Assembly (NCBI RefSeq): GCF_007830055.1 | Contig: NZ_VLLE01000002.1 | Location: forward strand, 135,953-199,952 | Source of the DNA: Lacibacter cauensis | GTDB taxonomy: Bacteria; Bacteroidota; Bacteroidia; Chitinophagales; Chitinophagaceae | Direction: 5' to 3' | Length of the DNA: 64,000 nucleotides | Shown here: positions 1-64,000 of the stretch, in pieces | How the letters are laid out: each line of letters begins with the position of its first letter | Position numbering within the stretch: position 1 is the stretch's first letter | The notes under the pieces: model-generated | What the model saw: the letters and a program-made list of their open reading frames with translations, nothing else | What the model was told of the DNA's origin: nothing | Databases searched by the model: none | Program-made: the position numbers and the translations under genes

Positions 1-132
1 GGAAGGGCTTCATGATACATAAGGAAGGGCTTCATGATACATAAGGAAGGGCTTCATGGTACATAGGGAAAGGCTTCATGATACATAAGGAAGAGCTTCC
101 TATGGTATAGGGAAGGCTTTCTCATCGGGTTC
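1..132. repeat. tandem 22-bp repeat, about six copies
   Basis: The window opens inside a direct tandem repeat with a 22-base period (unit ggaagggcttcatgatacat followed by aa). Copies at 1-22 and 23-44 are identical, 45-66 and 67-88 differ by a few bases, and 89-110 and 111-132 are progressively degenerate. There are no unique spacers, so this is not a CRISPR array. The left edge is cut by the window, so the copy number is a minimum. Confidence 0.9.
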
Positions 133-649
133 GAATAGCTTCCCATTACAATGTGAAGGGCTTTGTATGGTTAACCAAAATGCTGGATATCAACAACAAT
201 TGCCTAACCGGCAACCCATAACCCATAACCGGTAGTGGACTGTCGTCCATCAACCGTTGACCTTCTTTGTCTATGAACCATGAACCATCATCCATGAACA
301 ATTTTCCCATCTACGTATTTTGCATTATTTTAGCCAAGCAGCACGTGCAACCGAAAACACCGGAACAGCCAGAGCTAACTACACCCAAAACTCCACGCTA
401 CCCCCGGAACAGAATCTTGAATGCTGCAACAGGAGAAGAGATGTTTTGAAGGAAGGGGATACTCCAAGAAATTTTAATGAGAGAAGATTTGATTGTGCAA
501 TCTCTTAAAAACGTTTGTACACGGATGTTACAGAAAAGCTATTGTGCAATAACAAATGAAAAAACTCAACCGAAAAGTATTGGTTATCAATTTGAAATAA
601 AATTTGAGTTGCGCCAACTTATAAGTTGTGTGACATTAAATCATCAATT
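133..649. other. intergenic region, no gene recognised
   Basis: This stretch follows the tandem repeat. It contains short-word, low-complexity DNA around 200-300 (repeated cataacc and atgaaccatc words). Short open frames at about 267-508 overlap each other in different frames and show no recognisable domain, signal peptide or start signal. I see nothing here that I can support as a gene. Confidence 0.6.
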
Positions 650-1738
650 ATGAGTGATAATAAAGATTTATTTTATTTAGATAAAATTTTCCCAGTACCA
701 GCGGAAATATTTTCAGCTGAATACAAAAGTATATCTGAAATTTTCAAAGAGTCGATTTTTGTCTTTGACACCAATGCCCTATTAGTTCCGTTTGACACAA
801 GTGTAAAAAATTTAAATGACATTAAATCAATATTGCTCGCACTTAAACAAAGTAAAAAAATAGCAATTCCTGCTAGAGTAGCAAGAGAGTTTGCAAAAAA
901 CAGGGCTACAAAACTTGGAGATTTATTTCTGAGTTTGCGTCAATTAAAAAACAATCTTAATATTGGTACTTTTAGAATCAATGAGTATCCTTTATTAGAC
1001 GGCATTGAAAACTACGAAAAGCTAAAAAGTAATTTTGCTGAAATCACTATACAAATAAAAAATGCCAGAGAAAATTTAGAGGCTATTGAAAAGAACATAC
1101 TTAGTTGGAATTGGAACGACAGTGTCAGCTTAGCTTATAAAGAAATTTTCACTCCAGAAACTATTGAGAATCCAACACTAACTGAAGAAGAAATTGAAGC
1201 TGATTTAAAGTTTAGATTTGCTCACAAAATAGCTCCAGGCTTTAAAGATTCAAATAAAGTTGATGAAGGAATTGGGGACTTAATTATATGGCATACAATA
1301 CTGGCGATTGCCAAAAAGTATTCTTCAAATGTAATTTTTGTGTCAAACGACGAAAAAAATGACTGGTTTCATAAGCAAGACAAAATAGGCATGTATCCAA
1401 AATTTGAATTGTATGATGAATTCAGAAGGGTTACAAACAGTAAATCATTCGCAATAATTAGCTTTCTCCAATTTTTAGAAATGTCGAATGCAAAAGAAGA
1501 TACAATTAAAGAAGTAAAGCAAAGTTTAGAAGAAACAAAAGAAGAGGAAAATGAGTATTATCAAGTTGACGTAAATGATCTAACTATTGGCAAGCAGGTT
1601 AGACATAAAAAATTTGGAATTGGAACAGTGACCCAAATTCTCACACAGTACAAGCAGCCAATTGTTGAAATAAATTTTAAAGATTTTGGCAGAAAATTGA
1701 TTATGCTTAGTTATGCACGTTTAAAAATAATCCCGTAG
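650..1738 (+). CDS. PIN-like domain protein with C-terminal Tudor-like module
   Basis: A 362-residue protein, probably a metal-dependent nuclease of the PIN-like type. The N-terminal half carries FVFDTNALL near residue 40, which is the first acidic residue of a PIN fold. VAREFAKNR follows, then DEGIGDLIIW near 207 and VIFVSNDEKNDW near 230, which supply the remaining acidic positions. The last 50 residues (VRHKKFGIGTV and a beta-rich end) resemble the small Tudor-like DNA-binding module found at the C-terminus of UvrD/PcrA helicases. The ATG at 650 is preferred to a TTG 24 bases upstream, since it directly begins the conserved part. The gene is AT-rich compared with later genes and has no antitoxin-like partner beside it. 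A role in nucleic-acid cleavage, perhaps defence or stress, is inference from the fold. Confidence 0.75.
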   Translation: MSDNKDLFYLDKIFPVPAEIFSAEYKSISEIFKESIFVFDTNALLVPFDTSVKNLNDIKSILLALKQSKKIAIPARVAREFAKNRATKLGDLFLSLRQLKNNLNIGTFRINEYPLLDGIENYEKLKSNFAEITIQIKNARENLEAIEKNILSWNWNDSVSLAYKEIFTPETIENPTLTEEEIEADLKFRFAHKIAPGFKDSNKVDEGIGDLIIWHTILAIAKKYSSNVIFVSNDEKNDWFHKQDKIGMYPKFELYDEFRRVTNSKSFAIISFLQFLEMSNAKEDTIKEVKQSLEETKEEENEYYQVDVNDLTIGKQVRHKKFGIGTVTQILTQYKQPIVEINFKDFGRKLIMLSYARLKIIP

Positions 1739-2063
1739 TTCTTTCTTTTATCGGTTGGTGTCGCCTCCATCTGTTCCAAGCATACAAGCTCTTTAATATT
1801 CGTGTACCTGGCGCAAGAATTGTGCAGCAGAAAATGTGTGCTGGCTTTCTTGTGCCTAAATTTTTAGAGCTTCAAAATTTTTCTTATTGGTTAGTGTTGC
1901 CATCAGCCATTAAAAAAATGTGTATGAAGAAGTTTTTGATTTTTTTCTTATCGGTTGGTGTCGCCACCAACCGAAATAGGTTCATAACAGGTTGTTGGTG
2001 AAGACAGCAACCATTAAATAATGAAAACAGTATCTTTAGTGTAACAGCATCAAGCAAAACAAC
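1739..2063. other. repeat-rich spacer between accessory genes
   Basis: No gene is supported here. The spacer holds a TCGGTTGGTG motif at 1751 and again as a near-palindrome at 1949-1972 (TCGGTTGGTG, TCGC, CACCAACCGA). It also holds a 47-base hairpin at 1810-1856 and a segment at about 1886-1945 that resembles the start region of the gene at 3001. Parts of it are repeated in the spacers at 2833-3000 and 3382-3598. Confidence 0.7.
1810..1856. repeat. hairpin repeat, copy 1
   Basis: GGCGCAAGAA at 1810-1819 pairs with TTCTTGTGCC at 1847-1856, with one G-U pair if transcribed. The same 47-base unit with its flanks recurs at 3488-3534. The shared flank (ccaagcatacaagctct) lies just upstream in both copies. 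Confidence 0.75.
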
Positions 2064-2198
2064 ATGCATTTTACAAAACTGGTACCAAGTGTGTTTTATA
2101 CAGATATTACAGATGGTCTTCAATTATTTGTCGACTGCCTGCAGTTTACAATTGCGTACTTCGCAGAAACGTCTCCAGCATGGGACGTTTCGTTATAA
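2064..2198 (+). pseudogene. truncated duplicate of the VOC-family gene at 4007
   Basis: Bases 2021-2156 are nearly identical to 3963-4099, which are the leader and first 31 codons of the VOC gene. Translation from ATG 2064 gives the same start (MHFTKLVPSVFYTD) with only one substitution in the first 31 residues. It then leaves homology at 2157 and stops at 2198 after 14 unrelated codons. The break point coincides with a perfect 8-bp inverted repeat (GAAACGTC and GACGTTTC, 2166-2191). The remaining three quarters of the domain are missing, so this is a remnant left by a partial duplication or by replacement of its 3' part. Confidence 0.85.
2166..2191. repeat. short inverted repeat at the truncation point
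   Basis: GAAACGTC (2166-2173) and GACGTTTC (2184-2191) form a perfect 8-bp stem around a 10-base loop. It sits directly after the point where the truncated VOC copy loses homology to the intact one. It looks like a dispersed REP-type palindrome, although no second copy was found in this window. Confidence 0.6.
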
Positions 2199-2271
2199 AG
2201 GATTGAAATATTATTACGCCTTGTCCGGTTCAGAAGACATGGCTAAGCAAATAAATGATAAGAATACATAT

Positions 2272-2832
2272 ATGCGAATCATAACAGTTTTGCTAGTTGC
2301 ATGTTTAGTAGGAGCTTGTACTAAAAAGCAGTCGGCATGTACCGGTGAGCAGGTAGAGTTGCTGCTCTTATCTGCTTACAAAAAAGATCTGCAAGTCTAT
2401 CTTGCAGATAAAGCAAAGGATATTCAAAACAATTATGGAAAAATATTCCCGGTTAATACAGATACAATCGTTGCTTCTTATTTGCTTAATGGAACGTTGA
2501 AGGTTGAAAATCTGGTAACAACAGAAAAAATGGAAAACGAGAATGCATGCACTGGTAAAGCTACGCTGACCTATCGGCTTTCTGATGATTTTATAACTGC
2601 ATATAAGCGTAATGCTCCATTGGTAACGGATCAGGATGCGCTCATCAATCCAGGATTTGAAACTACAAATGTGGATGTAGAAATTGTTTATACAGTATCG
2701 GTAACAGACGGTAAGGAACAGGTTCGTTTAGAAGATATTTTAACCCATGATCTGCACCGCTCTCTTGACCAGTTTGTGTTTTTCTATTCATTAAATGAAG
2801 TGGTAAAGCTGAAGTTGAAAGAAGGGAAATAA
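2272..2832 (+). CDS. uncharacterised lipoprotein
   Basis: A 186-residue protein with an SPII signal: a hydrophobic stretch of about 12 residues followed by the lipobox LVGAC, so it should be lipidated at Cys16 and anchored in the envelope. The mature part is rich in charged residues and predicted beta strands. Two Cys residues (CTGEQ and ACTGKA) could form a disulfide. I do not recognise the family. The frame is open upstream to 2089, but that region is occupied by the VOC remnant in another frame. ATG 2272 is preferred because the signal peptide begins there; ATG 2239 is the alternative. Confidence 0.75.
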   Translation: MRIITVLLVACLVGACTKKQSACTGEQVELLLLSAYKKDLQVYLADKAKDIQNNYGKIFPVNTDTIVASYLLNGTLKVENLVTTEKMENENACTGKATLTYRLSDDFITAYKRNAPLVTDQDALINPGFETTNVDVEIVYTVSVTDGKEQVRLEDILTHDLHRSLDQFVFFYSLNEVVKLKLKEGK

Positions 2833-3000
2833 GTTCATAACAGCTGATTGGTGCTTTACGCCGTTGTTGGTGTTGTCACCAATCAACAATTGAAAAAAAG
2901 ATCATTAAAGCTGTAGCACAGCTTTAGTACTTACAATTTAACTTTATCAAAAGTTTTTTTCTATTTGGCTAGTGTTGCCAACAGACATTAAATATTGTTT
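2833..3000. other. spacer with inverted repeats
   Basis: TGATTGGTG near 2846 pairs with CACCAATCA near 2879. The gttcataacag word at 2834 also occurs at 1980. The last 40 bases (ggctagtgttgcca, then an attaaat tract before the ATG) resemble 1886-1925. The spacer shares its modules with the neighbouring spacers of this accessory stretch. Confidence 0.6.
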
Positions 3001-3381
3001 ATGAATAAATTTTTGATTTTTGTTATGGGTTTAGTAATAGGCATTGCTGTTACCCTGTTTACTTTGTACTTGTTTTCTACAGTAAATAAAAATGACAATG
3101 AGGATCTCGGATTAAAATTGTTTAAAGAAAAAGGCGAGTGCATAAAAACCAAAAACGAAATTAAAATATTCCAAGTTATTGAAGCAAATATGGCGCTTGC
3201 TAAAACAGGTGATTATCCGGATGAGATTGTCCTTTTACTAATAAATTACGACGGTAAAAGTTACTACGACGATCAAAAAATCATTGTTCCTGCAAAAAAA
3301 TGTGCAAGGCAGATTGGCACATATAAGTATAGTACAAAAATGGAGATAGATAAAACTGTGCCTGCTGTTGTGATTGAATGA
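3001..3381 (+). CDS. uncharacterised small protein with N-terminal membrane anchor
   Basis: A 126-residue protein. Residues 1-25 (MNKFLIFVMGLVIGIAVTLF) form one hydrophobic helix that could be a membrane anchor or an uncleaved signal. The rest is a hydrophilic, Lys-rich domain with two Cys residues. ATG 3001 is chosen over the TTG two codons upstream. The start region resembles 1922-1945, where only a broken copy remains. Family and function are unknown to me. Confidence 0.65.
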   Translation: MNKFLIFVMGLVIGIAVTLFTLYLFSTVNKNDNEDLGLKLFKEKGECIKTKNEIKIFQVIEANMALAKTGDYPDEIVLLLINYDGKSYYDDQKIIVPAKKCARQIGTYKYSTKMEIDKTVPAVVIE

Positions 3382-3598
3382 AACTCTCCCTATGGCGAAG
3401 GTCCCCATTTGGTCCAAGCATAAAAGTTCTTCAATGTTCGAGCCCCATCTAGTCCAAGCATACAAGCTCTATAAGATTCGGGTACCTGGCGCAAGAATTG
3501 TGCGGCAGTAATTGTGTGTTGGCTTTCTTGTGCCTGATGTTCGGGTTGCTTAAACTGTCTTTGTAAATTAGTGTTACATCGCAATAAAAAAATTGCAT
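3382..3598. other. spacer carrying duplicated repeat modules
   Basis: The motif ccat(t/c)tggtccaagcat occurs twice in tandem (about 3405 and 3446), and it recurs with the following hairpin near 1768. The 47-base hairpin is at 3488-3534. The spacer ends in ttagtgttac just before the HNH gene. No open frame here is convincing. Confidence 0.6.
3488..3534. repeat. hairpin repeat, copy 2
   Basis: GGCGCAAGAA at 3488-3497 pairs with TTCTTGTGCC at 3525-3534. The arms are identical to the copy at 1810-1856, while the loop differs at a few positions. Conserved arms with a drifting loop suggest that the structure matters. Confidence 0.75.
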
Positions 3599-3901
3599 AT
3601 GCTCTTACTGATTTTACTCATACTTCTTGTTTTAGCAATTCTTGGGGGCTTTAAAATATATGTGTTTGAACAAAACAGAAAGCGTCGCAGAGACTATTAC
3701 CGCAATACTTATTTAAAGTCTGAGGAATGGAAAAGGAAGCGGTACGTTGTGTTGAGACGGGACAATTGGCGCTGTGTACATTGTGGAGCAAAAGCTACAG
3801 AGGTGCATCATAAAAAGTATGCGAAATACAATATTGGCAAAGAACCAATTAAGTGGCTTGAATCGGTATGCAATACCTGTCATGCTTCTTTACATCAGTA
3901 A
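3599..3901 (+). CDS. membrane-anchored HNH endonuclease domain protein
   Basis: A 100-residue protein. Residues 1-22 are a strongly hydrophobic helix (LLLILLILLVLAILGGF), followed by a basic linker (NRKRRRDYY) that would face the cytoplasm. The rest is a compact HNH/5-methylcytosine-nuclease-like domain: RRDNWRCVHCGAKATEVHH supplies the first Cys pair and the HH motif, and CNTCHASLH supplies the second Cys pair and the terminal His. The four Cys would hold a structural zinc and the His residues the catalytic metal. ATG 3599 is used rather than the TTG at 3593. Its substrate and the reason for membrane anchoring are unknown. Confidence 0.8.
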   Translation: MLLLILLILLVLAILGGFKIYVFEQNRKRRRDYYRNTYLKSEEWKRKRYVVLRRDNWRCVHCGAKATEVHHKKYAKYNIGKEPIKWLESVCNTCHASLHQ

Positions 3902-3921
3902 TATTTGTTTCTACTTTTTCT

Positions 3922-3944
3922 GATGCAGATACCTAATCTGCGTC
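3922..3944. repeat. short hairpin in spacer
   Basis: GATGCAGAT and ATCTGCGTC form a 9-bp stem (one G-U pair) around a 5-base loop, 20 bases after the HNH stop codon. There is no T-run of terminator strength after it, so it may be a weak terminator or simply a small palindrome. Confidence 0.4.
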
Positions 3945-4006
3945 AAAAGAAATCTTTAGCAAATGAAAACAGTATCTTTAGTATAACAGCATCAACCAAA
4001 GCAAAC

Positions 4007-4369
4007 ATGCATTTTACAAAACTGGTACCAAGTGTATTTTATACAGATATAGCTGATGGTCTTCAATTATTTGTTGACTGTTTGCAGTTTACAATTGCGC
4101 ATAAAGATTTTACAGCTTCGCAACCTTACTGTGTTTTACAAAAAGGAAACATCAGCCTCATGCTGTTTCAAGATGCGCAATTAGCCAATGAGCACAATCC
4201 CGAACTACGACTTGTAACAGATAATATTGAAGAGGTTTACACACAAGTAGCAGCATCGCATCCGCATTTGCTTCATCCCAATCTGAATAAAGTTACACTC
4301 CGGCCATGGGGTGCAAAAGAATTTGCCATTGCAGACAAACAACTCGGCATTCGCTTTCAGCAATGGTGA
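4007..4369 (+). CDS. VOC-superfamily (glyoxalase/bleomycin-resistance fold) protein
   Basis: A 120-residue single-domain VOC protein. The start FTKLVPSVFYTDIADGLQLF is the typical first beta-alpha motif of this fold. LRLVTDNIEEVYTQV is the second-half helix, and LRPWGAKEFAIADKQLGIRF is the closing strand pair seen in many bleomycin-resistance-like members. Some of these bind small hydrophobic ligands and others are metal enzymes, so substrate cannot be assigned. The start at 4007 is supported because homology to the duplicated fragment at 2064 runs in frame from this ATG. The shared sequence also covers 44 bases of leader, so the leader was duplicated with the gene. Confidence 0.8.
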   Translation: MHFTKLVPSVFYTDIADGLQLFVDCLQFTIAHKDFTASQPYCVLQKGNISLMLFQDAQLANEHNPELRLVTDNIEEVYTQVAASHPHLLHPNLNKVTLRPWGAKEFAIADKQLGIRFQQW

Positions 4370-4551
4370 TGAATTTGTTCGCCTGAAAATATAAAAAGAA
4401 TTACTTTTCGTTTTTTAACAGTACAACCGTTTACAGACTGTATCAATACCAATCATTCAACACAGTTATTGCATATACAACGCAGTTACAAGTTTTGCAT
4501 GGTCGTACTAATTTGCAATGTTGCTTTTTTGTTTTCTTTGGAAAAAAAACA

Positions 4552-5139
4552 ATGAAAGCATCTTTTACTGCATTACTTCTTACAGCTTTTTTTATTTTCA
4601 CTAACACCGCATCTGCTCAAAATGAAAAAGAGGAGAAAATAAAGTTTGCACCTAACCCCGAAATGATACCTTCTGATTTTGATCCGAACAAACATATTTT
4701 ACTTGTAATGCAACTTTCTAAGCGTAACAACCCAGAGAAAGTACATACAGCGGGCACAAAAGATATTGATGCTGCGTTTCAAGCCAATTACGATGGTTAC
4801 AAATACGTAATTGTTTCACCTGCAGATCTGCGGGATTCATCGAAATACAACGACACTTCTGTTTACAGGTTTGTATTGTACAATACAGCTTCCACAAGAG
4901 GTCGTGCAGATGGTGGTTACCGGTTACGTACAGATGCTGCATCGGGGATGACGATGCGTACGCCCAATGCACCTACACAGGTACAACACACCGTTATTGA
5001 TTTCTACTTTCACGACAGGGTAAAAAATGAGGACTATGTTGGAAGTGGACGGCCTACCAGTTTTATAAAAATGACTTTGCGCCCGATTATTTTAACAATG
5101 GCACAGCATGGTCGAAAAAAGAAAGCAGCAAGTAATTAG
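4552..5139 (+). CDS. uncharacterised secreted protein
   Basis: A 195-residue protein with a clear SPI signal peptide (residues 1-23, ending TASAQ). The mature part begins with an acidic/lysine stretch (NEKEEKIKF) and FDPNKHILLVMQL, then a mixed alpha/beta region with many Tyr and Thr residues. I do not recognise the family. ATG 4552 is chosen over the frame opening at 4495, because the signal peptide begins there. It is followed by a 76-bp palindromic element and then the convergent AraC gene. Confidence 0.7.
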   Translation: MKASFTALLLTAFFIFTNTASAQNEKEEKIKFAPNPEMIPSDFDPNKHILLVMQLSKRNNPEKVHTAGTKDIDAAFQANYDGYKYVIVSPADLRDSSKYNDTSVYRFVLYNTASTRGRADGGYRLRTDAASGMTMRTPNAPTQVQHTVIDFYFHDRVKNEDYVGSGRPTSFIKMTLRPIILTMAQHGRKKKAASN

Positions 5140-5159
5140 TGAGAATGGATTCCGTTTAG

Positions 5160-5235
5160 ACCTGACAGGTTAATACATTTAATGCAGTTAGTTTAACTGT
5201 ATACAAACTGCGTAAGAGAAACTAACCTGTCAGGT
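5160..5235. repeat. 76-bp palindromic element, copy 1
   Basis: Bounded by ACCTGACAGGTTAA at the left and TTAACCTGTCAGGT-like sequence at the right. Exactly the same length and ends recur at 6784-6859 and 8697-8772, while the interiors have diverged but keep TTAATrCrTT and a GCAAACTGC-like core. It lies between two convergent genes. It has no coding capacity, so it is a REP- or MITE-like element. Confidence 0.88.
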
Positions 5236-5246
5236 AGGAAATGTTA

Positions 5247-6113
5247 TTATTCATAGTACCCCTCAATCAATCCAAACTGCCGTTCCGGTGCTTTGTTTTC
5301 AATTTCATGAAAAGCAGTTGGCGTAAGGCCGGTAAAATCTTTGTACTCTTTGGCGAGGTGCTGATAATCGTGGTAATTACATTCCACCGCAATCCGCAGC
5401 CAGTCAAAATCGGGTCGTGCATTCCGCAAACGAAAAGCTTTATCGAAACGGATAATGCGTTCGTACAGTTTGGGATTTACACCCGTGCGCTCTTTAAACT
5501 TCCGTTCCAGTTGTTTGCTGCTTAAGCAGGCCTGTGCTGCCAGTTGTTGTAGGTTGGCTTTATTGCCTTGCAGTAATAACAGAAATACATCATCTACCAG
5601 CAACCGTTCTTTTTTGTGTGTGCGAATGAGCGAACGGATAAAGGCCGTTACAACTTCCAGCATCTGTTCATAGTTTGTAGCTGCAGCCAGTTGCTCGTTT
5701 ACAAAGCGGATCTGCGAAGAGAAATACACTTCTGCATCCATGTAGCGGTTACACAATTCATGCGCAGGAATACCGGTTAAGCGATACAACGCACCCGGCT
5801 GAAACACCACCTGTATCACCAAAAAATTCCGGCCGATCATGCGGTTGGTTACCTGCGAAAACTGTCCGTACAACACAACAGGCACATGTTTTACCTGCAA
5901 ACCACTCTCCGGGTATTCCACCACTTCTGTATCGAAGGGATAAAAGGCCAGGCATTGTTCCGGTCTTGGCGGATAGGCTTTAAACGGCAGCGGTTGTTCT
6001 TTTTCAAATTGAAAATGAACAATGCGGAACAGTTGCACAAACTCCCGTACATCAGGCGATGGTATAAAATCTTTCAGTAACAAATCTGGCTTGTTTACGT
6101 GTATAAGATACAA
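5247..6113 (-). CDS. AraC-family transcriptional regulator
   Basis: A 288-residue regulator. Residues 1-150 are a sensory domain of the type common in Bacteroidota AraC proteins (YPPRPEQCLAFYPFD, then a beta-rich part through VVFQPGALYRLTGIP). Residues about 180-275 are the double helix-turn-helix DNA-binding domain (LAAQACLSSKQLERKFKERT for the first, IAVECNYHDYQHLAKEYKDF for the second). The only in-frame start is TTG at 6113, eight bases after the stop of the upstream cupin gene on the same strand. The two genes are therefore probably cotranscribed. The likely role is control of its own operon; the ligand is unknown. Confidence 0.88.
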   Translation of the reverse strand: MYLIHVNKPDLLLKDFIPSPDVREFVQLFRIVHFQFEKEQPLPFKAYPPRPEQCLAFYPFDTEVVEYPESGLQVKHVPVVLYGQFSQVTNRMIGRNFLVIQVVFQPGALYRLTGIPAHELCNRYMDAEVYFSSQIRFVNEQLAAATNYEQMLEVVTAFIRSLIRTHKKERLLVDDVFLLLLQGNKANLQQLAAQACLSSKQLERKFKERTGVNPKLYERIIRFDKAFRLRNARPDFDWLRIAVECNYHDYQHLAKEYKDFTGLTPTAFHEIENKAPERQFGLIEGYYE

Positions 6114-6121
6114 CGCATTGT

Positions 6122-6673
6122 TTACAATGTAAGCGGCGGACCAACAACTTTCATATCGTGTGCTGCATGGATGCGATCCATTTCCTCATCGGAAGGACGT
6201 TCTTTTAAACTGTTCATCAACACAAAAAACTCTTCCATTTTACCCGCAGGTTGCAGAAAATAAATCAGTCGGCCTTTATCGGTTAACTGGATCCAGGTGT
6301 GTGGTATACCACGGGGAAGAAAAATGGTTTGTCCGGCTTTGAGCACATGTGTTTCTTTGCCCACCACAAAACGATATTCACCTTCGATGACGGTGAAGAT
6401 TTCATCCTGCTTGAAATGAATATGCAATGATGGTCCCACTTTTCCAAGTCCGGTATAATCGAAGACAGAGAGTTGACCATCGGTATCCTTCGACGAAATT
6501 TTTAAATCGTTGGGATGAACACCGAGGAACTTCACCGTATCGCCAAAGCGTGATTTACCGGCATCAACAACAAAGGGTTCTTTGGTGGAAGCATCGCCTG
6601 CGTTTACCTGGTTTGCAACGGCCATGGCTGGCAAGGCCAGCAGTGTTTTGGTTAAAAAATCTTTACGTAGCAT
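6122..6673 (-). CDS. secreted cupin-domain protein
   Basis: A 183-residue protein with an N-terminal export signal (MLRKDFLTKTLLALPAMA, cleavage near residue 25). A single cupin_2 barrel follows: LHIHFKQDEIFTVIEGEYRF is motif 1 (H, H, E) and LPRGIPHTWIQ is motif 2 with the third His. The three His and one Glu would bind a metal. It is the first gene of a minus-strand pair with the AraC regulator, eight bases apart. Periplasmic cupins of this type are often small-molecule-binding or dioxygenase-like, but the substrate cannot be read from the sequence. Confidence 0.85.
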   Translation of the reverse strand: MLRKDFLTKTLLALPAMAVANQVNAGDASTKEPFVVDAGKSRFGDTVKFLGVHPNDLKISSKDTDGQLSVFDYTGLGKVGPSLHIHFKQDEIFTVIEGEYRFVVGKETHVLKAGQTIFLPRGIPHTWIQLTDKGRLIYFLQPAGKMEEFFVLMNSLKERPSDEEMDRIHAAHDMKVVGPPLTL

Positions 6674-6783
6674 GGTGATTGATTTTAGAACCTAAAATTG
6701 AAACAACCGCACAAGAGGTTAGTGGTAGGAAATAGACATTTTTGGGAATAAGAGTAAAGGCACAAGGGACAAGGTGCGAATAG

Positions 6784-6859
6784 ACCTGACAGGTTAATGC
6801 GTTTAGTTCTGCGTGTATAACTACCTGCAAACCGCATAAGAGATATTAACCTGTCAGGT
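6784..6859. repeat. 76-bp palindromic element, copy 2
   Basis: Same ends (ACCTGACAGGTTAAT and ATTAACCTGTCAGGT) and the same 76-base length as the copies at 5160 and 8697. It lies between the cupin gene's start and the end of the M28 gene, and is followed 10 bases later by a second, different inverted repeat. Confidence 0.9.
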
Positions 6860-6869
6860 CGAGCCATTG

Positions 6870-6946
6870 GTCGGTACGGTTGCAAACCGTCAGACCTGTT
6901 GAAGCAAAAAATACTTTACGTCTGACGGGATAAGGCCCGTACCGAC
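6870..6946. repeat. 77-bp inverted repeat element
   Basis: GTCGGTACGG (6870-6879) pairs with CCGTACCGAC (6937-6946), and CCGTCAGAC (6887-6895) pairs with GTCTGACGG near 6920. The two arms enclose an A-rich loop. The architecture is that of a REP doublet. It is a different family from the 76-bp element beside it. Confidence 0.8.
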
Positions 6947-6955
6947 GAAAACAAC

Positions 6956-8587
6956 TTACTGCTGCACTGCACCAAACAAATCACCTTTATTCCAGGTGGG
7001 GCGATCGGTTGTTTGTGCAATGGAATAGCTGATGAGGAAATTCAACTGTACATAAGTCTTCGCTGCAGTAAAATTGAAAACACCATCCAAGCCATCGGCA
7101 CTCTGGTGATAGTATTTCGCACGCCATTGTTTCACAAATGCATCGAGATCAAAACCGGGAATGTTGGTTTTGTTGCCGTACTTGATGTGCAATGCAGGAA
7201 TACCATTCATTACAAAGCTGTATTGATCGCTACGCACAAAACGATTCTGTTCCGGCTCGGGATCTTTTTCAACATCCAGTTTCAAATAAGAAGCGGCAAA
7301 TTTTACATTGTTCATAATACTGCTGTGTTCTGCACCCAACGGCACTACAGAAAGCAAAGGCGCAATCACTGTTGGCATATCGGTATTTACATCAGCCACA
7401 ATCGATGCTTTGGGTACAGTTGGATTGGCAGCGAAATACGAAGAACCGATCAAACCCATTTCTTCACCCGTAACCATTATAATCAACACCGAACGTTTGG
7501 GTTTTGCTCCGGATGTTTTATACACCCGTGCAATTTCCAGCAGCGATGCAACACCCGATGCATTGTCGTGTGCGCCATTGTAAATCGAATCGCCATTTAC
7601 CGCACGGCCAATACCTACATGATCGAGATGTGCACTGTGCACCACGTATTCATTCTTCAATGTTTTATCGCTGCCGGGAATTAAACCCACTACGTTATAA
7701 CTTTCAAAATCGGTATGCGTTGTGTTGTACGAAGCAGTAATGCTGCAAGGCAAAACAAACGATGAAGCTTTTCCTTTCTTCATATCGGCCAACACCTGCT
7801 CCACATTTTTACCCGAGTGCATAAACAAACGGTTGAGTAGTGCTTTGCTGCTGTTGAGCACCACCTGCATATTGCCAATAAAGGCACGACCGTATGCAGT
7901 TGTTTTTTCAGGATTCAATGCTACGTTTGTTTGAATAACTGCAGCACTGTTGCCAGCAAGGCGAGGCGCTAAATTGATGAGTACTGCACCAACAGCTCCT
8001 TTTGCAAAAGCCGTGTTGAGTTTATTACCGCCGTTGGAGAAATGTGCTGTAAGTGTTGAAATTAAACCATCAGGAGCACCGGCAACTATCACGACAATTT
8101 TTCCTTTAACATCAATGCCTGCATAGTCAGAATACTGTCCGGGAATTTCTACACCATATCCTACAAATACCAACTGGCCTGCTGCTGCTGCATTTGTTTG
8201 TAAGGGATGCGGTACAGCGGTAAAGTCAACTGCAAAATCCAACGTATCACTATTGCCTTGCTGATCTTTTAATACAGCAACTGCCGATTTGTTATTGAGC
8301 AACGAACGACGCAGAATTAATTTCTGTGTATAACCGCCATTATCACCACCGGGTGCAACACCCATTTGTTTGTATTGATCCACTACATAATCAACCGCCA
8401 GCTGATAACCTTCTGTGCCGGGTAAACGGCCTTTCAGTTTGTCATCGGCCAGGTACGCAATATGCGAACGGATCGTATTGGTATCGATCCTGTTCATGGC
8501 CTGTTGTATCTTTTTTGAAACAGTTACCTGTTGTGCAGAGCTGTGCAGACCTGCAAGCGTTAGAAGAATGAGCGCATACTTTTTCAT
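6956..8587 (-). CDS. M28-family zinc aminopeptidase with PA domain
   Basis: A 543-residue exported enzyme. The signal peptide ends at AGLHSSAQQ. Residues about 130-270 form a protease-associated domain (VFVGYGVEIPGQYSDYAGIDVKGK). The C-terminal M28 catalytic domain shows the zinc ligands: HSAHLDHVG (His), IYNGAHDNASG (bridging Asp), TGEEMGLIGS (general base Glu and ligand Glu), VNTDMP (Asp) and a final HQSADG. It should remove N-terminal residues from peptides in the periplasm or outside the cell. It is transcribed alone, divergently from the Asp-box protein at 8950. Confidence 0.93.
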   Translation of the reverse strand: MKKYALILLTLAGLHSSAQQVTVSKKIQQAMNRIDTNTIRSHIAYLADDKLKGRLPGTEGYQLAVDYVVDQYKQMGVAPGGDNGGYTQKLILRRSLLNNKSAVAVLKDQQGNSDTLDFAVDFTAVPHPLQTNAAAAGQLVFVGYGVEIPGQYSDYAGIDVKGKIVVIVAGAPDGLISTLTAHFSNGGNKLNTAFAKGAVGAVLINLAPRLAGNSAAVIQTNVALNPEKTTAYGRAFIGNMQVVLNSSKALLNRLFMHSGKNVEQVLADMKKGKASSFVLPCSITASYNTTHTDFESYNVVGLIPGSDKTLKNEYVVHSAHLDHVGIGRAVNGDSIYNGAHDNASGVASLLEIARVYKTSGAKPKRSVLIIMVTGEEMGLIGSSYFAANPTVPKASIVADVNTDMPTVIAPLLSVVPLGAEHSSIMNNVKFAASYLKLDVEKDPEPEQNRFVRSDQYSFVMNGIPALHIKYGNKTNIPGFDLDAFVKQWRAKYYHQSADGLDGVFNFTAAKTYVQLNFLISYSIAQTTDRPTWNKGDLFGAVQQ

Positions 8588-8696
8588 GCAGACAAGATAA
8601 AGAAAAACTCAACGCTGTTTGATAAAGCGGGAATCACGAAGAGTTTTTTGAACCACGAAAGAAGAAGGCGCACAAAGCAACACAAAATCGTGAAAG

Positions 8697-8772
8697 ACCT
8701 GACAGGTTAATGCATTCAGTTATTGCTGTACAATTAAATGCAAACTGCACAATTGGAATTAACCTGTCAGGT
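8697..8772. repeat. 76-bp palindromic element, copy 3
   Basis: Third copy with identical ends and length to those at 5160 and 6784. The interior shares TTAATGCATT and GCAAACTGCA with the others. All three copies lie within 3.6 kb and always between genes. Confidence 0.9.
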
Positions 8773-8781
8773 CAAAATCTT

Positions 8782-8901
8782 TTCGTGTCAATTCGTGTTA
8801 TTCGTGGCCTTCATCTGTGTTCATCAGCGTCCATCTGTGGCTCCAATAATTTCTTCGTGTTCATTCGTGCTATTCGTGGCACTGTTCATATAATTCGTGG
8901 C
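8782..8901. repeat. degenerate direct repeat (attcgtg words)
   Basis: A 27-base unit of the form ttcgtgtnnattcgtgnta then ttcgtggc occurs at 8782-8808 and 8854-8880, with a partial third unit ending at 8901. Between them is catctgtg-rich sequence that is itself internally repeated. It is probably an old expanded repeat with no coding function. Confidence 0.7.
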
Positions 8902-8949
8902 TTATGTCTGCCCAACTTGTTTTATATTCCCGGTCCAAAACAATTCAGC

Positions 8950-11900
8950 ATGCAGAAAATTCTTGTGGCTGCTCTTTTGCTTACCACAGCAGCAGCGAAC
9001 GCACAAACAAAACCCGATACGATAAAGGTTGATCTCAACAAACAGTTTTCATCTGTGAAATGGCGCAACATCGGTCCCTTCCGTGGCGGACGTTCCAACT
9101 GCGGTACAGGTGTTCCCGGCGATATTAATACCTATTACATGGGTACTACCGGTGGTGGTTTGTGGAAGACCGATGATCTTGGTCTCAATTGGACAAACAT
9201 TTCCGATGGTTATTTTAAAACAGGAAGTGTAGGTGCCATTGCGGTTCCGGAAAGTGATGCGAACGTTGTGTATGTTGGTATGGGCGAACATGCCGTACGT
9301 GGTGTAATGACGCATCATGGCGATGGGGTGTACAAGAGTACCGATGCCGGTAAAACATGGAAGCACATGGGCCTCGAAGCCACACAACATATTGCACGCA
9401 TTGTGGTGCATCCGAAAGATCCCAACACATTATTGGTTGCAGCGCAAGGCGCCTTATACAGCAAGAGTAAAGAACGTGGTATTTATAAATCAACAGATGG
9501 TGGTGTAACCTGGAAGAATGTATTATTCGTGAATGAAAATACCGGTTGCAATGAACTGAGCATGGATATGAACAATCCTCGCATCATCTATGCTTCGATG
9601 TGGGAGCATGGCCGCAAACCCTGGCAGGTGATCAGCGGTGGTGCAGGAAGTGGTTTGTATAAAAGTGTTGATGGTGGTGATACCTGGCAGAAATTAACAA
9701 CAGGCTTACCAACAGAAATGGGTAAGATGTCCATTGCCGTTAGTCGTTCTAATCCGGATAAAGTATATGCACTCATTGAAAGTGATAGTGAAAAAGAAGC
9801 AGGTGGTTTATTTGTGAGCAACAATGCCGGCGCCAGCTGGAGCAGGATTACCAACGATCATCGTCTCATTCAACGTGCATGGTATTACATTGAACTGTTT
9901 GTTGATCCCAACAACGATCAAACCATTTATGTATTGAGTGCGCCTGCCTTGCGTTCAAGAGATGGCGGAAAAACATGGGAAAACTTAAGTGGTACACACG
10001 GCGATTATCATGATCTCTGGATCAATCCAAAGAATTCCAATAACATGATCATCAGTAACGATGGCGGCAGTGCCGTATCGGTGAATTTTGGTAAAACATG
10101 GAGCCCGCAGAACCAGATGCCTACAGCACAGTTCTACCGCATCAACGTCGATAATCAATTTCCGTATCGCATCTATGGCGGTCAGCAGGATAATACATCG
10201 GTGTCTATTCAACATCGCAGCTTTGGTGGCGGTTCCATTACTGCCAGCGATTGGGAAGCATCAGCAGGTGGTGAGAGTGCGTTCCTTGCATTCGATCCTA
10301 ATGATCCACGTTTTGTATTGGGCGGCAGCTACCAGGGAACCATTGAAGTACTCGACACCAAAGCAAAAGGCAGCACCAATATTATGCCTGCACCCATTCA
10401 GTATTTAGGCAGAGATGCAAAAGATATCAAATACCGTTACAACTGGAATGCGCCCATCATCTGGAGCAAGCATGAACCGAATACCTATTATCATGGTGCA
10501 CAGGTATTGTTGAAGACAACCGATATGGGTCGTACCTGGAAAGAAGTATCACCCGATCTTACACGCAACGAAAAAGAAAAACAAGGAAAGGGTGGTGTGC
10601 CTTACACCAACGAAGCAGTAGGTGCAGAAAACTATGGCACACTTGCATACGTGATGGAATCACCGCATGAAAAAGGTGTGATGTATACCGGTAGTGATGA
10701 TGGTTATGTGTATGTAACAAAAGATGGCGGTGCTACCTGGACCAATATTACACCGGCAGGTTTGCAGGAATGTCTCATCAATGCCATTGAAGTATCACCA
10801 CACGATAAAGCAACGGTGTACATTGCTACCACACGTTATAAGTTCAACGATCATACACCCGGTTTATACAAGTCAACCGACTACGGTAAAACATGGACGA
10901 AGATCAACAACGGTATTGCCAACAATGCATTCACCCGTGTAGTGCGTGAAGATGAGGTACGGAAAGATCTGTTGTATGCAGGTACAGAGTTGGGTGTGTA
11001 TTTATCGTTTGATGGAGGAAAGAACTGGCAGCCCTTTCAATTGAACTTGCCTGTTACACCCATCACCGATCTGCGTGTACACAAAGGCGATTTGATTGCA
11101 GCCACATCGGGCCGCAGCTTTTGGGTATTGGATGAAATACATGTATTGCGCCAGTACAACAAAGAGCAAACAGGGTTGCAGTTGTACAAACCCGAAGATG
11201 CGTATATCGCCAACGGTTACAGTGCCATGAATGCAGCCAACCCTACGGGTACTGCACGTGGTGCAGGTGTAAATCCGGCGAATGGTGTAGTGCTGTATTA
11301 CAACTTACCCGAATTGAAAGCAACGGATACGGTTACAATGACCATTACGGATGCAAGCGGAACAGTCATCCGCAGTTTTAGCTCTGTGGCAGAGAGTGCA
11401 GCGTATTACGATGGTGCACCGCCGGCCAACCCAACACTCAGCAAACAAAAAGGATTGAATCGTTTTGTGTGGGATATGCGCTTCGCTACCATGCCCGGCA
11501 TACCCAATGTATATATCGAAAGCAGTTATGCAGGCCACAAAGCTAGTCCAGGTACTTATACCGTAACATTAAAGGCAGGAGCACAGCAACAAACAACCAA
11601 TGCTGTTATTTTAATGAACCCGTTGTACCCAACCACTGCTGCCGATTACAGTGCGTACGATGCGTTTATGCGTGCTGCTGAAAGCGAAGTAACGGTGATG
11701 CATAACCTCGTAAACAAACTCAACGGTAAACGTTTGCAGCTGGATGAATTGATTAAGAACTTAACGGATGCCAAATATGCGGCCCTGAAAAAAGAAGCCG
11801 ACTCCTTAAGCAAAGACATGAAAGCATGGGATGAAGACATGGTGCAGCGCAAAAGCAAAGCGTATGATGATGTAGAGAACTTCCCCAATAAGTTTACGGC

Positions 11901-12090
11901 CAATTACCTGTTCATGATCAACCAGACCGAAAGCGATATCCCCCGTGTGAACCAGCCGAGCATTGATCTGAAAAAAGAATACGATGTACAATGGTTGGTA
12001 TTAAAACAAAGAGCGGATGCATTGGAAGCACGTTTGAGTGTGTTGAATAAAAAGTTGAGTGAAGCAGGCGTGGGAGCGATTTGGAAGTAG
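8950..12090 (+). CDS. large secreted Asp-box/BNR (sortilin-like) repeat protein
   Basis: A 1046-residue protein with an SPI signal ([19 protein letters not shown]). The body is one or two beta-propellers built from Asp-box repeats. At least nine match SxDxGxTW closely, including [76 protein letters not shown] and [21 protein letters not shown] near the start is typical of this Bacteroidota family. The last 250 residues are a beta domain followed by a helical, Lys/Asp-rich region. Such proteins are annotated as glycosyl hydrolases, but Asp-boxes alone do not show catalysis. The start is set at the signal peptide rather than at the frame's opening in repeat DNA at 8710. Confidence 0.88.
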
Positions 12091-12211
12091 TGTTGAGCAA
12101 GTCGATAATAGTTGTTTGATAGCGAATCCCGTAGCAAAATGTGTTGTCGTGGAGCATTTGATATAACACGAAGAAACCCTTGGCTAAATTGGCTTGCTGA
12201 AAAAATAATCT

Positions 12212-13027
12212 ATGAAGTTGCGTTTGTTTCGAAAGCGATTACTTAATGGAATTGCCTTAGAATATTCACTCAATGAGCTTCTTCAATTAGTGATATTAAA
12301 AAAGGTTGTATCATTTTTTAATAATTGGAAAAGAAAAGATGATGTGAAATTCATGGAAATCAAATTTCATGAGTTATTCGTTTCCATTATATCGCTAGAT
12401 ACACGAATTGATCGCAGGGAGAAAATAACAAATAGTTTGAGCCAAAATGGTATTACGTTTAGATTTGTTAATGCAATAGATGGTTCAAAAATAATTCCTT
12501 CGAATTATTCTGATTTTTTCTCGAAACAGTCTATAGAAAGCTTATCTAAAGGAAGTATTGGTTGTATTTTATCACATTATAAGGCATTGGAGATTATTGC
12601 CAATTCTCACAATAATTTTGCGTTAATCTTTGAAGATGATGTGGTTTTGCCGAAAGGCTTTAAAGGAAAACTTGAATTAGTATTGAAGGAAATCCCTCGG
12701 AATTTTGATATATTGTATTTAGCTAGTAACTTATCACGAAGAAGTGATATGCGATATTGGGTGTCTAATAATTTATATGTTCCGGTATATCCAAGAAGCG
12801 GCCAATATGCATATTTGATATCAAAAAAAGGAGCTCAAAAAATTATTTTAAATATTAAGCCTGTTAACATTTTACTTGGTGGCATAGATACTATAATTGG
12901 ACGAATGGTTTCAAAAGGTGAGTTGATAGCATATCATGTACGGGATAATTTATGTGTGGTAGATTACGAAAGTCCCAGTAACATTGATAATGCTTCTAAT
13001 CCTAACAAGAAGATTTTTAAAAGCTAA
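12212..13027 (+). CDS. glycosyltransferase family 25 protein
   Basis: A 271-residue protein of the LPS-type beta-galactosyl/glucosyltransferase family GT25. LFVSIISLDTRIDRREKI is the N-terminal nucleotide-sugar strand with the conserved Asp-Arg. GSIGCILSHYKALEII is the family's helix. FALIFEDDVVLPKGF near 140 carries the EDD metal/nucleotide motif. It probably transfers a sugar to a cell-surface glycan. ATG 12212 gives 47 residues before the domain, and ATG 12353 would start exactly at it, so the start is uncertain. The gene and its neighbour at 13032 are clearly more AT-rich than the flanking genes, which suggests acquisition. Confidence 0.82.
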   Translation: MKLRLFRKRLLNGIALEYSLNELLQLVILKKVVSFFNNWKRKDDVKFMEIKFHELFVSIISLDTRIDRREKITNSLSQNGITFRFVNAIDGSKIIPSNYSDFFSKQSIESLSKGSIGCILSHYKALEIIANSHNNFALIFEDDVVLPKGFKGKLELVLKEIPRNFDILYLASNLSRRSDMRYWVSNNLYVPVYPRSGQYAYLISKKGAQKIILNIKPVNILLGGIDTIIGRMVSKGELIAYHVRDNLCVVDYESPSNIDNASNPNKKIFKS

Positions 13028-13031
13028 TTAT

Positions 13032-13805
13032 ATGATAAAAATATTGCAATATTCCGGCGTTTTTGGCGCTATATTGATTATTTCTGGCGCTTTGAAGTTT
13101 TACTTTTATTACAAGCAGTTTAATATTTCTGTTTTACGCTTTTTTGATTTGCAAGAAATTCTAACATTATTTATGGATAACGTATTAGCGTTTCTTGGGG
13201 CAATGCTTGTCTCTACTTTTTTTATTTTACACTTTCATGAAAACATAAAAGCTGATATTAGTAATGAAAAAATAAAAGCTGGTTCAATTCTGATAGAGCA
13301 ATGGGGGCTTATTTTGAAATATATTGTTGTTGTGACAACTTTTGTTTTTGTGTACAAATTTGTTGCTATAAATGTGACTTATAAAGATGCTTTATTGCTA
13401 ACGCTACTAGGTGTCATAATGTTTACGATTGTACCCTTATTATATATACTTGTTGTTAGAAAATTTGGGGGTATTGTTGAAACAGAATCTTTGAAAACTA
13501 CAGATACTTTATTTTATGATGGTTATATCTTCATTTACTCGCTAATTTTTATATGCTATTCAATTGCCACAGGTTTCAATGAGGCATATAAGGTTAAGAA
13601 TAAGCGATATTATAAAGGAGTTTCAATAGAATTCAAGGATTCAACAGCGATTTCAGGAGATGGCGATACCTGCTTTCTTGGAGTTTCGAAAAACTATATA
13701 TACTTATATGATTTCAAAACAAATACAGGAATAGTTCATTCGATAGATAATGTTAAAGCAATAGCATTCCCAAAGCCAAATTCACATGAGAAGGTAAAAG
13801 AGTAG
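13032..13805 (+). CDS. uncharacterised multi-pass membrane protein
   Basis: A 257-residue protein with about four hydrophobic helices in the first 185 residues (near 5-25, 47-67, 93-113, 120-145 and 165-185). It has a soluble C-terminal tail of about 70 residues. ATG 13032 starts four bases after the glycosyltransferase stop, so the two are likely one transcript. The frame also opens upstream in overlap, but that start lacks support. No family recognised. Base composition is AT-rich like its partner. Confidence 0.65.
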   Translation: MIKILQYSGVFGAILIISGALKFYFYYKQFNISVLRFFDLQEILTLFMDNVLAFLGAMLVSTFFILHFHENIKADISNEKIKAGSILIEQWGLILKYIVVVTTFVFVYKFVAINVTYKDALLLTLLGVIMFTIVPLLYILVVRKFGGIVETESLKTTDTLFYDGYIFIYSLIFICYSIATGFNEAYKVKNKRYYKGVSIEFKDSTAISGDGDTCFLGVSKNYIYLYDFKTNTGIVHSIDNVKAIAFPKPNSHEKVKE

Positions 13806-13839
13806 CCTGAAACATATTTTAAGTAGTTTATGTTTCGCC

Positions 13840-13899
13840 CCGGTTCGTGTCTTCACGAACCGGAAAAACGTTATTCAAGGGTTCGTGATGACACGAACC
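13840..13899. repeat. two hairpins sharing one stem sequence
   Basis: CCGGTTCGTG (13840-13849) pairs perfectly with CACGAACCGG (13854-13863). A second hairpin, GGTTCGTG (13880-13887) with CACGAACC (13892-13899), follows. The stems are the same sequence and each loop is four bases. The pair looks like a REP doublet at the right edge of the AT-rich gene pair. It could also act as a terminator, although no T-run follows. Confidence 0.75.
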
Positions 13900-14001
13900 A
13901 AAGCAGAGAATCAGCGGATCACTTGATACCAACTGATTAACCTCTGATCCAGTAGCTGTCAAATATATCGGCAATTCATAAGTTTATTTTTAAGCGCAAA
14001 T

Positions 14002-14592
14002 ATGAAATCATTATTCAACTTCACTTTTATCTGCTTTCTGTTTTTTAGCTGTTCAACAGCAAATAATAAAAAAGCGGAAACGAGTAAAGAAATGAGTTAT
14101 GCAGATTCACTTGTAAATGCTGAGCTGGCAAAAAGTACATCAAAAAGTCAAGAGCAAGTCGGCAGCACCTACCCATCCTTTGCTTTTACTGTGAACAAGC
14201 AACAGGTAACAAACGAAAGTTTACGAGGCAAGGTCGTCTTTATTAATTTTTGGTTTGCGTCTTGTCCGCCTTGCCGTGTTGAATTTGAAGCGTTAAATAA
14301 GCTGTATGAAAAATACCGGGAGAATGACAGTTTTGTCTTTCTTTCTTTTACCTATGAAAATGGCGGGGAAATAGAAAGAATCAGGAAGGAAAATGACTTG
14401 CGTTTTCAAATTCTATCGATAAGTAATGAAGAGTGCAGAAGACTGAATTTAAATAATGGCTATCCTACGAATGTTGTCATCGATAAGCAGGGCGTGATCA
14501 GGAATGTTTATACCGGTGGCCACACTTCTTCGGATGAATCCAATCAGTTTTTTGTGAAGAATATTTATCCTGCAATCGAAAAGCTACTTTAA
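14002..14592 (+). CDS. TlpA/ResA-like thiol-disulfide lipoprotein
   Basis: A 196-residue thioredoxin-fold lipoprotein. The lipobox FFSC places the lipid on Cys17. Residues about 55-196 are the redoxin domain. VVFINFWFASCPPCRVEF carries the CPPC active site (Cys88, Cys91), which is the arrangement used by TlpA-type reductases. GYPTNVVIDKQGVIRN contains the cis-Pro segment near 155. It should work in the periplasm as a disulfide reductant, for example in cytochrome maturation or oxidative repair. The partner cannot be told from context, since it stands alone. Confidence 0.88.
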   Translation: MKSLFNFTFICFLFFSCSTANNKKAETSKEMSYADSLVNAELAKSTSKSQEQVGSTYPSFAFTVNKQQVTNESLRGKVVFINFWFASCPPCRVEFEALNKLYEKYRENDSFVFLSFTYENGGEIERIRKENDLRFQILSISNEECRRLNLNNGYPTNVVIDKQGVIRNVYTGGHTSSDESNQFFVKNIYPAIEKLL

Positions 14593-14696
14593 TGCAGTTC
14601 TATTTGGTTGGAGAGTAACCGTGTCCGGCGTAAGCGTTTCGCCTCCGTGGATCATCATTCTGGCGCAGGTCTCCCAATCTGTTGTAAAGGATTACC

Positions 14697-14704
14697 TACA
14701 TTTG
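14697..14704 (+). promoter_or_regulatory. candidate -7 promoter element
   Basis: TACATTTG matches the Bacteroidota -7 consensus TAnnTTTG exactly and lies 45 bases before the esterase start codon. A TTG at 14682 is closer than the usual -33 spacing, so support is only partial. Confidence 0.35.
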
Positions 14705-14748
14705 AAATGAGTTTCAATAACCTCGTCGTTCACACGATGGGGAATTAA

Positions 14749-15690
14749 ATGCAAACGTATATGTATCAACTGGTGATTGCTTTCATGTTTAGTTTTACGT
14801 TCTTGTTGCAAAGCCGTGCGCAACAAACATTTCCGAAAGTGGTGAGTGGACGTATTGAGCGGGTGGCAAATTTTCAATCGAAATATGTAACCGCACGAAC
14901 CGTTGATATCTGGTTGCCGGAAGGTTATGCTGATACGGCAAAATATGCTGTACTGTACATGCACGATGGACAAATGCTCTATGACCCGGAGCAATCGTGG
15001 AACAAACAGGCATGGGATGTGGATGATGCAGCTGCTGCCTTGCTTGCAGCAAACAAAGTACGGAAGTTCATCATCGTTGGTATCTGGAACAGTGGTCAGC
15101 AAAGACATCCTGATTATTTTCCGCAAAAGCCATTTGAACAGTTAACGCAAACAGCAAAAGATACAGTTGTTGCACAGTTGCAGCGTGCAGGAAGAACAGC
15201 GCAGGTTTTTCAGCCGCAGTCTGATAATTATTTAAAATTTATTGTACAGGAACTGAAACCGTTTATCGATAGCAAGTATGCCGTGCATACCAACAGGGAA
15301 AATACATTTATTGCCGGCAGCAGCATGGGCGGTTTGATTTCGTTGTATGCCATTTGCGAATACCCGAACGTGTTTGGTGGTGCGGCCTGTTTGTCTACAC
15401 ATTGGCCGGGCACGTTTACGCAAGAACACAATCCTGTTCCCGATGCATTTCTGCACTACGTTCGTCAGCATTTGCCCGATCCGAAAACACATAAAATTTA
15501 TTTCGATTGCGGTGATCAGACACTGGACGCATGGTATCCGGTCATTCAAAAAAAAGTGGATGCATTGCTGCAAACGAAAGGTTACAACAACGGCAACTGG
15601 ATGACAAAGTATTTTCCCGGCGAAGATCATAGCGAAATAGCGTGGGCGAAACGGGTAGCCATTCCGCTTACATTTTTATTGAAGAATTAA
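14749..15690 (+). CDS. secreted alpha/beta-hydrolase esterase (esterase D-like)
   Basis: A 313-residue exported hydrolase of the putative-esterase family (esterase D/IroE-like). The signal peptide ends at SRAQQ. VDIWLPEGYADTAKYAVLY is the typical first strand pair, and LYMHDGQ is an oxyanion region. FIAGSSMGGLISLY contains the nucleophile Ser192 in GxSxGG. FDCGDQTLD probably gives the acid, and FPGEDHSEIAWAKR gives the catalytic His. Members cleave acyl esters of sugars, siderophores or other small molecules. It ends 39 bases before the DUF2200 gene on the same strand. Confidence 0.88.
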   Translation: MQTYMYQLVIAFMFSFTFLLQSRAQQTFPKVVSGRIERVANFQSKYVTARTVDIWLPEGYADTAKYAVLYMHDGQMLYDPEQSWNKQAWDVDDAAAALLAANKVRKFIIVGIWNSGQQRHPDYFPQKPFEQLTQTAKDTVVAQLQRAGRTAQVFQPQSDNYLKFIVQELKPFIDSKYAVHTNRENTFIAGSSMGGLISLYAICEYPNVFGGAACLSTHWPGTFTQEHNPVPDAFLHYVRQHLPDPKTHKIYFDCGDQTLDAWYPVIQKKVDALLQTKGYNNGNWMTKYFPGEDHSEIAWAKRVAIPLTFLLKN

Positions 15691-15729
15691 TTCCTGCAAA
15701 AAATAGTACCTGTATAAATAACCTGTATT

Positions 15730-16092
15730 ATGCAAACAACAAAAGAACACGACGAACGAATTGCGAAGATGACCTTTGCTTCGGTGTATCCGCATTATGT
15801 GACCAAAGTGGAGAAGAAAGGCCGTACCAAAGAAGAGCTGCACCAGGTAATTGAATGGCTTACGGGCTTTAACGAAAAAAAACTGCAGGAGCAGATTGAT
15901 CAAAAGGTAACCTTCGAAATGTTTTTTAAGCATGCAACGCTGAATGCGAATGCACAACTCATTACCGGTGTTATTTGCGGTTACCGTGTAGAAGAAATTG
16001 AGAATCCGCTTACGCAGCAGGTACGCTATTTAGACAAGCTGGTAGATGAACTGGCAAAGGGTAAGAAGATGGAAAAAATTCTCCGTGGATAA
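15730..16092 (+). CDS. DUF2200 family protein
   Basis: A 120-residue cytosolic protein that matches the DUF2200 family over its whole length. [38 protein letters not shown] and the [19 protein letters not shown] segment are the conserved blocks. The fold is helical with a YdhG-like look. The function of the family is not established. It lies just after the esterase gene and may share its transcript. Confidence 0.88.
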
Positions 16093-16132
16093 TAGCTGCA
16101 ACAACACTTGATGCTGTGATGCGTTACAAATC

Positions 16133-16888
16133 TTAAGGATTCTTCTTAATCAGCTCAATTGCTTTTTCTGCAAAGCGGTAGCCCATTGTAATATAACCTT
16201 GTGCCGACATGTGCAGGTCGTTGGTGATTTGTTTGCCTTCACGGTTGGTACCATCGTTGAGATCGTCGGTATCAATCCAGCCGAAACGAGGATTGGATGA
16301 GCCTATTTTTACCTGTATATCCCGAATCATTTGCCAATGCGGATACTGTTCGTTTTGCATACCAAAATCGCTCAGGCGACCAATGATAAAGTTGACGTCG
16401 GTGCGTTGTAAATCGGTACAAAGTTGTTGGTACAAACCCAGCAGACTGGCTTCATATACATCACCAAATTTCAGTCGTGCATCCCGTTCGCCCTGCATCC
16501 ACACAAATGTGATGGTAACAGGTTGTTCGTGTACGGCTGCTCGTACTTTGTTCAGCAGACTATCGTACAAATCGCCGTTGCCTGCAGGTACTTCGCCATG
16601 CAAGGGTTTCCATTGCTTGTACCAACGGCTGATGGGCTGGCTGCCCATTGCATGTTTTACAATCAGTACACGATCTTTGCCGAATGCTTTTTCCAGTGCA
16701 GGACGAAATGATTCTTCTGGACGCAGTTCCACCATATTCGACTGGCCGGAGAGGATAAACAAATGCACCCCTTCTTTCTTTTGTTGAAAAGCTGTAAGTG
16801 TTGCACATACAACCAGCATCAACATTGCTTTGATCAACACTTGATGGCGTTGCAAAGTTTGTATTTGTATCATTTTTCTATTCAACAT
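16133..16888 (-). CDS. SASA-domain carbohydrate esterase
   Basis: A 251-residue protein of the sialate O-acetylesterase/acetylxylan-esterase-like SASA family (SGNH fold). VHLFILSGQSNMVEL contains the nucleophile Ser in GQSNM. FVWMQGERDARL is the block III region with QGE. NDLHMSAQGY near 230 contains the C-terminal His (D-x-x-H type). It should remove acetyl groups from glycans outside the cytoplasm. A hydrophobic segment at 20-37 (IKAMLMLVVCATLTAF) is the signal, but it lies behind a basic leader. The true start may be the ATG at 16873 or at the methionine before the signal. Confidence 0.85.
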   Translation of the reverse strand: MLNRKMIQIQTLQRHQVLIKAMLMLVVCATLTAFQQKKEGVHLFILSGQSNMVELRPEESFRPALEKAFGKDRVLIVKHAMGSQPISRWYKQWKPLHGEVPAGNGDLYDSLLNKVRAAVHEQPVTITFVWMQGERDARLKFGDVYEASLLGLYQQLCTDLQRTDVNFIIGRLSDFGMQNEQYPHWQMIRDIQVKIGSSNPRFGWIDTDDLNDGTNREGKQITNDLHMSAQGYITMGYRFAEKAIELIKKNP

Positions 16889-17151
16889 CGGTAACCGGTA
16901 TTTGTTTTAGCGGAGATGAATCAACATGTGCATGCAAGAACACTTTTTAAAATTAGTAGAAAGTGATCTTCAGAATAGGCGTCAACCGGGAATGAACCAA
17001 TTCACCTCTATGTTTGGTTTGTTAGCACATGTTTCCAGGAGCTATACAAGCAATCCGATTATGAAACCAATTACTTTGTTTGTACATTGGCAATAGCTTT
17101 TGTTCCGGCAGGTTCGGATACAGAAGTACCACATCGTAAAACCAAACTATC

Positions 17152-18231
17152 ATGTCAACTTTCTCCAAAGCACTGTTGTTGCTGTGTTTTGCTGTTGCGC
17201 AATTCGCTGCAGTTGCACAAAAATCTTACAACACACAAATCAGGGAAGCTTCTTCCGCATTTATCCAAACGCTGAGTCCTTTGCAGAAAAAATCGGCCTT
17301 GCTTTCGTTTGATGACACTGCCCGGATTCAGTGGAATAACCTTCCGGTTGGCTTACGGGCAAGAGCCGGCATCAGCATTGGTGATATGACGGAACCGCAA
17401 CGGCAGTTACTGCACCGAATTCTTTCTGCTTCACTCAGCTCGCAGGGATACCTCAAAGCAACAGGCATTATGCATCTCGATAATCTGCTGAATGTATTTG
17501 TTGATACAGCTTATGCACGTAAAGAGTTCAATGATACGGTGCGGCAGTTTTTGGTTAACCTTAAGTGGACGCATCGCAATTATTACCTGGCTTTTTTTGG
17601 TTCGCCATCCGATAAAAATTTTGGCTACAAAATCGAAGGGCATCATCTTTCGGTGAACTACACATTTAGCGGCGACAAGATTGCTGTTACGCCCTGGTTC
17701 ATCGGAACCGATCCTGCAGAAATGATGATGACCGAATATGCAGGTTGGCGTGTGCTCGGGCAGGAAGAGGATCTTGGGCTCCAGTTAATACATGCACTAA
17801 CGCCGGCGCAGCAGAAAAAAGCAACCATGCAGGCAGATGTACCCGGCGATATTATTACGGGCGCTGAAACCGGTAAACGTTTAATTGATTACTGGGGTAT
17901 TAAAGGATCGGAATTAACCAATGAGCAAAAAGCACTACTGCAATACATCATCCGTGAATATGTGTTTAACCTGGAATATGATAAGGCAAGTGCCGAGTAT
18001 GCTAAAATTGTAAAGGCGGGTATTGACAATGTTTATTTTGGATGGATAGGCCCTTACGAGGAAAGCAAGGCACACTATTTTATTTTGAACGGACCAACCT
18101 TTTTAATTGAGTTTGATAATGCTGGCGGTCCACGCAGAGAAGGGAATCATATTCATACCATCTGGCGTGAAAAAGGAAATGAGTACGGCGAAGATGTGTT
18201 GAAGAAACATTATTTGCAGGAGAAGCATTGA
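17152..18231 (+). CDS. DUF3500 family secreted protein
   Basis: A 359-residue exported protein matching DUF3500. The signal peptide ends at AVAQK. Conserved blocks are LQKKSALLSFDDTARIQWNN, QLLHRILSASLSSQGYLKA, the HHLSVNYTF strand, GWRVLGQEEDLGLQLIHAL and the C-terminal FDNAGGPRREGNHIHTIWRE. The HH and HIH segments hint at a metal site, but the family's activity is not established to my knowledge. The gene is alone. The 263 bases upstream show no other gene. Confidence 0.88.
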   Translation: MSTFSKALLLLCFAVAQFAAVAQKSYNTQIREASSAFIQTLSPLQKKSALLSFDDTARIQWNNLPVGLRARAGISIGDMTEPQRQLLHRILSASLSSQGYLKATGIMHLDNLLNVFVDTAYARKEFNDTVRQFLVNLKWTHRNYYLAFFGSPSDKNFGYKIEGHHLSVNYTFSGDKIAVTPWFIGTDPAEMMMTEYAGWRVLGQEEDLGLQLIHALTPAQQKKATMQADVPGDIITGAETGKRLIDYWGIKGSELTNEQKALLQYIIREYVFNLEYDKASAEYAKIVKAGIDNVYFGWIGPYEESKAHYFILNGPTFLIEFDNAGGPRREGNHIHTIWREKGNEYGEDVLKKHYLQEKH

Positions 18232-18337
18232 TGAGTAAGGAAACAAGTTTATTCACGAGCATTGTTGTAGCTGTTCATTTGTTGCAATAGCAGTTTTTCC
18301 TTTAGTTTTGATTTTTTAAAAGGATAAAAAGGCAAAT

Positions 18338-18565
18338 ATGGCAACAACAAAAATTACGGTTAACAGCAACGGTTCGTTAAAGGTGGAAGGGGATTTTGAA
18401 GTGGTGGATAAAAACGGGAATGTGTACAATTTGCAGGGCAGGGAAATTATTTCTTTTTGCCGCTGTGGTTTATCGAAGAACAAACCATTTTGCGATGGAT
18501 CGCATAAAGGGCATTTCGAACACGAAGCAGTTGCGTTTGATCTGCCACCGAAAAAAACAGTTTAA
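18338..18565 (+). CDS. CDGSH iron-sulfur domain protein
   Basis: A 75-residue protein with one CDGSH iron-sulfur domain. FCRCGLSKNKPFCDGSHKGH provides the three Cys and one His that hold a 2Fe-2S cluster (CxC, then CDGSH). The first 30 residues form a short strand-rich cap. Small bacterial members are cytosolic redox or cluster-transfer proteins. A strong terminator follows directly. Confidence 0.95.
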   Translation: MATTKITVNSNGSLKVEGDFEVVDKNGNVYNLQGREIISFCRCGLSKNKPFCDGSHKGHFEHEAVAFDLPPKKTV

Positions 18566-18575
18566 GATCTATTTG

Positions 18576-18607
18576 AAAGGGTTGCGAAAAGCAACCCTTT
18601 TATTTTT
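18576..18607 (+). terminator. rho-independent terminator after the CDGSH gene
   Basis: AAAGGGTTGC (18576-18585) pairs perfectly with GCAACCCTTT (18591-18600) around GAAAA, followed by TATTTTT. It lies 11 bases past the CDGSH stop codon. Confidence 0.92.
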
Positions 18608-18625
18608 AATAGAATAATTTCCGGG

Positions 18626-18838
18626 TTACTTCAAAATAGAAATATACAGGTCCTCCACCTTCTTGCGGGCCCAAGGGGTTTTACGTAAAAAAGTAAGACT
18701 CGATTTAATGCTGGGATTACTGTTAAAACAGTTGATTCGGATAATCTGCCCCAGCTCTTTCCAGCCAAAATGATCTACAAGAGTAGTTACAATCATTTCC
18801 AGCGTTTTGCCGTGCAGGGGATCGTTCGATTGATGCAT
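18626..18838 (-). CDS. VF530-family protein (DUF2132)
   Basis: A 70-residue protein matching the VF530 family over its full length ([51 protein letters not shown]). The family is a small helical fold described as DNA-binding-like. Its cellular role is not known. It is convergent with the CDGSH gene and shares the terminator region. Confidence 0.92.
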
Positions 18839-18959
18839 GTGTAAAGTTTACGCACTGCAAAGAACCGATATTTTGGAATGAAATTCAACTTTCATACAAT
18901 TAAAAATCGATCATCATCCCGGAAGCTTAAGGCGAAAGAAAGAGTATCTTCATGTTCTC

Positions 18960-19748
18960 ATGGTTGTAGTGTTTCAGATCATCATGGCGTTGTTGTTGAT
19001 TGTGCTGATCATCCTCATCAGCTTCCGCATTGGCCGGCCAAAGCATCATACGCCTTTGCCGGAGAATTATAAAGAACTGCTGAACGATTATGTAAAATTT
19101 TACCGGGCGTTAACTGAAGAAAACAAAGAAGCGTTTGAAAAACGGGTGGAGCAATTTTTATCGGGGGTAAAAATAACCGGTGTACAGGCAGAGGTGGAAG
19201 ACTTGGATAAAATACTGATTGCTGCAGGTGCTGTTATCCCGGTATTTGCTATTCTCGATTGGCAATACATGAACCTGCACGAAGTGTTGCTGTACCCCGG
19301 TGCATTCAATGCCGATTTCGATCAGCATGGTACAGATCGGAACATAGCAGGCATGGTCGGTACAGGCCCTTTACAAAATGTAATGGTGCTTACCAAATGG
19401 CAACTGCGGCAAGGATTTATACATGCCGACAGTAACCGCAATACGGCCATACATGAGTTTGTACACCTGGTAGATAAAATGGATGGTACAACAGATGGTG
19501 TTCCGGAAATTATTTTAGAACGGAAGTATACAGAGCGTTGGAAGCAACTGATGAACGAGACGATCATGCAAATGAAAACAGAAGGATCGGATATTGATAT
19601 GTATGCAGCAACCAATACGGCTGAATTTTTTGCTGTGATTGCTGAATATTTTTTCGAACAACCGGGTTTGTTGCAACAGTATCATCCCGAATTATTTGAA
19701 ATGCTGGAACGTATTTTCCAGACACGAAAGTTGCAAACTTTTTTATAG
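18960..19748 (+). CDS. MtfA-like zinc peptidase (M90 family)
   Basis: A 262-residue protein. An N-terminal transmembrane helix (residues 2-23) is followed by an MtfA-type domain. The zinc motif is NTAIHEFVHLVDKMDGTTDG (HExxH with the MDG downstream), and a further Glu lies in TAEFFAVIAEYFFEQP. The last two thirds match the M90 family, whose E. coli member MtfA is a peptidase that titrates the Mlc repressor. Here a membrane anchor is present, so the partner may differ. ATG 18960 includes the whole helix; ATG 18984 is possible. Confidence 0.88.
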   Translation: MVVVFQIIMALLLIVLIILISFRIGRPKHHTPLPENYKELLNDYVKFYRALTEENKEAFEKRVEQFLSGVKITGVQAEVEDLDKILIAAGAVIPVFAILDWQYMNLHEVLLYPGAFNADFDQHGTDRNIAGMVGTGPLQNVMVLTKWQLRQGFIHADSNRNTAIHEFVHLVDKMDGTTDGVPEIILERKYTERWKQLMNETIMQMKTEGSDIDMYAATNTAEFFAVIAEYFFEQPGLLQQYHPELFEMLERIFQTRKLQTFL

Positions 19749-19878
19749 GCTATTCGCAGGACGTATATCAGTAGAACTGCTTACTTATATGATTATTTTT
19801 TCTTCTATTATTTGTTATTCTGTAAAAGAACATTTAATTTAAACATGCAATCTATCTGTTAATCTAAATTGCTTTGCT

Positions 19879-20172
19879 ATGAACAATTCTGCCATTACCC
19901 CGATGGTACAGGAAACACTTTCTGCATGGTATAGATTTGATGATGCTACATTCCAGGTAATGATTTACTTGTCTTCCTGTAAAAAGCAATGCTGCTTTTA
20001 TCATGAAAAACTTGGTGAAGTACGTATTGATAAAGAAAGTGAAACACTGCATTCATTTACAAAGCCACTTACAGATCACTACAAACACTTTTTGCTATCG
20101 GTGGTGCAGCAGTGGAAGCACCAGTTTCCTCACTATCAAATGGATGAGCAGAAAATAAAACAGCACCTGTAA
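19879..20172 (+). CDS. uncharacterised small protein
   Basis: A 97-residue soluble protein with three Cys in a CKKQCCF cluster and two amphipathic segments (LTDHYKHFLLSVVQQWK near the end). I do not recognise a family. Codon use resembles its neighbours, and the frame lies neatly between the MtfA-like and YqgE genes, so it is probably real. Confidence 0.6.
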   Translation: MNNSAITPMVQETLSAWYRFDDATFQVMIYLSSCKKQCCFYHEKLGEVRIDKESETLHSFTKPLTDHYKHFLLSVVQQWKHQFPHYQMDEQKIKQHL

Positions 20173-20260
20173 AGCTCAATGATTTTCCTGCTTGCTGCCC
20201 GCCGTCATTGGATTCTCTTCGATGTAGTTTGTAAATTGTAGCGCAAATAAAACAACGGAT

Positions 20261-20737
20261 ATGAATATAAAGGCGGGCACGATCATCATCAGCACAGCTT
20301 TGCTGGATGATTCTGAGTTTGAAAAGGTAGCCATCGTTATCACCGAGCATAACGAAAAGGGCGCTGTTGGTTATGTGTTCAACCAACCTTTCCCACGAAA
20401 CTTTAATGAACTTGAAGAATTTAAACATTCAATTCCTGTACCCTTGTATGCAGGAGGTCCGGTGCAGACAGATATGCTTTATTTTATGCATTGTCGTCCC
20501 GATTTAGTTGAAGGAGGTGATCTGGTAGCTGCAGATGTGTATATGAACGGTGATTTTAGAAAAGCAGTACAGCTGCTGAACAACGGTACATTAAGTATAC
20601 ATGAAGTGCGGCTGTTTATCGGCTACTGTGGATGGGATGCAGGCGAATTGGAAGCGGAATTAGAAGAGGGTAGCTGGGAGGTAACCAATGCGCCGATAGA
20701 TTTGGTTTTTGCTGCATCGGTAACAGAACTGTGGTAG
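20261..20737 (+). CDS. YqgE/AlgH family protein
   Basis: A 158-residue member of the YqgE/AlgH family. MNIKAGTIIISTALLDDSEF, GAVGYVFNQPFPR, VPLYAGGPVQTDMLYFMH and RLFIGYCGWDAGELEAELEE are the conserved blocks across its full length. Members are conserved cytosolic proteins; the biochemical activity is not established. It ends before a convergent hairpin that it shares with the T9SS cargo gene. Confidence 0.94.
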   Translation: MNIKAGTIIISTALLDDSEFEKVAIVITEHNEKGAVGYVFNQPFPRNFNELEEFKHSIPVPLYAGGPVQTDMLYFMHCRPDLVEGGDLVAADVYMNGDFRKAVQLLNNGTLSIHEVRLFIGYCGWDAGELEAELEEGSWEVTNAPIDLVFAASVTELW

Positions 20738-20805
20738 AAGTTGCATGCTGCGGTATCATATTGATGACGTTATTAAAACATTTCCAAACGTATCTGGTTA
20801 CAGAA

Positions 20806-20839
20806 CCAATCAAGGCCATCATTCGATGGCCTTGATTGG
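20806..20839. terminator. hairpin between convergent genes
   Basis: CCAATCAAGGCCATC (20806-20820) and GATGGCCTTGATTGG (20825-20839) form a perfect 15-bp stem with an ATTC loop. No long T-run is present on either strand, so it is a structural bidirectional terminator at best. Its position between two stop codons supports that role. Confidence 0.7.
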
Positions 20840-20858
20840 TTGGAAAAGAAATTAAAAT

Positions 20859-22484
20859 TTAGTCTTTTGTAATTTTCTGAATATTGCCGCTGCTTAACTG
20901 CAAAATGTACATACCGGCGGCATATTTACTCATATCAACAGTAAAACTTTGTTGCGTAATTGTAAATTGTTGTAGTGTACGTCCTTCTTTATCTAACAGG
21001 CGTGCAGTAGAACCAACATCAGTACGACTTACAGAGACCGTCATACTGGATATCACGGGATTCGGGAAAATGCTGATGCTTGTATTTTGTCTGTTGTACA
21101 ATTTAATTATGGATGAATAAGTAGTATGCCCATTCAAATCAATCTGCTTTATGCGATAAAATGTTGTTTGGTTATTTATTTCCTGATCGGTAATACGGTA
21201 ATTGTTTATACCAGTACCCGTACTGTTTACCTCAATTAGCTTTGTAAATTGTATTCCGTTACTGCTTTTCTCTACTACATATTGAAACACATCTCTTTCG
21301 TCAACCTTCCATGTTAGCACAGCTTTATTTTCTGTGTTTACATGACCATTAACCTGTAACCACGAAACGGGGAGTGTTGTACTGTTCGTTTTAATAAAGA
21401 AACCGCTAAACCCATTCACATCTATGCTTACTGCCCAACGGTTGTTCGTGGCATCCCATACAATATCGGTATCAACGGGGTCGAGGGTCACTACCGTACT
21501 GGTATAAGTATTTGGCAAACCGGTATTATTGTTACTTGTACCCGATCTTTTTTCAATAAGCAAATTAGCTTTTCCGCTATTGTCTGTTGGTCCCGTAGGA
21601 AGTTTGGTACTGTGAATTGCGTTGTAAGCATCAAATTCTGCCTGCGAAAAATAAAGTGTAACTCTTCCTGTAGCTGTAGATGCATTTGTTGCAGGGGTAA
21701 TTTCGTAATGGCGTTTTACATAACCATAAGGCTGGGTACTTTCAATCCACACCTTTGCCGTTGTTGAGCCTGTAATAGGTTGAGCCCCTGATGCTGTTAC
21801 TTTACAAATCAGTTTTGTGCAACCATCTCCGTATATCGTACTGCCTGCACCATTTTGAGAAATGACCGGGGTAACAGCATTGCTGTTCGACAGGGTTGCA
21901 TTTTCGTTGAGTGCACCTACATAATAACGTACAGTACCATTAAATAATCTGTAACTGTAGGTAGAGCCGAACGGATAGGATTTACCTACACCACCTGTCA
22001 TAGTTAAGTTGGCATCTGTTACCAGCGTTACATTGGTAGCAGCGGAACTTGTATAGTTCAATCCGCCGCTGGCTGTATTGGTAACATAAAATCCATAGGT
22101 TTCACCGGCAGGAATGGTAACACTTAAGGGAATAGGAATATCGGTAGGTACATTATTTGCAGCTGCATATAAACTGGTTACACTACCGCCTAAGGTCCAG
22201 GCGGCAGCATTGGTTTCGGAGCCAACATAGGTTCCTGCTTTGTAATAAATTTCATACTTGGCAGTAGTGCCTCCATAAAGGTTTGCATAAAAACCTGTAA
22301 CAGTTATTGTGTTGATAGCTGTTATATTAAACATGGCTCCTCTTGATCCGTTGTTACTGGCGTAAGAGGTAGCAGCGGTATTATCTGTACACTGTGCTTC
22401 GGTTTTTTTAATGAAAAGAAATTGTGTAGATAGGATAGCTATTGCAAAAAGGCTACCCTTGAAAAAAGAAATGCTTTTTTTCAT
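20859..22484 (-). CDS. secreted protein with T9SS type A sorting domain
   Basis: A 541-residue exported protein. Residues 1-35 are an SPI signal (ISFFKGSLFAIAILSTQFLF). The middle is rich in Ser, Thr, Asn and Gly with beta-sandwich character and no catalytic motif I can name. Residues about 380-450 resemble a fibronectin-like module (LPVSWLQVNGHVNTENKAVL). The C-terminal 75 residues are a type IX sorting domain: ISIFPNPVISSMTVSV, then DMSKYAAGMYILQLSSGN. It should be exported by T9SS and attached to the cell surface or released. The start is taken at the signal peptide rather than the frame opening at 22544. Confidence 0.9.
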   Translation of the reverse strand: MKKSISFFKGSLFAIAILSTQFLFIKKTEAQCTDNTAATSYASNNGSRGAMFNITAINTITVTGFYANLYGGTTAKYEIYYKAGTYVGSETNAAAWTLGGSVTSLYAAANNVPTDIPIPLSVTIPAGETYGFYVTNTASGGLNYTSSAATNVTLVTDANLTMTGGVGKSYPFGSTYSYRLFNGTVRYYVGALNENATLSNSNAVTPVISQNGAGSTIYGDGCTKLICKVTASGAQPITGSTTAKVWIESTQPYGYVKRHYEITPATNASTATGRVTLYFSQAEFDAYNAIHSTKLPTGPTDNSGKANLLIEKRSGTSNNNTGLPNTYTSTVVTLDPVDTDIVWDATNNRWAVSIDVNGFSGFFIKTNSTTLPVSWLQVNGHVNTENKAVLTWKVDERDVFQYVVEKSSNGIQFTKLIEVNSTGTGINNYRITDQEINNQTTFYRIKQIDLNGHTTYSSIIKLYNRQNTSISIFPNPVISSMTVSVSRTDVGSTARLLDKEGRTLQQFTITQQSFTVDMSKYAAGMYILQLSSGNIQKITKD

Positions 22485-23251
22485 AAGATGGTTTTGTGGA
22501 TTTAGAATTTGGGTTGCAGTGGGTGCTGCGTATTTGAAAAGCAAGATATATGCAAAAAATGGGATGTTTATAATGCCCGATATACTTTAGTACACTATGT
22601 TTTTTAATTAAGTGTAATTTCCTAATATCAGATAATTGGAAGCAGTAGCATTTAAAAATATAAGTACGTACTTTTAATAAAATGAATGGCTGTTAGTCCC
22701 ACCGGGTATTTTGAAAATGCTTTACGGGTGTTCCTTTAAACAGGATGCTGTATCTCAATACTTCTTCAACAGCAGACTTTTATCGGGTATGGTAAATGGA
22801 GTACTTGCACTATCACAAAAAGCAGTCGTTTGCTGTGTCGTTTTCCTTGTTATGCCTAGAACAATCAACATGAGCAGGTTTTTCAAAGCGCTGTTACAAT
22901 CAAGCGCAATAGCACTTATCTTTTTCTTTCTGGCAACATACTCCGTTGCCCGGTAACTGTAGGAAAAGCTGGTGCTTCAGTATACTCTTTCAATCACTAA
23001 ACCAGGTGAATATCGTTATCATGATGCGTTGCAGACAAGTGGTTGGTAGGAATATTCGATGAAGTTGAAATTACCGAAATGGACACCCGGCTATTACCGG
23101 TTGAGTTTGTACGCAGGGCAGGTGCAACGCCCATGCAGGAGGCCATTCTGCAGGCATGGATCAATGGACAGTAGAGTTATTGCTCATCTGTTTTAACCGG
23201 TCGTTTGCAATCCTGCAGTAAATATTTTATCTTATTCCAGTTAAACTGCAT
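22485..23251. other. long intergenic region, possible gene remnant
   Basis: This 767-base gap lies between divergent genes. A small open frame at 22711-22956 has no family match or start support and I do not call it. At 22970-23174 the DNA reads as protein-like fragments in changing frames. One frame at 23059 gives MKLKLPKWTPGYYRL, which resembles the N-terminal motif of M61-family peptidases. An overlapping frame gives LVGIFDEVEITEMDTRLLPV and runs to a stop at 23174. It may be a decayed gene. Confidence 0.45.
22970..23174 (+). pseudogene. possible degraded gene fragment (M61-like motif)
   Basis: An LQYTLSITKP segment is followed by stops, and then by KLPKWTPGYYRL in a different frame. Both phrases resemble the beginning of M61 (glycyl aminopeptidase/PDZ) proteins, where they lie about 40 residues apart as here. 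A competing reading in a third frame ends AGATPMQEAILQAWINGQ. No reading is intact and no start codon serves it, so this is only a candidate remnant. Confidence 0.3.
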
Positions 23252-26200
23252 ATGAGAAAATATTTATCAGCCATTCTGCTGCTGTTCGTCTGTGTTGCTA
23301 CAGTTGCGCAGCAACAAGCACCCCGCATTTTTGCCGTTGTAGCCGGCGTGTCGGAATATGCCAGCAAAGGCATCACCACATTGCGTTATGCCAATAAAGA
23401 TGCGGAAGCGTTTGCCAATTATTTACGCACTAAAAAAGGCGGACAAATCCAGGAAGAAAATCTGCGGCTTTTACTCAACGAAAAAGCAACAACGGCTGCT
23501 ATTTACGAAGCACTCAACTGGCTAACCGAAGAAGTAAAAGAAAACGACCTGGTGTATTTCTATTTTGCCGGTCATGGCGACAGGGAAAGTAATACTATTT
23601 TTAAACTTGGTTTTTTATTGACCTATAATACACCCCGTACCAACTATATCAACAATGCCGTGCGTATTGAAGATGTAAACCGGTTTGCTACTACACTATC
23701 GGTTGACAATAAAGCAAAGGTGATCATCATTACAGATGCCTGTCATTCCGGATCTCTAACCGGTACTTCTTTCCGTGAAAACTTTTTAAAAGCAGAACAG
23801 CAACGTACAGCCCGGAATAATGAAATACGGATTACTTCCTGCGGGCCGGAAGAATTGGCCATGGAAGATGAAGCATGGGGTGGAGGCAGAGGTGTTTTTT
23901 CGTATTACCTGGTAAACGGCTTGTTGGGCTTTGCTGCAAATAGTACAGAGAATGTAATTAGAGTGAAAGACATCCGCAATTATCTTGATTCTTCATTTGC
24001 AAAAGACCCAATATTACTTCGTGAAAAACATCAGCAGAAACCGGTTGTAAGCGGTCCCGATATGTTTCAGCTTGCATTTCGTAATAACGAGTTGCTTGTG
24101 CAGCAACGTCAGGCACCGGTGAGTGCAGCTGTAATGCCTGCTCCTGTTGCAGGTGCTTCATTAAATCTTACAACATTTGAATTGTTGGAGAAAGCAGATG
24201 AGGAGTTGAAGCGTAGTAAAATTTATAATTCTATTCCTTACGATTCCTTGTTGAAACTGCCCGAAAACAGCATTGCTCCTGCCATTGTATCCCTGCATCT
24301 TCAAAAGATGGAAGGCGATCTTGTGCAAGCGAACGGTACCGACTTCAATGAAATCAGTAAAACCATTCATTATTTCAAACAAGTAAAGCAATTGCTTGAA
24401 TCAGATGAAACATCTTTAAAAAAATTAAACAGCAAACTGGTTATTCTGCTGCACAATCATGCACAGGAAGTAATCAACAAATACCTCGAAGGGGATGCAG
24501 CAGAACTGGAGAAAAGAAGGTATTACAATGCAGCATCCAATGGATATGATATGTATCCGAAGCTGTATGCGTTGGCGTTGAAGTTAACTGATCCGGATAA
24601 TTCTTATATGCAACATATTCTGCAGGTAAACCAATATTATTTTGGTGGTGTTGCTTTGCTGTTGAAAATTCCGTTAACGAAAGATCCTTCGGCTTTAATT
24701 GAAAAAGCATTTCAGCTGGAGCAAAAAGCATTGGAGCTGGAAACAGAAGCGCCTTACATCTACAATACTTTGGGTGTTTTGTATTGGTATAAACAGAAGT
24801 TTAAAAATGCGGAGGAAATGTATTTGAAGGCAGCTGATCTGTCGCCGCAATGGGCCATACCCTGGAGTAATTTGCTGAGTTTATATACTGCACAGAAAAA
24901 CTATAAAGCTGCCGCAGACGCTTTTGCAAAGGCAAGACAGCTTGGAGCAGAAAATTCGGATGTATACGCCAACGCCGGTTGGTTATACGAGGCGCAACAG
25001 AATTTTTTGTTTGCAGAAGAAATGCAGCGCAAAAGTATTTTTTATAACTCCAGACATTTTTATCCCTTCGAACGACTTGCGGCTGTTTATACAAAAACAA
25101 CCAACTATGCTTTAGCCGATTCGTTTTATTATGAAGCAGACTTACGGAAGCGGGGTTTTAATTTTACCAAACCCGGTATTACGGTTGTGATGGCACCTTT
25201 TATCAATTTATTACCACCACCTGTAGTTTGCCCGTTCGATTCGATTGATGTAGATAAAAATGATGTTGCCGGTTATTATGCATGGGGTAAATATTATTTC
25301 GATAGGAGGATGTATACGAATGCAATTACGAAATGGAAACATGTAATTGAGCTCAATAAAAAAGATCCCATCATTTATCATCACCTGGGTAAAGCTTACT
25401 TTGCTTTGCGTGATTGGCCCTCGGCAGATGTGATGTTTAACCTTGCTAATAGTTATCGCATGAGTGAAGAAGACTTTGCAAGCTATTCCGATTCGATTAT
25501 AGCAAGATCGGTTTTAAAGTTAGATACCAGTTGTATGAACGGTACCTATAAGAAGGCATATTACGACCTGAAGTTTAATGACCAGCTGATGGCATCTATG
25601 TACGACCATTGGAATCATTACACAGAAGCAGAATATTACTACCGGAAGCTGATTGCGGCTGAACCGGATAATTTTATACATCATAAACGCTTTTGGCTGA
25701 TGCTGGATCGTATAGGTCGCTATTATGATGAAGAAGAAGTGATTCAGCTGTTTCGTAAAAACGAAAAAAAAGATGTCGGTAAGCATGAGTTATATGCTTT
25801 TTATCAACAAATGGAAAGTACGTTTCCTGATAACCCTGAATGGCATTTAAAAGCAGGTCGTTTTTTATTTTACCTCGTAAAAGAAAAAGCTGTTAATTAT
25901 GATTATGACCGTAAAGCGCTTTTTCCTGATGCAGTAAAACCTCTTCCAATTGTATTGCACAGATATGGTGCACAAGCCATGGAGCCCGAAATGTTTGAAG
26001 AAGTAAACCGTTTTATAGAAGTAAAATATGCCTTTCCCATACAGGAACCATTAACGAATGCGATCCGTTCTTTACTAACGGCAGATTCATTAATTGCATT
26101 GAACGATTCTCTTTCGGCAGATATACATGATAAAGTAGGCGATCTTTACCGTTGGCAGGGAGTGCCTTTATTTGCTGCAACCCATTACCGCAAAAGTGTA

Positions 26201-26770
26201 CAGTTGTTACCTGCTAATTCAGGTGTACGTTTAAAGTTGATAGATGCAGATGACGAGACCTACCAGTTTACAGATGCGCTGGAAAGTTTGGATACGCTGT
26301 ACAGCCGTAACGAAATCAATTACGACAAAATGGTTTTGCTTGCGAAGTATTACCTGCACATGTCGAATTTTAAAGAAGCAGAAGTATTGTTGCAAAAAGC
26401 AATAACAGTACATCCTCATCAAATACCTGCGTTGTACGATTTGTCTGCAAGACTGTATCTGTTACAAGGCAAACATAAAGAAGCAATACAGCGTTACAAT
26501 GCATACTTACAGTTAGTGCCTAATGATGCTGCGGCCATGTACAGCATTAGCCGCATGTATGCTCAGTTGAAAGACAAGAACAAAGCATTGGATTGGTTAA
26601 AAAAATCATTTGCGAATGGGTTTAAGTACGAATGGGTACTAAAGGAAGATCCGTTGATGAAGGATCTACGTGGCACTACACAATGGAACAAACTCATAAG
26701 TAGTCAGCAAAAGCATTTCGTTAAATATCCTGCGCCAACCAATTCTTATCCGCACGAGGCTACTGAATAA
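23252..26770 (+). CDS. caspase-like (C14) peptidase with TPR repeats
   Basis: A 1172-residue exported protein. Residues 1-19 are a signal peptide. Residues about 25-270 are a caspase/metacaspase p20-like domain: IFAVVAGVSEY opens the fold, YFYFAGHGDRES gives the catalytic His108, and IIITDACHSGSLTG gives Cys164. From about 400 the protein is helical. Tetratricopeptide-like units are visible (ALELETEAPYIYNTLGVLYW, LSPQWAIPWSNLLSLYTAQ, NKKDPIIYHHLGKAYFALRD and VHPHQIPALYDLSARLYLLQ). The TPRs probably recruit the partner or substrate. The end overlaps the end of the second caspase gene by 11 bases, convergently. Confidence 0.9.
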   Translation: MRKYLSAILLLFVCVATVAQQQAPRIFAVVAGVSEYASKGITTLRYANKDAEAFANYLRTKKGGQIQEENLRLLLNEKATTAAIYEALNWLTEEVKENDLVYFYFAGHGDRESNTIFKLGFLLTYNTPRTNYINNAVRIEDVNRFATTLSVDNKAKVIIITDACHSGSLTGTSFRENFLKAEQQRTARNNEIRITSCGPEELAMEDEAWGGGRGVFSYYLVNGLLGFAANSTENVIRVKDIRNYLDSSFAKDPILLREKHQQKPVVSGPDMFQLAFRNNELLVQQRQAPVSAAVMPAPVAGASLNLTTFELLEKADEELKRSKIYNSIPYDSLLKLPENSIAPAIVSLHLQKMEGDLVQANGTDFNEISKTIHYFKQVKQLLESDETSLKKLNSKLVILLHNHAQEVINKYLEGDAAELEKRRYYNAASNGYDMYPKLYALALKLTDPDNSYMQHILQVNQYYFGGVALLLKIPLTKDPSALIEKAFQLEQKALELETEAPYIYNTLGVLYWYKQKFKNAEEMYLKAADLSPQWAIPWSNLLSLYTAQKNYKAAADAFAKARQLGAENSDVYANAGWLYEAQQNFLFAEEMQRKSIFYNSRHFYPFERLAAVYTKTTNYALADSFYYEADLRKRGFNFTKPGITVVMAPFINLLPPPVVCPFDSIDVDKNDVAGYYAWGKYYFDRRMYTNAITKWKHVIELNKKDPIIYHHLGKAYFALRDWPSADVMFNLANSYRMSEEDFASYSDSIIARSVLKLDTSCMNGTYKKAYYDLKFNDQLMASMYDHWNHYTEAEYYYRKLIAAEPDNFIHHKRFWLMLDRIGRYYDEEEVIQLFRKNEKKDVGKHELYAFYQQMESTFPDNPEWHLKAGRFLFYLVKEKAVNYDYDRKALFPDAVKPLPIVLHRYGAQAMEPEMFEEVNRFIEVKYAFPIQEPLTNAIRSLLTADSLIALNDSLSADIHDKVGDLYRWQGVPLFAATHYRKSVQLLPANSGVRLKLIDADDETYQFTDALESLDTLYSRNEINYDKMVLLAKYYLHMSNFKEAEVLLQKAITVHPHQIPALYDLSARLYLLQGKHKEAIQRYNAYLQLVPNDAAAMYSISRMYAQLKDKNKALDWLKKSFANGFKYEWVLKEDPLMKDLRGTTQWNKLISSQQKHFVKYPAPTNSYPHEATE

Positions 26771-28058
26771 CAAACACCGGTGTTTGATAGCAAATATTCT
26801 CTGGTCTGTTGGGTTTGCTGCAGTAGGTTTTCCTTGACTTGCGGAAGGTTTGAGTTTTGGTCGATTCAAAAATGTTGAGCCATCCTAAAAAGTCAGGCTT
26901 GTTGGTATTGGTTTTCGAGATCTCTGTTTGTAATGCATCTCTGAAATACATAAAAAAGAAACTGCCGTATTTTTTGTTCGATACAGCCAGTTGATTTTTA
27001 TCGGCTGCTACACCAACTATGCTGGTTCGTTTTGGGTTGAGAAAAAGTGCCCGGCTTTTTTCCGGATCCCATACCGGATTACCGGCTCTTGTTTGCGGAT
27101 CGGCAGTTACATACGGTAAAGGCATTTCCGGATCCCAGTTGCAGCAATCGCTTAACACCAGATTCATGCGTGCGCCTTTATCCTTGATGAGTTTAAAAAT
27201 GGTATCAACCGTTAAACTTTCTTTCAAATAATCCTGTTTGGCATTCGAACGCAGATCGAGCATCGGGTAGTGGGTTGCTTTTTTCTTTGTGCGAAATCCA
27301 TGCCCGGTATAATAAAAGACAACAATATCGTTCCGTTGCGGTTTAAACTTTTTTATTTCATTCAATACACTTGCTTTGCTGTAACCGTTGCCATAAATTT
27401 TAATGATGTTCATGGGTTTAATACCAATCACATCGGTAAGATCGGTAAACAGTTGTTCTGCCGCTGCCATGTCTTTATTAGCTGCAAAGCCTACAGTGGA
27501 GTCGTTGGTATTGGCAACAATAATTAAGTGTATGCGTGTGTTTTTTTCTAACGGACTCAATGCCCTTGTTGAATTACTGAACAGGTTGATGTAAAAGTTT
27601 TCCGATGCGGAAAAATAGTTCAACACCTGTTCCTTGCTTAGTTGTTCGTTGCCGATGAAGGTAATATCCGAGATTGAACCTGCCGGTTGCTTTCCTTTGC
27701 TGCCGCTGATGGTTATGGCAGCCGGAGTAAGTGCATCGTTGCTGCTGCTGAACTGTACATCAAAGTTTGTGATTGGTGCAGAACCTGTAACAAGTCTGCT
27801 GTCTGTTCCTTCAAATAAGACCGATGTAATTTCTTCATCAAAAGAAACAGGATCTGTGAGTGCTTCCTGTATACGTTGTTCAATCAAGGCGTCTGCCAGT
27901 TTGTAACGGATAAAACCAGAACCATCGGCCTGCAATACAAGAAAAGCATTCCGTGTAACGGAGTCTTGTAACCGAAACTGAAATGTATAAATACTCTGGC
28001 CAAAGGCAAGGGTAAAGCACAGTAAACTGAACGTACAAAGCAGCAGTATTTTCTTCAT
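26760..28058 (-). CDS. caspase-like (C14) peptidase, short form
   Basis: A 432-residue exported protein. Residues 1-20 are a signal peptide (FSLLCFTLAFGQ). Residues 20-165 are a beta-rich region of unknown type. Residues about 170-390 are a caspase-fold domain: IHLIIVANTNDSTVG opens it, VVFYYTGHGFRTK gives His253, and LVLSDCCNWD gives Cys305 or Cys306. The DCCN site differs from the usual DACHSG. It has no TPRs. ATG 28058 at the signal peptide is preferred to the frame opening at 28166. Sequence and layout differ from the neighbouring caspase gene, so this is not a recent duplication. Confidence 0.82.
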   Translation of the reverse strand: MKKILLLCTFSLLCFTLAFGQSIYTFQFRLQDSVTRNAFLVLQADGSGFIRYKLADALIEQRIQEALTDPVSFDEEITSVLFEGTDSRLVTGSAPITNFDVQFSSSNDALTPAAITISGSKGKQPAGSISDITFIGNEQLSKEQVLNYFSASENFYINLFSNSTRALSPLEKNTRIHLIIVANTNDSTVGFAANKDMAAAEQLFTDLTDVIGIKPMNIIKIYGNGYSKASVLNEIKKFKPQRNDIVVFYYTGHGFRTKKKATHYPMLDLRSNAKQDYLKESLTVDTIFKLIKDKGARMNLVLSDCCNWDPEMPLPYVTADPQTRAGNPVWDPEKSRALFLNPKRTSIVGVAADKNQLAVSNKKYGSFFFMYFRDALQTEISKTNTNKPDFLGWLNIFESTKTQTFRKSRKTYCSKPNRPENICYQTPVFVIQ

Positions 28059-28197
28059 GGCAGTTTGTTTGCTTAAAGCTACTCTTTCTGCAGCAAAATA
28101 GCCAATGCCTTTGCTGTTAAGGGTTTCGGCGTATGAATAAAAGTCTTCGGGTGTTTGCCGTTTCAAAAACTTATCGTAAACTTATAGGATAAAACAA

Positions 28198-28431
28198 ATG
28201 CTTATGCACATCAAAACCAATCAACTGATCAAGAGTTTATTTGCCGTAATGTTTATTGTTTCGGTTTCTTTTACCTCATGTAACAACGAAGGCGAAAAGG
28301 CTGAAACAAAAGACACAGTAGCCACTCCGACTCCTGAACCAATGCCGGTTGCACCAGACAGTACCGGTAAAGACTCGGGTGGTATGGATTCAGGCGATGT
28401 AAAGCCTGTGGTTCCTACACAACCTAAGTAA
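28198..28431 (+). CDS. small lipoprotein
   Basis: A 77-residue lipoprotein. A hydrophobic signal (SLFAVMFIVSVSFTSC) ends in a lipobox with the lipid on Cys27 or Cys25, depending on the start. The mature part is short, acidic and Pro/Thr/Gly-rich, with no fold apparent (TPTPEPMPVAPDSTGKDSGG). It looks like an unstructured surface tail. It is divergent from the short caspase gene, and ends one base before the convergent TPR gene's stop. Confidence 0.7.
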   Translation: MLMHIKTNQLIKSLFAVMFIVSVSFTSCNNEGEKAETKDTVATPTPEPMPVAPDSTGKDSGGMDSGDVKPVVPTQPK

Positions 28432-28432
28432 T

Positions 28433-29914
28433 TTATTCAGGTTTTTCATTTTTGTCATCAGGGTTAAGCTGCAGCTTTATTTTGCTTTGCTTAATCCTGA
28501 TTTTTTGTTCCTCACCTGCAAGGCGTTCTCTGTTTCGCAATAACTTTTCAATCAGCCAATGTTCAATCCGGTGATGGGTTGGAATAAGAACGGCTGCTAT
28601 CCCCACAAAGATCATGATCTCGAATACAGGTGTATGATGTGTAAATTCTTTAACTGTAGGATGGAGCAGCAGCGTTAAAAACTCAAAGAAAATCAACAGC
28701 GATAAAATACCCATGATCTTAATCAACCGTATCGGAATCCGGATGCGGCTCAACAATAGCGTAATAAGAAAAAAGCCAGGAATAAAAATGGCGATGAACA
28801 GCATCTGCAGTTGTTGACGGCGTTCTTCTTTTGCTGCTAATTTTTCTTCTTCCAGTTGCAACTGGCGCATCTGCTCGTTAATGGTGATAAACTGGATATC
28901 CCGCAAGCGGTTTTTGTTGTTGATGGAATCGTTCAACACCAATACGGTGTTGTAATAATGAAATGCACTGTCGATATTTCTTTGTTCACGGTAAAATGTT
29001 TTCAAAAAGTCAGACGATTTTAATTGTTCCGAGGCGAAACCGCTTTTGCGTGCAATATTATTGGAGTAGCTGGCATAAAACAAAGCCGAATCGCTTTTGG
29101 CATACTGCTGAAAAAGTTTTGCAAGTCCAAGTGCTGCTTCGCAGGTAATAAGATCGTCGTTTGCTTTTTGTAAATGATGAATAGCGTTGTGATAGTATTG
29201 TGCAGCCGAATCGAACAGGTTGCTTTTGCGGTAGTAATGTGCAAGCCCCGTCATGGATGCACCTGTAAAATCATCATTCTGCTGCTCACGTGCAATCTGC
29301 AAAGAGCGATAGTAATAATGATAAGCAGAATCAAGGTGGTTCAGTTTATCAAACACATCGCCTTTGTTGACGTTAATGTTGTAATCATAGTCGGCTACTT
29401 GGTATTGCTGAATAACAGAATCAGATTTTCGGTAGTACAGCAAAGCATTTTCGTAATCTTCTTCCATCACATAAACAATACCGGTATTCATCAATACACT
29501 TGCAAGGTTCGTTGGTATATTCCGTTTCTCTTCAATTTTTAACCGCTGCAGATTATACTCCAGTGCTTTTGGATAATTGCCAAGATTTAAAAAGGTATTG
29601 GCCAGTACTGCCAGTGCTCTCGACTCTCCGGCAACATACTTTATTTTTTGAGCCAGTAACAAAGATCGTTGTGTAAGCAGTAAAGCTTCCTCCGGTTTTG
29701 AGTTGGTAAGTTCTACTGCCAGCTGCCACATCTGGTTTACTTTATTGCTATCGGTTTTTTCTGCAGTTAATGCGGTACGCAAGCTATCTGCTTTGCTTAT
29801 CGGAGTTTGTGCGTTTATTGTACAAACAATAAAGCAACATAAGCATGCCGCAACTAAATGGTAAATGGAAAACAGCTTTGTCTGTCCGCAGGGTTGTAAT
29901 GGTTGGTTTTGCAC
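28433..29914 (-). CDS. TPR protein with C-terminal membrane helices
   Basis: A 493-residue protein. A signal peptide (residues 14-35, ending NAQT) is followed by about seven tetratricopeptide units to residue 330 (ALAVLANTFLNLGNYPKALEY, SVLMNTGIVYVMEEDYENALLYYRK and similar). A coiled coil follows (MRQLQLEEEKLAAKEERRQQLQ). Then come three hydrophobic helices (LFIAIFIPGFFLITLL, MGILSLLIFFEFLTLL and EIMIFVGIAAVLI) and a charged cytoplasmic tail. The layout is that of Bacteroidota TPR sensor kinases or LytTR/LuxR regulators, but no kinase or HTH domain is present after the helices. The start codon is GTG at 29914. Confidence 0.82.
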   Translation of the reverse strand: MQNQPLQPCGQTKLFSIYHLVAACLCCFIVCTINAQTPISKADSLRTALTAEKTDSNKVNQMWQLAVELTNSKPEEALLLTQRSLLLAQKIKYVAGESRALAVLANTFLNLGNYPKALEYNLQRLKIEEKRNIPTNLASVLMNTGIVYVMEEDYENALLYYRKSDSVIQQYQVADYDYNINVNKGDVFDKLNHLDSAYHYYYRSLQIAREQQNDDFTGASMTGLAHYYRKSNLFDSAAQYYHNAIHHLQKANDDLITCEAALGLAKLFQQYAKSDSALFYASYSNNIARKSGFASEQLKSSDFLKTFYREQRNIDSAFHYYNTVLVLNDSINNKNRLRDIQFITINEQMRQLQLEEEKLAAKEERRQQLQMLFIAIFIPGFFLITLLLSRIRIPIRLIKIMGILSLLIFFEFLTLLLHPTVKEFTHHTPVFEIMIFVGIAAVLIPTHHRIEHWLIEKLLRNRERLAGEEQKIRIKQSKIKLQLNPDDKNEKPE

Positions 29915-29965
29915 TGTAGTAAGTTAGGTTTTAATTGCAGGAACGAAAACAGTTATACCTGGCTG

Positions 29966-30772
29966 TTACTGTGGCAGCCACGCAACAATACGTAATGGTC
30001 CGCCTGTGCCGCCTTTAATTTTCATTGGCAGTGCAATGATGTATGCTCCTGTTGCAGGTAACTCTTCGAGATGCGCAATATTTTCAAAGCCCAAGATGTT
30101 TTCAGCATAAAGAATCTGGTGTGTTTTAAAATCTTTCGATTGTCCATAGTCTACACTGGGTGTATCTATACCGGCAGCTTTTATTTTTCTGTTCTTCGTT
30201 AACCAGCTTGCCAAATCGGGATGAATTGAAGGGAAATGCAGTTTGGCTGTTGCTTCCTGTCCTTTTTCTGCTGTGCCTAAATACTTCGCTGCATCGGGAT
30301 AATATTTGCCCCAACCTGTTTTAAACAAAACAATGGCGCCATCGGGTATCTGGCCATGTTCTTTTTCCCATGCCAGCACATCATCAACTGTGGCCTGGTA
30401 ATCGGCATTGTTTATTACTTTTTCTGACACATCAATTACAACTGCATCGCCCATCAATTGTTCAACGGGAATTTCATCGGTACTCCATTTGCCTTTCGCA
30501 AAATGTACCGGTGCATCGAGATGCGTGCCGCCATGTTCGGGAGAAAAAAAGGCGTTGGATGAATAATAATAGCCGCCGGGTGTTATACCATTGAACTGTG
30601 TATCCAGTTTAAACCCTGTTGGGTTGTTGGGCCAGTAAAGCGTTTGTTCCGAATAGCTGTAACTCAGATCTACAAACTTTCCTTTCGTAAGAAATTGTGC
30701 AAGTGTTTCTTTTTGGGCTTGTTCTTTACAGCCGATGCACAGCAACAGCAACATAGGCAGAACATATTTCAT
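29966..30772 (-). CDS. cyclase-family hydrolase lipoprotein (kynurenine formamidase-like)
   Basis: A 268-residue lipoprotein (lipobox LLCIGC). The body matches the cyclase family that includes kynurenine formamidase: FVDLSYSYSEQT opens it, and HGGTHLDAPVHFAKG is the metal motif HxGTHxDxPxHF. GAIVLFKTGWGKYY and KIKAAGIDTPSVDYG are further family blocks. It binds a divalent metal and hydrolyses amide or lactone bonds. The substrate is not certain, and its location outside the cytoplasm argues against a simple tryptophan-catabolism role. It is divergent from the GMC oxidoreductase. Confidence 0.88.
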   Translation of the reverse strand: MKYVLPMLLLLCIGCKEQAQKETLAQFLTKGKFVDLSYSYSEQTLYWPNNPTGFKLDTQFNGITPGGYYYSSNAFFSPEHGGTHLDAPVHFAKGKWSTDEIPVEQLMGDAVVIDVSEKVINNADYQATVDDVLAWEKEHGQIPDGAIVLFKTGWGKYYPDAAKYLGTAEKGQEATAKLHFPSIHPDLASWLTKNRKIKAAGIDTPSVDYGQSKDFKTHQILYAENILGFENIAHLEELPATGAYIIALPMKIKGGTGGPLRIVAWLPQ

Positions 30773-30883
30773 AATGCAGTTTTGCTAAAGATAAGTGATT
30801 CTTTGATGAGCGGAACGGGCTGTTGTATTCTTCAACAGCAAAATGATTTATCTTCCGCAGGTAAACGATCAAATACGATTTTT

Positions 30884-32590
30884 ATGCCCGGCGATAGTTT
30901 ATACATCAACAATAAAGCAACCAAACAAAATACATTCGATGCCATTGTAATCGGCTCAGGTATCAGCGGTGGATGGGCCGCAAAAGAATTGTGCGAAAAA
31001 GGGCTCAAGGTTTTGTTACTCGACCGGGGTCGTAATGTGGAGCACATCAAAGATTATCCCACAGCCACAATGCAGAGCTGGGAGTTTGCGCACCGTAATC
31101 AGTTAACACAGGAGCAAAAACAATCGCATCCTATACAAAGCCGCCATTTTTCGTACAGAGAAGACAATGCGCATTTTTATGTGAATGATTTAGAAAACCC
31201 ATACGTTGAACACAACCGGTACGATTGGATCAGAGGCGATGTCGTTGGCGGACGTTCGTTATTGTGGGGGCGTGCCTGTTACCGCTGGAGCGATGTGGAG
31301 TTTGAATCGAACCTCAAAGACGGACATGGTATTGACTGGCCCATCCGTTACAAAGATCTTGCATCGTGGTACAGCTATGTAGAAAAGTTTACAGGTATCA
31401 GTGGTAATAAAGATGGACTTCCGCATTTACCCGATGGTGAATTTCAACCGCCGTTCGATATTAATGCCGGTGAACGTTACATGAAGCAACAGATTGAATC
31501 GAAATTCAAAAACAGATTTGCGGTGCATGGTAGAACAGCCAATCTTACACAACCGGTTAAAGGCAGGGGACAATGCCAGGCCAGAAATCTTTGCCATCGT
31601 GGTTGTCCGTTCGGCGCCTATTTCAGTACCAATGCAAGCACTATTCCTGCAGCGTATGCAACCGGTAATTTAACGGTGCGTCCGCATTCGCTGGTGAATA
31701 AAATTTTGTACGATGAGCAAAAGCAAAAAGCAACCGGTGTTGAAATTATTGATACGCAAACAAAGCAGACGGAACAGTTCTATGCACGCATCATTTTTTT
31801 AAATGCATCAACCATTGCATCTGCTGCAATTTTGTTGAACTCCGTTTCAAACCGTTTTCCCAACGGTTTAGGAAATGGCAGCGACCAGGTAGGGCGCAAC
31901 TTAATGGATCATCATAAAGGTGTTAGTATTAATGCTACACTTGAAGGATTGGAAGAGCATTACTACTATGGCCGAAGACCAGCACAATTGTATATTCCCC
32001 GTTTCAGAAATATTTTTGATGACAAGGCAACTGATTTTGTAAGAGGCTATCATTATTTTCTTACAGCCACACGGCCACGTACAGCAGCAGAAGGATTGAT
32101 TGGTGAAGAGTTGAAAGCAGCTTTGAGTGTGCCTGGCCCATGGCAAATCAACTTCAGTGGTTATGGCGAATGTTTACCGTATGCAGATAACCGTGTTACG
32201 CTGGATAAAACAAAAACAGATGCATTCGGAAGACCACAGGTGGCCATCGATTGTACATTCAGAAAAAATGAACTGAATATGCATGCCGATATGGTCGAGC
32301 GTGCAACAGAAATGGCGGAGGTGGCCGGGTTAAAAAATATCAGGGTCAGTGAAAAAATATCGGCACCCGGTAATGCCAACCATGAAATGGGTACGGCACG
32401 GATGGGCCACGATGCAAAAACATCGGTACTCAATGCGTTTAATCAAATGCACGAAGTGCCGAATGTGTTTATTACGGATGGCAGTTGTATGACGTCGAGT
32501 TCGTATGTAAACCCTTCCATTACATATATGGCGTTAACTGCACGAGCCTGCGATTATGCTGTAAACGAATTAAAGAAGATGAACTTATAA
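30884..32590 (+). CDS. GMC-family oxidoreductase
   Basis: A 568-residue flavoenzyme. NTFDAIVIGSGISGGWAAKE holds the Rossmann GxGxxG FAD motif. RGDVVGGRSLLWGRACYRW is the second FAD signature of GMC enzymes. RCH-type Cys residues follow in GQCQARNLCHRGCPFGAY. The C-terminal half holds HEMGTARMGHD and the active-site stretch DGSCMTSSSYVNPSITYMAL. Members oxidise sugar or polyol alcohols, often with a small subunit or cytochrome partner, which is not seen here. ATG 30884 is used because upstream frame sequence overlaps the start of the divergent gene at 30772. Confidence 0.92.
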   Translation: MPGDSLYINNKATKQNTFDAIVIGSGISGGWAAKELCEKGLKVLLLDRGRNVEHIKDYPTATMQSWEFAHRNQLTQEQKQSHPIQSRHFSYREDNAHFYVNDLENPYVEHNRYDWIRGDVVGGRSLLWGRACYRWSDVEFESNLKDGHGIDWPIRYKDLASWYSYVEKFTGISGNKDGLPHLPDGEFQPPFDINAGERYMKQQIESKFKNRFAVHGRTANLTQPVKGRGQCQARNLCHRGCPFGAYFSTNASTIPAAYATGNLTVRPHSLVNKILYDEQKQKATGVEIIDTQTKQTEQFYARIIFLNASTIASAAILLNSVSNRFPNGLGNGSDQVGRNLMDHHKGVSINATLEGLEEHYYYGRRPAQLYIPRFRNIFDDKATDFVRGYHYFLTATRPRTAAEGLIGEELKAALSVPGPWQINFSGYGECLPYADNRVTLDKTKTDAFGRPQVAIDCTFRKNELNMHADMVERATEMAEVAGLKNIRVSEKISAPGNANHEMGTARMGHDAKTSVLNAFNQMHEVPNVFITDGSCMTSSSYVNPSITYMALTARACDYAVNELKKMNL

Positions 32591-32593
32591 AGT

Positions 32594-32638
32594 AAATCGC
32601 TCATTGCAGGTATTGCAGTGAGCGATTTTATTATTTTG
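32594..32638 (+). terminator. rho-independent terminator after GMC gene
   Basis: AAATCGCTCA (32594-32603) pairs with TGAGCGATTT (32619-32628), and inner TGCA halves extend the stem around GGTAT. A TTATTATTTT tract follows. It lies four bases after the stop codon. Confidence 0.85.
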
Positions 32639-32649
32639 AACAGTCTTTA

Positions 32650-33237
32650 TTATTTTTCGTTTTGCTTACGCACATATTTGGTAAGAATCACAATTGTCTG
32701 TCCTTCAATTTTTCCTTCGATCTGTTCGGTGTTGTCGGGCACAAGGCGGATATTTTTTACAACCGTTCCCAATTTTGCGTTGAGGGTTGAGCCTTTTACA
32801 TCCAGCGACTTGATCAATACCACTGTATCACCCGCCAGCAATTGTGCGCCATTGCAATCTCTGTGCAAATCAACGCTGCCATCGTTTTCATGATCGCCGG
32901 TTGCTTTTGCCCATGCCAGGTTTTCTTCATCGAGATACAGCATGTCAAGATTGTCTGCTGCCCAACTTTCATTACGCAAACGGTTCAGCATACGCCAGGC
33001 TACCACTTGCACAGCCGGCACTTCGCTCCACATACTTTCTGTTAAACAATGCCAATGGCTGTTGTTCAGTTCAACCTTCTTTTCAATCTGCGCCAAACAG
33101 GTATCGCATATTAAAATAGAGTTATCAGCGTTAGCCTGATCTTCAGGAGGTACTTCGTATACACTCAGGTTTTGCGTACTCTTACATAACTCGCAGTTAT
33201 TGCCGCTGCGCTGGCGGAGAACATCTTCCGTTTTCAT
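32650..33237 (-). CDS. phnA: PhnA-type zinc-ribbon protein
   Basis: A 195-residue cytosolic protein. The N-terminal zinc ribbon has CELC near residue 15 and CDTC near residue 46. The C-terminal 70 residues are the PhnA domain (SVDLHRDCNGAQLLAGDTVV, then KLGTVVKNIRL and a DNTEQIEGKIEGQTIVILTK end). PhnA was named from phosphonate utilisation loci, but family members occur widely and the activity is unsettled, so the symbol only marks the family. Convergent with the GMC gene. Confidence 0.88.
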   Translation of the reverse strand: MKTEDVLRQRSGNNCELCKSTQNLSVYEVPPEDQANADNSILICDTCLAQIEKKVELNNSHWHCLTESMWSEVPAVQVVAWRMLNRLRNESWAADNLDMLYLDEENLAWAKATGDHENDGSVDLHRDCNGAQLLAGDTVVLIKSLDVKGSTLNAKLGTVVKNIRLVPDNTEQIEGKIEGQTIVILTKYVRKQNEK

Positions 33238-33357
33238 CTTACGTTGTTTTAAGGGCGGCGAAGGTAATCATTTCAATTTGCTGCAAAAGCTAATCTTCGT
33301 CAGCTGTACAGATTGTTGGCGCAGCAAAACGTTGTTGCTGAAAGAAACACCCGATGC

Positions 33358-33403
33358 AGTAAAAAGAGCAGCACATCGCTTTTACACGATGCAGCTGCTC
33401 TCT
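33358..33403 (-). terminator. terminator for the lipoprotein gene at 33430
   Basis: Read on the minus strand, GAGAGCAGC with CATCG pairs with CGATG and GCTGCTCTT around a short A-rich loop, followed by a run of five T. It starts 27 bases past the stop codon of the minus-strand gene. Confidence 0.75.
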
Positions 33404-33429
33404 TCAACATGGGTCGCTGTTATGCTCTG

Positions 33430-34038
33430 TTAATCGTGCAAATGAATATCGGGATTCGTTGCATGAAATACACCCAATGGATTCGGATACCAAACCCATG
33501 CATGCAACAGCCATAAACCAAAGCCGGTGTTTTTATCCCACACATCATTTGAACCTGTAAAACCTTCCGGTGCTTTATCGGGCGAAAGTGAGATGGGTAC
33601 TGCATATTCTACTGCTACCAGTTGCATACTGCCATCTTCCATTTTGTTATACACCAGTATTTCGGGCTTTCTATAATCGAACATGTCGTCAACATGCGCC
33701 ATCTTCATAAAGTGTGTGCCCATGTTTTCTACAATTACATTGATGTTGGTATAACCGTCTTTAATGGCATTGAGCGTATCTCTGTAACGTGCTGTTGCTG
33801 CACGTGCCTGTTGTAATTCCCATAGTGTAATGGCATTAAACGAAGCGTTGTTATGTAACAGGGTAGCAGGCAGCAGCATGTTTGTTTTGGCTGCTGTTGA
33901 AGGAACTGTTAGTGGTTCTGCAACGGTTGATACTTCTTTTGAGCAGCTGATAAAAACTGTTGACAATAAAAGAGCGAAAAATAAATAGTGGATAGCAACG
34001 ACCTTGTTTAAGATGGCGTTTGTGTTTTTAGTTAACAT
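33430..34038 (-). CDS. uncharacterised lipoprotein
   Basis: A 202-residue lipoprotein. An N-terminal hydrophobic segment (VVAIHYLFFALLLSTVFISC) ends in a lipobox. The mature domain has a short helix (ITLWELQQARAATARYRDTL) and a beta-rich end with several Trp (NTGFGLWLLHAWVWYPN and similar). The sequence VWYPNPLGVFHATNPDIHLHD resembles the C-terminal block of a Bacteroidota hypothetical family. I cannot name it. The start is set at 34038, where the signal begins. Confidence 0.7.
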   Translation of the reverse strand: MLTKNTNAILNKVVAIHYLFFALLLSTVFISCSKEVSTVAEPLTVPSTAAKTNMLLPATLLHNNASFNAITLWELQQARAATARYRDTLNAIKDGYTNINVIVENMGTHFMKMAHVDDMFDYRKPEILVYNKMEDGSMQLVAVEYAVPISLSPDKAPEGFTGSNDVWDKNTGFGLWLLHAWVWYPNPLGVFHATNPDIHLHD

Positions 34039-34188
34039 GGTAAACCTCCCTTGTTTTGATTTGATGCTTGTAAGAGGGTAGTGGAAGTTTTTCAGTTTTT
34101 CAACGCATAGCAATGCCCTGACTGCTTACAAGCAAGTCGATAGGAATAACGATTAAGGAATAGGATGAAACGTGGGGTGAGAAAACGT

Positions 34189-34208
34189 GCCTGTAGAAAC
34201 ATACAGGC
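34189..34208 (-). terminator. hairpin after the DUF4242 gene
   Basis: GCCTGTA and TACAGGC form a 7-bp stem with a six-base loop. On the minus strand it lies 21 bases past the stop codon of the gene at 34229 and is followed by ACGTTTTC. A weak terminator. Confidence 0.5.
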
Positions 34209-34228
34209 TTGTTTAACAAGAGGAATAA

Positions 34229-34615
34229 TTATTGCTCCGCTGTTGCAGGGCTGATGGTGCTGGCGATTTCTGTGATGGTTGTAATGGGAAAGCCTCCTTT
34301 TTGTGCATGCTCACGCAGCAGACCTTCGTTTTGCGCCTGGTATACACAATAAATTTTGTTGCCTGCAACATAGCTGTGCAGCCATTTAATTTTTGGTCCC
34401 ATTTCCTTTAATACGCCACAGGATTTTTGTGAAATACCTTTCAGGTCGTTGGCTGTTAACTGGCTGGCACCGGGTATATCCCGTTCAATCAAATAGGTCT
34501 TCATGACCGGTTCTTTTTTGGAAGTAGTATTGTTATTGGTTTGCGCCATGGAAGTAATACCTGCAAATAATAAGATGGCTGCAAAAGCAAAGCGATAGAT
34601 GATGTTGTGTTTCAT
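34229..34615 (-). CDS. secreted DUF4242 (SCO4226-like nickel-binding) domain protein
   Basis: A 128-residue protein with an SPI signal (residues 1-24, ending SMAQT). The remaining part is one DUF4242 ferredoxin-like domain: KTYLIERDIPGASQLTANDL is the first strand-helix, and IKWLHSYVAGNKIYCVYQAQNEGLLREHA is the second strand pair with the helix. The domain is known from SCO4226, a nickel-binding protein; nickel binding here is inference. The upstream gene on the same strand carries the same domain in its N-terminus. The start at 34615 is set at the signal peptide. Confidence 0.82.
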   Translation of the reverse strand: MKHNIIYRFAFAAILLFAGITSMAQTNNNTTSKKEPVMKTYLIERDIPGASQLTANDLKGISQKSCGVLKEMGPKIKWLHSYVAGNKIYCVYQAQNEGLLREHAQKGGFPITTITEIASTISPATAEQ

Positions 34616-34726
34616 AACAGCATATTTAGTTGGTGAAGAATACACCAAAGATAAAATGCTGTTATGCGCCTGTGTTAGTCCATTTCATGCAGAAAATGGT
34701 AAAATTCATGCAAGCTGTAAAATTCT

Positions 34727-35815
34727 TTACAGCAACTCCTGGTAAGTAATCGGCAGTAAACCGAATTTCTTTTTAAAACATTTTGTAAAATAGGAGGGGC
34801 TGTTGAAGCCACAATCAAACGTAATCTCTGTAATGTTCTGCGCACCTTTGCGTAACCGTTCAATGGCTTTGGCAAGACGATATTCTTTCAACAGATCATT
34901 GGGAGAGTAACCGGTGAGTGCAGTTGTTTTACGATAGAGTTGCGATTGACTCATCGCCAGCGATTGTGCATATTCATCCATTTGAAAATCGGCTTCGCTA
35001 TATTTTTCTTCCAACGCATTGAACAATGCATTGAGTAATTGCTCATCGTTGGCGGATAAACTAAAGAGGTCTTCTTCTGTTTTATGCATCAGCTCTTTTG
35101 CCACCAGCTCCCGTACACTTGCAGAAATACCTACCTGTTCCTTTCGCTGTATAAAATGCATGCGATGCAAAAACTGCAATGTTTCGCCAAAGAGTTTATC
35201 ATGTTGTGTAACCGGTTCACCTGCATGTATGCTGATTCGGCAACTGCTGTTGATTTGTTGCAGTTGACGGTGAATTGCAAGTCCTGCTGCCACTGCTTTT
35301 TCTGCAGTAATAAATGAACCGATTATGCTGTGCTGTTCCTGGATGGCTTCTTTACCATTCTTTGCCGTTATCTCGTTGCGAATAATTTCCAGTATCTGCT
35401 GTACTTTCTTTTTTGCGGATTCAGTACCGGCTTCGTGTTGCAGTAAAACTGTATCCGGTAATTGTACCGACATGATCATGCGGTACGATGTCTCATCAAT
35501 CAGTAATAAACCATTGTCGGTTAATGGTGCATCTGAAGGATCGGTGATGCGGCCGAGAAAAGATTGTACAAAATCGGGTTGTACTTCAATGATCTTGTGC
35601 GGTACCAATCCATGCGAACGGTTGTGCAATTCGTACACCGTTTCTTTCGATGGTGCATCAATTAAACAGAACACATGACCACGCATCTCGTCAACCCAAT
35701 AAGTGAGGCATTTACAGCTATGGTCTTTTTCTAAATAAACATCCTGTCGGTGTGCTTCAGCCACATCCTTTGCATTTACGCCCGGCACAATGTGGAGGTC
35801 CATGTAGATCGGCAT
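34727..35815 (-). CDS. DUF4242 / degenerate nucleotide-cyclase / AraC fusion regulator
   Basis: A 362-residue cytosolic protein with three parts. Residues 1-80 are a DUF4242 domain rich in His and Cys (SCKCLTYWVDEMRGHVFCLI, LHNRSHGLVPHKI). Residues about 105-245 align with class III adenylyl/guanylyl cyclases (AVAAGLAIHRQLQ, CRISIHAGEPV, DKLFGETLQFLHRM, VRELVAKEL). The first metal Asp (FTDM in active enzymes) is replaced by MSVQL, and the GDG Asp by QHS, so it is probably inactive. Residues 262-362 are an AraC double HTH (LAMSQSQLYRKTTALTGYSP, ITFDCGFNSPSYFTKCFKKKFG). It probably senses a metal or small ligand and controls the neighbouring gene. Confidence 0.85.
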   Translation of the reverse strand: MPIYMDLHIVPGVNAKDVAEAHRQDVYLEKDHSCKCLTYWVDEMRGHVFCLIDAPSKETVYELHNRSHGLVPHKIIEVQPDFVQSFLGRITDPSDAPLTDNGLLLIDETSYRMIMSVQLPDTVLLQHEAGTESAKKKVQQILEIIRNEITAKNGKEAIQEQHSIIGSFITAEKAVAAGLAIHRQLQQINSSCRISIHAGEPVTQHDKLFGETLQFLHRMHFIQRKEQVGISASVRELVAKELMHKTEEDLFSLSANDEQLLNALFNALEEKYSEADFQMDEYAQSLAMSQSQLYRKTTALTGYSPNDLLKEYRLAKAIERLRKGAQNITEITFDCGFNSPSYFTKCFKKKFGLLPITYQELL

Positions 35816-35888
35816 TTTGGTCGGTTTAGGTTGTTAAGGTAATAAAAATGTCGATTTTCTACAATGAAGATAATTGTTGTCACGGCCT

Positions 35889-36614
35889 CTAAGCCTGTTG
35901 CAGCAGCGATACAATTTTTTTCAGTTCATCTGCATCGGCCACATACATATTTCCTGCATCTGTAACATTTGGATTTTCAAAGGTCATGGGATTGTTTACA
36001 GCTTTACGTGCAGAGGCATGAAACTCATATGCTCCGGTTTCATTAGCCAGTTGCAGAACGTTTGATGAACGCACACCTGCACCCGGCATAATACTGATGC
36101 GGTTGTTGGCAGCCGCAACCAATTGTTTCAGCAATGGTATTCCTTCCGGTGCTGATGATGCAAGTCCTGAAGTAAGAATGCGTTCGCAACCACAGGCAAT
36201 CAATGTTTCCAATGCAGCAAATGGATCGGGTACAGCATCGAAAGCACGATTACAAGTAACCTTCATGGGGTAGGCCAGTTCAACCACCCGTTGCATACGG
36301 GCTGCATCGATAGTGCCGTTTTGTAATTGTGCACCAACGGACACTCCGTTGCAACCAAGCTCTTTACAAACAGCAATATCATCCAGTACAATGTTCCATT
36401 CATCTGCATCATAAAAATAATTCATGCTGCGTGGACGAATGATCGGATACACATCAATACTAACGGCCTCCCGTACACGTTTAATGGTTCCGTACGATGG
36501 GGTGGTTCCGCCTTCAATGGGATTATCACATAACTCAACCCTTACTGCTCCCGCCTGCTCAGCAATCATGCAGCTCTGAATAGTAAAAGCACAAACCTCC
36601 AGTTGACGTTTCAT
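35889..36614 (-). CDS. cutC: copper homeostasis protein CutC
   Basis: A 241-residue TIM-barrel protein matching CutC across its length. MKRQLEVCAFTIQSCMIAEQ, GAVRVELCDNPIEGGTTPSY, YPIIRPRSMNYFYDADEWNI, VTCNRAFDAVPDPFAALETL and GCERILTSGLASSAPEGIPL are conserved blocks. CutC proteins have been linked to copper tolerance, although their direct role is debated. The gene is single and divergent from the cyanophycinase gene. Confidence 0.95.
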   Translation of the reverse strand: MKRQLEVCAFTIQSCMIAEQAGAVRVELCDNPIEGGTTPSYGTIKRVREAVSIDVYPIIRPRSMNYFYDADEWNIVLDDIAVCKELGCNGVSVGAQLQNGTIDAARMQRVVELAYPMKVTCNRAFDAVPDPFAALETLIACGCERILTSGLASSAPEGIPLLKQLVAAANNRISIMPGAGVRSSNVLQLANETGAYEFHASARKAVNNPMTFENPNVTDAGNMYVADADELKKIVSLLQQA

Positions 36615-36692
36615 ACAGCAAAAGAATTTTTCTGCAATGTAATTTTTTAAAGCAGATTCTTTTCATATCTTATTGCACGAATACAAACTACA

Positions 36693-37733
36693 ATGTTTAA
36701 ACTACTACAACTTTCGCTCAGCTGCCTGCTGATGTCTTCCTGCAGCAAAGAGGTAACCGTAACGGATACTGTTCCTGCTGCCACTACCGTTTCGGCCAAA
36801 CCTGCACCTTCTGTTGTAACGTACTTAACCGGCGATGCTGCTGATGTAACCACAGCAGCAACAGGTGGGTTATTGTTAATGGGTGGCAGTACCGATGTGG
36901 ATGCGGCCATTGCCTGGTTTTTGCAACGTGCAGCGGGAGGCGATGTGGTGGTAATCCGTTCCAGCGGTGCAGATGGCTACAATACGTACATGTACAATAT
37001 GGTTGCTGTTAACTCTGTTGAAACAATTATTATCGACAGCAGGGAAAAGGCATCGCTTGCAACTGTTGCTGATAAAATACGCAATGCAGAAGCATTGTTT
37101 ATTGCGGGCGGTGACCAATGGAATTATGTGAACTACTGGAAGAATACTGCTACCGAAGATGCGATTAATTATCTCATTAATACAAAAAAAGTAACGGTGG
37201 GTGGTACAAGCGCAGGTCTTGCAGTTTTAGGTTCGGCTTACTATAGTGCAGCAACAGGTTCGGCCACCAGTGCACAGGCATTGGCTAATCCCTATCACAA
37301 GTATGTAACATTAGGTGCCAACGATTTTATTAATGCGCCTTTGCTTGCAAATACCATTACCGATTCGCATTACTCACAAAGAACCAGACAAGGCAGGCAT
37401 ATTACTTTTATGGCAAGGTTGATGAAAGACTTCGGTTATACAACCACTGTAAAAGGAATTGGTATAGATGAACAAACTGCAGTGTGCATTGATGCTACAG
37501 GTATTGGTAAAGTGTACGGGTTGAACAATGCTTACTTTTTAAAGAATACCACACTTGCAGCAGAAACATGTGTGAGTGGTTCGCCGCTTACCTGGAACAG
37601 GAATGCACAGGCGATATCAGCTTACCGCATTGCGGGTTCGGCAACAGGCAACGGTTCATTTAATGCCGGCAACTGGACGTTTAGCGGCGGCACATCTTAT
37701 TTTTACTATGTAAACAACGGTGTATTGTTTTAG
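36693..37733 (+). CDS. cyanophycinase-like S51 peptidase lipoprotein
   Basis: A 346-residue lipoprotein (lipobox LLMSSC). The domain is S51/cyanophycinase. GGLLLMGGSTDVDAAIAWFL is the N-terminal Rossmann-like turn. ALFIAGGDQWNYVNYWK is the second strand. KVTVGGTSAGLAVLG holds the nucleophile Ser in GTSAGL, and RQGRHITFMARLMKDF carries conserved His/Arg. GIGIDEQTAVCIDATG ends the core. Members cleave beta-Asp-Arg or alpha-Asp peptides; in Bacteroidota the exported forms may act on other isoaspartyl substrates. A strong terminator follows. Confidence 0.9.
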   Translation: MFKLLQLSLSCLLMSSCSKEVTVTDTVPAATTVSAKPAPSVVTYLTGDAADVTTAATGGLLLMGGSTDVDAAIAWFLQRAAGGDVVVIRSSGADGYNTYMYNMVAVNSVETIIIDSREKASLATVADKIRNAEALFIAGGDQWNYVNYWKNTATEDAINYLINTKKVTVGGTSAGLAVLGSAYYSAATGSATSAQALANPYHKYVTLGANDFINAPLLANTITDSHYSQRTRQGRHITFMARLMKDFGYTTTVKGIGIDEQTAVCIDATGIGKVYGLNNAYFLKNTTLAAETCVSGSPLTWNRNAQAISAYRIAGSATGNGSFNAGNWTFSGGTSYFYYVNNGVLF

Positions 37734-37763
37734 CAGAAACAATGAAAAATCAGAACATCAATG

Positions 37764-37799
37764 AAAGAGCAGTGTATTTTTGCACTGCTCTTTCTTTTT
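37764..37799 (+). terminator. rho-independent terminator after the S51 gene
   Basis: AAAGAGCAGTG (37764-37774) pairs perfectly with CACTGCTCTTT (37783-37793), followed by CTTTTT. It lies 30 bases after the stop. Because it sits inside the frame that opens at 37761, the next gene must start later, at 37812. Confidence 0.93.
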
Positions 37800-37811
37800 A
37801 ATAACTACATC

Positions 37812-38111
37812 ATGCAATTCGAAACATTTACTGCAAGTATACACGATAACAATATGCCGCCAGGATTATCAGTTTACCTGCAATCGTTGTGGTACGATGG
37901 CAAAGATGATTGGCACAAGGCGCATTCGCTGGTTGATCATTTGAACGACAGTACAGCCTGTTGGGTACATGCTTACCTGCATCGCAAAGAAGGCGACTTG
38001 GGTAATGCCGATTACTGGTACAGACGTGCAGGCAAAACAAGACCATCGGTTTCGTTGCAGCAGGAGTGGGAAACAATTGTAAAAGCGTTGTTACAGTGGC
38101 CAAACATTTAA
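37812..38111 (+). CDS. uncharacterised small helical protein
   Basis: A 99-residue soluble protein. LSVYLQSLWYDGKDDWHKAH and STACWVHAYLHRKEGDLGNA look like two helical-hairpin units of TPR/SEL1 type (a W-x-HAYLHR motif is typical of a Bacteroidota hypothetical family). No named function. ATG 37812 is chosen because the terminator hairpin occupies the upstream part of the frame. Convergent with the gene at 38131. Confidence 0.7.
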   Translation: MQFETFTASIHDNNMPPGLSVYLQSLWYDGKDDWHKAHSLVDHLNDSTACWVHAYLHRKEGDLGNADYWYRRAGKTRPSVSLQQEWETIVKALLQWPNI

Positions 38112-38130
38112 TGCTTTCAACTGCTATTTT

Positions 38131-38838
38131 TTATCCTGTTTTTCTGATTACTTTTTTTGTAACAGATTTCTTTTTAGCAACAGGCTTTTTCTTAGTAACA
38201 GTTTTTTTAGTAGTGCTTTTTTTTGTTTTGGCTTTTGAAACACCGGTTTTTCTTGTCGCTGTTGCAGCTTCGGCAGTAACAATACTTGAACGACGGGCAG
38301 TTTTGCGTACACGCTTCAACGTTTTTTCACTATCCGTTAATTCAGCTTCATCTACAATAAATGTGCGTTGGTTACTGATCGCAATTTCTTCAATAATGCG
38401 ACCCACTTCGTAAGGTACATTCCGCTCCAGTTCGTCGAGGTTCGATGGATCTGCAAACCCAAGTGTATGACAATATTCATGCGCATAATGCCCGGCGAGC
38501 TTGGTTGGTTTCAGCTGCTCAAAGAAATTCTGAAACGTAAAGATGCGTTCCTGCTTGGTATAGCCAATGGCATCGGTACTGGTACGTAAGTCGAGCGTAA
38601 GATGCAGATCAGCTTCATGATCGATACCGTCGTTGGTATCAGCTTCATCTCCACTCATAATGATGTTGTAGATTTCTGCATTGCTGTAATTTTCTACTGT
38701 ATCAAAAGGTTCGTGCTGTTCAATATTGCGTTGAAATTCTACTGAGTTGATGGCGTTGCTGAAAAACTCCAATGCAATATCCAGCTTCTCTATTTCAGCA
38801 GGCGAGTAGCGATGTGTTCTTACTTTGGTAATACGCAT
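38131..38838 (-). CDS. HExxH-motif protein with histone-like Lys-rich tail
   Basis: A 235-residue cytosolic protein without a signal peptide. Residues 1-165 form a mixed domain that contains GHYAHEYCHTLGF (HExxH at 120-124) and a downstream EVGRIIEEI, the pattern of a gluzincin-like metallopeptidase. The fold opens with YSPAEIEKLDIALEFFSNAI. Residues 165-235 are basic and low-complexity, with repeated TKK and KKP/KKS units (TKKTVTKKKPVAKKKSVTKK), like histone H1 tails. A DNA- or RNA-associated peptidase is inference. The catalytic Glu and His are visible, but the third ligand is not certain. Confidence 0.65.
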   Translation of the reverse strand: MRITKVRTHRYSPAEIEKLDIALEFFSNAINSVEFQRNIEQHEPFDTVENYSNAEIYNIIMSGDEADTNDGIDHEADLHLTLDLRTSTDAIGYTKQERIFTFQNFFEQLKPTKLAGHYAHEYCHTLGFADPSNLDELERNVPYEVGRIIEEIAISNQRTFIVDEAELTDSEKTLKRVRKTARRSSIVTAEAATATRKTGVSKAKTKKSTTKKTVTKKKPVAKKKSVTKKVIRKTG

Positions 38839-38858
38839 ACAACAGTTGGTTTAAACAG

Positions 38859-40076
38859 TTACAAAGGAAACATCAAGCCAACGCTTCCGAAATAATGCCA
38901 GCGTTCCGGAAACAATTTTGAATTAAACTCAGGTGAGCGGTAAATACTTCGTCCCTGGAAGGCCCATGTTTTTGGTCCGGTCTTTCCTTTCTTAAAATAT
39001 TCAAAGGCCAATACAAAGCCCCATTCAAATTCGTACAATCCAACATTGGTCCATTCTGGTTTCAGCGTATAATCGCTGTGTTTAAAACCTTGGCCTACCA
39101 GCATCGCATTGCGAAACATGAATGTGCCGTTTACACGTCCGTACAGGAATCCTTCAAACACATCTTTGAACCTTGTTTTCTTTTTTTCCGGTGCTGCCAT
39201 TTCGTACGATCCGCTGGCTAGTGAAGAAAAGCCGCCGTTCCACCTTGCCTGGTTGCGGTTGCGTAAATGTCCAAGTCGTGCATACAGGCCGGTGTAAGCA
39301 CGATCGTAATAGCCAACTGATGCACCTAGGTTCCAGCCAAGATCAAAAACAGAACGGTCGTCAATCGTTCCTTTAGTTTTTGGTGCAGAGAGTAGTGGTT
39401 GAAAGCGATTATAATCGAACAGCAATGCAGGTGCACCTCCTTTTGAAATCTGGTTGTTCCAACCTTTTGGATCGGTTGGGCGCCCTTTTACAATATTCTT
39501 ATGTGCGAACGATTGAAAACGATAGCCGATGTTGGTACCGAAGATGCCGTAGTTAATGGTGAATGAATTGTACACTTCAATCAACTTTCCCTTTTTTGTT
39601 TTCTTTTGATTTTTTAGTGTGGATGAGGTAGAAACATACAATAGAAAAGCGAAAGGTCGGTCGCCTACAATGGGGGCACTGCTGTCGATAATGCGTGGTG
39701 TAAAAGCTGTACCTCCTAATGCTATGGATGATCCGTACGGTTCCCAGCCGGTAAGCTCTTCTATTTTTTTAAAAGGTAGGAACATCCAAGTTTTGCGTAA
39801 GCCGGGATGCGACACAATAAAAGCAGTTCCTTGTGTATAATTGCGGTCTTCGTTTTTTGTAAGTGGAAAGCGAAATAAAAAGTCCTGGTCAATTTGTATG
39901 CTGAACGTGGCAGGAATTTGAATTTCTCTCGGCGGTTGTTTTTTTATGTTGATATAACGGCTTGCGGGCTCAGTAATACTTACTGCAGATGTATGATTGA
40001 TTGCCTGTTCCTGTGCCTGTAGTTGAAACGAACAAAACAGAAATGTGATGAGTGTAAGTTTTGGTAGTGTTAGCAT
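38859..40076 (-). CDS. LpxR-like outer membrane lipid A deacylase family protein
   Basis: A 405-residue outer membrane beta-barrel with a signal peptide ending LQAQEQ. IQIDQDFLFRFPLTKNEDRN, NYTQGTAFIVSHPG and VGDRPFAFLLYVS match the DUF2219/LpxR family (the enzyme removes the 3'-acyloxyacyl group of lipid A). The rest alternates strand-like segments ending in WHYFGSVGLMFPL, whose terminal aromatic-rich strand is typical of barrels. Family catalytic residues are not all placed by eye, so enzymatic activity is inferred. Confidence 0.82.
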   Translation of the reverse strand: MLTLPKLTLITFLFCSFQLQAQEQAINHTSAVSITEPASRYINIKKQPPREIQIPATFSIQIDQDFLFRFPLTKNEDRNYTQGTAFIVSHPGLRKTWMFLPFKKIEELTGWEPYGSSIALGGTAFTPRIIDSSAPIVGDRPFAFLLYVSTSSTLKNQKKTKKGKLIEVYNSFTINYGIFGTNIGYRFQSFAHKNIVKGRPTDPKGWNNQISKGGAPALLFDYNRFQPLLSAPKTKGTIDDRSVFDLGWNLGASVGYYDRAYTGLYARLGHLRNRNQARWNGGFSSLASGSYEMAAPEKKKTRFKDVFEGFLYGRVNGTFMFRNAMLVGQGFKHSDYTLKPEWTNVGLYEFEWGFVLAFEYFKKGKTGPKTWAFQGRSIYRSPEFNSKLFPERWHYFGSVGLMFPL

Positions 40077-40303
40077 GGCTGTTGATTTTTTTATTCACAG
40101 ATAAAGCGATATGAAAGATAGAAAATGGTTTTGGTAATTAAAAGGTAGAAAAGCGGGTATACGCTGCGTATTATTACGGCTCATGGCATGGCATTATTCT
40201 TGTCGCAATTTGCCCGAACATTGTCGCAACAACACATTGCAAATACAAAAAAATGCAACGATGTTTGCATTATTAAACAATCATCAAACGAAATAGAATT
40301 TGT

Positions 40304-40726
40304 ATGGAAACACAAGCAACCGTTATTACAGTAGAGGCAATCGTACATGCACCCATTACTACGGTATGGGACAGCTGGAACAATCCCGATCATATTACAC
40401 AATGGGCTTTTGCATCGCCCAACTGGCATACACCCTGGGCCAAGAACGATCTGCGTGTGGGCGGAAGTTTCTCTTCACGAATGGAAGCAAAAGATGGCAG
40501 CTTTGGTTTTGAATTCGGCGGTGTGTACGATGCCGTTACAACCAACGAACTCATTGCTTATACCATGGCCGACGGACGAAAAGTAATGGTTGAATTTTCT
40601 GCAGAAGGCGATGCAACGAAAGTGGTTGAGCGCTTTGATGCAGAAAATGAAAACCCTGTTGACATGCAGCAAATGGGCTGGCAGGCAATTCTGGATAATT
40701 TTAAAAAGTATACAGAGTCGTTGTAA
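40304..40726 (+). CDS. SRPBCC (AHSA1-like) domain protein
   Basis: A 140-residue START/SRPBCC-fold protein. ITVEAIVHAPITTVWDSWNN, HITQWAFASPNWHTPWAKND, LRVGGSFSSRMEAKDGSFGF and the C-terminal QQMGWQAILDNFKKYTESL match the AHSA1-like group. Members bind hydrophobic ligands in a helix-grip cavity. The ligand is unknown. It is followed by a dispersed palindromic repeat, not by a terminator. Confidence 0.92.
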   Translation: METQATVITVEAIVHAPITTVWDSWNNPDHITQWAFASPNWHTPWAKNDLRVGGSFSSRMEAKDGSFGFEFGGVYDAVTTNELIAYTMADGRKVMVEFSAEGDATKVVERFDAENENPVDMQQMGWQAILDNFKKYTESL

Positions 40727-40745
40727 ACCGTTGTTGGTAAAAGGT

Positions 40746-40818
40746 CGTCATTGCGAGGAACGAAGCAATCTGCTGGTAGAAAGAATAGATGGAGACTGCT
40801 TCGTTCCTCGCAGTGACG
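40746..40818. repeat. 73-bp palindromic repeat
   Basis: CGTCATTGCGAGGAACGAAG (40746-40765) pairs with CTTCGTTCCTCGCAGTGACG (40799-40818) with one mismatch. This cgtcattgcgaggaacgaag palindrome is a known kind of dispersed repeat in bacterial genomes. It sits between the SRPBCC and DUF1343 genes. Confidence 0.88.
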
Positions 40819-40909
40819 TTTTTGTTAGTGTGATTTTTCAATAACCTTTTTTGTGAATGGTTTTTGCTGATGAAAAAAGTTAAATAGCTTACATCCTCAA
40901 TATCTGTTC

Positions 40910-42133
40910 ATGAATAAAAAGAAAATCGTTCAGTTGTTTTTGGCTTTGCTTTGCCTGTTTGTATTTGAAAGTTCACGCACAAAAGAAGAAAAGGTAAAAG
41001 TAAAAGAGCAGATCATTACGGGTGCCGATCAAACAGAAAAATATCTTCCTTATTTAAAAGGCAAACGTGTTGCTGTGCTCGCCAATCCAACAACCATTAT
41101 CGGCAAAAAGCATTTAGTTGACAGTTTGCTGGCCAGAGGCGTAAACATTGTAAAAGTGTTCGGTCCCGAGCATGGCTTTCGAGGTAAAGCAAGCGCAGGT
41201 GTAAAAGTGAGTGATGAAAAAGACCCTGCAACAGGTGTTCCCGTTGTTTCGTTGTACGGCAATAAACGTAAACCTACGAAGGCAGACCTGGCAAATGTAG
41301 ATCTCATGATCTTCGATATACAGGATGTGGGTTGCCGTTTCTATACCTACATCAATGTGCTCAGCCATATTATGGAAGCATGTGCAGAGAACAATAAAGA
41401 ATTGTTGATACTCGATCGTCCGAACCCCAATGGTTATTTAGTTGACGGGCCGATACTGGATATGAAATACAAATCGGGTATTGGTATGTTTCCCATACCC
41501 ATTGCACATGGTATGACGATTGCTGAGTTTGCACAAATGATCAACGGCGAAGGATGGTTACCTAACAAACTAAAGTGCAAACTCAAGATCATAAAGGTTG
41601 CGAATTACAAACACGATCTGCCGTATACATTGCCTGTTGCACCATCGCCCAATTTAAATACACAACAGGCGATCATGCTGTATCCTTCCACCTGTTTGTT
41701 CGAAGGTACAGCGCTGAATCATGGTCGTGGTACGTACTTTCCATTTACTGTTTTCGGTAGTCCGTTGTTAAAAGGAAAGTATTCGTTTTCGTTTACACCG
41801 GTAAGTATTCCCGGTATGGCGGAAACACCATTGCACATGAATAAAGAATGTTTTGGTTTGGATCTTCGTCAGTACGATATCAATCAACTCCGCAAAACAA
41901 AACGCATCAACGTGCAATGGATGAAAGAACTGTATGCTGCATTTCCGGAGAAAGAAAAATTCTTCGATCGTTCGCAGAGCAATCAAATGAACGACATTAA
42001 TAAACTTGCCGGTAATGCTTTGCTCAAAGAACAGATCATCAAAGGAACACCTGATAAAGAAATTTATGCATCATGGGAGCCGGGCTTGTCGAAATACAAA
42101 ACCATGCGCAAAAAATATTTGTTGTATCCTTAA
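40910..42133 (+). CDS. DUF1343/NamZ-like exo-acting muramidase family protein
   Basis: A 407-residue exported protein with a signal near residues 5-20. The body matches DUF1343, the family of NamZ-type exo-N-acetylmuramidases that act on peptidoglycan fragments. LPYLKGKRVAVLANPTTIIG, VFGPEHGFRGKASAGVKV, DLMIFDIQDVGCRFYTYI, LDRPNPNGYLVDGPILD and YPSTCLFEGTALNHGRGT are its conserved blocks. The GPEHG and DIQDVGxRxYTY motifs are visible. Activity is inferred from the family. It precedes the small secreted gene at 42158 by 24 bases. Confidence 0.9.
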   Translation: MNKKKIVQLFLALLCLFVFESSRTKEEKVKVKEQIITGADQTEKYLPYLKGKRVAVLANPTTIIGKKHLVDSLLARGVNIVKVFGPEHGFRGKASAGVKVSDEKDPATGVPVVSLYGNKRKPTKADLANVDLMIFDIQDVGCRFYTYINVLSHIMEACAENNKELLILDRPNPNGYLVDGPILDMKYKSGIGMFPIPIAHGMTIAEFAQMINGEGWLPNKLKCKLKIIKVANYKHDLPYTLPVAPSPNLNTQQAIMLYPSTCLFEGTALNHGRGTYFPFTVFGSPLLKGKYSFSFTPVSIPGMAETPLHMNKECFGLDLRQYDINQLRKTKRINVQWMKELYAAFPEKEKFFDRSQSNQMNDINKLAGNALLKEQIIKGTPDKEIYASWEPGLSKYKTMRKKYLLYP

Positions 42134-42157
42134 TTCTTCATTCCTAAATATTGGTGT

Positions 42158-42862
42158 ATGAAAAATATGTTCATCTTTTTTGGCTTGATGTTTTTCGCTG
42201 TTATTGGATCAGCTCAATCAACCGTAGCAGGTTCTTGGAGTAAACAGGATGGAAGCGTTATCACAACATGGCTATTCCAGGATGGATTCTATTCCTGCAC
42301 AAAGTATGATGTAACCAATAAGGTTTTCAGTTATACCCAAGGTGGAACCTATGTTGTTGCAGGAAACGAATTGCAGATGAAGCTCGCTTTTCATACAGCC
42401 GAAAAAGAGAAAGTGGGAACAACTGAAACTGCACTTGTGGTTATAAAGGATCAAACAATGAAGCTCACCGTTAATGGTGCAGATGAAAATTATAAACGGA
42501 TGGATGATGGCAAAAGTGCATTAGCCGGTCATTGGCTCATCACCGGTCGTATGATTAATGGAAGCCTGCAAACCATTACACCGGGAGCAAGACGAACCAT
42601 TAAGTTATTAACCGGTACCCGTTTTCAATGGATTGCCATCAACAGCGAGACCAAAGAGTTTTTCGGTACCGGTGGCGGTACATACACATTTGAAAATGGT
42701 AAGTATACTGAGCATATCGAATTTTTCTCACGTGACAGTACAAGAGTAGGCGCCTCGTTGAGTTTTGATGGTAAGGTAGAAGGGAATAACTGGCATCACT
42801 CCGGCCTTAGTTCCAAAGGCGAACCCATCAATGAAGTGTGGACAAGGGGATTGAAATTGTGA
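42158..42862 (+). CDS. secreted beta-rich protein, duplicated lipocalin-like modules
   Basis: A 234-residue protein with signal peptide ending IGSAQS. The mature part reads as two similar strand-rich halves. VAGSWSKQDGSVITTWLFQD begins the first, and LAGHWLITGRMINGSLQTIT begins the second; both are of the lipocalin-like or heme-binding fold type seen in Bacteroidota. EPINEVWTRG closes it. The role is unknown. It is close behind the DUF1343 gene and may share its transcript. Confidence 0.75.
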   Translation: MKNMFIFFGLMFFAVIGSAQSTVAGSWSKQDGSVITTWLFQDGFYSCTKYDVTNKVFSYTQGGTYVVAGNELQMKLAFHTAEKEKVGTTETALVVIKDQTMKLTVNGADENYKRMDDGKSALAGHWLITGRMINGSLQTITPGARRTIKLLTGTRFQWIAINSETKEFFGTGGGTYTFENGKYTEHIEFFSRDSTRVGASLSFDGKVEGNNWHHSGLSSKGEPINEVWTRGLKL

Positions 42863-42883
42863 CTAAAGCGCATCGATGCCCCA

Positions 42884-42915
42884 AGCTTATAGCTAAAAGC
42901 TGCAAGCTATAAGCT
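42884..42915. repeat. inverted repeat after 42862
   Basis: AGCTTATAGCT (42884-42894) and AGCTATAAGCT (42905-42915) are perfectly complementary around a 10-base loop. It lies 21 bases after the stop of the secreted gene. It looks like a dispersed hairpin repeat. Confidence 0.75.
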
Positions 42916-43014
42916 AATTCAAGCCGCTCATGTATTTCTTTTCGCCCGGCCTTATCGGTTTCTCATACGCCCTTATCTTTAGTTTTTCCCTCGTTAAACT
43001 AAACCATCAAAGGC

Positions 43015-45531
43015 ATGAGAATTTTTGCAATCATTTACATGATGTTGTTTGCTGTGGCGGTAATTGCCCAGCAGCCTGTTAAACAAAAAGCCAACTACGC
43101 ATTGGCTGCCCGTTTTTCTCCCGATAAAATCAATAAAATGCTGTTCAGCACCAGTGTGGATCCACATTGGTTGAAGCTGAGCGACCGTTTCTGGTATGTG
43201 TACGAAACAAGAGAAGGTAAGACCTGGTATATTGTTGATGCCAAAGATGCAAAGACCGGTAAACGTCCCCTGTTCGATCATGCAAAGCTTGCAGCAGAAA
43301 TAACCAAGATTGTAAAAGATCCGTTTGATGCACAGCATTTGCCCATTGAAAAACTGAAGTTCACCAAAGATGAAAACAGTATTACGTTTGAAATTAAAAG
43401 TACCATTGATGAAGTAAAGAAAGATACCTCTGCTGCACGTGGTGGCAGAAATGGCGGCGGTGCACGCCCCGGCGGAGCACCCGCAGCAACAGAAAAGAAG
43501 ATCTTTTATTTCGAATACAATCTTACTACCGGCGTATTAACCGAGCTGAAAGATTACCAGAAACCGAAAGACCGTTTGCAATGGGCTTCTTTCTCTCCCG
43601 ATAAAAAATATGTGCTTTATGCAAAGAAGAATAACCTGTATTACATGGATACAGCAAACTACCGCAAAGCACAAATTAAAGAAGAGGACAGCACCATTGT
43701 AGAATACCAGTTAACAACCGATGGTGTAGAAGATTACAGTTATGGTGGCGGTTTTGGTAACGAAACCAACGTAGAAAAAGAACGCAACAAAGACAAGCGC
43801 AAATCGGCTTTTGTAATGTGGAGTCCCGATGGAAAGTATTTCACACTTACACGTAGCGATAACCGTAAGGTAAAAGATTTGTGGGTCATCAACAGCATTG
43901 CAGAACCTCGTCCAACTTTGGAAACCTACAAGTACCAGATGCCCGGCGAAAAAGAAGCGCCCATCCGTGAATTATATCTCTTCGATTTTGCAGCAAAGAC
44001 CTCTAAGAAAATCGGTGTGTCTGCATTTAAAGACCAAGAGATTGCGGTTTGGTCGGCTCCGTTAAAACAGTTTCAGCGTGATGAAGAAAACCGTGCAACC
44101 ATCTGGCATGGTACCAACGAAAAGTTTTATATGACACGTACCAGCCGTGATCTGAAACGTATTGATGTATGTGCAGTAAATGTTGCAACAGGTACTGTAA
44201 CAACGTTGATTGAAGAGCGCATGAATACCTATGTGGAAACACGACGTCTTGGTTTGGTAAACAACGGAAAAGAAATGATCCAGTGGAGCGAACGTGATGG
44301 CTGGGCACATTTTTATCTGTACGATGAAAACGGAAAACTCAAAAATCAAATCACCAGCGGTGCATTCCATTGCGAAGACATTGAAGCGATTGATGAAAAG
44401 AACCGTGTATTGTATTTCACTGCCAATGGCCGTGAACCGAATGAAGATCCTTACTACCTGCATTTGTACCGTATCAATTTCGATGGTACTGGTTTAAAAT
44501 TATTAACTACGCCAAACCACGATAACCAGGCGAGCATGGACGATAACATGCGTTACTTCATCAATACCTACTCTCGTGTGAACACTGCGCCTGTTTCGTT
44601 GTTGCAGGATAACACAGGTCGTGTAATCATGCAGTTGGAAAAAACCGATATGAGTGGTTTGATGGAAGCAGGATATAAATTCCCCGAACCGTTTAAAGTA
44701 AAAGCAGCGGATGGTATTACCGATTTGTATGGTGTAATGTACAAGCCGTTCAATTTCGACAGTACCAAAACTTATCCCATCATTGAGTATGTGTATCCCG
44801 GTCCGCAAACTGAAGCGGTGAACAAAGCATTTGGCCGTGGTATGGATCGTGTAGATCGTTTAGCGCAGTTAGGTTTTGTGGTGATCACTGTTGGTAACCG
44901 TGGTGGTCATCCATCTCGCAGCAAATGGTACCACAACTATGGCTATGGCAATTTGCGTGATTATGGTTTAGCGGATAAAAAAGCGGCGATTGAGCAATTA
45001 GGCTATCGTCATAAGTTTATTGATGTAAACAAAGTTGGTATTCACGGACACAGCGGTGGTGGTTTTATGAGTACTGCTGCCATGTTGGTGTATCCCGATT
45101 TCTTTAAAGTGGCGGTTAGCAGTGCAGGTAATCATGAGAACAATATTTACAACCGTTGGTGGAGCGAAAAACATCATGGTGTAAAAGAAGTGGTGAACGA
45201 TAAAGGCGATACCAGCTTTGTGTATTCGATTGAACGTAACCCTGAGTTGGCAAAAAATCTGAAAGGTCATTTGATGTTGAGTCATGGTGATATTGATAAC
45301 AACGTTCATCCTGCAAATACTTTGCGTATGGTGAATGCATTGATCAAGGCCAATAAACGTTTTGAGCTGGTGGTATTACCTGGTCAACGTCATGGGTATG
45401 GTACAATGACAGAATATTTCTTCTGGAAAATGTGCGATTATTTCAGCCTGCATTTGCTGGGCGATGATTCGCAGCCGGTAGATATGGAAGAGATGAACCG
45501 TGAAATAGAAAAGGGCGATCCCGGCAAATAA
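43015..45531 (+). CDS. S9-family prolyl-oligopeptidase (DPP IV-like)
   Basis: An 838-residue exported peptidase (signal ending VIAQQ). Residues about 60-560 are the DPP IV-type propeller. A low-complexity, Gly/Arg-rich insert (ARGGRNGGGARPGGAPAATE) interrupts it near residue 145. Residues about 570-838 are the alpha/beta hydrolase domain. GIHGHSGGGFMSTAA holds the Ser in GxSxGG, HGDIDNNVHPANT gives the Asp, and GQRHGYGTMTEYF gives the His. It should cleave after Pro or Ala in peptides. A terminator follows the gene. Confidence 0.95.
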   Translation: MRIFAIIYMMLFAVAVIAQQPVKQKANYALAARFSPDKINKMLFSTSVDPHWLKLSDRFWYVYETREGKTWYIVDAKDAKTGKRPLFDHAKLAAEITKIVKDPFDAQHLPIEKLKFTKDENSITFEIKSTIDEVKKDTSAARGGRNGGGARPGGAPAATEKKIFYFEYNLTTGVLTELKDYQKPKDRLQWASFSPDKKYVLYAKKNNLYYMDTANYRKAQIKEEDSTIVEYQLTTDGVEDYSYGGGFGNETNVEKERNKDKRKSAFVMWSPDGKYFTLTRSDNRKVKDLWVINSIAEPRPTLETYKYQMPGEKEAPIRELYLFDFAAKTSKKIGVSAFKDQEIAVWSAPLKQFQRDEENRATIWHGTNEKFYMTRTSRDLKRIDVCAVNVATGTVTTLIEERMNTYVETRRLGLVNNGKEMIQWSERDGWAHFYLYDENGKLKNQITSGAFHCEDIEAIDEKNRVLYFTANGREPNEDPYYLHLYRINFDGTGLKLLTTPNHDNQASMDDNMRYFINTYSRVNTAPVSLLQDNTGRVIMQLEKTDMSGLMEAGYKFPEPFKVKAADGITDLYGVMYKPFNFDSTKTYPIIEYVYPGPQTEAVNKAFGRGMDRVDRLAQLGFVVITVGNRGGHPSRSKWYHNYGYGNLRDYGLADKKAAIEQLGYRHKFIDVNKVGIHGHSGGGFMSTAAMLVYPDFFKVAVSSAGNHENNIYNRWWSEKHHGVKEVVNDKGDTSFVYSIERNPELAKNLKGHLMLSHGDIDNNVHPANTLRMVNALIKANKRFELVVLPGQRHGYGTMTEYFFWKMCDYFSLHLLGDDSQPVDMEEMNREIEKGDPGK

Positions 45532-45552
45532 GTTCAACAAATAAAACACTGT

Positions 45553-45585
45553 AAAGGCCATCTCTCAGCAGATGGCCTTTTTGTT
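45553..45585 (+). terminator. rho-independent terminator after the S9 gene
   Basis: AAAGGCCATCT (45553-45563) pairs perfectly with AGATGGCCTTT (45570-45580) around CTCAGC, followed by TTG and TT. It lies 22 bases after the stop. Confidence 0.92.
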
Positions 45586-45702
45586 GTCTGCTTTTTCGTC
45601 CGATTCAGAATTATTTTTTCCCGGTTCAGTCTATTTCATTCCACTTCTTCCTGCTTTTTAGTAAATTAGAAGTTCGGGCAATTCCTTACCCGTTCTTACA
45701 TT

Positions 45703-47658
45703 ATGCCGCTTTTTCAACAGAGAAATATCTATACCACCATTATTGCTGTATCGGTTGCGGTATTTCTTTGTTTCAACGCTTCTGCACAATGTCCACCCAA
45801 TATTGATTTTGAACGGGGAGATTTTTCTAACTGGACTGCCTACACTGGAACGGTATCGGCAGCAACAGGACAAAATGTAATTACACTTAGTTCTACTGGT
45901 GTTGTTTATGGTAATCAGCATACCATGTTCAGTCGAATTAATAATGCTGGTGAACGGGATCCTTTTGGAAACTTTCCTGTAGTTTGCCCCAACGGTAGTG
46001 GTTATTCTGTAAAGTTGGGAAACACCACAGGCGGGGCTCAGGCCGAAGGTCTTTCGTACGAGTTTACCATTCCCGCAAACATGAACACTTATTCCATCAC
46101 CTATCATTATGCGGTAGTGTTTGAAGGACCTAATCACAGAGAGTATGAGCAGCCACGATTGGAAATGGAAGTGCTCAATCTTACCGATAACAAAGTGATT
46201 GATTGCTCTTCGTTTAAATTTATTCCGTTCGGTAGTGCATTGCCTGGCTTTTTTGAAGCTGGTACACGGCAAACAGAAAATACACCGGTATGGTGTAAAG
46301 ACTGGACGGCGGTAACCATCAATCTCAACAACCAGGCAGGTAAAACCATTCGTTTATTTTTTAAAACAGCTGATTGCACATTCGTTCGTCATTTTGGATA
46401 TGCATACATTGATGTGAATACAGAATGCACAGGCGAGTTTACAGGTGCTACGTATTGCCCCAACGATACGTTGGTAAACGTGGTAGCACCCTATGGTTTC
46501 CAGGGCTACCAATGGTTCAACAGCAACTTTACGAAAGTGCTTGGTTCATCGCAAAATCTCAGTTTACGACCTCCGTACCCGGTAGGAGAATTGCTTGCTG
46601 TAGAAGTAACTCCGTATAATGGCTATGGTTGTAAAGACACGCTGTATGCCCGATTACTCGATACGCTTACATTGAAGGCCAATGCAGGAAAAGACGCTGT
46701 TTTTTGTGGCACCACACCTGTTTTACTTGGAGAGAATGCCAAGCCCGGCCTTACGTACCGATGGTCGCCGGCAACGGGCTTATCCGATCCAAATATTGCC
46801 AATCCTTTTGCTTCGCCACCGGTGTCAACCAACTACGTGGTTACAGTTTATAGTGGAGGAGGAGGCTGCTTTAAAACCGATACCGTACTCGTAAAATCAT
46901 CTAACCCCGATACAACATTAACTTTTGCAGGCAAGCTGGCCTTTTGCAGCGATTCCGGCGATAGTGCAGTTGTAAGAGTACCGCCGGGTGCAATTGTACA
47001 GTGGTATAAAAACGATCTGGTACTATCGGGTGCTACGCAAAACAGTTTGCGCATAACATCGTCGGGTACTTATCATGCGGTGCTTCGCAATACAGATGGT
47101 TGCGAACTGCAGACAAGAAGGGTAACTGTTGAAGTAGAAGATCCGCAGAAAGGAATTACGTATCCTATACGCTATACGTTTATCAACGCACCGATTACTT
47201 TACAGGCCCGTACATTCGGAAATGAAGTGTTGTGGAATCCGGCTGCATTCTTAAACGATGTATCTGCTGTTTCACCGGTGTTTGAGCGTCCTTCAATCGG
47301 CAACCAGCAATACAATATCCGTATTACATCCCGTTTGGGTTGTATTACCATCGATACACAGTTTGTAAAAACAATTCCGGGAGTAACGGTTTATCTGCCC
47401 AATGCCTTTACCCCCAATAACGATAATCTCAACGATCGTTTCTATCCGGTTACCGATGGTATTAAGGAAGTGTATTCGTTTAAAGTATTCAGCCGTTGGG
47501 GTGTTGAATTGTATTCGTGGAAGACAAATGATCCCGGTTGGGATGGAACGTTTAAAGGCGTTCCGCAGGTGCCCGGTACCTATGTTTGGCAATTCAGCGG
47601 AGTAGGTATTGATGAGAAAGTGTACACCCGCAAAGGAACCATTACACTTATTCGCTAG
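45703..47658 (+). CDS. gliding-associated (T9SS type B) sorting-domain protein
   Basis: A 651-residue secreted protein with signal peptide ending ASAQC. The middle has Ig-like and PKD-like segments, e.g. ANAGKDAVFCGTTPVLLGEN and LTYRWSPATGLSDPNIANPF. The last 85 residues form the CHU_C/gliding-motility C-terminal domain used for type IX type B sorting (YLPNAFTPNNDNLNDRFYPV, KVFSRWGVELYSW, WDGTFKGVPQVPGTYVWQF). It should end up on the cell surface. Binding partners are unknown. Confidence 0.93.
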   Translation: MPLFQQRNIYTTIIAVSVAVFLCFNASAQCPPNIDFERGDFSNWTAYTGTVSAATGQNVITLSSTGVVYGNQHTMFSRINNAGERDPFGNFPVVCPNGSGYSVKLGNTTGGAQAEGLSYEFTIPANMNTYSITYHYAVVFEGPNHREYEQPRLEMEVLNLTDNKVIDCSSFKFIPFGSALPGFFEAGTRQTENTPVWCKDWTAVTINLNNQAGKTIRLFFKTADCTFVRHFGYAYIDVNTECTGEFTGATYCPNDTLVNVVAPYGFQGYQWFNSNFTKVLGSSQNLSLRPPYPVGELLAVEVTPYNGYGCKDTLYARLLDTLTLKANAGKDAVFCGTTPVLLGENAKPGLTYRWSPATGLSDPNIANPFASPPVSTNYVVTVYSGGGGCFKTDTVLVKSSNPDTTLTFAGKLAFCSDSGDSAVVRVPPGAIVQWYKNDLVLSGATQNSLRITSSGTYHAVLRNTDGCELQTRRVTVEVEDPQKGITYPIRYTFINAPITLQARTFGNEVLWNPAAFLNDVSAVSPVFERPSIGNQQYNIRITSRLGCITIDTQFVKTIPGVTVYLPNAFTPNNDNLNDRFYPVTDGIKEVYSFKVFSRWGVELYSWKTNDPGWDGTFKGVPQVPGTYVWQFSGVGIDEKVYTRKGTITLIR

Positions 47659-47705
47659 CCTGTTCTTTTTGCCTGCTATTTCTTTTATTTCAATTTGGCT
47701 TTAGT

Positions 47706-47713
47706 ATGTTTGA
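47706..47713 (+). promoter_or_regulatory. candidate -7 element before the FKBP gene
   Basis: TATGTTTG matches the Bacteroidota -7 consensus TAnnTTTG and lies 16 bases before ATG 47729. That would give a very short leader. No TTG is found at the expected -33 spacing. Confidence 0.25.
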
Positions 47714-47728
47714 TGCAATATTTATTGT

Positions 47729-48757
47729 ATGAAGCTTACGTTTATGTTACTTTTTTGCATGATAGCTGCATGCGTTGGTCATGCTGCTGCAAAAGATTCT
47801 CTCAGCAACTATGCATTGCCCGATAGTTTGCGTGCAAACGGATTACTGGCACAGGTGCACATCAATAAAATTTCAACCAAAAAAGAAGCGAAGGCCGGTA
47901 TACAAGCAGATGGATTGAAATTATTTGTAGAAGCTGATAGAAAAGAACAGGATATTTTGTTTTCGTTTCCTGCAGGTGCAATCATCGTTACCAAAGGAAT
48001 AGATGTGGATGAAGAAGATGGAAACAGTCTTGAATGGGAACATGCATTTGCTGCAGATAAACCCGTTCAGTTGTATATCGCAACAGCAAGCGATTCGGCT
48101 TTGAACTATACGCTGTACTCCGGTTATGTTTTTCTGCCCGATCAAAACAAGTGGAAGCTCATTGGCACCTGTAAAGTAAATGGCAAATGGGGAAACATTA
48201 AATCTGCGTCTTCTTATACCGCCAACCTGAAGAAGCAACCGGGTGCATTGCAGATACAACAGGTGTGGGTGCAGCGTGGTAACGGCTCGTTAAAAGAGTT
48301 ATCTGCAACAGCAGCAAAAGCACCGGTGCTGATGCCTTTTTCAAATGTTGACAGTATACAGCAGGCAACATTTGATGAGAAAGTGATACAGGATGCTATT
48401 GCAAGCGGGAAAACAGATGCAAAGGAAAAAGCGGTTGACGTGTATTACAGCATTGTAAAAGAAGGAACGGGTAAGTCTGTTGCTGTTACCGATACGGTTA
48501 CTGTTTTTTACAAAGGTTATTTGTTCAGCGATGGTTCGGTGTTCGATCAAACAAAAGAAAAGCCTGCCACTTTTCCCTTGAACCGTTTGATCCGTGGCTG
48601 GCAACTGGCGTTACCGTATTGCAAAGTGGGCGGTAAAATAAAAATTGTGATTCCTTCCGGACTTGCCTATTCCATTCGTACACGCTCACCTAAAATTCCA
48701 CCCAACAGTATACTGGTTTTTGAAATAGAAGTAGTGGAGGCAAAACCGCAACAGTAA
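47729..48757 (+). CDS. exported FKBP-type peptidyl-prolyl isomerase with extra N-domain
   Basis: A 342-residue protein. The signal peptide ends near AAAKD. Residues about 25-190 are a DUF3472-like, Gly/Trp-rich domain (VTKGIDVDEEDGNSLEWEHA, LNYTLYSGYVFLPDQNKWKL) that I cannot assign with confidence. Residues about 205-342 are the FKBP isomerase: VDVYYSIVKEGTGKSVAVTD, VFYKGYLFSDGSVFDQTK and LNRLIRGWQLALPYCKVGGK are its strand and helix motifs. Such enzymes help proline-containing proteins fold in the periplasm. The gene is six bases from the next gene, so they form one transcript. Confidence 0.9.
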   Translation: MKLTFMLLFCMIAACVGHAAAKDSLSNYALPDSLRANGLLAQVHINKISTKKEAKAGIQADGLKLFVEADRKEQDILFSFPAGAIIVTKGIDVDEEDGNSLEWEHAFAADKPVQLYIATASDSALNYTLYSGYVFLPDQNKWKLIGTCKVNGKWGNIKSASSYTANLKKQPGALQIQQVWVQRGNGSLKELSATAAKAPVLMPFSNVDSIQQATFDEKVIQDAIASGKTDAKEKAVDVYYSIVKEGTGKSVAVTDTVTVFYKGYLFSDGSVFDQTKEKPATFPLNRLIRGWQLALPYCKVGGKIKIVIPSGLAYSIRTRSPKIPPNSILVFEIEVVEAKPQQ

Positions 48758-48762
48758 GAAAT

Positions 48763-49236
48763 ATGAAAGCTGCTACCATACAGGAAATTAAACAGGAACT
48801 GCAACAGCTGCCGCAAAACAAGGTAACCGAATTGTGTTTGCGGCTGGCCCGTTTCAAGAAGGAGAATAAAGAACTGCTTACTTATCTGTTGTTTGAAGCT
48901 GATGATACAGCTCTATACATAAAACATGTAAATGAAGAAGTAGATGAGCTGTTTGAAACCATCAATAAAAGCAATGTATATTTTGTAAAAAAGACCTTGC
49001 GGAAGATTGTACGAACCGCTGCAAAGTATATCCGTTACAGTGGTAGTGAAACAGTGGAAACGGAAGTATTGATTTACTTATGCACAAGAATAAAAGAGCT
49101 GGGTACAACCATCAACAGCAATACCATCATCAGTAATATTTACAAAGCACAGGTAAAGAAGATCGATAAAGCTGTTGCAGCCATGCATGAAGATTTGCAA
49201 TACGATTATGTGAAGCAGGTTAAGAAACTGGGTTGA
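48763..49236 (+). CDS. uncharacterised helical protein
   Basis: A 157-residue soluble, strongly charged helical protein. KQELQQLPQNKVTELCLRLA, LFEADDTALYIKHVNEEVDE and VKKTLRKIVRTAAKYIRYSG give the flavour. It resembles DUF6155-type proteins, but I cannot be sure. It starts six bases after the FKBP stop and is probably cotranscribed. Confidence 0.65.
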   Translation: MKAATIQEIKQELQQLPQNKVTELCLRLARFKKENKELLTYLLFEADDTALYIKHVNEEVDELFETINKSNVYFVKKTLRKIVRTAAKYIRYSGSETVETEVLIYLCTRIKELGTTINSNTIISNIYKAQVKKIDKAVAAMHEDLQYDYVKQVKKLG

Positions 49237-49249
49237 AGGTAACGTTCGA

Positions 49250-49425
49250 GGCTTGGCGATGTTGGGGCGGCTGCGTTTCGTCACGCCTGAACTGAAGTTA
49301 AATATAGTTACTAATGTTGATTGTGATTACAAATGCTGTACAGCGTTCAGTCGAGCTGGTGACGAAAGGAACGTAGTAGTATAAAAGCTGAAGTTTATTC
49401 CGTCAAGCCCCAATATTGCCAAACC
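49250..49425. repeat. 176-bp nested inverted repeat
   Basis: GGCTTGGCGATGTTGGGGC (49250-49268) pairs with GCCCCAATATTGCCAAACC (49407-49425), with three mismatches that all become G-U in RNA. Inside, TTTCGTCAC (49276-49284) pairs perfectly with GTGACGAAA (49359-49367). It is a large cruciform-capable element directly before an AT-rich gene. Confidence 0.85.
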
Positions 49426-49429
49426 TTTT

Positions 49430-50048
49430 GTTGGCTGCTGGTTTAAGTTACTTTTTTAAATTCTGAAGCATCGTTTGATTTTCTTACAAAGTGTCCGAAA
49501 AAAAATATCTACGTTTATAATATCTTCTTTCAGATTTTGTCGGTTTGTAAGTGTAATCATTTTTATAATTAAATATTACTTGTCCGCTTTTTGATATGGA
49601 GTACAGCTTGTCATTTTGAAAATACAATTTGTAAGGTCGAGATAAAGTGTCGCCCAAGCTACTAAAAAGGTAATAGGAACTTTGTCCATCGAATTTTAGT
49701 AGATTAATTTTTTGGGTGTTGCAGGTCGTGTCAGTTATTCCAGATTTGTAGTAAAAATAGACAGTGTCATTTTTAATAGAATAGCTTCCACAAGCAATGT
49801 CACGTATTGTACAGACTGCATATGAAAATTGAAAGGTATTATCAGCATTAAAAATGATATAGTTTGAAGAAGAATTAATTCCCCGATAACAATATTTGCC
49901 TTCTAAACTGCTTTGTCCGAGTGCAGTATACTTTGAGACAAAAGAAAATAGCAAAAGAAAAAAGTATTTTATATGAGTGTGCAAAGCGTTTTTCATAAAG
50001 TCTAAGCATAAATTTTATAGTATGTGTTTGTCAAAACTTGCAGCCAAC
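49430..50048. mobile_element. possible small inserted unit bounded by inverted GTTGGCTGC
   Basis: GTTGGCTGC at 49430-49438 faces its complement GCAGCCAAC at 50040-50048. The enclosed DNA is AT-rich and holds one complete gene (49484-49996). The large palindrome at 49250-49425 lies just outside the left edge. There is no transposase or integrase inside, and no target duplication that I can confirm, so this is a hypothesis only. Confidence 0.35.
49484..49996 (-). CDS. uncharacterised secreted protein, AT-rich
   Basis: A 170-residue protein with a signal peptide ending YTALGQ. The mature part is a beta-rich domain with conserved aromatic strands (LEGKYCYRGINSSSNYIIFN, DTVYFYYKSGITDT) and four Cys that could form two disulfides, followed by a basic end (TKSERRYYKRRYF). 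The family is unknown. Base composition is more AT-rich than both neighbours, which fits recent acquisition together with the flanking inverted repeats. Confidence 0.65.
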   Translation of the reverse strand: MKNALHTHIKYFFLLLFSFVSKYTALGQSSLEGKYCYRGINSSSNYIIFNADNTFQFSYAVCTIRDIACGSYSIKNDTVYFYYKSGITDTTCNTQKINLLKFDGQSSYYLFSSLGDTLSRPYKLYFQNDKLYSISKSGQVIFNYKNDYTYKPTKSERRYYKRRYFFSDTL

Positions 50049-50176
50049 ATATAAATATACATACCTTCTTGGTGAAAAATTAGTTGATTTACAAATGAAC
50101 ATTCAACAAAAGCTAAAACACAAACACAAATACGATCCTTCTTTTTACATCTTATTGTCTGCTGGCAAAAATAAAC

Positions 50177-52006
50177 CTACAGCTCAAACTCCCACACCGT
50201 TCTGTAAGTCCCATGTTTTTCAACATAGGTTAAGAATTGATTATAGAAAGGATCAGCACCAACCGTTGCACTATCGCCAATTACAAAGAGTTGTTCTTTT
50301 GCTCTTGTAATGGCCACATTCATTCTTCGGTAATCTTTTAGGAAACCAATATCGCCATCATCGTTACTACGCACCAGTGAAACAATCACGGTTTCTTTTT
50401 CCTGTCCCTGAAAACTGTCGATGGTGCTGATGCGCAAACCTTTTGGCAGTTGTTCTTTGGCAGCAGCTACTTGTCCGGAGTAAGGAGAGATGAACGCCGT
50501 CTGTTGTACATCGAGTTGCTCACTTTCTATCAGCTGGCGAATAATGTTCAACTCACCTTCATTTTGCAGACTCACACCATCTGGTCCATGTGTTTCGTTA
50601 TAACCGGAGCCGGCTGTGTCGATGAATGTTAAATGCACACCGGTATCTGCTAAATGCTCGGCTGTGTGCAATAGATCGTTGTAAAAATAACTGCTGCTGA
50701 AACCCGCAATGGTCTTGCGCATGCGGTATTGAATGTTGAGCAATGATGCCGATTGCATTGTATCAATCGCTACTTCCAGTATAGAACGGTTGAAACCGAG
50801 AATTGCTGCTTCATTGCTTAACACAGTAGGAGGTAGCTGCCAGTGATCGCCTGCCAGTACAATTTTTTCAGCCAATGGAAAAATACACCAGGCCAAGGGT
50901 TCAATGCATTGCCCGGCTTCATCAATCACCAGTGTGGTAAAGATCCTGTTGCCTAATTCGGCATCATACAAACCAATCGGCGTTCCGGCAATGACTTGTG
51001 CTTCATCAAACAGTTTTTCTTCGTTGTAGTGTTGTAGTTTTTTTATTTCGCTACGGATGTTCTTTACTTCTTTAAACAGTAAGCTGCGTTGTTCCCGTTC
51101 TGCTTTGCCAAAGCTGCGTTTATATTTCAGCGCCATCCGTCGAAATTCTTCTGCTCTTTTTTTCAGTTCCTTGATTTCTTTCAGCGCTTTGCTGTTGTTG
51201 AGTTTTCCTTCAGGCGTATGATTGAAAATGAGTTCATCCACTTTGGTTGCGTTACCTACACGCAAGAGATTAATGCCTTGCTGCAATAATCCTTTTGCTA
51301 AATGATCAACAGCGGTATTGCTGGGTGCAGATACCAATACTTTCTCACCTTTTTGTACCAGTTGTACAATGGCTTCAATAAGTGTAGTGGTTTTGCCTGT
51401 GCCGGGCGGACCATGCACAATACTTACATGCTCGTTGTTGAGAATCGCAGTTACTGCCTGCTGCTGACTTTCATTCAATCCTTTATTTCGGAACTGTGCA
51501 GAATAAGTTGAATGCTGTTGTGTGCTTTCTGTTGACGCATAGTTATCGTGCAGTTGCTGAAACAGTTGATAGTTGGCTTTGTGGTGCTCCAGTTCCTGCA
51601 ATGCTTTTTTCATGATGCTGGTGGTGCGTGTATCGGGCGCCAGTTTAATACCCACACCATCATCTTCAATCCAGTCGGGGAAATCAGGAGCAAACAAACG
51701 GAACTCACCATTCTTTCCATCAAGGTTCAGCAGTACGCCTTTGATGGGTTCTTCACCTGTAATAAAACATTCTATCGCCGCACCATCACGAAACATGTTT
51801 GCTTCCGGCGGAAACGGAAGTTTGAATGTGATCTCCGGATAATCGGCATAGCCGAAATTCTTTCGTGTAACAACAATCGGATGCAAAGCCAGTCCTTCGG
51901 CTTTGAGTTGTTTGAGCGAATGTGTTTGATCGAGTTTGTAACGGTTGGCCTGTTCTTTTTCTTCGAGGTCAATACACTGCAATAAACGTTGGATGTGCGG
52001 ATGCAT
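50177..52006 (-). CDS. UPF1/IGHMBP2-like superfamily 1 helicase
   Basis: A 609-residue SF1 helicase. The first 170 residues are a barrel-like region (ALHPIVVTRKNFGYADYPEI, LLNLDGKNGEFRLFAPDFPD) typical of this family. GPPGTGKTTTLIEAI near 205 is Walker A. TLVIDEAGQCIEPLAWC is motif II. LAGDHWQLPPTVLS, ISTIDSFQGQEKETVIVSLV and RRMNVAITRAKEQLFVIGD are motifs III, V and VI. It uses ATP to translocate on or unwind DNA or RNA. Its role is not fixed by context. ATG 52006 is chosen over the TTG four codons upstream. Confidence 0.92.
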   Translation of the reverse strand: MHPHIQRLLQCIDLEEKEQANRYKLDQTHSLKQLKAEGLALHPIVVTRKNFGYADYPEITFKLPFPPEANMFRDGAAIECFITGEEPIKGVLLNLDGKNGEFRLFAPDFPDWIEDDGVGIKLAPDTRTTSIMKKALQELEHHKANYQLFQQLHDNYASTESTQQHSTYSAQFRNKGLNESQQQAVTAILNNEHVSIVHGPPGTGKTTTLIEAIVQLVQKGEKVLVSAPSNTAVDHLAKGLLQQGINLLRVGNATKVDELIFNHTPEGKLNNSKALKEIKELKKRAEEFRRMALKYKRSFGKAEREQRSLLFKEVKNIRSEIKKLQHYNEEKLFDEAQVIAGTPIGLYDAELGNRIFTTLVIDEAGQCIEPLAWCIFPLAEKIVLAGDHWQLPPTVLSNEAAILGFNRSILEVAIDTMQSASLLNIQYRMRKTIAGFSSSYFYNDLLHTAEHLADTGVHLTFIDTAGSGYNETHGPDGVSLQNEGELNIIRQLIESEQLDVQQTAFISPYSGQVAAAKEQLPKGLRISTIDSFQGQEKETVIVSLVRSNDDGDIGFLKDYRRMNVAITRAKEQLFVIGDSATVGADPFYNQFLTYVEKHGTYRTVWEFEL

Positions 52007-52036
52007 AATGTGCCGCAAAAATACTTGCTTTCAGCT

Positions 52037-53662
52037 TTACTTTTCTGCCGGCCATTTTTCAAAATCAGGAAACCAACTGCTGTTCCAATATTGATAACGT
52101 GGAATAACAGTTACTTTCAATCGGCGTAGAAAATCAGCATAATTTTTTTGAGAAGGCATGCTCCATAAACTTTCACATACGGCGGTCATGCGTGGGAAAA
52201 CCATGTAATCTACTTTGGTACTCCACTCCATGTATTCGGTCCATACGTTGGCTTGTCCGCCGAGTATTTTATGCTCTAATCCTTTTTGTTTGATGGATGC
52301 AGGAACAGGATCGTAATTGTAAACAGCTTCCAATGGATTGTAACCATGTATCGCCAGACTGTCTTTCGGGTCTTTGCTCTGGTAATGATCGAAGTAGTAG
52401 GGCTTGCCCGGCGTCATAATCACATTGAAACCTTTGTTGGCAGCTTCAATCGCTTTAGCATCGTTGGCCCAGTTCATCACGATGGTATTTGTGTCGAGTT
52501 TGCCTTCCATGATCTCGTGCCAGCCGATCACTTTTTTATTTTTCTCTTTCAGGTATTTGCTCACCTGTTCAATAAAATACGTTTGCAGTGCCACTTCATC
52601 TTTCAGTTTGTTTTGTTTGATGAACTGTTGCGTAGCTGCACTTTGTTTCCACCACATCTTACTGCACTCATCGCCACCCACATGTATGTAAGGCGATGGA
52701 AAGAGATCAGCAATTTCATGAAATACCTTGCGCAAAAATTCAAAGGTCGCAGGTGTTGGAGCCAATACATTGTTCACCCGGTTGTACATACCCCATGTGG
52801 CTGCAACGCCCCATTTGTTGGTTGGATCTGTACTTAATTCGGGATAAGCTGTAATGGTTGCACGGCTATGCCCGGGAATATCAATTTCAGGAATGATCGT
52901 AATGCCACGCACAGATGCATAGGCGATAATCTCTTTTACTTCGGCTCTTGTGTAATAACCACCGTAACGTTTGTGTTCGTAACGGGCAGGTGTATCTTTA
53001 AAATGACCGATGAGTGTTGAATCTCTCCACGAACCAATACTGTTAAGTTTGGGATAGGAAAGCATTTCAATCCGCCAGCCCTGGTCATCTGTTAAATGCC
53101 AATGAAAAGTATTGAATTTATGAAAAGTCAAATAGTCGATATACTTTTTGATATATGAAACGGGAAAGAAATGACGCACTACATCGAGATGCATGCCACG
53201 ATAAGCAAACCGTGGATAATCATAAATGCGGCAGGCGGTAACCTCAATGGCGGATGTTTGTTTCAGCGGCAGTAATTGTAACAAGGTTTGAATACCGTTC
53301 ACAATACCTCTTACCGTTTTTGCTTTTAGTACGATCTGCTGGTTCTGTACTTCCAGTATATACATTTCATCTTTTGAAACGGCATTACTGAACTGCAAAA
53401 AAACAGTTGCTTTTGTTTTTACAGCCTTACTGTTTTGTGCAGTTGTTGGTAAACCGCATTGCTGTTGTAATTGCTGTTGCAGGTAAGCGGCCTGTTGTGT
53501 AAAGATGTCATCAAATGATATAACTGCATTTGCTGAAAGTTTTACAGGCTGTCCATTCAATTGTTCTGTTTTTACGGGAACCGGAACAACAGCGTTTAGT
53601 TGTTGAGCCTTGATTGTAGTGGCAATAAACAGCAGGAATATGAAAAGCGTTTGTTTGTACAT
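52037..53662 (-). CDS. beta-N-acetylhexosaminidase (GH20)
   Basis: A 541-residue exported glycosidase (signal ending TTIKAQ). Residues 20-150 are the GH20b N-terminal domain. RFAYRGMHLDVVRHFFPVSY opens the catalytic barrel. NTFHWHLTDDQGWRIEMLSY is the conserved HWHLTDDQGW block, and YIHVGGDECSKMWWKQSAAT carries the catalytic Asp-Glu pair. NVWTEYMEWSTKVDYMVFPR lies near the end. It releases terminal N-acetylglucosamine or galactosamine, for example from chitin oligomers or glycans. Transcribed alone. Confidence 0.95.
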   Translation of the reverse strand: MYKQTLFIFLLFIATTIKAQQLNAVVPVPVKTEQLNGQPVKLSANAVISFDDIFTQQAAYLQQQLQQQCGLPTTAQNSKAVKTKATVFLQFSNAVSKDEMYILEVQNQQIVLKAKTVRGIVNGIQTLLQLLPLKQTSAIEVTACRIYDYPRFAYRGMHLDVVRHFFPVSYIKKYIDYLTFHKFNTFHWHLTDDQGWRIEMLSYPKLNSIGSWRDSTLIGHFKDTPARYEHKRYGGYYTRAEVKEIIAYASVRGITIIPEIDIPGHSRATITAYPELSTDPTNKWGVAATWGMYNRVNNVLAPTPATFEFLRKVFHEIADLFPSPYIHVGGDECSKMWWKQSAATQQFIKQNKLKDEVALQTYFIEQVSKYLKEKNKKVIGWHEIMEGKLDTNTIVMNWANDAKAIEAANKGFNVIMTPGKPYYFDHYQSKDPKDSLAIHGYNPLEAVYNYDPVPASIKQKGLEHKILGGQANVWTEYMEWSTKVDYMVFPRMTAVCESLWSMPSQKNYADFLRRLKVTVIPRYQYWNSSWFPDFEKWPAEK

Positions 53663-53803
53663 GCGGTAAAGATAGCAACTGCTTCCTGCGTGATGAAAAA
53701 CGTAAGCATGCTTTTCTGTCCGTTAACCTGTTTTAACAAATCGCTCATCATATTTTTAAAGAAACAGTAAACGGTTCGATTATTTTTATTAAAACTTATC
53801 AGT

Positions 53804-54682
53804 ATGAAATTCACTTTGCTTGCAGCCGCTTTACTTTTTATGCAAACCCTCATTGCACAACAAAGGGTGCAGGTATTTGAGCCGGGTATTATCTCCAGTG
53901 GCGGACAGTTTGGCTTAACCATTTCGCCCGATAGTAAAACTGCATTCTGGGTTTATTCCAATGGAGCAAGAGATACGCTGCAGATCATGCAATCGGTAAA
54001 ACGCAACGGCAAATGGCAGAAGCCTGTTACGGCTGTTTTCTCTACACGTACTGCTGCATGGAAAGATATTGATCCCATATTTACACCCGATGGTAAAACC
54101 GTGTTGTTTCAATCGAACAGGGCAGTACCGGGCAAACCCAACCGCAAAGGGTTTGATATCTGGGCATCACATCTTACAAAAGATGGCTGGAGTGAAGCTG
54201 TGCATTTAGGGAATGTAATAAACAGCGATTCTTCAGAATCATACGCATCTGCAACACGGAAAGGCGATATATATTTTATGAAGAGCAATGAAGATGGGAA
54301 AGGTTCATCGGATATTTATGTTTCCAGGTTTGTTAAGGGAAGCTATCAAACACCGATCAACATTGGTGCCCCGGTTAATACAACAGCAAGAGAATCGAAT
54401 CCGTTCATATCTCCTAAAGGCAATTACATCATTTATTTTTCCAGCGATCCGAAAGGATTGGGTGAAGTGGATCTGTACATCAGCTTTTATAAAAATGGCA
54501 AATGGAGTGAGCCGAAGAATTTAGGTGCGCCCATTAATTCAGCTGATGCAGAGTTTTGTCCCTTTGTACATGAAAAAGAAAAACGCTTGTACTTCAGCCG
54601 ACAGCAAAAAATAACCGGCAGCAATCGTATGGTGGAAGAGTTGGTTTGGATTCCGTTTGATGTAAATACTTACCGAAACTGA
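53804..54682 (+). CDS. secreted PD40/WD40-like repeat protein
   Basis: A 292-residue exported protein (signal ending TLIAQQ). It is a beta-propeller built from TolB-type PD40 units. GGQFGLTISPDSKTAFWVYS, WKDIDPIFTPDGKTVLFQSN, SESYASATRKGDIYFMKSNE, ESNPFISPKGNYIIYFSSDP and DAEFCPFVHEKEKRLYFSRQ are successive blades. There is no catalytic signature. It probably mediates protein or carbohydrate binding in the periplasm. Confidence 0.9.
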   Translation: MKFTLLAAALLFMQTLIAQQRVQVFEPGIISSGGQFGLTISPDSKTAFWVYSNGARDTLQIMQSVKRNGKWQKPVTAVFSTRTAAWKDIDPIFTPDGKTVLFQSNRAVPGKPNRKGFDIWASHLTKDGWSEAVHLGNVINSDSSESYASATRKGDIYFMKSNEDGKGSSDIYVSRFVKGSYQTPINIGAPVNTTARESNPFISPKGNYIIYFSSDPKGLGEVDLYISFYKNGKWSEPKNLGAPINSADAEFCPFVHEKEKRLYFSRQQKITGSNRMVEELVWIPFDVNTYRN

Positions 54683-54783
54683 TTCTGTCGTAAACGGCCT
54701 TTTGTTTGTCGCAGCCGCACCTCTTATTTTGAACATAATGCGTGTATGTTTGTTGTATCAATCATTCATTAAACTACATCATC

Positions 54784-55236
54784 ATGCAAAAGATCACTCC
54801 TTTTTTATGGTTCGACGGCAATGCAGAAGAAGCTATGAACTTTTATCTGTCTGTATTTAAAAATTCAAAAAAGATTTCTGTAATGCCCGGCCCCGGTGGA
54901 ACAGTAATGGGCGTTGCCTTTGAAATTGAAGGAACAGAATTTAAAGGACTCAATGGCGGACCCATGTTTAAGTTCAACGAATCGGTCTCGTTTTTTGTTA
55001 ATGCAGAAACACAGGAGGAGATTGATTACTACTGGGAGCGTTTAACTTCCAATGGCGGATCCGAAAGTATGTGTGGCTGGTTAAAAGATCAATTTGGTTT
55101 GAGTTGGCAGATCGTTCCGCCGGCATTGGGTCAATTACTCAGCCATCCTGATCGTGAAAAAGCAGGGCGTGTAATGCAGGCGATGTTGCAAATGAAAAAG
55201 ATTGTGATTGCTGATCTTGAAAAAGCTGCTCAATAA
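54784..55236 (+). CDS. VOC-superfamily PhnB-like protein
   Basis: A 150-residue protein of the 3-demethylubiquinone-methyltransferase-like PhnB branch of VOC proteins. QKITPFLWFDGNAEEAMNFY and LSVFKNSKKISVMPGPGGTV are its opening motifs. AFEIEGTEFKGLNGGPMFKF, then DYYWERLTSNGGSESMCGWL and LKDQFGLSWQIVPPALGQLL, match the rest. Many members are of unknown activity. ATG 54784 is used because the domain starts there; the frame is open 42 bases further upstream. Confidence 0.9.
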   Translation: MQKITPFLWFDGNAEEAMNFYLSVFKNSKKISVMPGPGGTVMGVAFEIEGTEFKGLNGGPMFKFNESVSFFVNAETQEEIDYYWERLTSNGGSESMCGWLKDQFGLSWQIVPPALGQLLSHPDREKAGRVMQAMLQMKKIVIADLEKAAQ

Positions 55237-55274
55237 TTTTTTGTAGCTTACCAATTCATCTCAAACCATTCATC

Positions 55275-55901
55275 ATGCCTGCTGCAACCAACTGGCCCGA
55301 AGCCATCAAACCTTTGCTCAAAAAATACAAAGGCAAACAACATCCGCTGGAGTATAAAAATACCTATCAACTGATGGTAATGGTTGTATTGTCGGCACAG
55401 GATAGCGATCGTAACATCAACAGCCTTGCACCAACATTATTTGAAGCTTATCCCAATATGCAGTCGCTGGCAAAGGCAACAGAAGAAACACTGTTTCCCT
55501 ACATCAGTAAAGTGCGCAACTTCGGTAATAAAGCAAAATGGTTAACAGGCATTGCACAACAAATTAAAAAAGATGCAGCTATACCGCTTACGTTAGATGA
55601 ATTGGTGGCATTGCCCGGCATTGGTCGTAAGTCGGCTTGTGTTATTTTGCGTGAAAGCGGTAAGCCGGCTGAAGGTGTAATTGTTGATCTGCATGTGGTG
55701 CGTGTAGCTCCACGTTTAGGTATTGCCACAGGTACTGATCCCAAGAAAATTGAAAAGCAGATCATGGAGGCCCTGCCGCAGAAAGATTGGGACGCAGGTA
55801 TGGCCATGTCGTTTTTAGGACGGGAAATCTGCCGGCCCAAACCAAACTGCGACAAGTGTTTGATGAATACGGTTTGTGCATATTACAAGGCCAACAGCTA
55901 G
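55275..55901 (+). CDS. endonuclease III-like DNA glycosylase
   Basis: A 208-residue DNA repair enzyme of the Nth family. MVMVVLSAQDSDRNINSLAP is the first helix. LDELVALPGIGRKSACVIL is the helix-hairpin-helix motif with the catalytic Lys in GRKSA. VIVDLHVVRVAPRLG carries the catalytic Asp. CRPKPNCDKCLMNTVC is the C-x6-C-x2-C-x5-C cluster loop for a 4Fe-4S cluster. It removes oxidised pyrimidines and nicks abasic sites. It is separate from any other repair gene here. Confidence 0.94.
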   Translation: MPAATNWPEAIKPLLKKYKGKQHPLEYKNTYQLMVMVVLSAQDSDRNINSLAPTLFEAYPNMQSLAKATEETLFPYISKVRNFGNKAKWLTGIAQQIKKDAAIPLTLDELVALPGIGRKSACVILRESGKPAEGVIVDLHVVRVAPRLGIATGTDPKKIEKQIMEALPQKDWDAGMAMSFLGREICRPKPNCDKCLMNTVCAYYKANS

Positions 55902-55981
55902 CCCGATTTGTATAATTTAAGCGATGGTTGTAATATTGAACTGCAGCTTACAAATTAGCTGCTTTGAAAACCATCCTTGTA

Positions 55982-57208
55982 ATGGAAAACCAAAAACCAT
56001 CTTTCAACCGCCGGAAATTTTTAACCAATGCTGCTAAAATCGCAGGTGTTGGTGCGGCGGGATTTATTTATATCAAAGGTTGCGATAACGAACCTTCTGA
56101 AGTAGAGCCGGGGCCGGGTAGTAAGCATGTTTTTTTAACAGATCCTTACTTACTTACGCTTGAGTCTTCCAAACTCTATATCCGCTGGATCACCAACCTT
56201 AAATCGTACAGTTGGGTTGAGTTTGGTGAAACAGAAAATTTTACACACAGGCAACATACAGTGAACAATGGGCTTGTGCAAGCAAACACCCGTATTCACG
56301 AAGTGGAGCTGGATAATCTTAAACCTGGTACAAACTATTATTACAGGGTCGCATCAAAAAGCATTGTAAAGTTTCAGCCTTACAAAGTTGTGTATGGTGA
56401 AACGATCTACAGCAAAACATTTCAGTTTATAACAATGGATGAGCAGGCAACAGAAGCAAGCTGGCTTATTTTAAACGATATTCATGACGTAAAAGAATCA
56501 TATAGTCATTTAATCAGCTTGAATAAAAATGAATCATTTGATTATGTTTTTTTGAACGGTGATATGTTTAACGATCCGGAGAGTGAAGAACAGGTGATTG
56601 AACTAACGATTAAACCTTGTGCCGAAACTTTTGCGGCACAAAAGCCAATGATTTTTGTAAGGGGTAATCATGATATACGAGGGCAGTTTGCAAGAGAAAC
56701 GATCGATTATTTATCGTTTCCGAACGGCGCATATTTTACTTATCGCCACGGGCCGGTTTTTGTAATTGTGTTAGATACAGGAGAAGATAAAGAAGATACA
56801 GCTGCTGTATACTCCGGTCTTGTTGACTTTGAAAACTTCCGTCGAACACAGGCAGCGTGGCTCGAAAAAGTGCTGCAATCAGAAGCGTATAAAAATGCTC
56901 CTTTTAAAGTTGTAAAGATGCATATACCTACGCATTATACGGTAGGTGCGAAAGGCGAACTCCATTGCCGTAAATTGTTTACGCCACTCTTAAATCAATA
57001 CAAAGTTGATTTGGTAATATCTGGACATACGCACAAGTATGGAGTTTATCCGCCAAATGCAGCGCATCATTATCCATTGGTTATTGGAGGAGGACCCAAA
57101 CCCGGTACCCGAACGTTGATAAAAGTAAAAGCCAACATGGAAGAATTAAAGTTGCAGATGCTCGATGATTCCGGAAAACAAGTTGGCGAATACATTGTAA
57201 AGCGCTGA
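55982..57208 (+). CDS. Tat-exported metallophosphoesterase with fibronectin-like N-domain
   Basis: A 408-residue protein. NRRKFLTNAAKIAGVGAAGF is a twin-arginine signal. Residues about 45-140 form a purple-acid-phosphatase-type fibronectin domain (LYIRWITNLKSYSWVEFGET, LKPGTNYYYRVAS). Residues about 155-360 are the phosphoesterase: ILNDIHDVKES (D, H), VFLNGDMFNDPES (GD), FVRGNHDIRG (GNH), VVKMHIPTHY and LVISGHTHKYGV (GHxH). Two metals would be bound. Substrate unknown. The ATG at 55982 places the Tat motif near the N-terminus. It is closely followed by the GNAT gene. Confidence 0.92.
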   Translation: MENQKPSFNRRKFLTNAAKIAGVGAAGFIYIKGCDNEPSEVEPGPGSKHVFLTDPYLLTLESSKLYIRWITNLKSYSWVEFGETENFTHRQHTVNNGLVQANTRIHEVELDNLKPGTNYYYRVASKSIVKFQPYKVVYGETIYSKTFQFITMDEQATEASWLILNDIHDVKESYSHLISLNKNESFDYVFLNGDMFNDPESEEQVIELTIKPCAETFAAQKPMIFVRGNHDIRGQFARETIDYLSFPNGAYFTYRHGPVFVIVLDTGEDKEDTAAVYSGLVDFENFRRTQAAWLEKVLQSEAYKNAPFKVVKMHIPTHYTVGAKGELHCRKLFTPLLNQYKVDLVISGHTHKYGVYPPNAAHHYPLVIGGGPKPGTRTLIKVKANMEELKLQMLDDSGKQVGEYIVKR

Positions 57209-57215
57209 GTGAAGT

Positions 57216-57659
57216 ATGATACGTCCTGCAACAACAAACGATTATCCGCTGCTCCTAACATTGTGGGAAGCTTCTGTGCGTGCCACACATGATTTTCTGC
57301 CGGAGGATTATCTGCAGTATATCAAAGCCATTTTACCCAGGGCTTTTTCGCATGTACAGCTCTTTGTGTATGCAGACAGTGCCGAAACTGTTTATGGTTT
57401 TGCAGGCGTTGATGAAGCGAAGATTGAAATGCTTTTTATTCACCCCGATAGTCGTGGTAAAGGAATTGGCAGGCAACTGATTACATTCTGCTTGCAGGAG
57501 CTGGGCGCATGTAAAGTAGATGTGAACGAACAGAACCAACAGGCTGTTGATTTTTATTTGCACATGGGTTTTACTGTTACCGGCAGAAGCGAACTGGATG
57601 GTGCAGGCCAACCTTTTCCTCTCTTGCATATGCAAATCGCAACTTCATCTACGCAATAG
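57216..57659 (+). CDS. GNAT-family N-acetyltransferase
   Basis: A 147-residue acetyltransferase. MIRPATTNDYPLLLTLWEAS opens the fold. IEMLFIHPDSRGKGIGRQLI holds the R/Q-x-x-G-x-G/A acetyl-CoA loop. CKVDVNEQNQQAVDFYLHMG and FTVTGRSELDGAGQPFPLLH close the domain. It transfers an acetyl group to an amine; the substrate is not visible. It starts seven bases after the phosphoesterase stop, so the two may be cotranscribed. Confidence 0.93.
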   Translation: MIRPATTNDYPLLLTLWEASVRATHDFLPEDYLQYIKAILPRAFSHVQLFVYADSAETVYGFAGVDEAKIEMLFIHPDSRGKGIGRQLITFCLQELGACKVDVNEQNQQAVDFYLHMGFTVTGRSELDGAGQPFPLLHMQIATSSTQ

Positions 57660-57719
57660 TTTGCTGATCTGTTTTTGCCGAACCATCATCTTGCTTTAGT
57701 TTAGCAGAAATTATTTTCA

Positions 57720-58517
57720 TTGGCAATACTTCCTCCCGAAATAAGAACTGTGCAGGTAATGCGGTATGTAACACCTTTGCGTGAAGGAGGTTCGTTGCCT
57801 GCCATTGCCGAAGCCGATGATGGTTTTCTGTATGTGTTGAAATTTCGTGGAGCAGGACAGGGGAAGAGAGCATTGGTAGCCGATTTTATTGGTGCTGAAA
57901 TTGCAAGGGCTATTGGTTTAAAAGTACCGGAAGTGGTGTTTGCCGAACTGGACGAAGCTTTTGGACGTACAGAACCTGACGAAGAAATTCAGGATCTGCT
58001 GAAAGCAAGCCAGGGATTAAATCTGGGGCTGCATTATTTGTCCGGGGCCATTACTTACGATCCTGCAGTAAACAAAGTTGAAGCATTGCTTGCATCGAAA
58101 ATTGTTTGGCTCGATGCATTGCTCACCAACGTAGACCGTACTGCACGCAACACCAACATGCTTACCTGGAAAAATGAACTGTGGTTGATTGATCATGGTG
58201 CTGCTTTATATTTTCATCATTCGGGTTATCAGTGGCAAGAACAGGCAATACGTCCGTTTGTGCAGATCAAAGATCACGTGCTGCTACCACAAGCCAAACA
58301 GTTGCAGGAAGTTGATGAGCAACTGAAACAAATCCTTACACCGGAGCGTATTGCAGCTATTGTATCGGTTGTGCCCGATAGTTTTTTAATTGGTGAACAT
58401 GAAACAAAAGATCCTGCTGCATTACGGGAAGTATATGTACAGTTTCTGAATACACGCATACAACATTCATCCATCTTTGTAAACGAAGCCATCCATGCAG
58501 GAAAAACGCACATTTGA
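57720..58517 (+). CDS. HipA-like kinase family protein
   Basis: A 265-residue protein of the short HipA-like group. FLYVLKFRGAGQGKRALVAD contains the nucleotide-binding Lys/Gly stretch. DFIGAEIARAIGLKVPEVVF is the following helix, and LDALLTNVDRTARNTNMLTW is the catalytic D-x-x-x-x-N motif. ELWLIDHGAALYFHH is the DxG-like metal loop. The start codon is TTG at 57720. The gene overlaps the next one (DUF3037) by 23 bases, so the pair is translationally linked. These kinases are not always toxins; no HipB-like partner is present. Confidence 0.85.
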   Translation: MAILPPEIRTVQVMRYVTPLREGGSLPAIAEADDGFLYVLKFRGAGQGKRALVADFIGAEIARAIGLKVPEVVFAELDEAFGRTEPDEEIQDLLKASQGLNLGLHYLSGAITYDPAVNKVEALLASKIVWLDALLTNVDRTARNTNMLTWKNELWLIDHGAALYFHHSGYQWQEQAIRPFVQIKDHVLLPQAKQLQEVDEQLKQILTPERIAAIVSVVPDSFLIGEHETKDPAALREVYVQFLNTRIQHSSIFVNEAIHAGKTHI

Positions 58518-58881
58518 GTATGCCGTTATACGTGTTGTGCCACGTGTGGAACGGGAAGAGTTCCTGAACGTGGGGGTGATCGTTTTTTGCAAACGACCTG
58601 CATTTCTCGATATGCAATATGTGCTGGATGAAAAGCGCTTATTGGCGATCGATCCCGAGATTGATCTGGCTGATGTACGCATGCATCTTGAAGCGTTTGA
58701 ACAAATCAGTAAAGGCGTTAAAGGAAGCAGCCCGATTGCAGAGCTTGATCATGCAGCACGTTTCCGTTGGTTAACAGCCAAGCGAAGTACAATTGTACAG
58801 GCATCTGCTGTGCATCCGGGTTTGTGTTTCGATCCAGCAGTTACAACCGATCAGTTATTACAAAAGCTTGTACTTCTTTAA
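58495..58881 (+). CDS. DUF3037 family protein
   Basis: A 128-residue protein matching DUF3037: TFEYAVIRVVPRVEREEFLN, VGVIVFCKRPAFLDMQYVL, FEQISKGVKGSSPIAELDHA and RFRWLTAKRSTIVQASAVHP are the conserved blocks. It overlaps the HipA-like kinase gene and is found next to such kinases as a recurrent pair, which suggests that it is a partner or substrate. The biochemical function is unknown. Confidence 0.9.
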   Translation: MQEKRTFEYAVIRVVPRVEREEFLNVGVIVFCKRPAFLDMQYVLDEKRLLAIDPEIDLADVRMHLEAFEQISKGVKGSSPIAELDHAARFRWLTAKRSTIVQASAVHPGLCFDPAVTTDQLLQKLVLL

Positions 58882-58902
58882 TCATCTTTATTTGTTGCAG
58901 TA

Positions 58903-59220
58903 ATGATTGAAATAAAAGGCAAACCTGTTGATGATGAAACAAGATGCGAGCATTATCATTCGCCTCTTGATATTATTGCTATTAGGTTTAAATGCTGTAA
59001 TACGTATTATCCTTGTTATTTCTGTCATGAAGAAACTGCCGGACACACTGCCCAACGCTGGCAGGCGAATGAGTTGGATACAAAAGCTATTCTTTGCGGC
59101 GTGTGCAAGCATGAGCTAACCATCAGCCAATACCTCCACAGCGGCTATCATTGCCCAAACTGCAATGCTGCATTCAACCCCAAGTGCAACAACCACAATC
59201 ACCTTTATTTCGACCTCTGA
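58903..59220 (+). CDS. CHY zinc finger protein
   Basis: A 105-residue protein. The CHY-type zinc finger begins with CEHYHSPLDIIAIRFKCC and continues through YPCYFCHEETAGH. CGVCKHELTISQY, CPNCNAAFNPKC and HNHLYFDL supply the remaining Cys and His ligands. It should bind about three zinc ions. The role is unknown; in eukaryotes this finger is found in PIRH2. It follows the DUF3037 gene by 21 bases and may be its third cistron. Confidence 0.92.
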   Translation: MIEIKGKPVDDETRCEHYHSPLDIIAIRFKCCNTYYPCYFCHEETAGHTAQRWQANELDTKAILCGVCKHELTISQYLHSGYHCPNCNAAFNPKCNNHNHLYFDL

Positions 59221-59371
59221 GTCCTTTAGCTGCAGTTGATTTTTATCATTTCAACAGGTTTCAAACACGTATTTTAATCAGTTTATTTTCTAATACTGGT
59301 CATTACCTGCGTTTTTTAGATGATGGAAATTTAGGTCTGTATTCGACACATCACCTCAAAAAACAGTAATC

Positions 59372-59806
59372 ATGAAACGGGAATATTGGATCAATGTAAA
59401 ACATGTTGACAACCGTCTTGTAATTTTCCTGAATGGTGAAACCATTTGGGACAGCGGCATTATTCATGGCGATCCGCAAATGGACGAAATGATTGAAATA
59501 ACTCAAGAACTGCAGGCGCATCCTGAATACGCCAGTGAATTGATCTTTGAAGGCTTTAACGATTCGTATGATTCGAAGAGTGCCGATGATCAACTCAATC
59601 CCTGGCATTTTCAATACCGCATTTTTTCAAGGGTTATTGATGCTAAAGGAAATTTGCTTAAGGAAACCGATCTTATCCGTCCGTATAACGAGCGGCATTT
59701 GTCAAACCCCAATATCAAAGCCATTGACAACAGTTACCAGCTGGTGTTAAAAGGCGATGAATACAAAGTAATCTCCAACTCATTGGTGCAACATTTTTAC
59801 GAGTAG
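59372..59806 (+). CDS. uncharacterised soluble protein
   Basis: A 144-residue soluble protein with a compact beta-rich opening (EYWINVKHVDNRLVIFLNGE). A His/Asp-rich middle and the segment HFQYRIFSRVIDAKGNLLKE follow. I do not recognise the family. No signal peptide is visible. A perfect 15-bp hairpin follows the stop codon. Confidence 0.65.
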   Translation: MKREYWINVKHVDNRLVIFLNGETIWDSGIIHGDPQMDEMIEITQELQAHPEYASELIFEGFNDSYDSKSADDQLNPWHFQYRIFSRVIDAKGNLLKETDLIRPYNERHLSNPNIKAIDNSYQLVLKGDEYKVISNSLVQHFYE

Positions 59807-59812
59807 CATCCA

Positions 59813-59845
59813 CAAACAGGCGTTTCAAATTGAAACGCCTGTTTG
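59813..59845 (+). terminator. hairpin after 59806
   Basis: CAAACAGGCGTTTCA (59813-59827) and TGAAACGCCTGTTTG (59831-59845) form a perfect 15-bp stem with an AAT loop. It begins seven bases after the stop codon. The T-run is weak, so it may act as a terminator and a barrier before the next gene. Confidence 0.75.
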
Positions 59846-59875
59846 CTGTTCGTGTATTCTGTTTTACTTTCGGGC

Positions 59876-60820
59876 ATGGCTTTACTCGAAGTAAGAAATG
59901 TTTTTAAAAGAGAAGGAGAAACAGTCGCTGTAAACGGTATCAGTTTTGTTCAGGAACCTTTTCAGAAAATTGGTATTGCAGGCGAAACAGGTTCTGGTAA
60001 ATCAACACTCTTAAAAATGGTGGCAGGGTTTGTACAACCCGATGCCGGCGAACTCTTCTTCAACGGACAGAAAATACTGGGACCCTTCGATCAGTTAATA
60101 CCGGGCCATCCGGGCATCGGTTATCTTTCACAGCATTTTGAATTAAGGAATAATTACTGGGTAAATGATTTTCTCGATATGGCGAATAAGCTGCCCGAAG
60201 AGGAAGAGCAACGGATTTTTGCTGTTTGTGAAATTGATCATTTACTTCGCCGCAGAACACACCAGTTATCGGGTGGCGAAAAACAACGCATTGCACTGGC
60301 ACGTTTGCTCATTACATCGCCCAAATTATTAATTCTCGACGAGCCTTTTTCCAATCTCGATGCAATGCACAAAGCAACCATGAAGCGGGTGGTGGAAGAA
60401 GCGGGCAAACAGTTTGGTACAAGTTTCATTCTTGTATCGCACGAACCGGCTGATCTGCTTGCATGGGCTGATACTGTTTTTATTATGCAGGCGGGCAAAA
60501 TTTTGCAACAGGGTACTGCAGCAGAAGTATATGAACAACCGGTAAGCGAATATGCTGCAGGATTATTGGGCGAATACAGTGCTGTTGATGCAACCTTGTT
60601 TAATAAAAGCAATGAACAGTCGAAATTATTACTTCGTCCACAGCAATTACAATTAACAACAAAAGAAAGTAATGCCGTTGAAGCAGTAGTTGCTGCAGTA
60701 CATTACCGTGGAGCCTATAGCTTGCTGGAGCTTGCTGTAAAAGAAGAACGCTTATACCTGCTGCAAACAGATAGAAGCGTTCAAAAAGGCGATACTGTTT
60801 ATGTACGGCTTGCAGACTAA
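59876..60820 (+). CDS. ABC transporter ATP-binding protein with TOBE-like domain
   Basis: A 314-residue ATPase. IGIAGETGSGKSTLLKM is Walker A. GYLSQHFELR is the Q-loop, HQLSGGEKQRIALARL the signature, KLLILDEPFSNLDAMHK Walker B with D-loop, and FILVSHEPADLL the switch His. Residues about 225-314 form a TOBE-like regulatory domain (LLRPQQLQLTTKESNAVEAV). No permease or binding protein lies beside it, so the partner is elsewhere. ATG 59876 is taken because the domain starts there. Confidence 0.93.
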   Translation: MALLEVRNVFKREGETVAVNGISFVQEPFQKIGIAGETGSGKSTLLKMVAGFVQPDAGELFFNGQKILGPFDQLIPGHPGIGYLSQHFELRNNYWVNDFLDMANKLPEEEEQRIFAVCEIDHLLRRRTHQLSGGEKQRIALARLLITSPKLLILDEPFSNLDAMHKATMKRVVEEAGKQFGTSFILVSHEPADLLAWADTVFIMQAGKILQQGTAAEVYEQPVSEYAAGLLGEYSAVDATLFNKSNEQSKLLLRPQQLQLTTKESNAVEAVVAAVHYRGAYSLLELAVKEERLYLLQTDRSVQKGDTVYVRLAD

Positions 60821-60835
60821 TGTTTTGCGCAGCGT

Positions 60836-61279
60836 TTAAACTGCACGTTTTACATTTACGGCACTTAAACCTTTATGCGTACGTTCAATCTCAAACGTAA
60901 CTTTATTGTTTTCTTTTATTGGTTCTGCCAGGTTGTTGATGTGTACAAAAATACTTTCACCACTCTCAAGGTCTTTAATAAAACCATAGCCTTTCGATTC
61001 ATTAAAGTTGCTCACAATGCCTGTTCTTATTGCATCGGCAGGATCCTGCTCCTGTTGTTTGGGAACACCAATTTCAATGTCTTCAAGTTTCACTTTTTTT
61101 ACTCTGCTTAAATCGGGTGGAGTATCAGAAATGTTTCCGTTCTCATCAATATAAGCAAGCATATCGTCTAAGGTTTTGCCTTTTGCGTTTTCTTTACGTT
61201 CCTGCTTACGCTCGGCTTTTTCTTTTTTGCTTTGTTGCTTTTTCTTTTCTCTTTCTTTTTTATTCCAGGTTTCGGCCAT
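60836..61279 (-). CDS. cold-shock domain protein with basic N-terminal extension
   Basis: A 147-residue protein. Residues 1-35 are Lys/Glu/Arg-rich and coiled (KKEREKKKQQSKKEKAERKQ), followed by an acidic linker. Residues about 84-147 are the cold-shock domain: RTGIVSNFNESKGYGFIKDL contains RNP1 (KGYGFI) and SIFVHINNL contains RNP2. It should bind single-stranded RNA or DNA. It is divergent from the RhlE-like helicase gene 310 bases away, which suggests shared cold-response control. Convergent with the ABC gene. Confidence 0.92.
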   Translation of the reverse strand: MAETWNKKEREKKKQQSKKEKAERKQERKENAKGKTLDDMLAYIDENGNISDTPPDLSRVKKVKLEDIEIGVPKQQEQDPADAIRTGIVSNFNESKGYGFIKDLESGESIFVHINNLAEPIKENNKVTFEIERTHKGLSAVNVKRAV

Positions 61280-61589
61280 TATTATTTTTTATGTGTTAGA
61301 AAAACGATTGTCGGAGTCAGCAACTGTTCCGGAAGAAAGTGGAACAGTTAAATACAGGAACTGCATAAAGGTAAGCTTTTCGGCGCAGCTTTGCCTTCTG
61401 CAACGGTCGTTAAATTAAAATCGGCAAGGCAACGGTAAAACACTTACCTTTGCTGTTCTTAATGTTATCTCTCCCTTGTTTGTGAGTATCCTTCTCCTCA
61501 AATATGTGATGTGTTAACCTAAGGCAGATAAAGTATCAAACATTTTTTTTGATAGCCTTATCACATTTTTAATTTTAAAATTTTAGTTT
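61280..61589. promoter_or_regulatory. divergent promoter region, cold-shock protein / helicase
   Basis: This 310-base region separates two divergent RNA-related genes. On the plus strand TACCTTTG at 61445-61452 matches the TAnnTTTG -7 consensus. It would give a helicase leader of about 130 nucleotides. A TATCAAA/TTTGATA inverted repeat at 61534-61554 lies in that leader. Long structured leaders are typical of cold-shock mRNAs. No clear promoter is found for the cold-shock gene itself, and no open frame is supported. Confidence 0.4.
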
Positions 61590-62837
61590 GTGTTATTTAG
61601 TGAATTACAGCTCATTGAGCCTGTATTACAGGCGTTGAGCAAAGAGGGCTACAGCAGTCCAACACCCATTCAGCAAAAAGCAATTCCACCCATTCTTCAG
61701 CGAAGCGACCTGTTAGGTTGTGCGCAAACAGGAACCGGTAAAACAGCAGCGTTTACCATTCCCGTATTGCAGTTAATGCACCAGCAGCAGCAAGAAACGG
61801 CACGGAAGCATGCACAATTACAAACCTTAATCCTTACACCTACACGTGAACTGGCCATCCAGATTGGTGAAAGTGTAAAAGCCTATGGTCATTTTTTAAA
61901 TCTTCGTCACCAGGTAATTTTTGGTGGTGTACCACAGTTTAGCCAGGTACAGGCCATTAAACGTGGTGTTGATATACTCATTGCAACACCTGGTCGTTTA
62001 CTCGATTTAATGCAGCAGGGACATATCAACCTCAGCACAATTCAGTTTTTTGTATTGGATGAAGCAGACCGTATGTTAGATATGGGCTTTGTACAGGATG
62101 TGCGCCGCATTATTGCCAAGCTGCCTGCCAAACGCCAGACATTATTTTTCTCTGCAACCATGCCAACCGAAATTCAGCAGTTGGCCAATATGCTGCTTAC
62201 CAATCCCGTGAAGGTAGAAGTTACTCCCGTATCATCTACTGCCGAAATGATTACACAATCGGTTTATTTTGTTGAAAAGCAGAACAAGCTTTCGCTGTTG
62301 GTGAAATTGCTGGAAGATACATCCATTGAATCGTTGTTGGTGTTTACACAAATGAAGCATGCAGCCGATAAGCTTGCACGCCAGTTGAACAATCATGGCA
62401 TCCGTACAGAAGCGATTCATGGTAATAAATCGCAGAATGCAAGACAGGCTGCATTGAATAATTTCAAAAAACGCAAAACACGTGTGCTGGTAGCAACCGA
62501 TATAGCTGCACGTGGTATTGATATTGATGAGTTAACGCATGTGCTCAACTACGAGTTACCAAATGTTCCTGAAACGTATGTACACCGTATTGGACGTACA
62601 GGAAGAGCAGGAGCGAGTGGCGTTGCGTTTTCTTTTTGTGATTGGAGCGAGAAAACATTTTTAACAGACATTCAGAAGCTGATTAAAAAGCAGATACCTG
62701 TTGTAAAAGATCATGCGTACGATATTGTAACCATGCACAGTTCACCTGCGCCGGTTGTAAATACGGCCATTCCTGTAATACAGAATATTCCAAGAGGTGG
62801 TGGCCGCCGCTATGGTAAAACTTTTTCGCAGCGTTAA
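61590..62837 (+). CDS. DEAD-box RNA helicase (RhlE-like)
   Basis: A 415-residue helicase with all core motifs. GYSSPTPIQQKAIPPILQ is the Q-motif, CAQTGTGKTAAF motif I, TLILTPTRELAIQI Ia, VLDEADRMLDMGF motif II (DEAD), and LFFSATMP motif III. VLVATDIAARGIDID is motif V and VHRIGRTGRAG is motif VI. The short C-terminal tail (RGGGRRYGKTFSQR) is basic and Gly/Arg-rich. It remodels structured RNA, probably for ribosome assembly or decay. The start is GTG 61590. Its stop overlaps that of the convergent gene by a few bases. Confidence 0.95.
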   Translation: MLFSELQLIEPVLQALSKEGYSSPTPIQQKAIPPILQRSDLLGCAQTGTGKTAAFTIPVLQLMHQQQQETARKHAQLQTLILTPTRELAIQIGESVKAYGHFLNLRHQVIFGGVPQFSQVQAIKRGVDILIATPGRLLDLMQQGHINLSTIQFFVLDEADRMLDMGFVQDVRRIIAKLPAKRQTLFFSATMPTEIQQLANMLLTNPVKVEVTPVSSTAEMITQSVYFVEKQNKLSLLVKLLEDTSIESLLVFTQMKHAADKLARQLNNHGIRTEAIHGNKSQNARQAALNNFKKRKTRVLVATDIAARGIDIDELTHVLNYELPNVPETYVHRIGRTGRAGASGVAFSFCDWSEKTFLTDIQKLIKKQIPVVKDHAYDIVTMHSSPAPVVNTAIPVIQNIPRGGGRRYGKTFSQR

Positions 62838-63907
62838 TAACGGTAGCAAACCGCATTAATATTCATGCCTGCTCCAACAGAGGCAAACAGAATGACATCA
62901 CCGGCTTCGAGCCGGTGATTTTTTAATTCACCTTTTCTTACAAGATCGTACAACGTGGGTATCGTGGCTACCGAGCTGTTGCCCAGCCAATGAATACTCA
63001 TAGGCATAATGTGATCGGGTGCAGTATTGATACCGTATAATTTGTACAGGCGGTTAATGATGCCTTCATCCATTTTTTCATTTGCCTGGTGAATAAATAC
63101 TTTCTTCAACTCGTGAATAGCTACGCCACTTTTATCCAGGCAATCTTTCATCGCCTGCGGTACATACTTCATTGCATATTCATACACTTTTCTTCCTTTC
63201 ATTTTGATGAACCGTACATGAGGATCGCTCTCGGGATAAAATGATGGCCCCATGTTAATGTAATTCACTTCTTCCAACGCATGGGTTTGTACAGCGGTGC
63301 TTAATAAGCCACTGCCATTTTCGGATGTATTGCTGTATTCAATTACTGCAGCACCGGCACCATCGCTGAAGATCATGCTGTCTCTGTCATACACATCAAT
63401 TACACGTGATAATGTTTCGGCACCAATTACCAATGCTTTTTTTGCAATACCGGCTTTAAAAAATGCATCGGCCTGTATAACGCCTTGTAACCAACCGGGG
63501 CAGCCGAATAAGATATCATACGCCACACAACTGGGGTTATGTATGCCCAGCTTGTGTTTTACGAGTGAGGCTAATGATGGTACTGCATCGGTTTGTATGG
63601 TATGCTTTAATACATTACCAAAGTTATGTGCAACAATAATCTGGTCGAGTGTTTCAGGATCATCTCCGCTGTTTACAACGGCTTCTTTTGCTGCAATGGC
63701 TGCAATATCGGCGGTGCTTAAATCGTCGGTGGTATAACGGCGCTCTTCAATACCGGTTATCTGTTTAAATTTTTCTACCACTTCAGCTGGCGGAGTAGGT
63801 AAGGGCACATGTTCCTCAGTATAAAACAAATGCTTTGCAAAATCAGTGTTGGTTTGTACAACAGGAGGTATGTACGAACCGGTACCTTTAATAATTGAGC
63901 GTTGCAT
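62834..63907 (-). CDS. 3-oxoacyl-ACP synthase III-like enzyme
   Basis: A 357-residue condensing enzyme of the KAS III (FabH-like) group. IIKGTGSYIPPVVQTNTDF opens the thiolase fold. AYDILFGCPGWLQGVIQAD holds the active-site Cys (in FGCPGW), VFIHQANEKMDEGI the His, and LGNSSVATIPTLYDLV the Asn. GDVILFASVGAGMNINAVCY ends the core. It probably condenses a primer acyl-CoA with malonyl-ACP for fatty-acid or secondary-lipid synthesis. Whether it is the cell's main FabH cannot be said. A terminator of the next minus-strand gene lies just upstream. Confidence 0.93.
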   Translation of the reverse strand: MQRSIIKGTGSYIPPVVQTNTDFAKHLFYTEEHVPLPTPPAEVVEKFKQITGIEERRYTTDDLSTADIAAIAAKEAVVNSGDDPETLDQIIVAHNFGNVLKHTIQTDAVPSLASLVKHKLGIHNPSCVAYDILFGCPGWLQGVIQADAFFKAGIAKKALVIGAETLSRVIDVYDRDSMIFSDGAGAAVIEYSNTSENGSGLLSTAVQTHALEEVNYINMGPSFYPESDPHVRFIKMKGRKVYEYAMKYVPQAMKDCLDKSGVAIHELKKVFIHQANEKMDEGIINRLYKLYGINTAPDHIMPMSIHWLGNSSVATIPTLYDLVRKGELKNHRLEAGDVILFASVGAGMNINAVCYRY

Positions 63908-63923
63908 ACAATATGGTTATCGA

Positions 63924-63953
63924 TAAAAAAAACGCCTGCATCGGGTGCAGGCG
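63924..63953 (-). terminator. rho-independent terminator of a gene beyond the right edge
   Basis: On the minus strand CGCCTGCA (63953-63946) pairs perfectly with TGCAGGCG (63940-63933) around CCCGA, followed by eight T. It ends a minus-strand gene that starts outside the window. Confidence 0.9.
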
Positions 63954-64000
63954 CTGAAATATTTTTGTAAAAAGATGCAAACTAAATTATTAAAAAAATT

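Follow-up and report, generated by a model that had tools for sequence, protein, structure and literature searches.

Two neighbouring genes of Lacibacter cauensis encode a DUF4242 domain, one in a protein that appears to be exported and the other at the front of a regulator that continues into a cyclase-like domain and a helix-turn-helix (HTH) of the AraC type. The locus raises three connected questions: which part of such a regulator would perceive a signal, what has become of its cyclase, and whether the secreted gene beside it is its target. We herein address them for a window of 64,000 nucleotides, by which we mean the whole stretch of DNA that was analysed, and for related loci. The regulator and the secreted protein are the only DUF4242 genes of the L. 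cauensis genome.

Eighty of 211 confirmed relatives were retained, and the 57 loci compared below were drawn from a search that favoured near relatives. Five partial regulators (L005, L072, L081, L082 and L085) lie outside the 57-regulator alignment, although L081, L082 and L085 were still used for the partner and the operator.

Architecture of the regulator and its partner

The regulator gene (34727..35815, reverse strand) encodes 362 amino acids in three parts, all read from the same strand. An SCO4226-like (DUF4242) domain matching PDB 4oi6_A occupies residues 4–78 (35582..35806), a degenerate class III cyclase homology domain (CHD) extends over about residues 109–252 (35060..35491), and an AraC-type DNA-binding domain forms residues 258–362 (34730..35044). 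The structure model is confident (pLDDT 94.4), and structure comparison retrieved solved folds for all three parts, confirming the architecture that had been read from the translation. The DUF4242 part superposes on 4oi6_A with TMt 0.88 and an rmsd of 1.0 Å, the CHD has the class III cyclase fold, and the C-terminus is a double HTH of the AraC/XylS type (HTH_18).

The adjoining gene (34229..34615, reverse strand) encodes a DUF4242 protein of 128 amino acids from the ATG at 34615, with a signal peptide judged by eye; its reading frame is also readable from a TTG at 34648. The gathering cut-off of PF14026 (SCO4226-like; 28.5 bits) was passed with scores of 59.9 and 90.1 bits. On the other hand, in searches with NF033706, the equivalog of nickel-binding SCO4226, the regulator scored 51.2 bits, below the 125-bit cut-off, and the secreted protein gave no match.

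Fusions of cyclase domains to HTH domains are already known in Actinobacteria, and databases contain proteins joining DUF4242 to a cyclase. The actinobacterial regulators, the CHD+LuxR group, join a class III cyclase domain to an HTH, and cyclase activity has been described for one of them, Rv0386 (PMC3466318); their HTH is of the LuxR type, in contrast to the AraC HTH of the window regulator. Free DUF4242-cyclases on plasmids of Rhizobiaceae and Azospirillum show the same DUF4242-CHD order and 27–33% identity over window residues 1–243. They differ in having no HTH and are annotated "nickel-binding protein" where gene names are given. The regulator resembles the one-component activators of the AraC/XylS family in its C-terminal double HTH and in repeated candidate sites that abut the promoter, but the place of their usual sensor domain is taken by DUF4242 and a dead cyclase.

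Loss of the cyclase catalytic residues

In the window regulator, the two metal-binding aspartates are replaced by Q118 and H162, in agreement with the original prediction, the purine-specifying Lys by Ile and the purine-specifying Asp by Lys, while the Arg is kept. Compared with Rv1900c and Ma1120, nucleotidyl cyclases of class III, the protein lacks both the metal aspartates and the substrate-specifying residues. The alignment of 57 orthologues contains no regulator with both metal aspartates (0/57) and eight with one; the purine Lys is found in 4/57, the purine Asp in 3/57 and the Arg in 13/57. As a yardstick, we used six HTH-less DUF4242-cyclase proteins from alphaproteobacterial plasmids, chosen from the best 15 of 1477 plasmid records matched by tblastn. 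In all six, the metal aspartates (the first in FTD, the second in GDG), the purine-specifying Lys and Asp and also the Arg are intact. The claim that the CHD is a dead class III cyclase domain is thus borne out across the orthologues, and cyclase activity would not be expected of the window protein.

The residues were not lost everywhere. Among other Bacteroidota AraC fusions, both metal aspartates are present in 12 of 23: six of the first 13 fusions, for which a phylum-wide draw supplied members of other families (L130a, L131, L133a, L133b, L135a and L141), where two more have one, and six of 10 further distinct fusions, where one has a single Asp and three have none. Several of these Asp-keeping fusions are near-copies (the a-type proteins are 84–91% identical), so that they are not independent. 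A quick tree, which carries long-branch warnings and four wrong labels, places most of them outside the window's branch. Since AraC fusions with an intact metal site exist, decay after fusion is the simplest order, and the HTH fusion probably preceded the catalytic decay.

In one of these proteins, L131 (the same as L180:7870-9013, reverse strand), both metal aspartates, the purine-specifying Lys and Asp and also the Arg are retained; it may be a fusion of a still active cyclase to a DNA-binding domain. Elsewhere (L178:7128-9482, L201, L202 and L204), two DUF4242-CHD-AraC paralogues lie side by side and complement each other in these residues. The first member has both metal aspartates but Trp for Arg in 4/4 genomes with the pair, and the second has the Arg in 4/4 and misses the first metal Asp in 2/4. 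It is possible that such a pair forms a pseudo-heterodimeric cyclase. More tentatively, DUF4242-CHD-AraC proteins might represent a live series from enzyme to transcription factor, in which some Asp-keepers both make a cyclic nucleotide and bind DNA, the paralogue halves complement each other, and the window type is a pure relay.

DUF4242 as the probable sensing part

Across the 57 regulators, mean pairwise identity is 63% in DUF4242, 54% in the HTH and 39% in the CHD, the least conserved domain. Ten pairs were tried for dN/dS, eight being computable per domain, with values of 0.00–0.24 for DUF4242, 0.09–0.20 for the CHD and 0.03–0.06 for the HTH; the CHD is under purifying selection despite its lowest identity. 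Six polar DUF4242 residues (D6, H8, H22, D25, C50 and H64) are invariant in 57/57 regulators and in 13/13 further regulators, of which L120 equals L059 in the compared part and from which L117 was omitted as a copy of L043. On the model, D6 and H8 occupy alternating positions of strand 1; helix 1 carries H22 and D25, separated by one turn, and helix 2 carries H64, a placement that makes a shared pocket plausible.

Among the closest known systems is SCO4226 of Streptomyces coelicolor. In the published account, it is described as a single-domain protein of 82 amino acids that binds Ni2+ with a Kd of about 10 µM, through Asp43, Ser46 and His76 at the Ni-1 site and His23 at Ni-2, and its gene as induced by Ni2+ and not by Cu2+, Mn2+ or Co2+ (PMC4186839). 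SCO4226 (PF14026; PDB 4oi3, 4oi6) has the same fold and, by alignment and inspection, shares D6, H8, H22, D25, C50 and H64. It differs in being a stand-alone protein, whereas the window protein is fused to a CHD and an HTH and does not keep most of the crystal nickel ligands. From the alignment, we take Asp43, Ser46, His76 and His23 to correspond to D42, R45, I76 and H22 of the regulator. It follows from these counterparts that the invariant polar set is not the crystal nickel set: only H22 of the six invariants corresponds to a crystal ligand (His23), and His76 of Ni-1 becomes I76.

The secreted copy presents a different picture again. Its family (54 rows) has its own invariants, namely I6, R8, S28, V31, I39, W41, S44, Y45, C53, Y55, H66, P73 and I84. 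Among the six polar residues of the regulator, only C50 (C53) and H64 (H66) have clear equivalents; by inspection, D6, H8, H22 and D25, four of the six, are replaced. Judged by sequence, the two DUF4242 domains belong to one superfamily and have a different site. The original prediction of the same sensor inside and outside the cytoplasm holds as far as the common superfamily goes and is weakened at the site, where these four residues are replaced.

A conserved pair and a candidate operator

A partner DUF4242 reading frame was found by HMM search in 51/57 loci, always on the regulator's strand. It lies within 600 bp downstream in 47, further downstream in three (L057, L068 and L078) and upstream in one (L075), and a hydrophobic signal-like N-terminus is present in 47/51 partners, L065, L067, L078 and L080 being the exceptions. 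Culturable species with the pair include Niastella yeongjuensis (L052), Mucilaginibacter flavidus (L050) and Ginsengibacter hankyongi (L049). The HMM search found no partner in 6/57 loci, where the flanks of L006 are short. In L080, a globin-like reading frame, recognised by eye, lies between regulator and partner. A phylum-wide draw of 296 genomes gave a DUF4242 domain in 36 at E <= 0.001 (33 above the cut-off) and a reading frame of fused length (356–387 amino acids) in 14. Because a stand-alone DUF4242 gene adjoins it in only 6 of these 14, the pairing is characteristic of certain branches. The suggestion that the two genes form one circuit is supported for the window's branch, where the pair is conserved.

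Between the two genes lies an operator-like element, TTTTACCATTTTCTGCATGAAATGGACTAA (34675..34704, reverse strand), with the sequence blocks TTTTACC and TGCATGAA. Scored with a matrix that excludes the window, L002, L003, L004 and L031, it reaches 15.0 bits, more than any other place in the 64-kb window; the highest score among 1000 first-order shuffles was 9.5. Downstream of it by 21 bp is TATCTTTG (34646..34653, reverse strand), which we take to be a Bacteroidota-type −7 box from the consensus assumed here.

The same element of about 30 bp, with the consensus TTTTACCATTTATTGAATGATTTGTTATAG, stands upstream of the partner gene in 47/54 loci, in each of which the best site exceeds all first-order shuffles with the own locus excluded from the matrix; the matrix scan did not find it in 7/54 partner upstream regions. 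Two copies lie 33 bp apart in 24 loci, three are spaced by 60 and then 33 bp in one, and two are 32 bp apart in two; five loci have other spacings (61 three times, 72 and 83), and fifteen have one copy. A −7 box of the form TAnnTTYR follows the last copy by 20 or 21 bp in 44/47, with one other occurrence within 60 bp.

A whole-genome scan used a sequence-only model built from 71 sites, excluding those of the window and L031, with 150 candidates scored per genome in 20 genomes. All six matches at E < 1e-4 (two in G154 and one each in G003, G007, G013 and G146) fall between regulator and partner. Nine of the scanned genomes have the regulator: five carry a strong site, and in G241 a weak one (E 0.007) stands where it would be expected. 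By this measure the site of the window itself is weak, third in its genome at E 0.058, and the scan gave no site in G004, where the regulator is cut by a contig end, or in G039, where it is divergent. At E < 0.001, it gave no element in the nine congeners that lack a full regulator, nor in G017 and G308, which have the stand-alone DUF4242 gene only. In the flavobacterial loci L069 (22.4 bits) and L066 (17.6 bits), the element stands before the regulator instead, as it does weakly in L070 (14.7 bits); the next best score there among the 57 is 1.6. The expectation that the regulator acts on DNA upstream of 34615 has therefore gained a predicted site, one that tracks the regulator in the genomes scanned, and such action is probable.

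Ending upstream of the −7 box, the element lies outside the transcript of that promoter. Promoters of this type typically carry a TTG at −33, and the sites of AraC-type activators usually abut the core promoter. In the window, the element abuts the core promoter, and the spacer lacks a TTG at the place expected for a −33 box, an arrangement that argues for activation.

Proposed mechanism and alternatives

We consider it fairly probable that the regulator acts locally, as a one-component activator that turns on the secreted gene, and that in it DUF4242 senses, the dead cyclase relays and the HTH binds the element. The signal, some transition metal or reactive small molecule, would be bound by the DUF4242 domain. 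A dimer of dead cyclase domains would pass the signal to the HTHs, much as live cyclases relay signals to their catalytic dimer. The regulator would then bind the predicted element and, to go by its position, activate rather than repress the secreted DUF4242 gene, whose product may deal with this compound, or one related to it, outside the cytoplasm. The family would probably have originated when an HTH was joined to a DUF4242-cyclase enzyme, the catalytic residues being lost later.

The original prediction was that the cyclase remnant may itself have become a ligand sensor. In this reading, the HTH would be controlled by a nucleotide or some other small molecule that the remnant binds with no metal catalysis. 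The confidently kept CHD fold and the purifying selection on it in the eight computable pairs are consistent with this reading, which we nevertheless regard as unlikely. Neither the metal aspartates nor the purine Lys and Asp are conserved, the domain varies more than its neighbours, and its invariants in the 57-regulator alignment (R112, G154, S167, F168, A174, G199, P201 and F209) look structural, although counts of this kind would miss a pocket for a different ligand. Since the residues of the nucleotide site are not conserved, the CHD is likelier a dimer or relay scaffold than a nucleotide sensor. A different reading concerns the binding site on the DNA: the element might belong to another factor, the neighbours being linked merely by history. 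Orthologous promoters can share the sites of any factor, and two regulator-bearing genomes (G004, with its cut gene, and G039) have no strong site. Against this stand the lack of the element, at E < 0.001, in every scanned genome without a full regulator, its place before the regulator itself in L066 and L069, and its doubling, which is the habit of AraC-family sites; we hold this alternative to be very improbable.

Two further alternatives differ in the compound to which the pair would respond. In a nickel circuit, Ni2+ on the cytoplasmic DUF4242 domain would induce a secreted nickel-binding protein, as the binding and induction described for SCO4226 might suggest, and H22 and D42 match its Ni-2 ligand His23 and Ni-1 ligand Asp43. 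We find such a circuit quite unlikely: only D42 stays of the Ni-1 set (R45 occurs in 52/57 and I76 in 56/57 regulators), the secreted copy replaces H8, H22 and D25 by inspection, and no nickel uptake or export gene was recognised by eye among the 12 neighbour families common to at least four loci, few of which are annotated. Also unlikely, if less so, is a stress circuit for peroxide or reactive small molecules, in which DUF4242, the neighbouring gene 3 and OsmC would make up the envelope and cytoplasmic arms. The invariant C50 would suit it, an OsmC-type gene lies near the pair in 18/57 loci (Pfam was run on one), and stand-alone DUF4242 genes occur near a bacterial globin (L188), OsmC (L198) and DUF1326 (L188 and L199). 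However, the window pair has no clustered member of the OsmC family nearby, all 18 OsmC-type genes lie on the opposite strand, and the stand-alone contexts are 12 regions inspected without a chance count.

Wider neighbourhood and significance

Gene 3 (33430..34038, reverse strand) encodes a lipoprotein-like protein and is found near the regulator in 14/57 loci. A terminator-like hairpin (34189..34208, reverse strand) lies between it and gene 2, the secreted gene; it is listed for both strands, shuffles gave a mean of 0.8 sites, and the tail on this strand is weak. Searches of Pfam, NCBIfam and PDB gave no convincing match for gene 3 at the levels used, and its family consensus reads ...NMGHHFMK...PEILVYN...LVAVEYAVP...LWLLHAWVW..NPxGVFN.TNP. 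A lipoprotein-like protein of G195 (L187:5700-7061) contains three tandem gene-3 repeats, and its neighbours are a LuxR-type ATPase regulator and stand-alone DUF4242 genes, so that gene 3 seems to accompany DUF4242 even where the regulator differs.

Several other neighbours were observed. On the far side of the regulator, the window has a CutC-family gene (35892-36614) and an S51 protein that resembles cyanophycinase and starts like a lipoprotein (36693-37733), neither of which clusters in a neighbour family common to at least four loci. L185:7531-8194 (reverse strand; the same as L132) encodes a lipoprotein-like protein with two tandem DUF4242 domains, and stand-alone DUF4242 genes lie near Rv2258c-type winged-HTH methyltransferases in L188 and L198. 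In L178, L179, L182 and L183, loci in which no secreted partner was found, a similar-looking FAD/BBE-type oxidoreductase reading frame of 460–480 amino acids lies at most about 8 kb from the regulator (Pfam was run on L178 and L182 only).

For the family, the locus would offer a case with living intermediates in which a signalling enzyme has decayed into part of a transcription factor, complete with a predicted target and operator. The Asp-keeping relatives illustrate a possible evolutionary route from enzyme to switch, and the regulator offers genetic access to the DUF4242 proteins, which are poorly understood. The interest of the system lies in this series from enzyme to regulator and in its direct testability.
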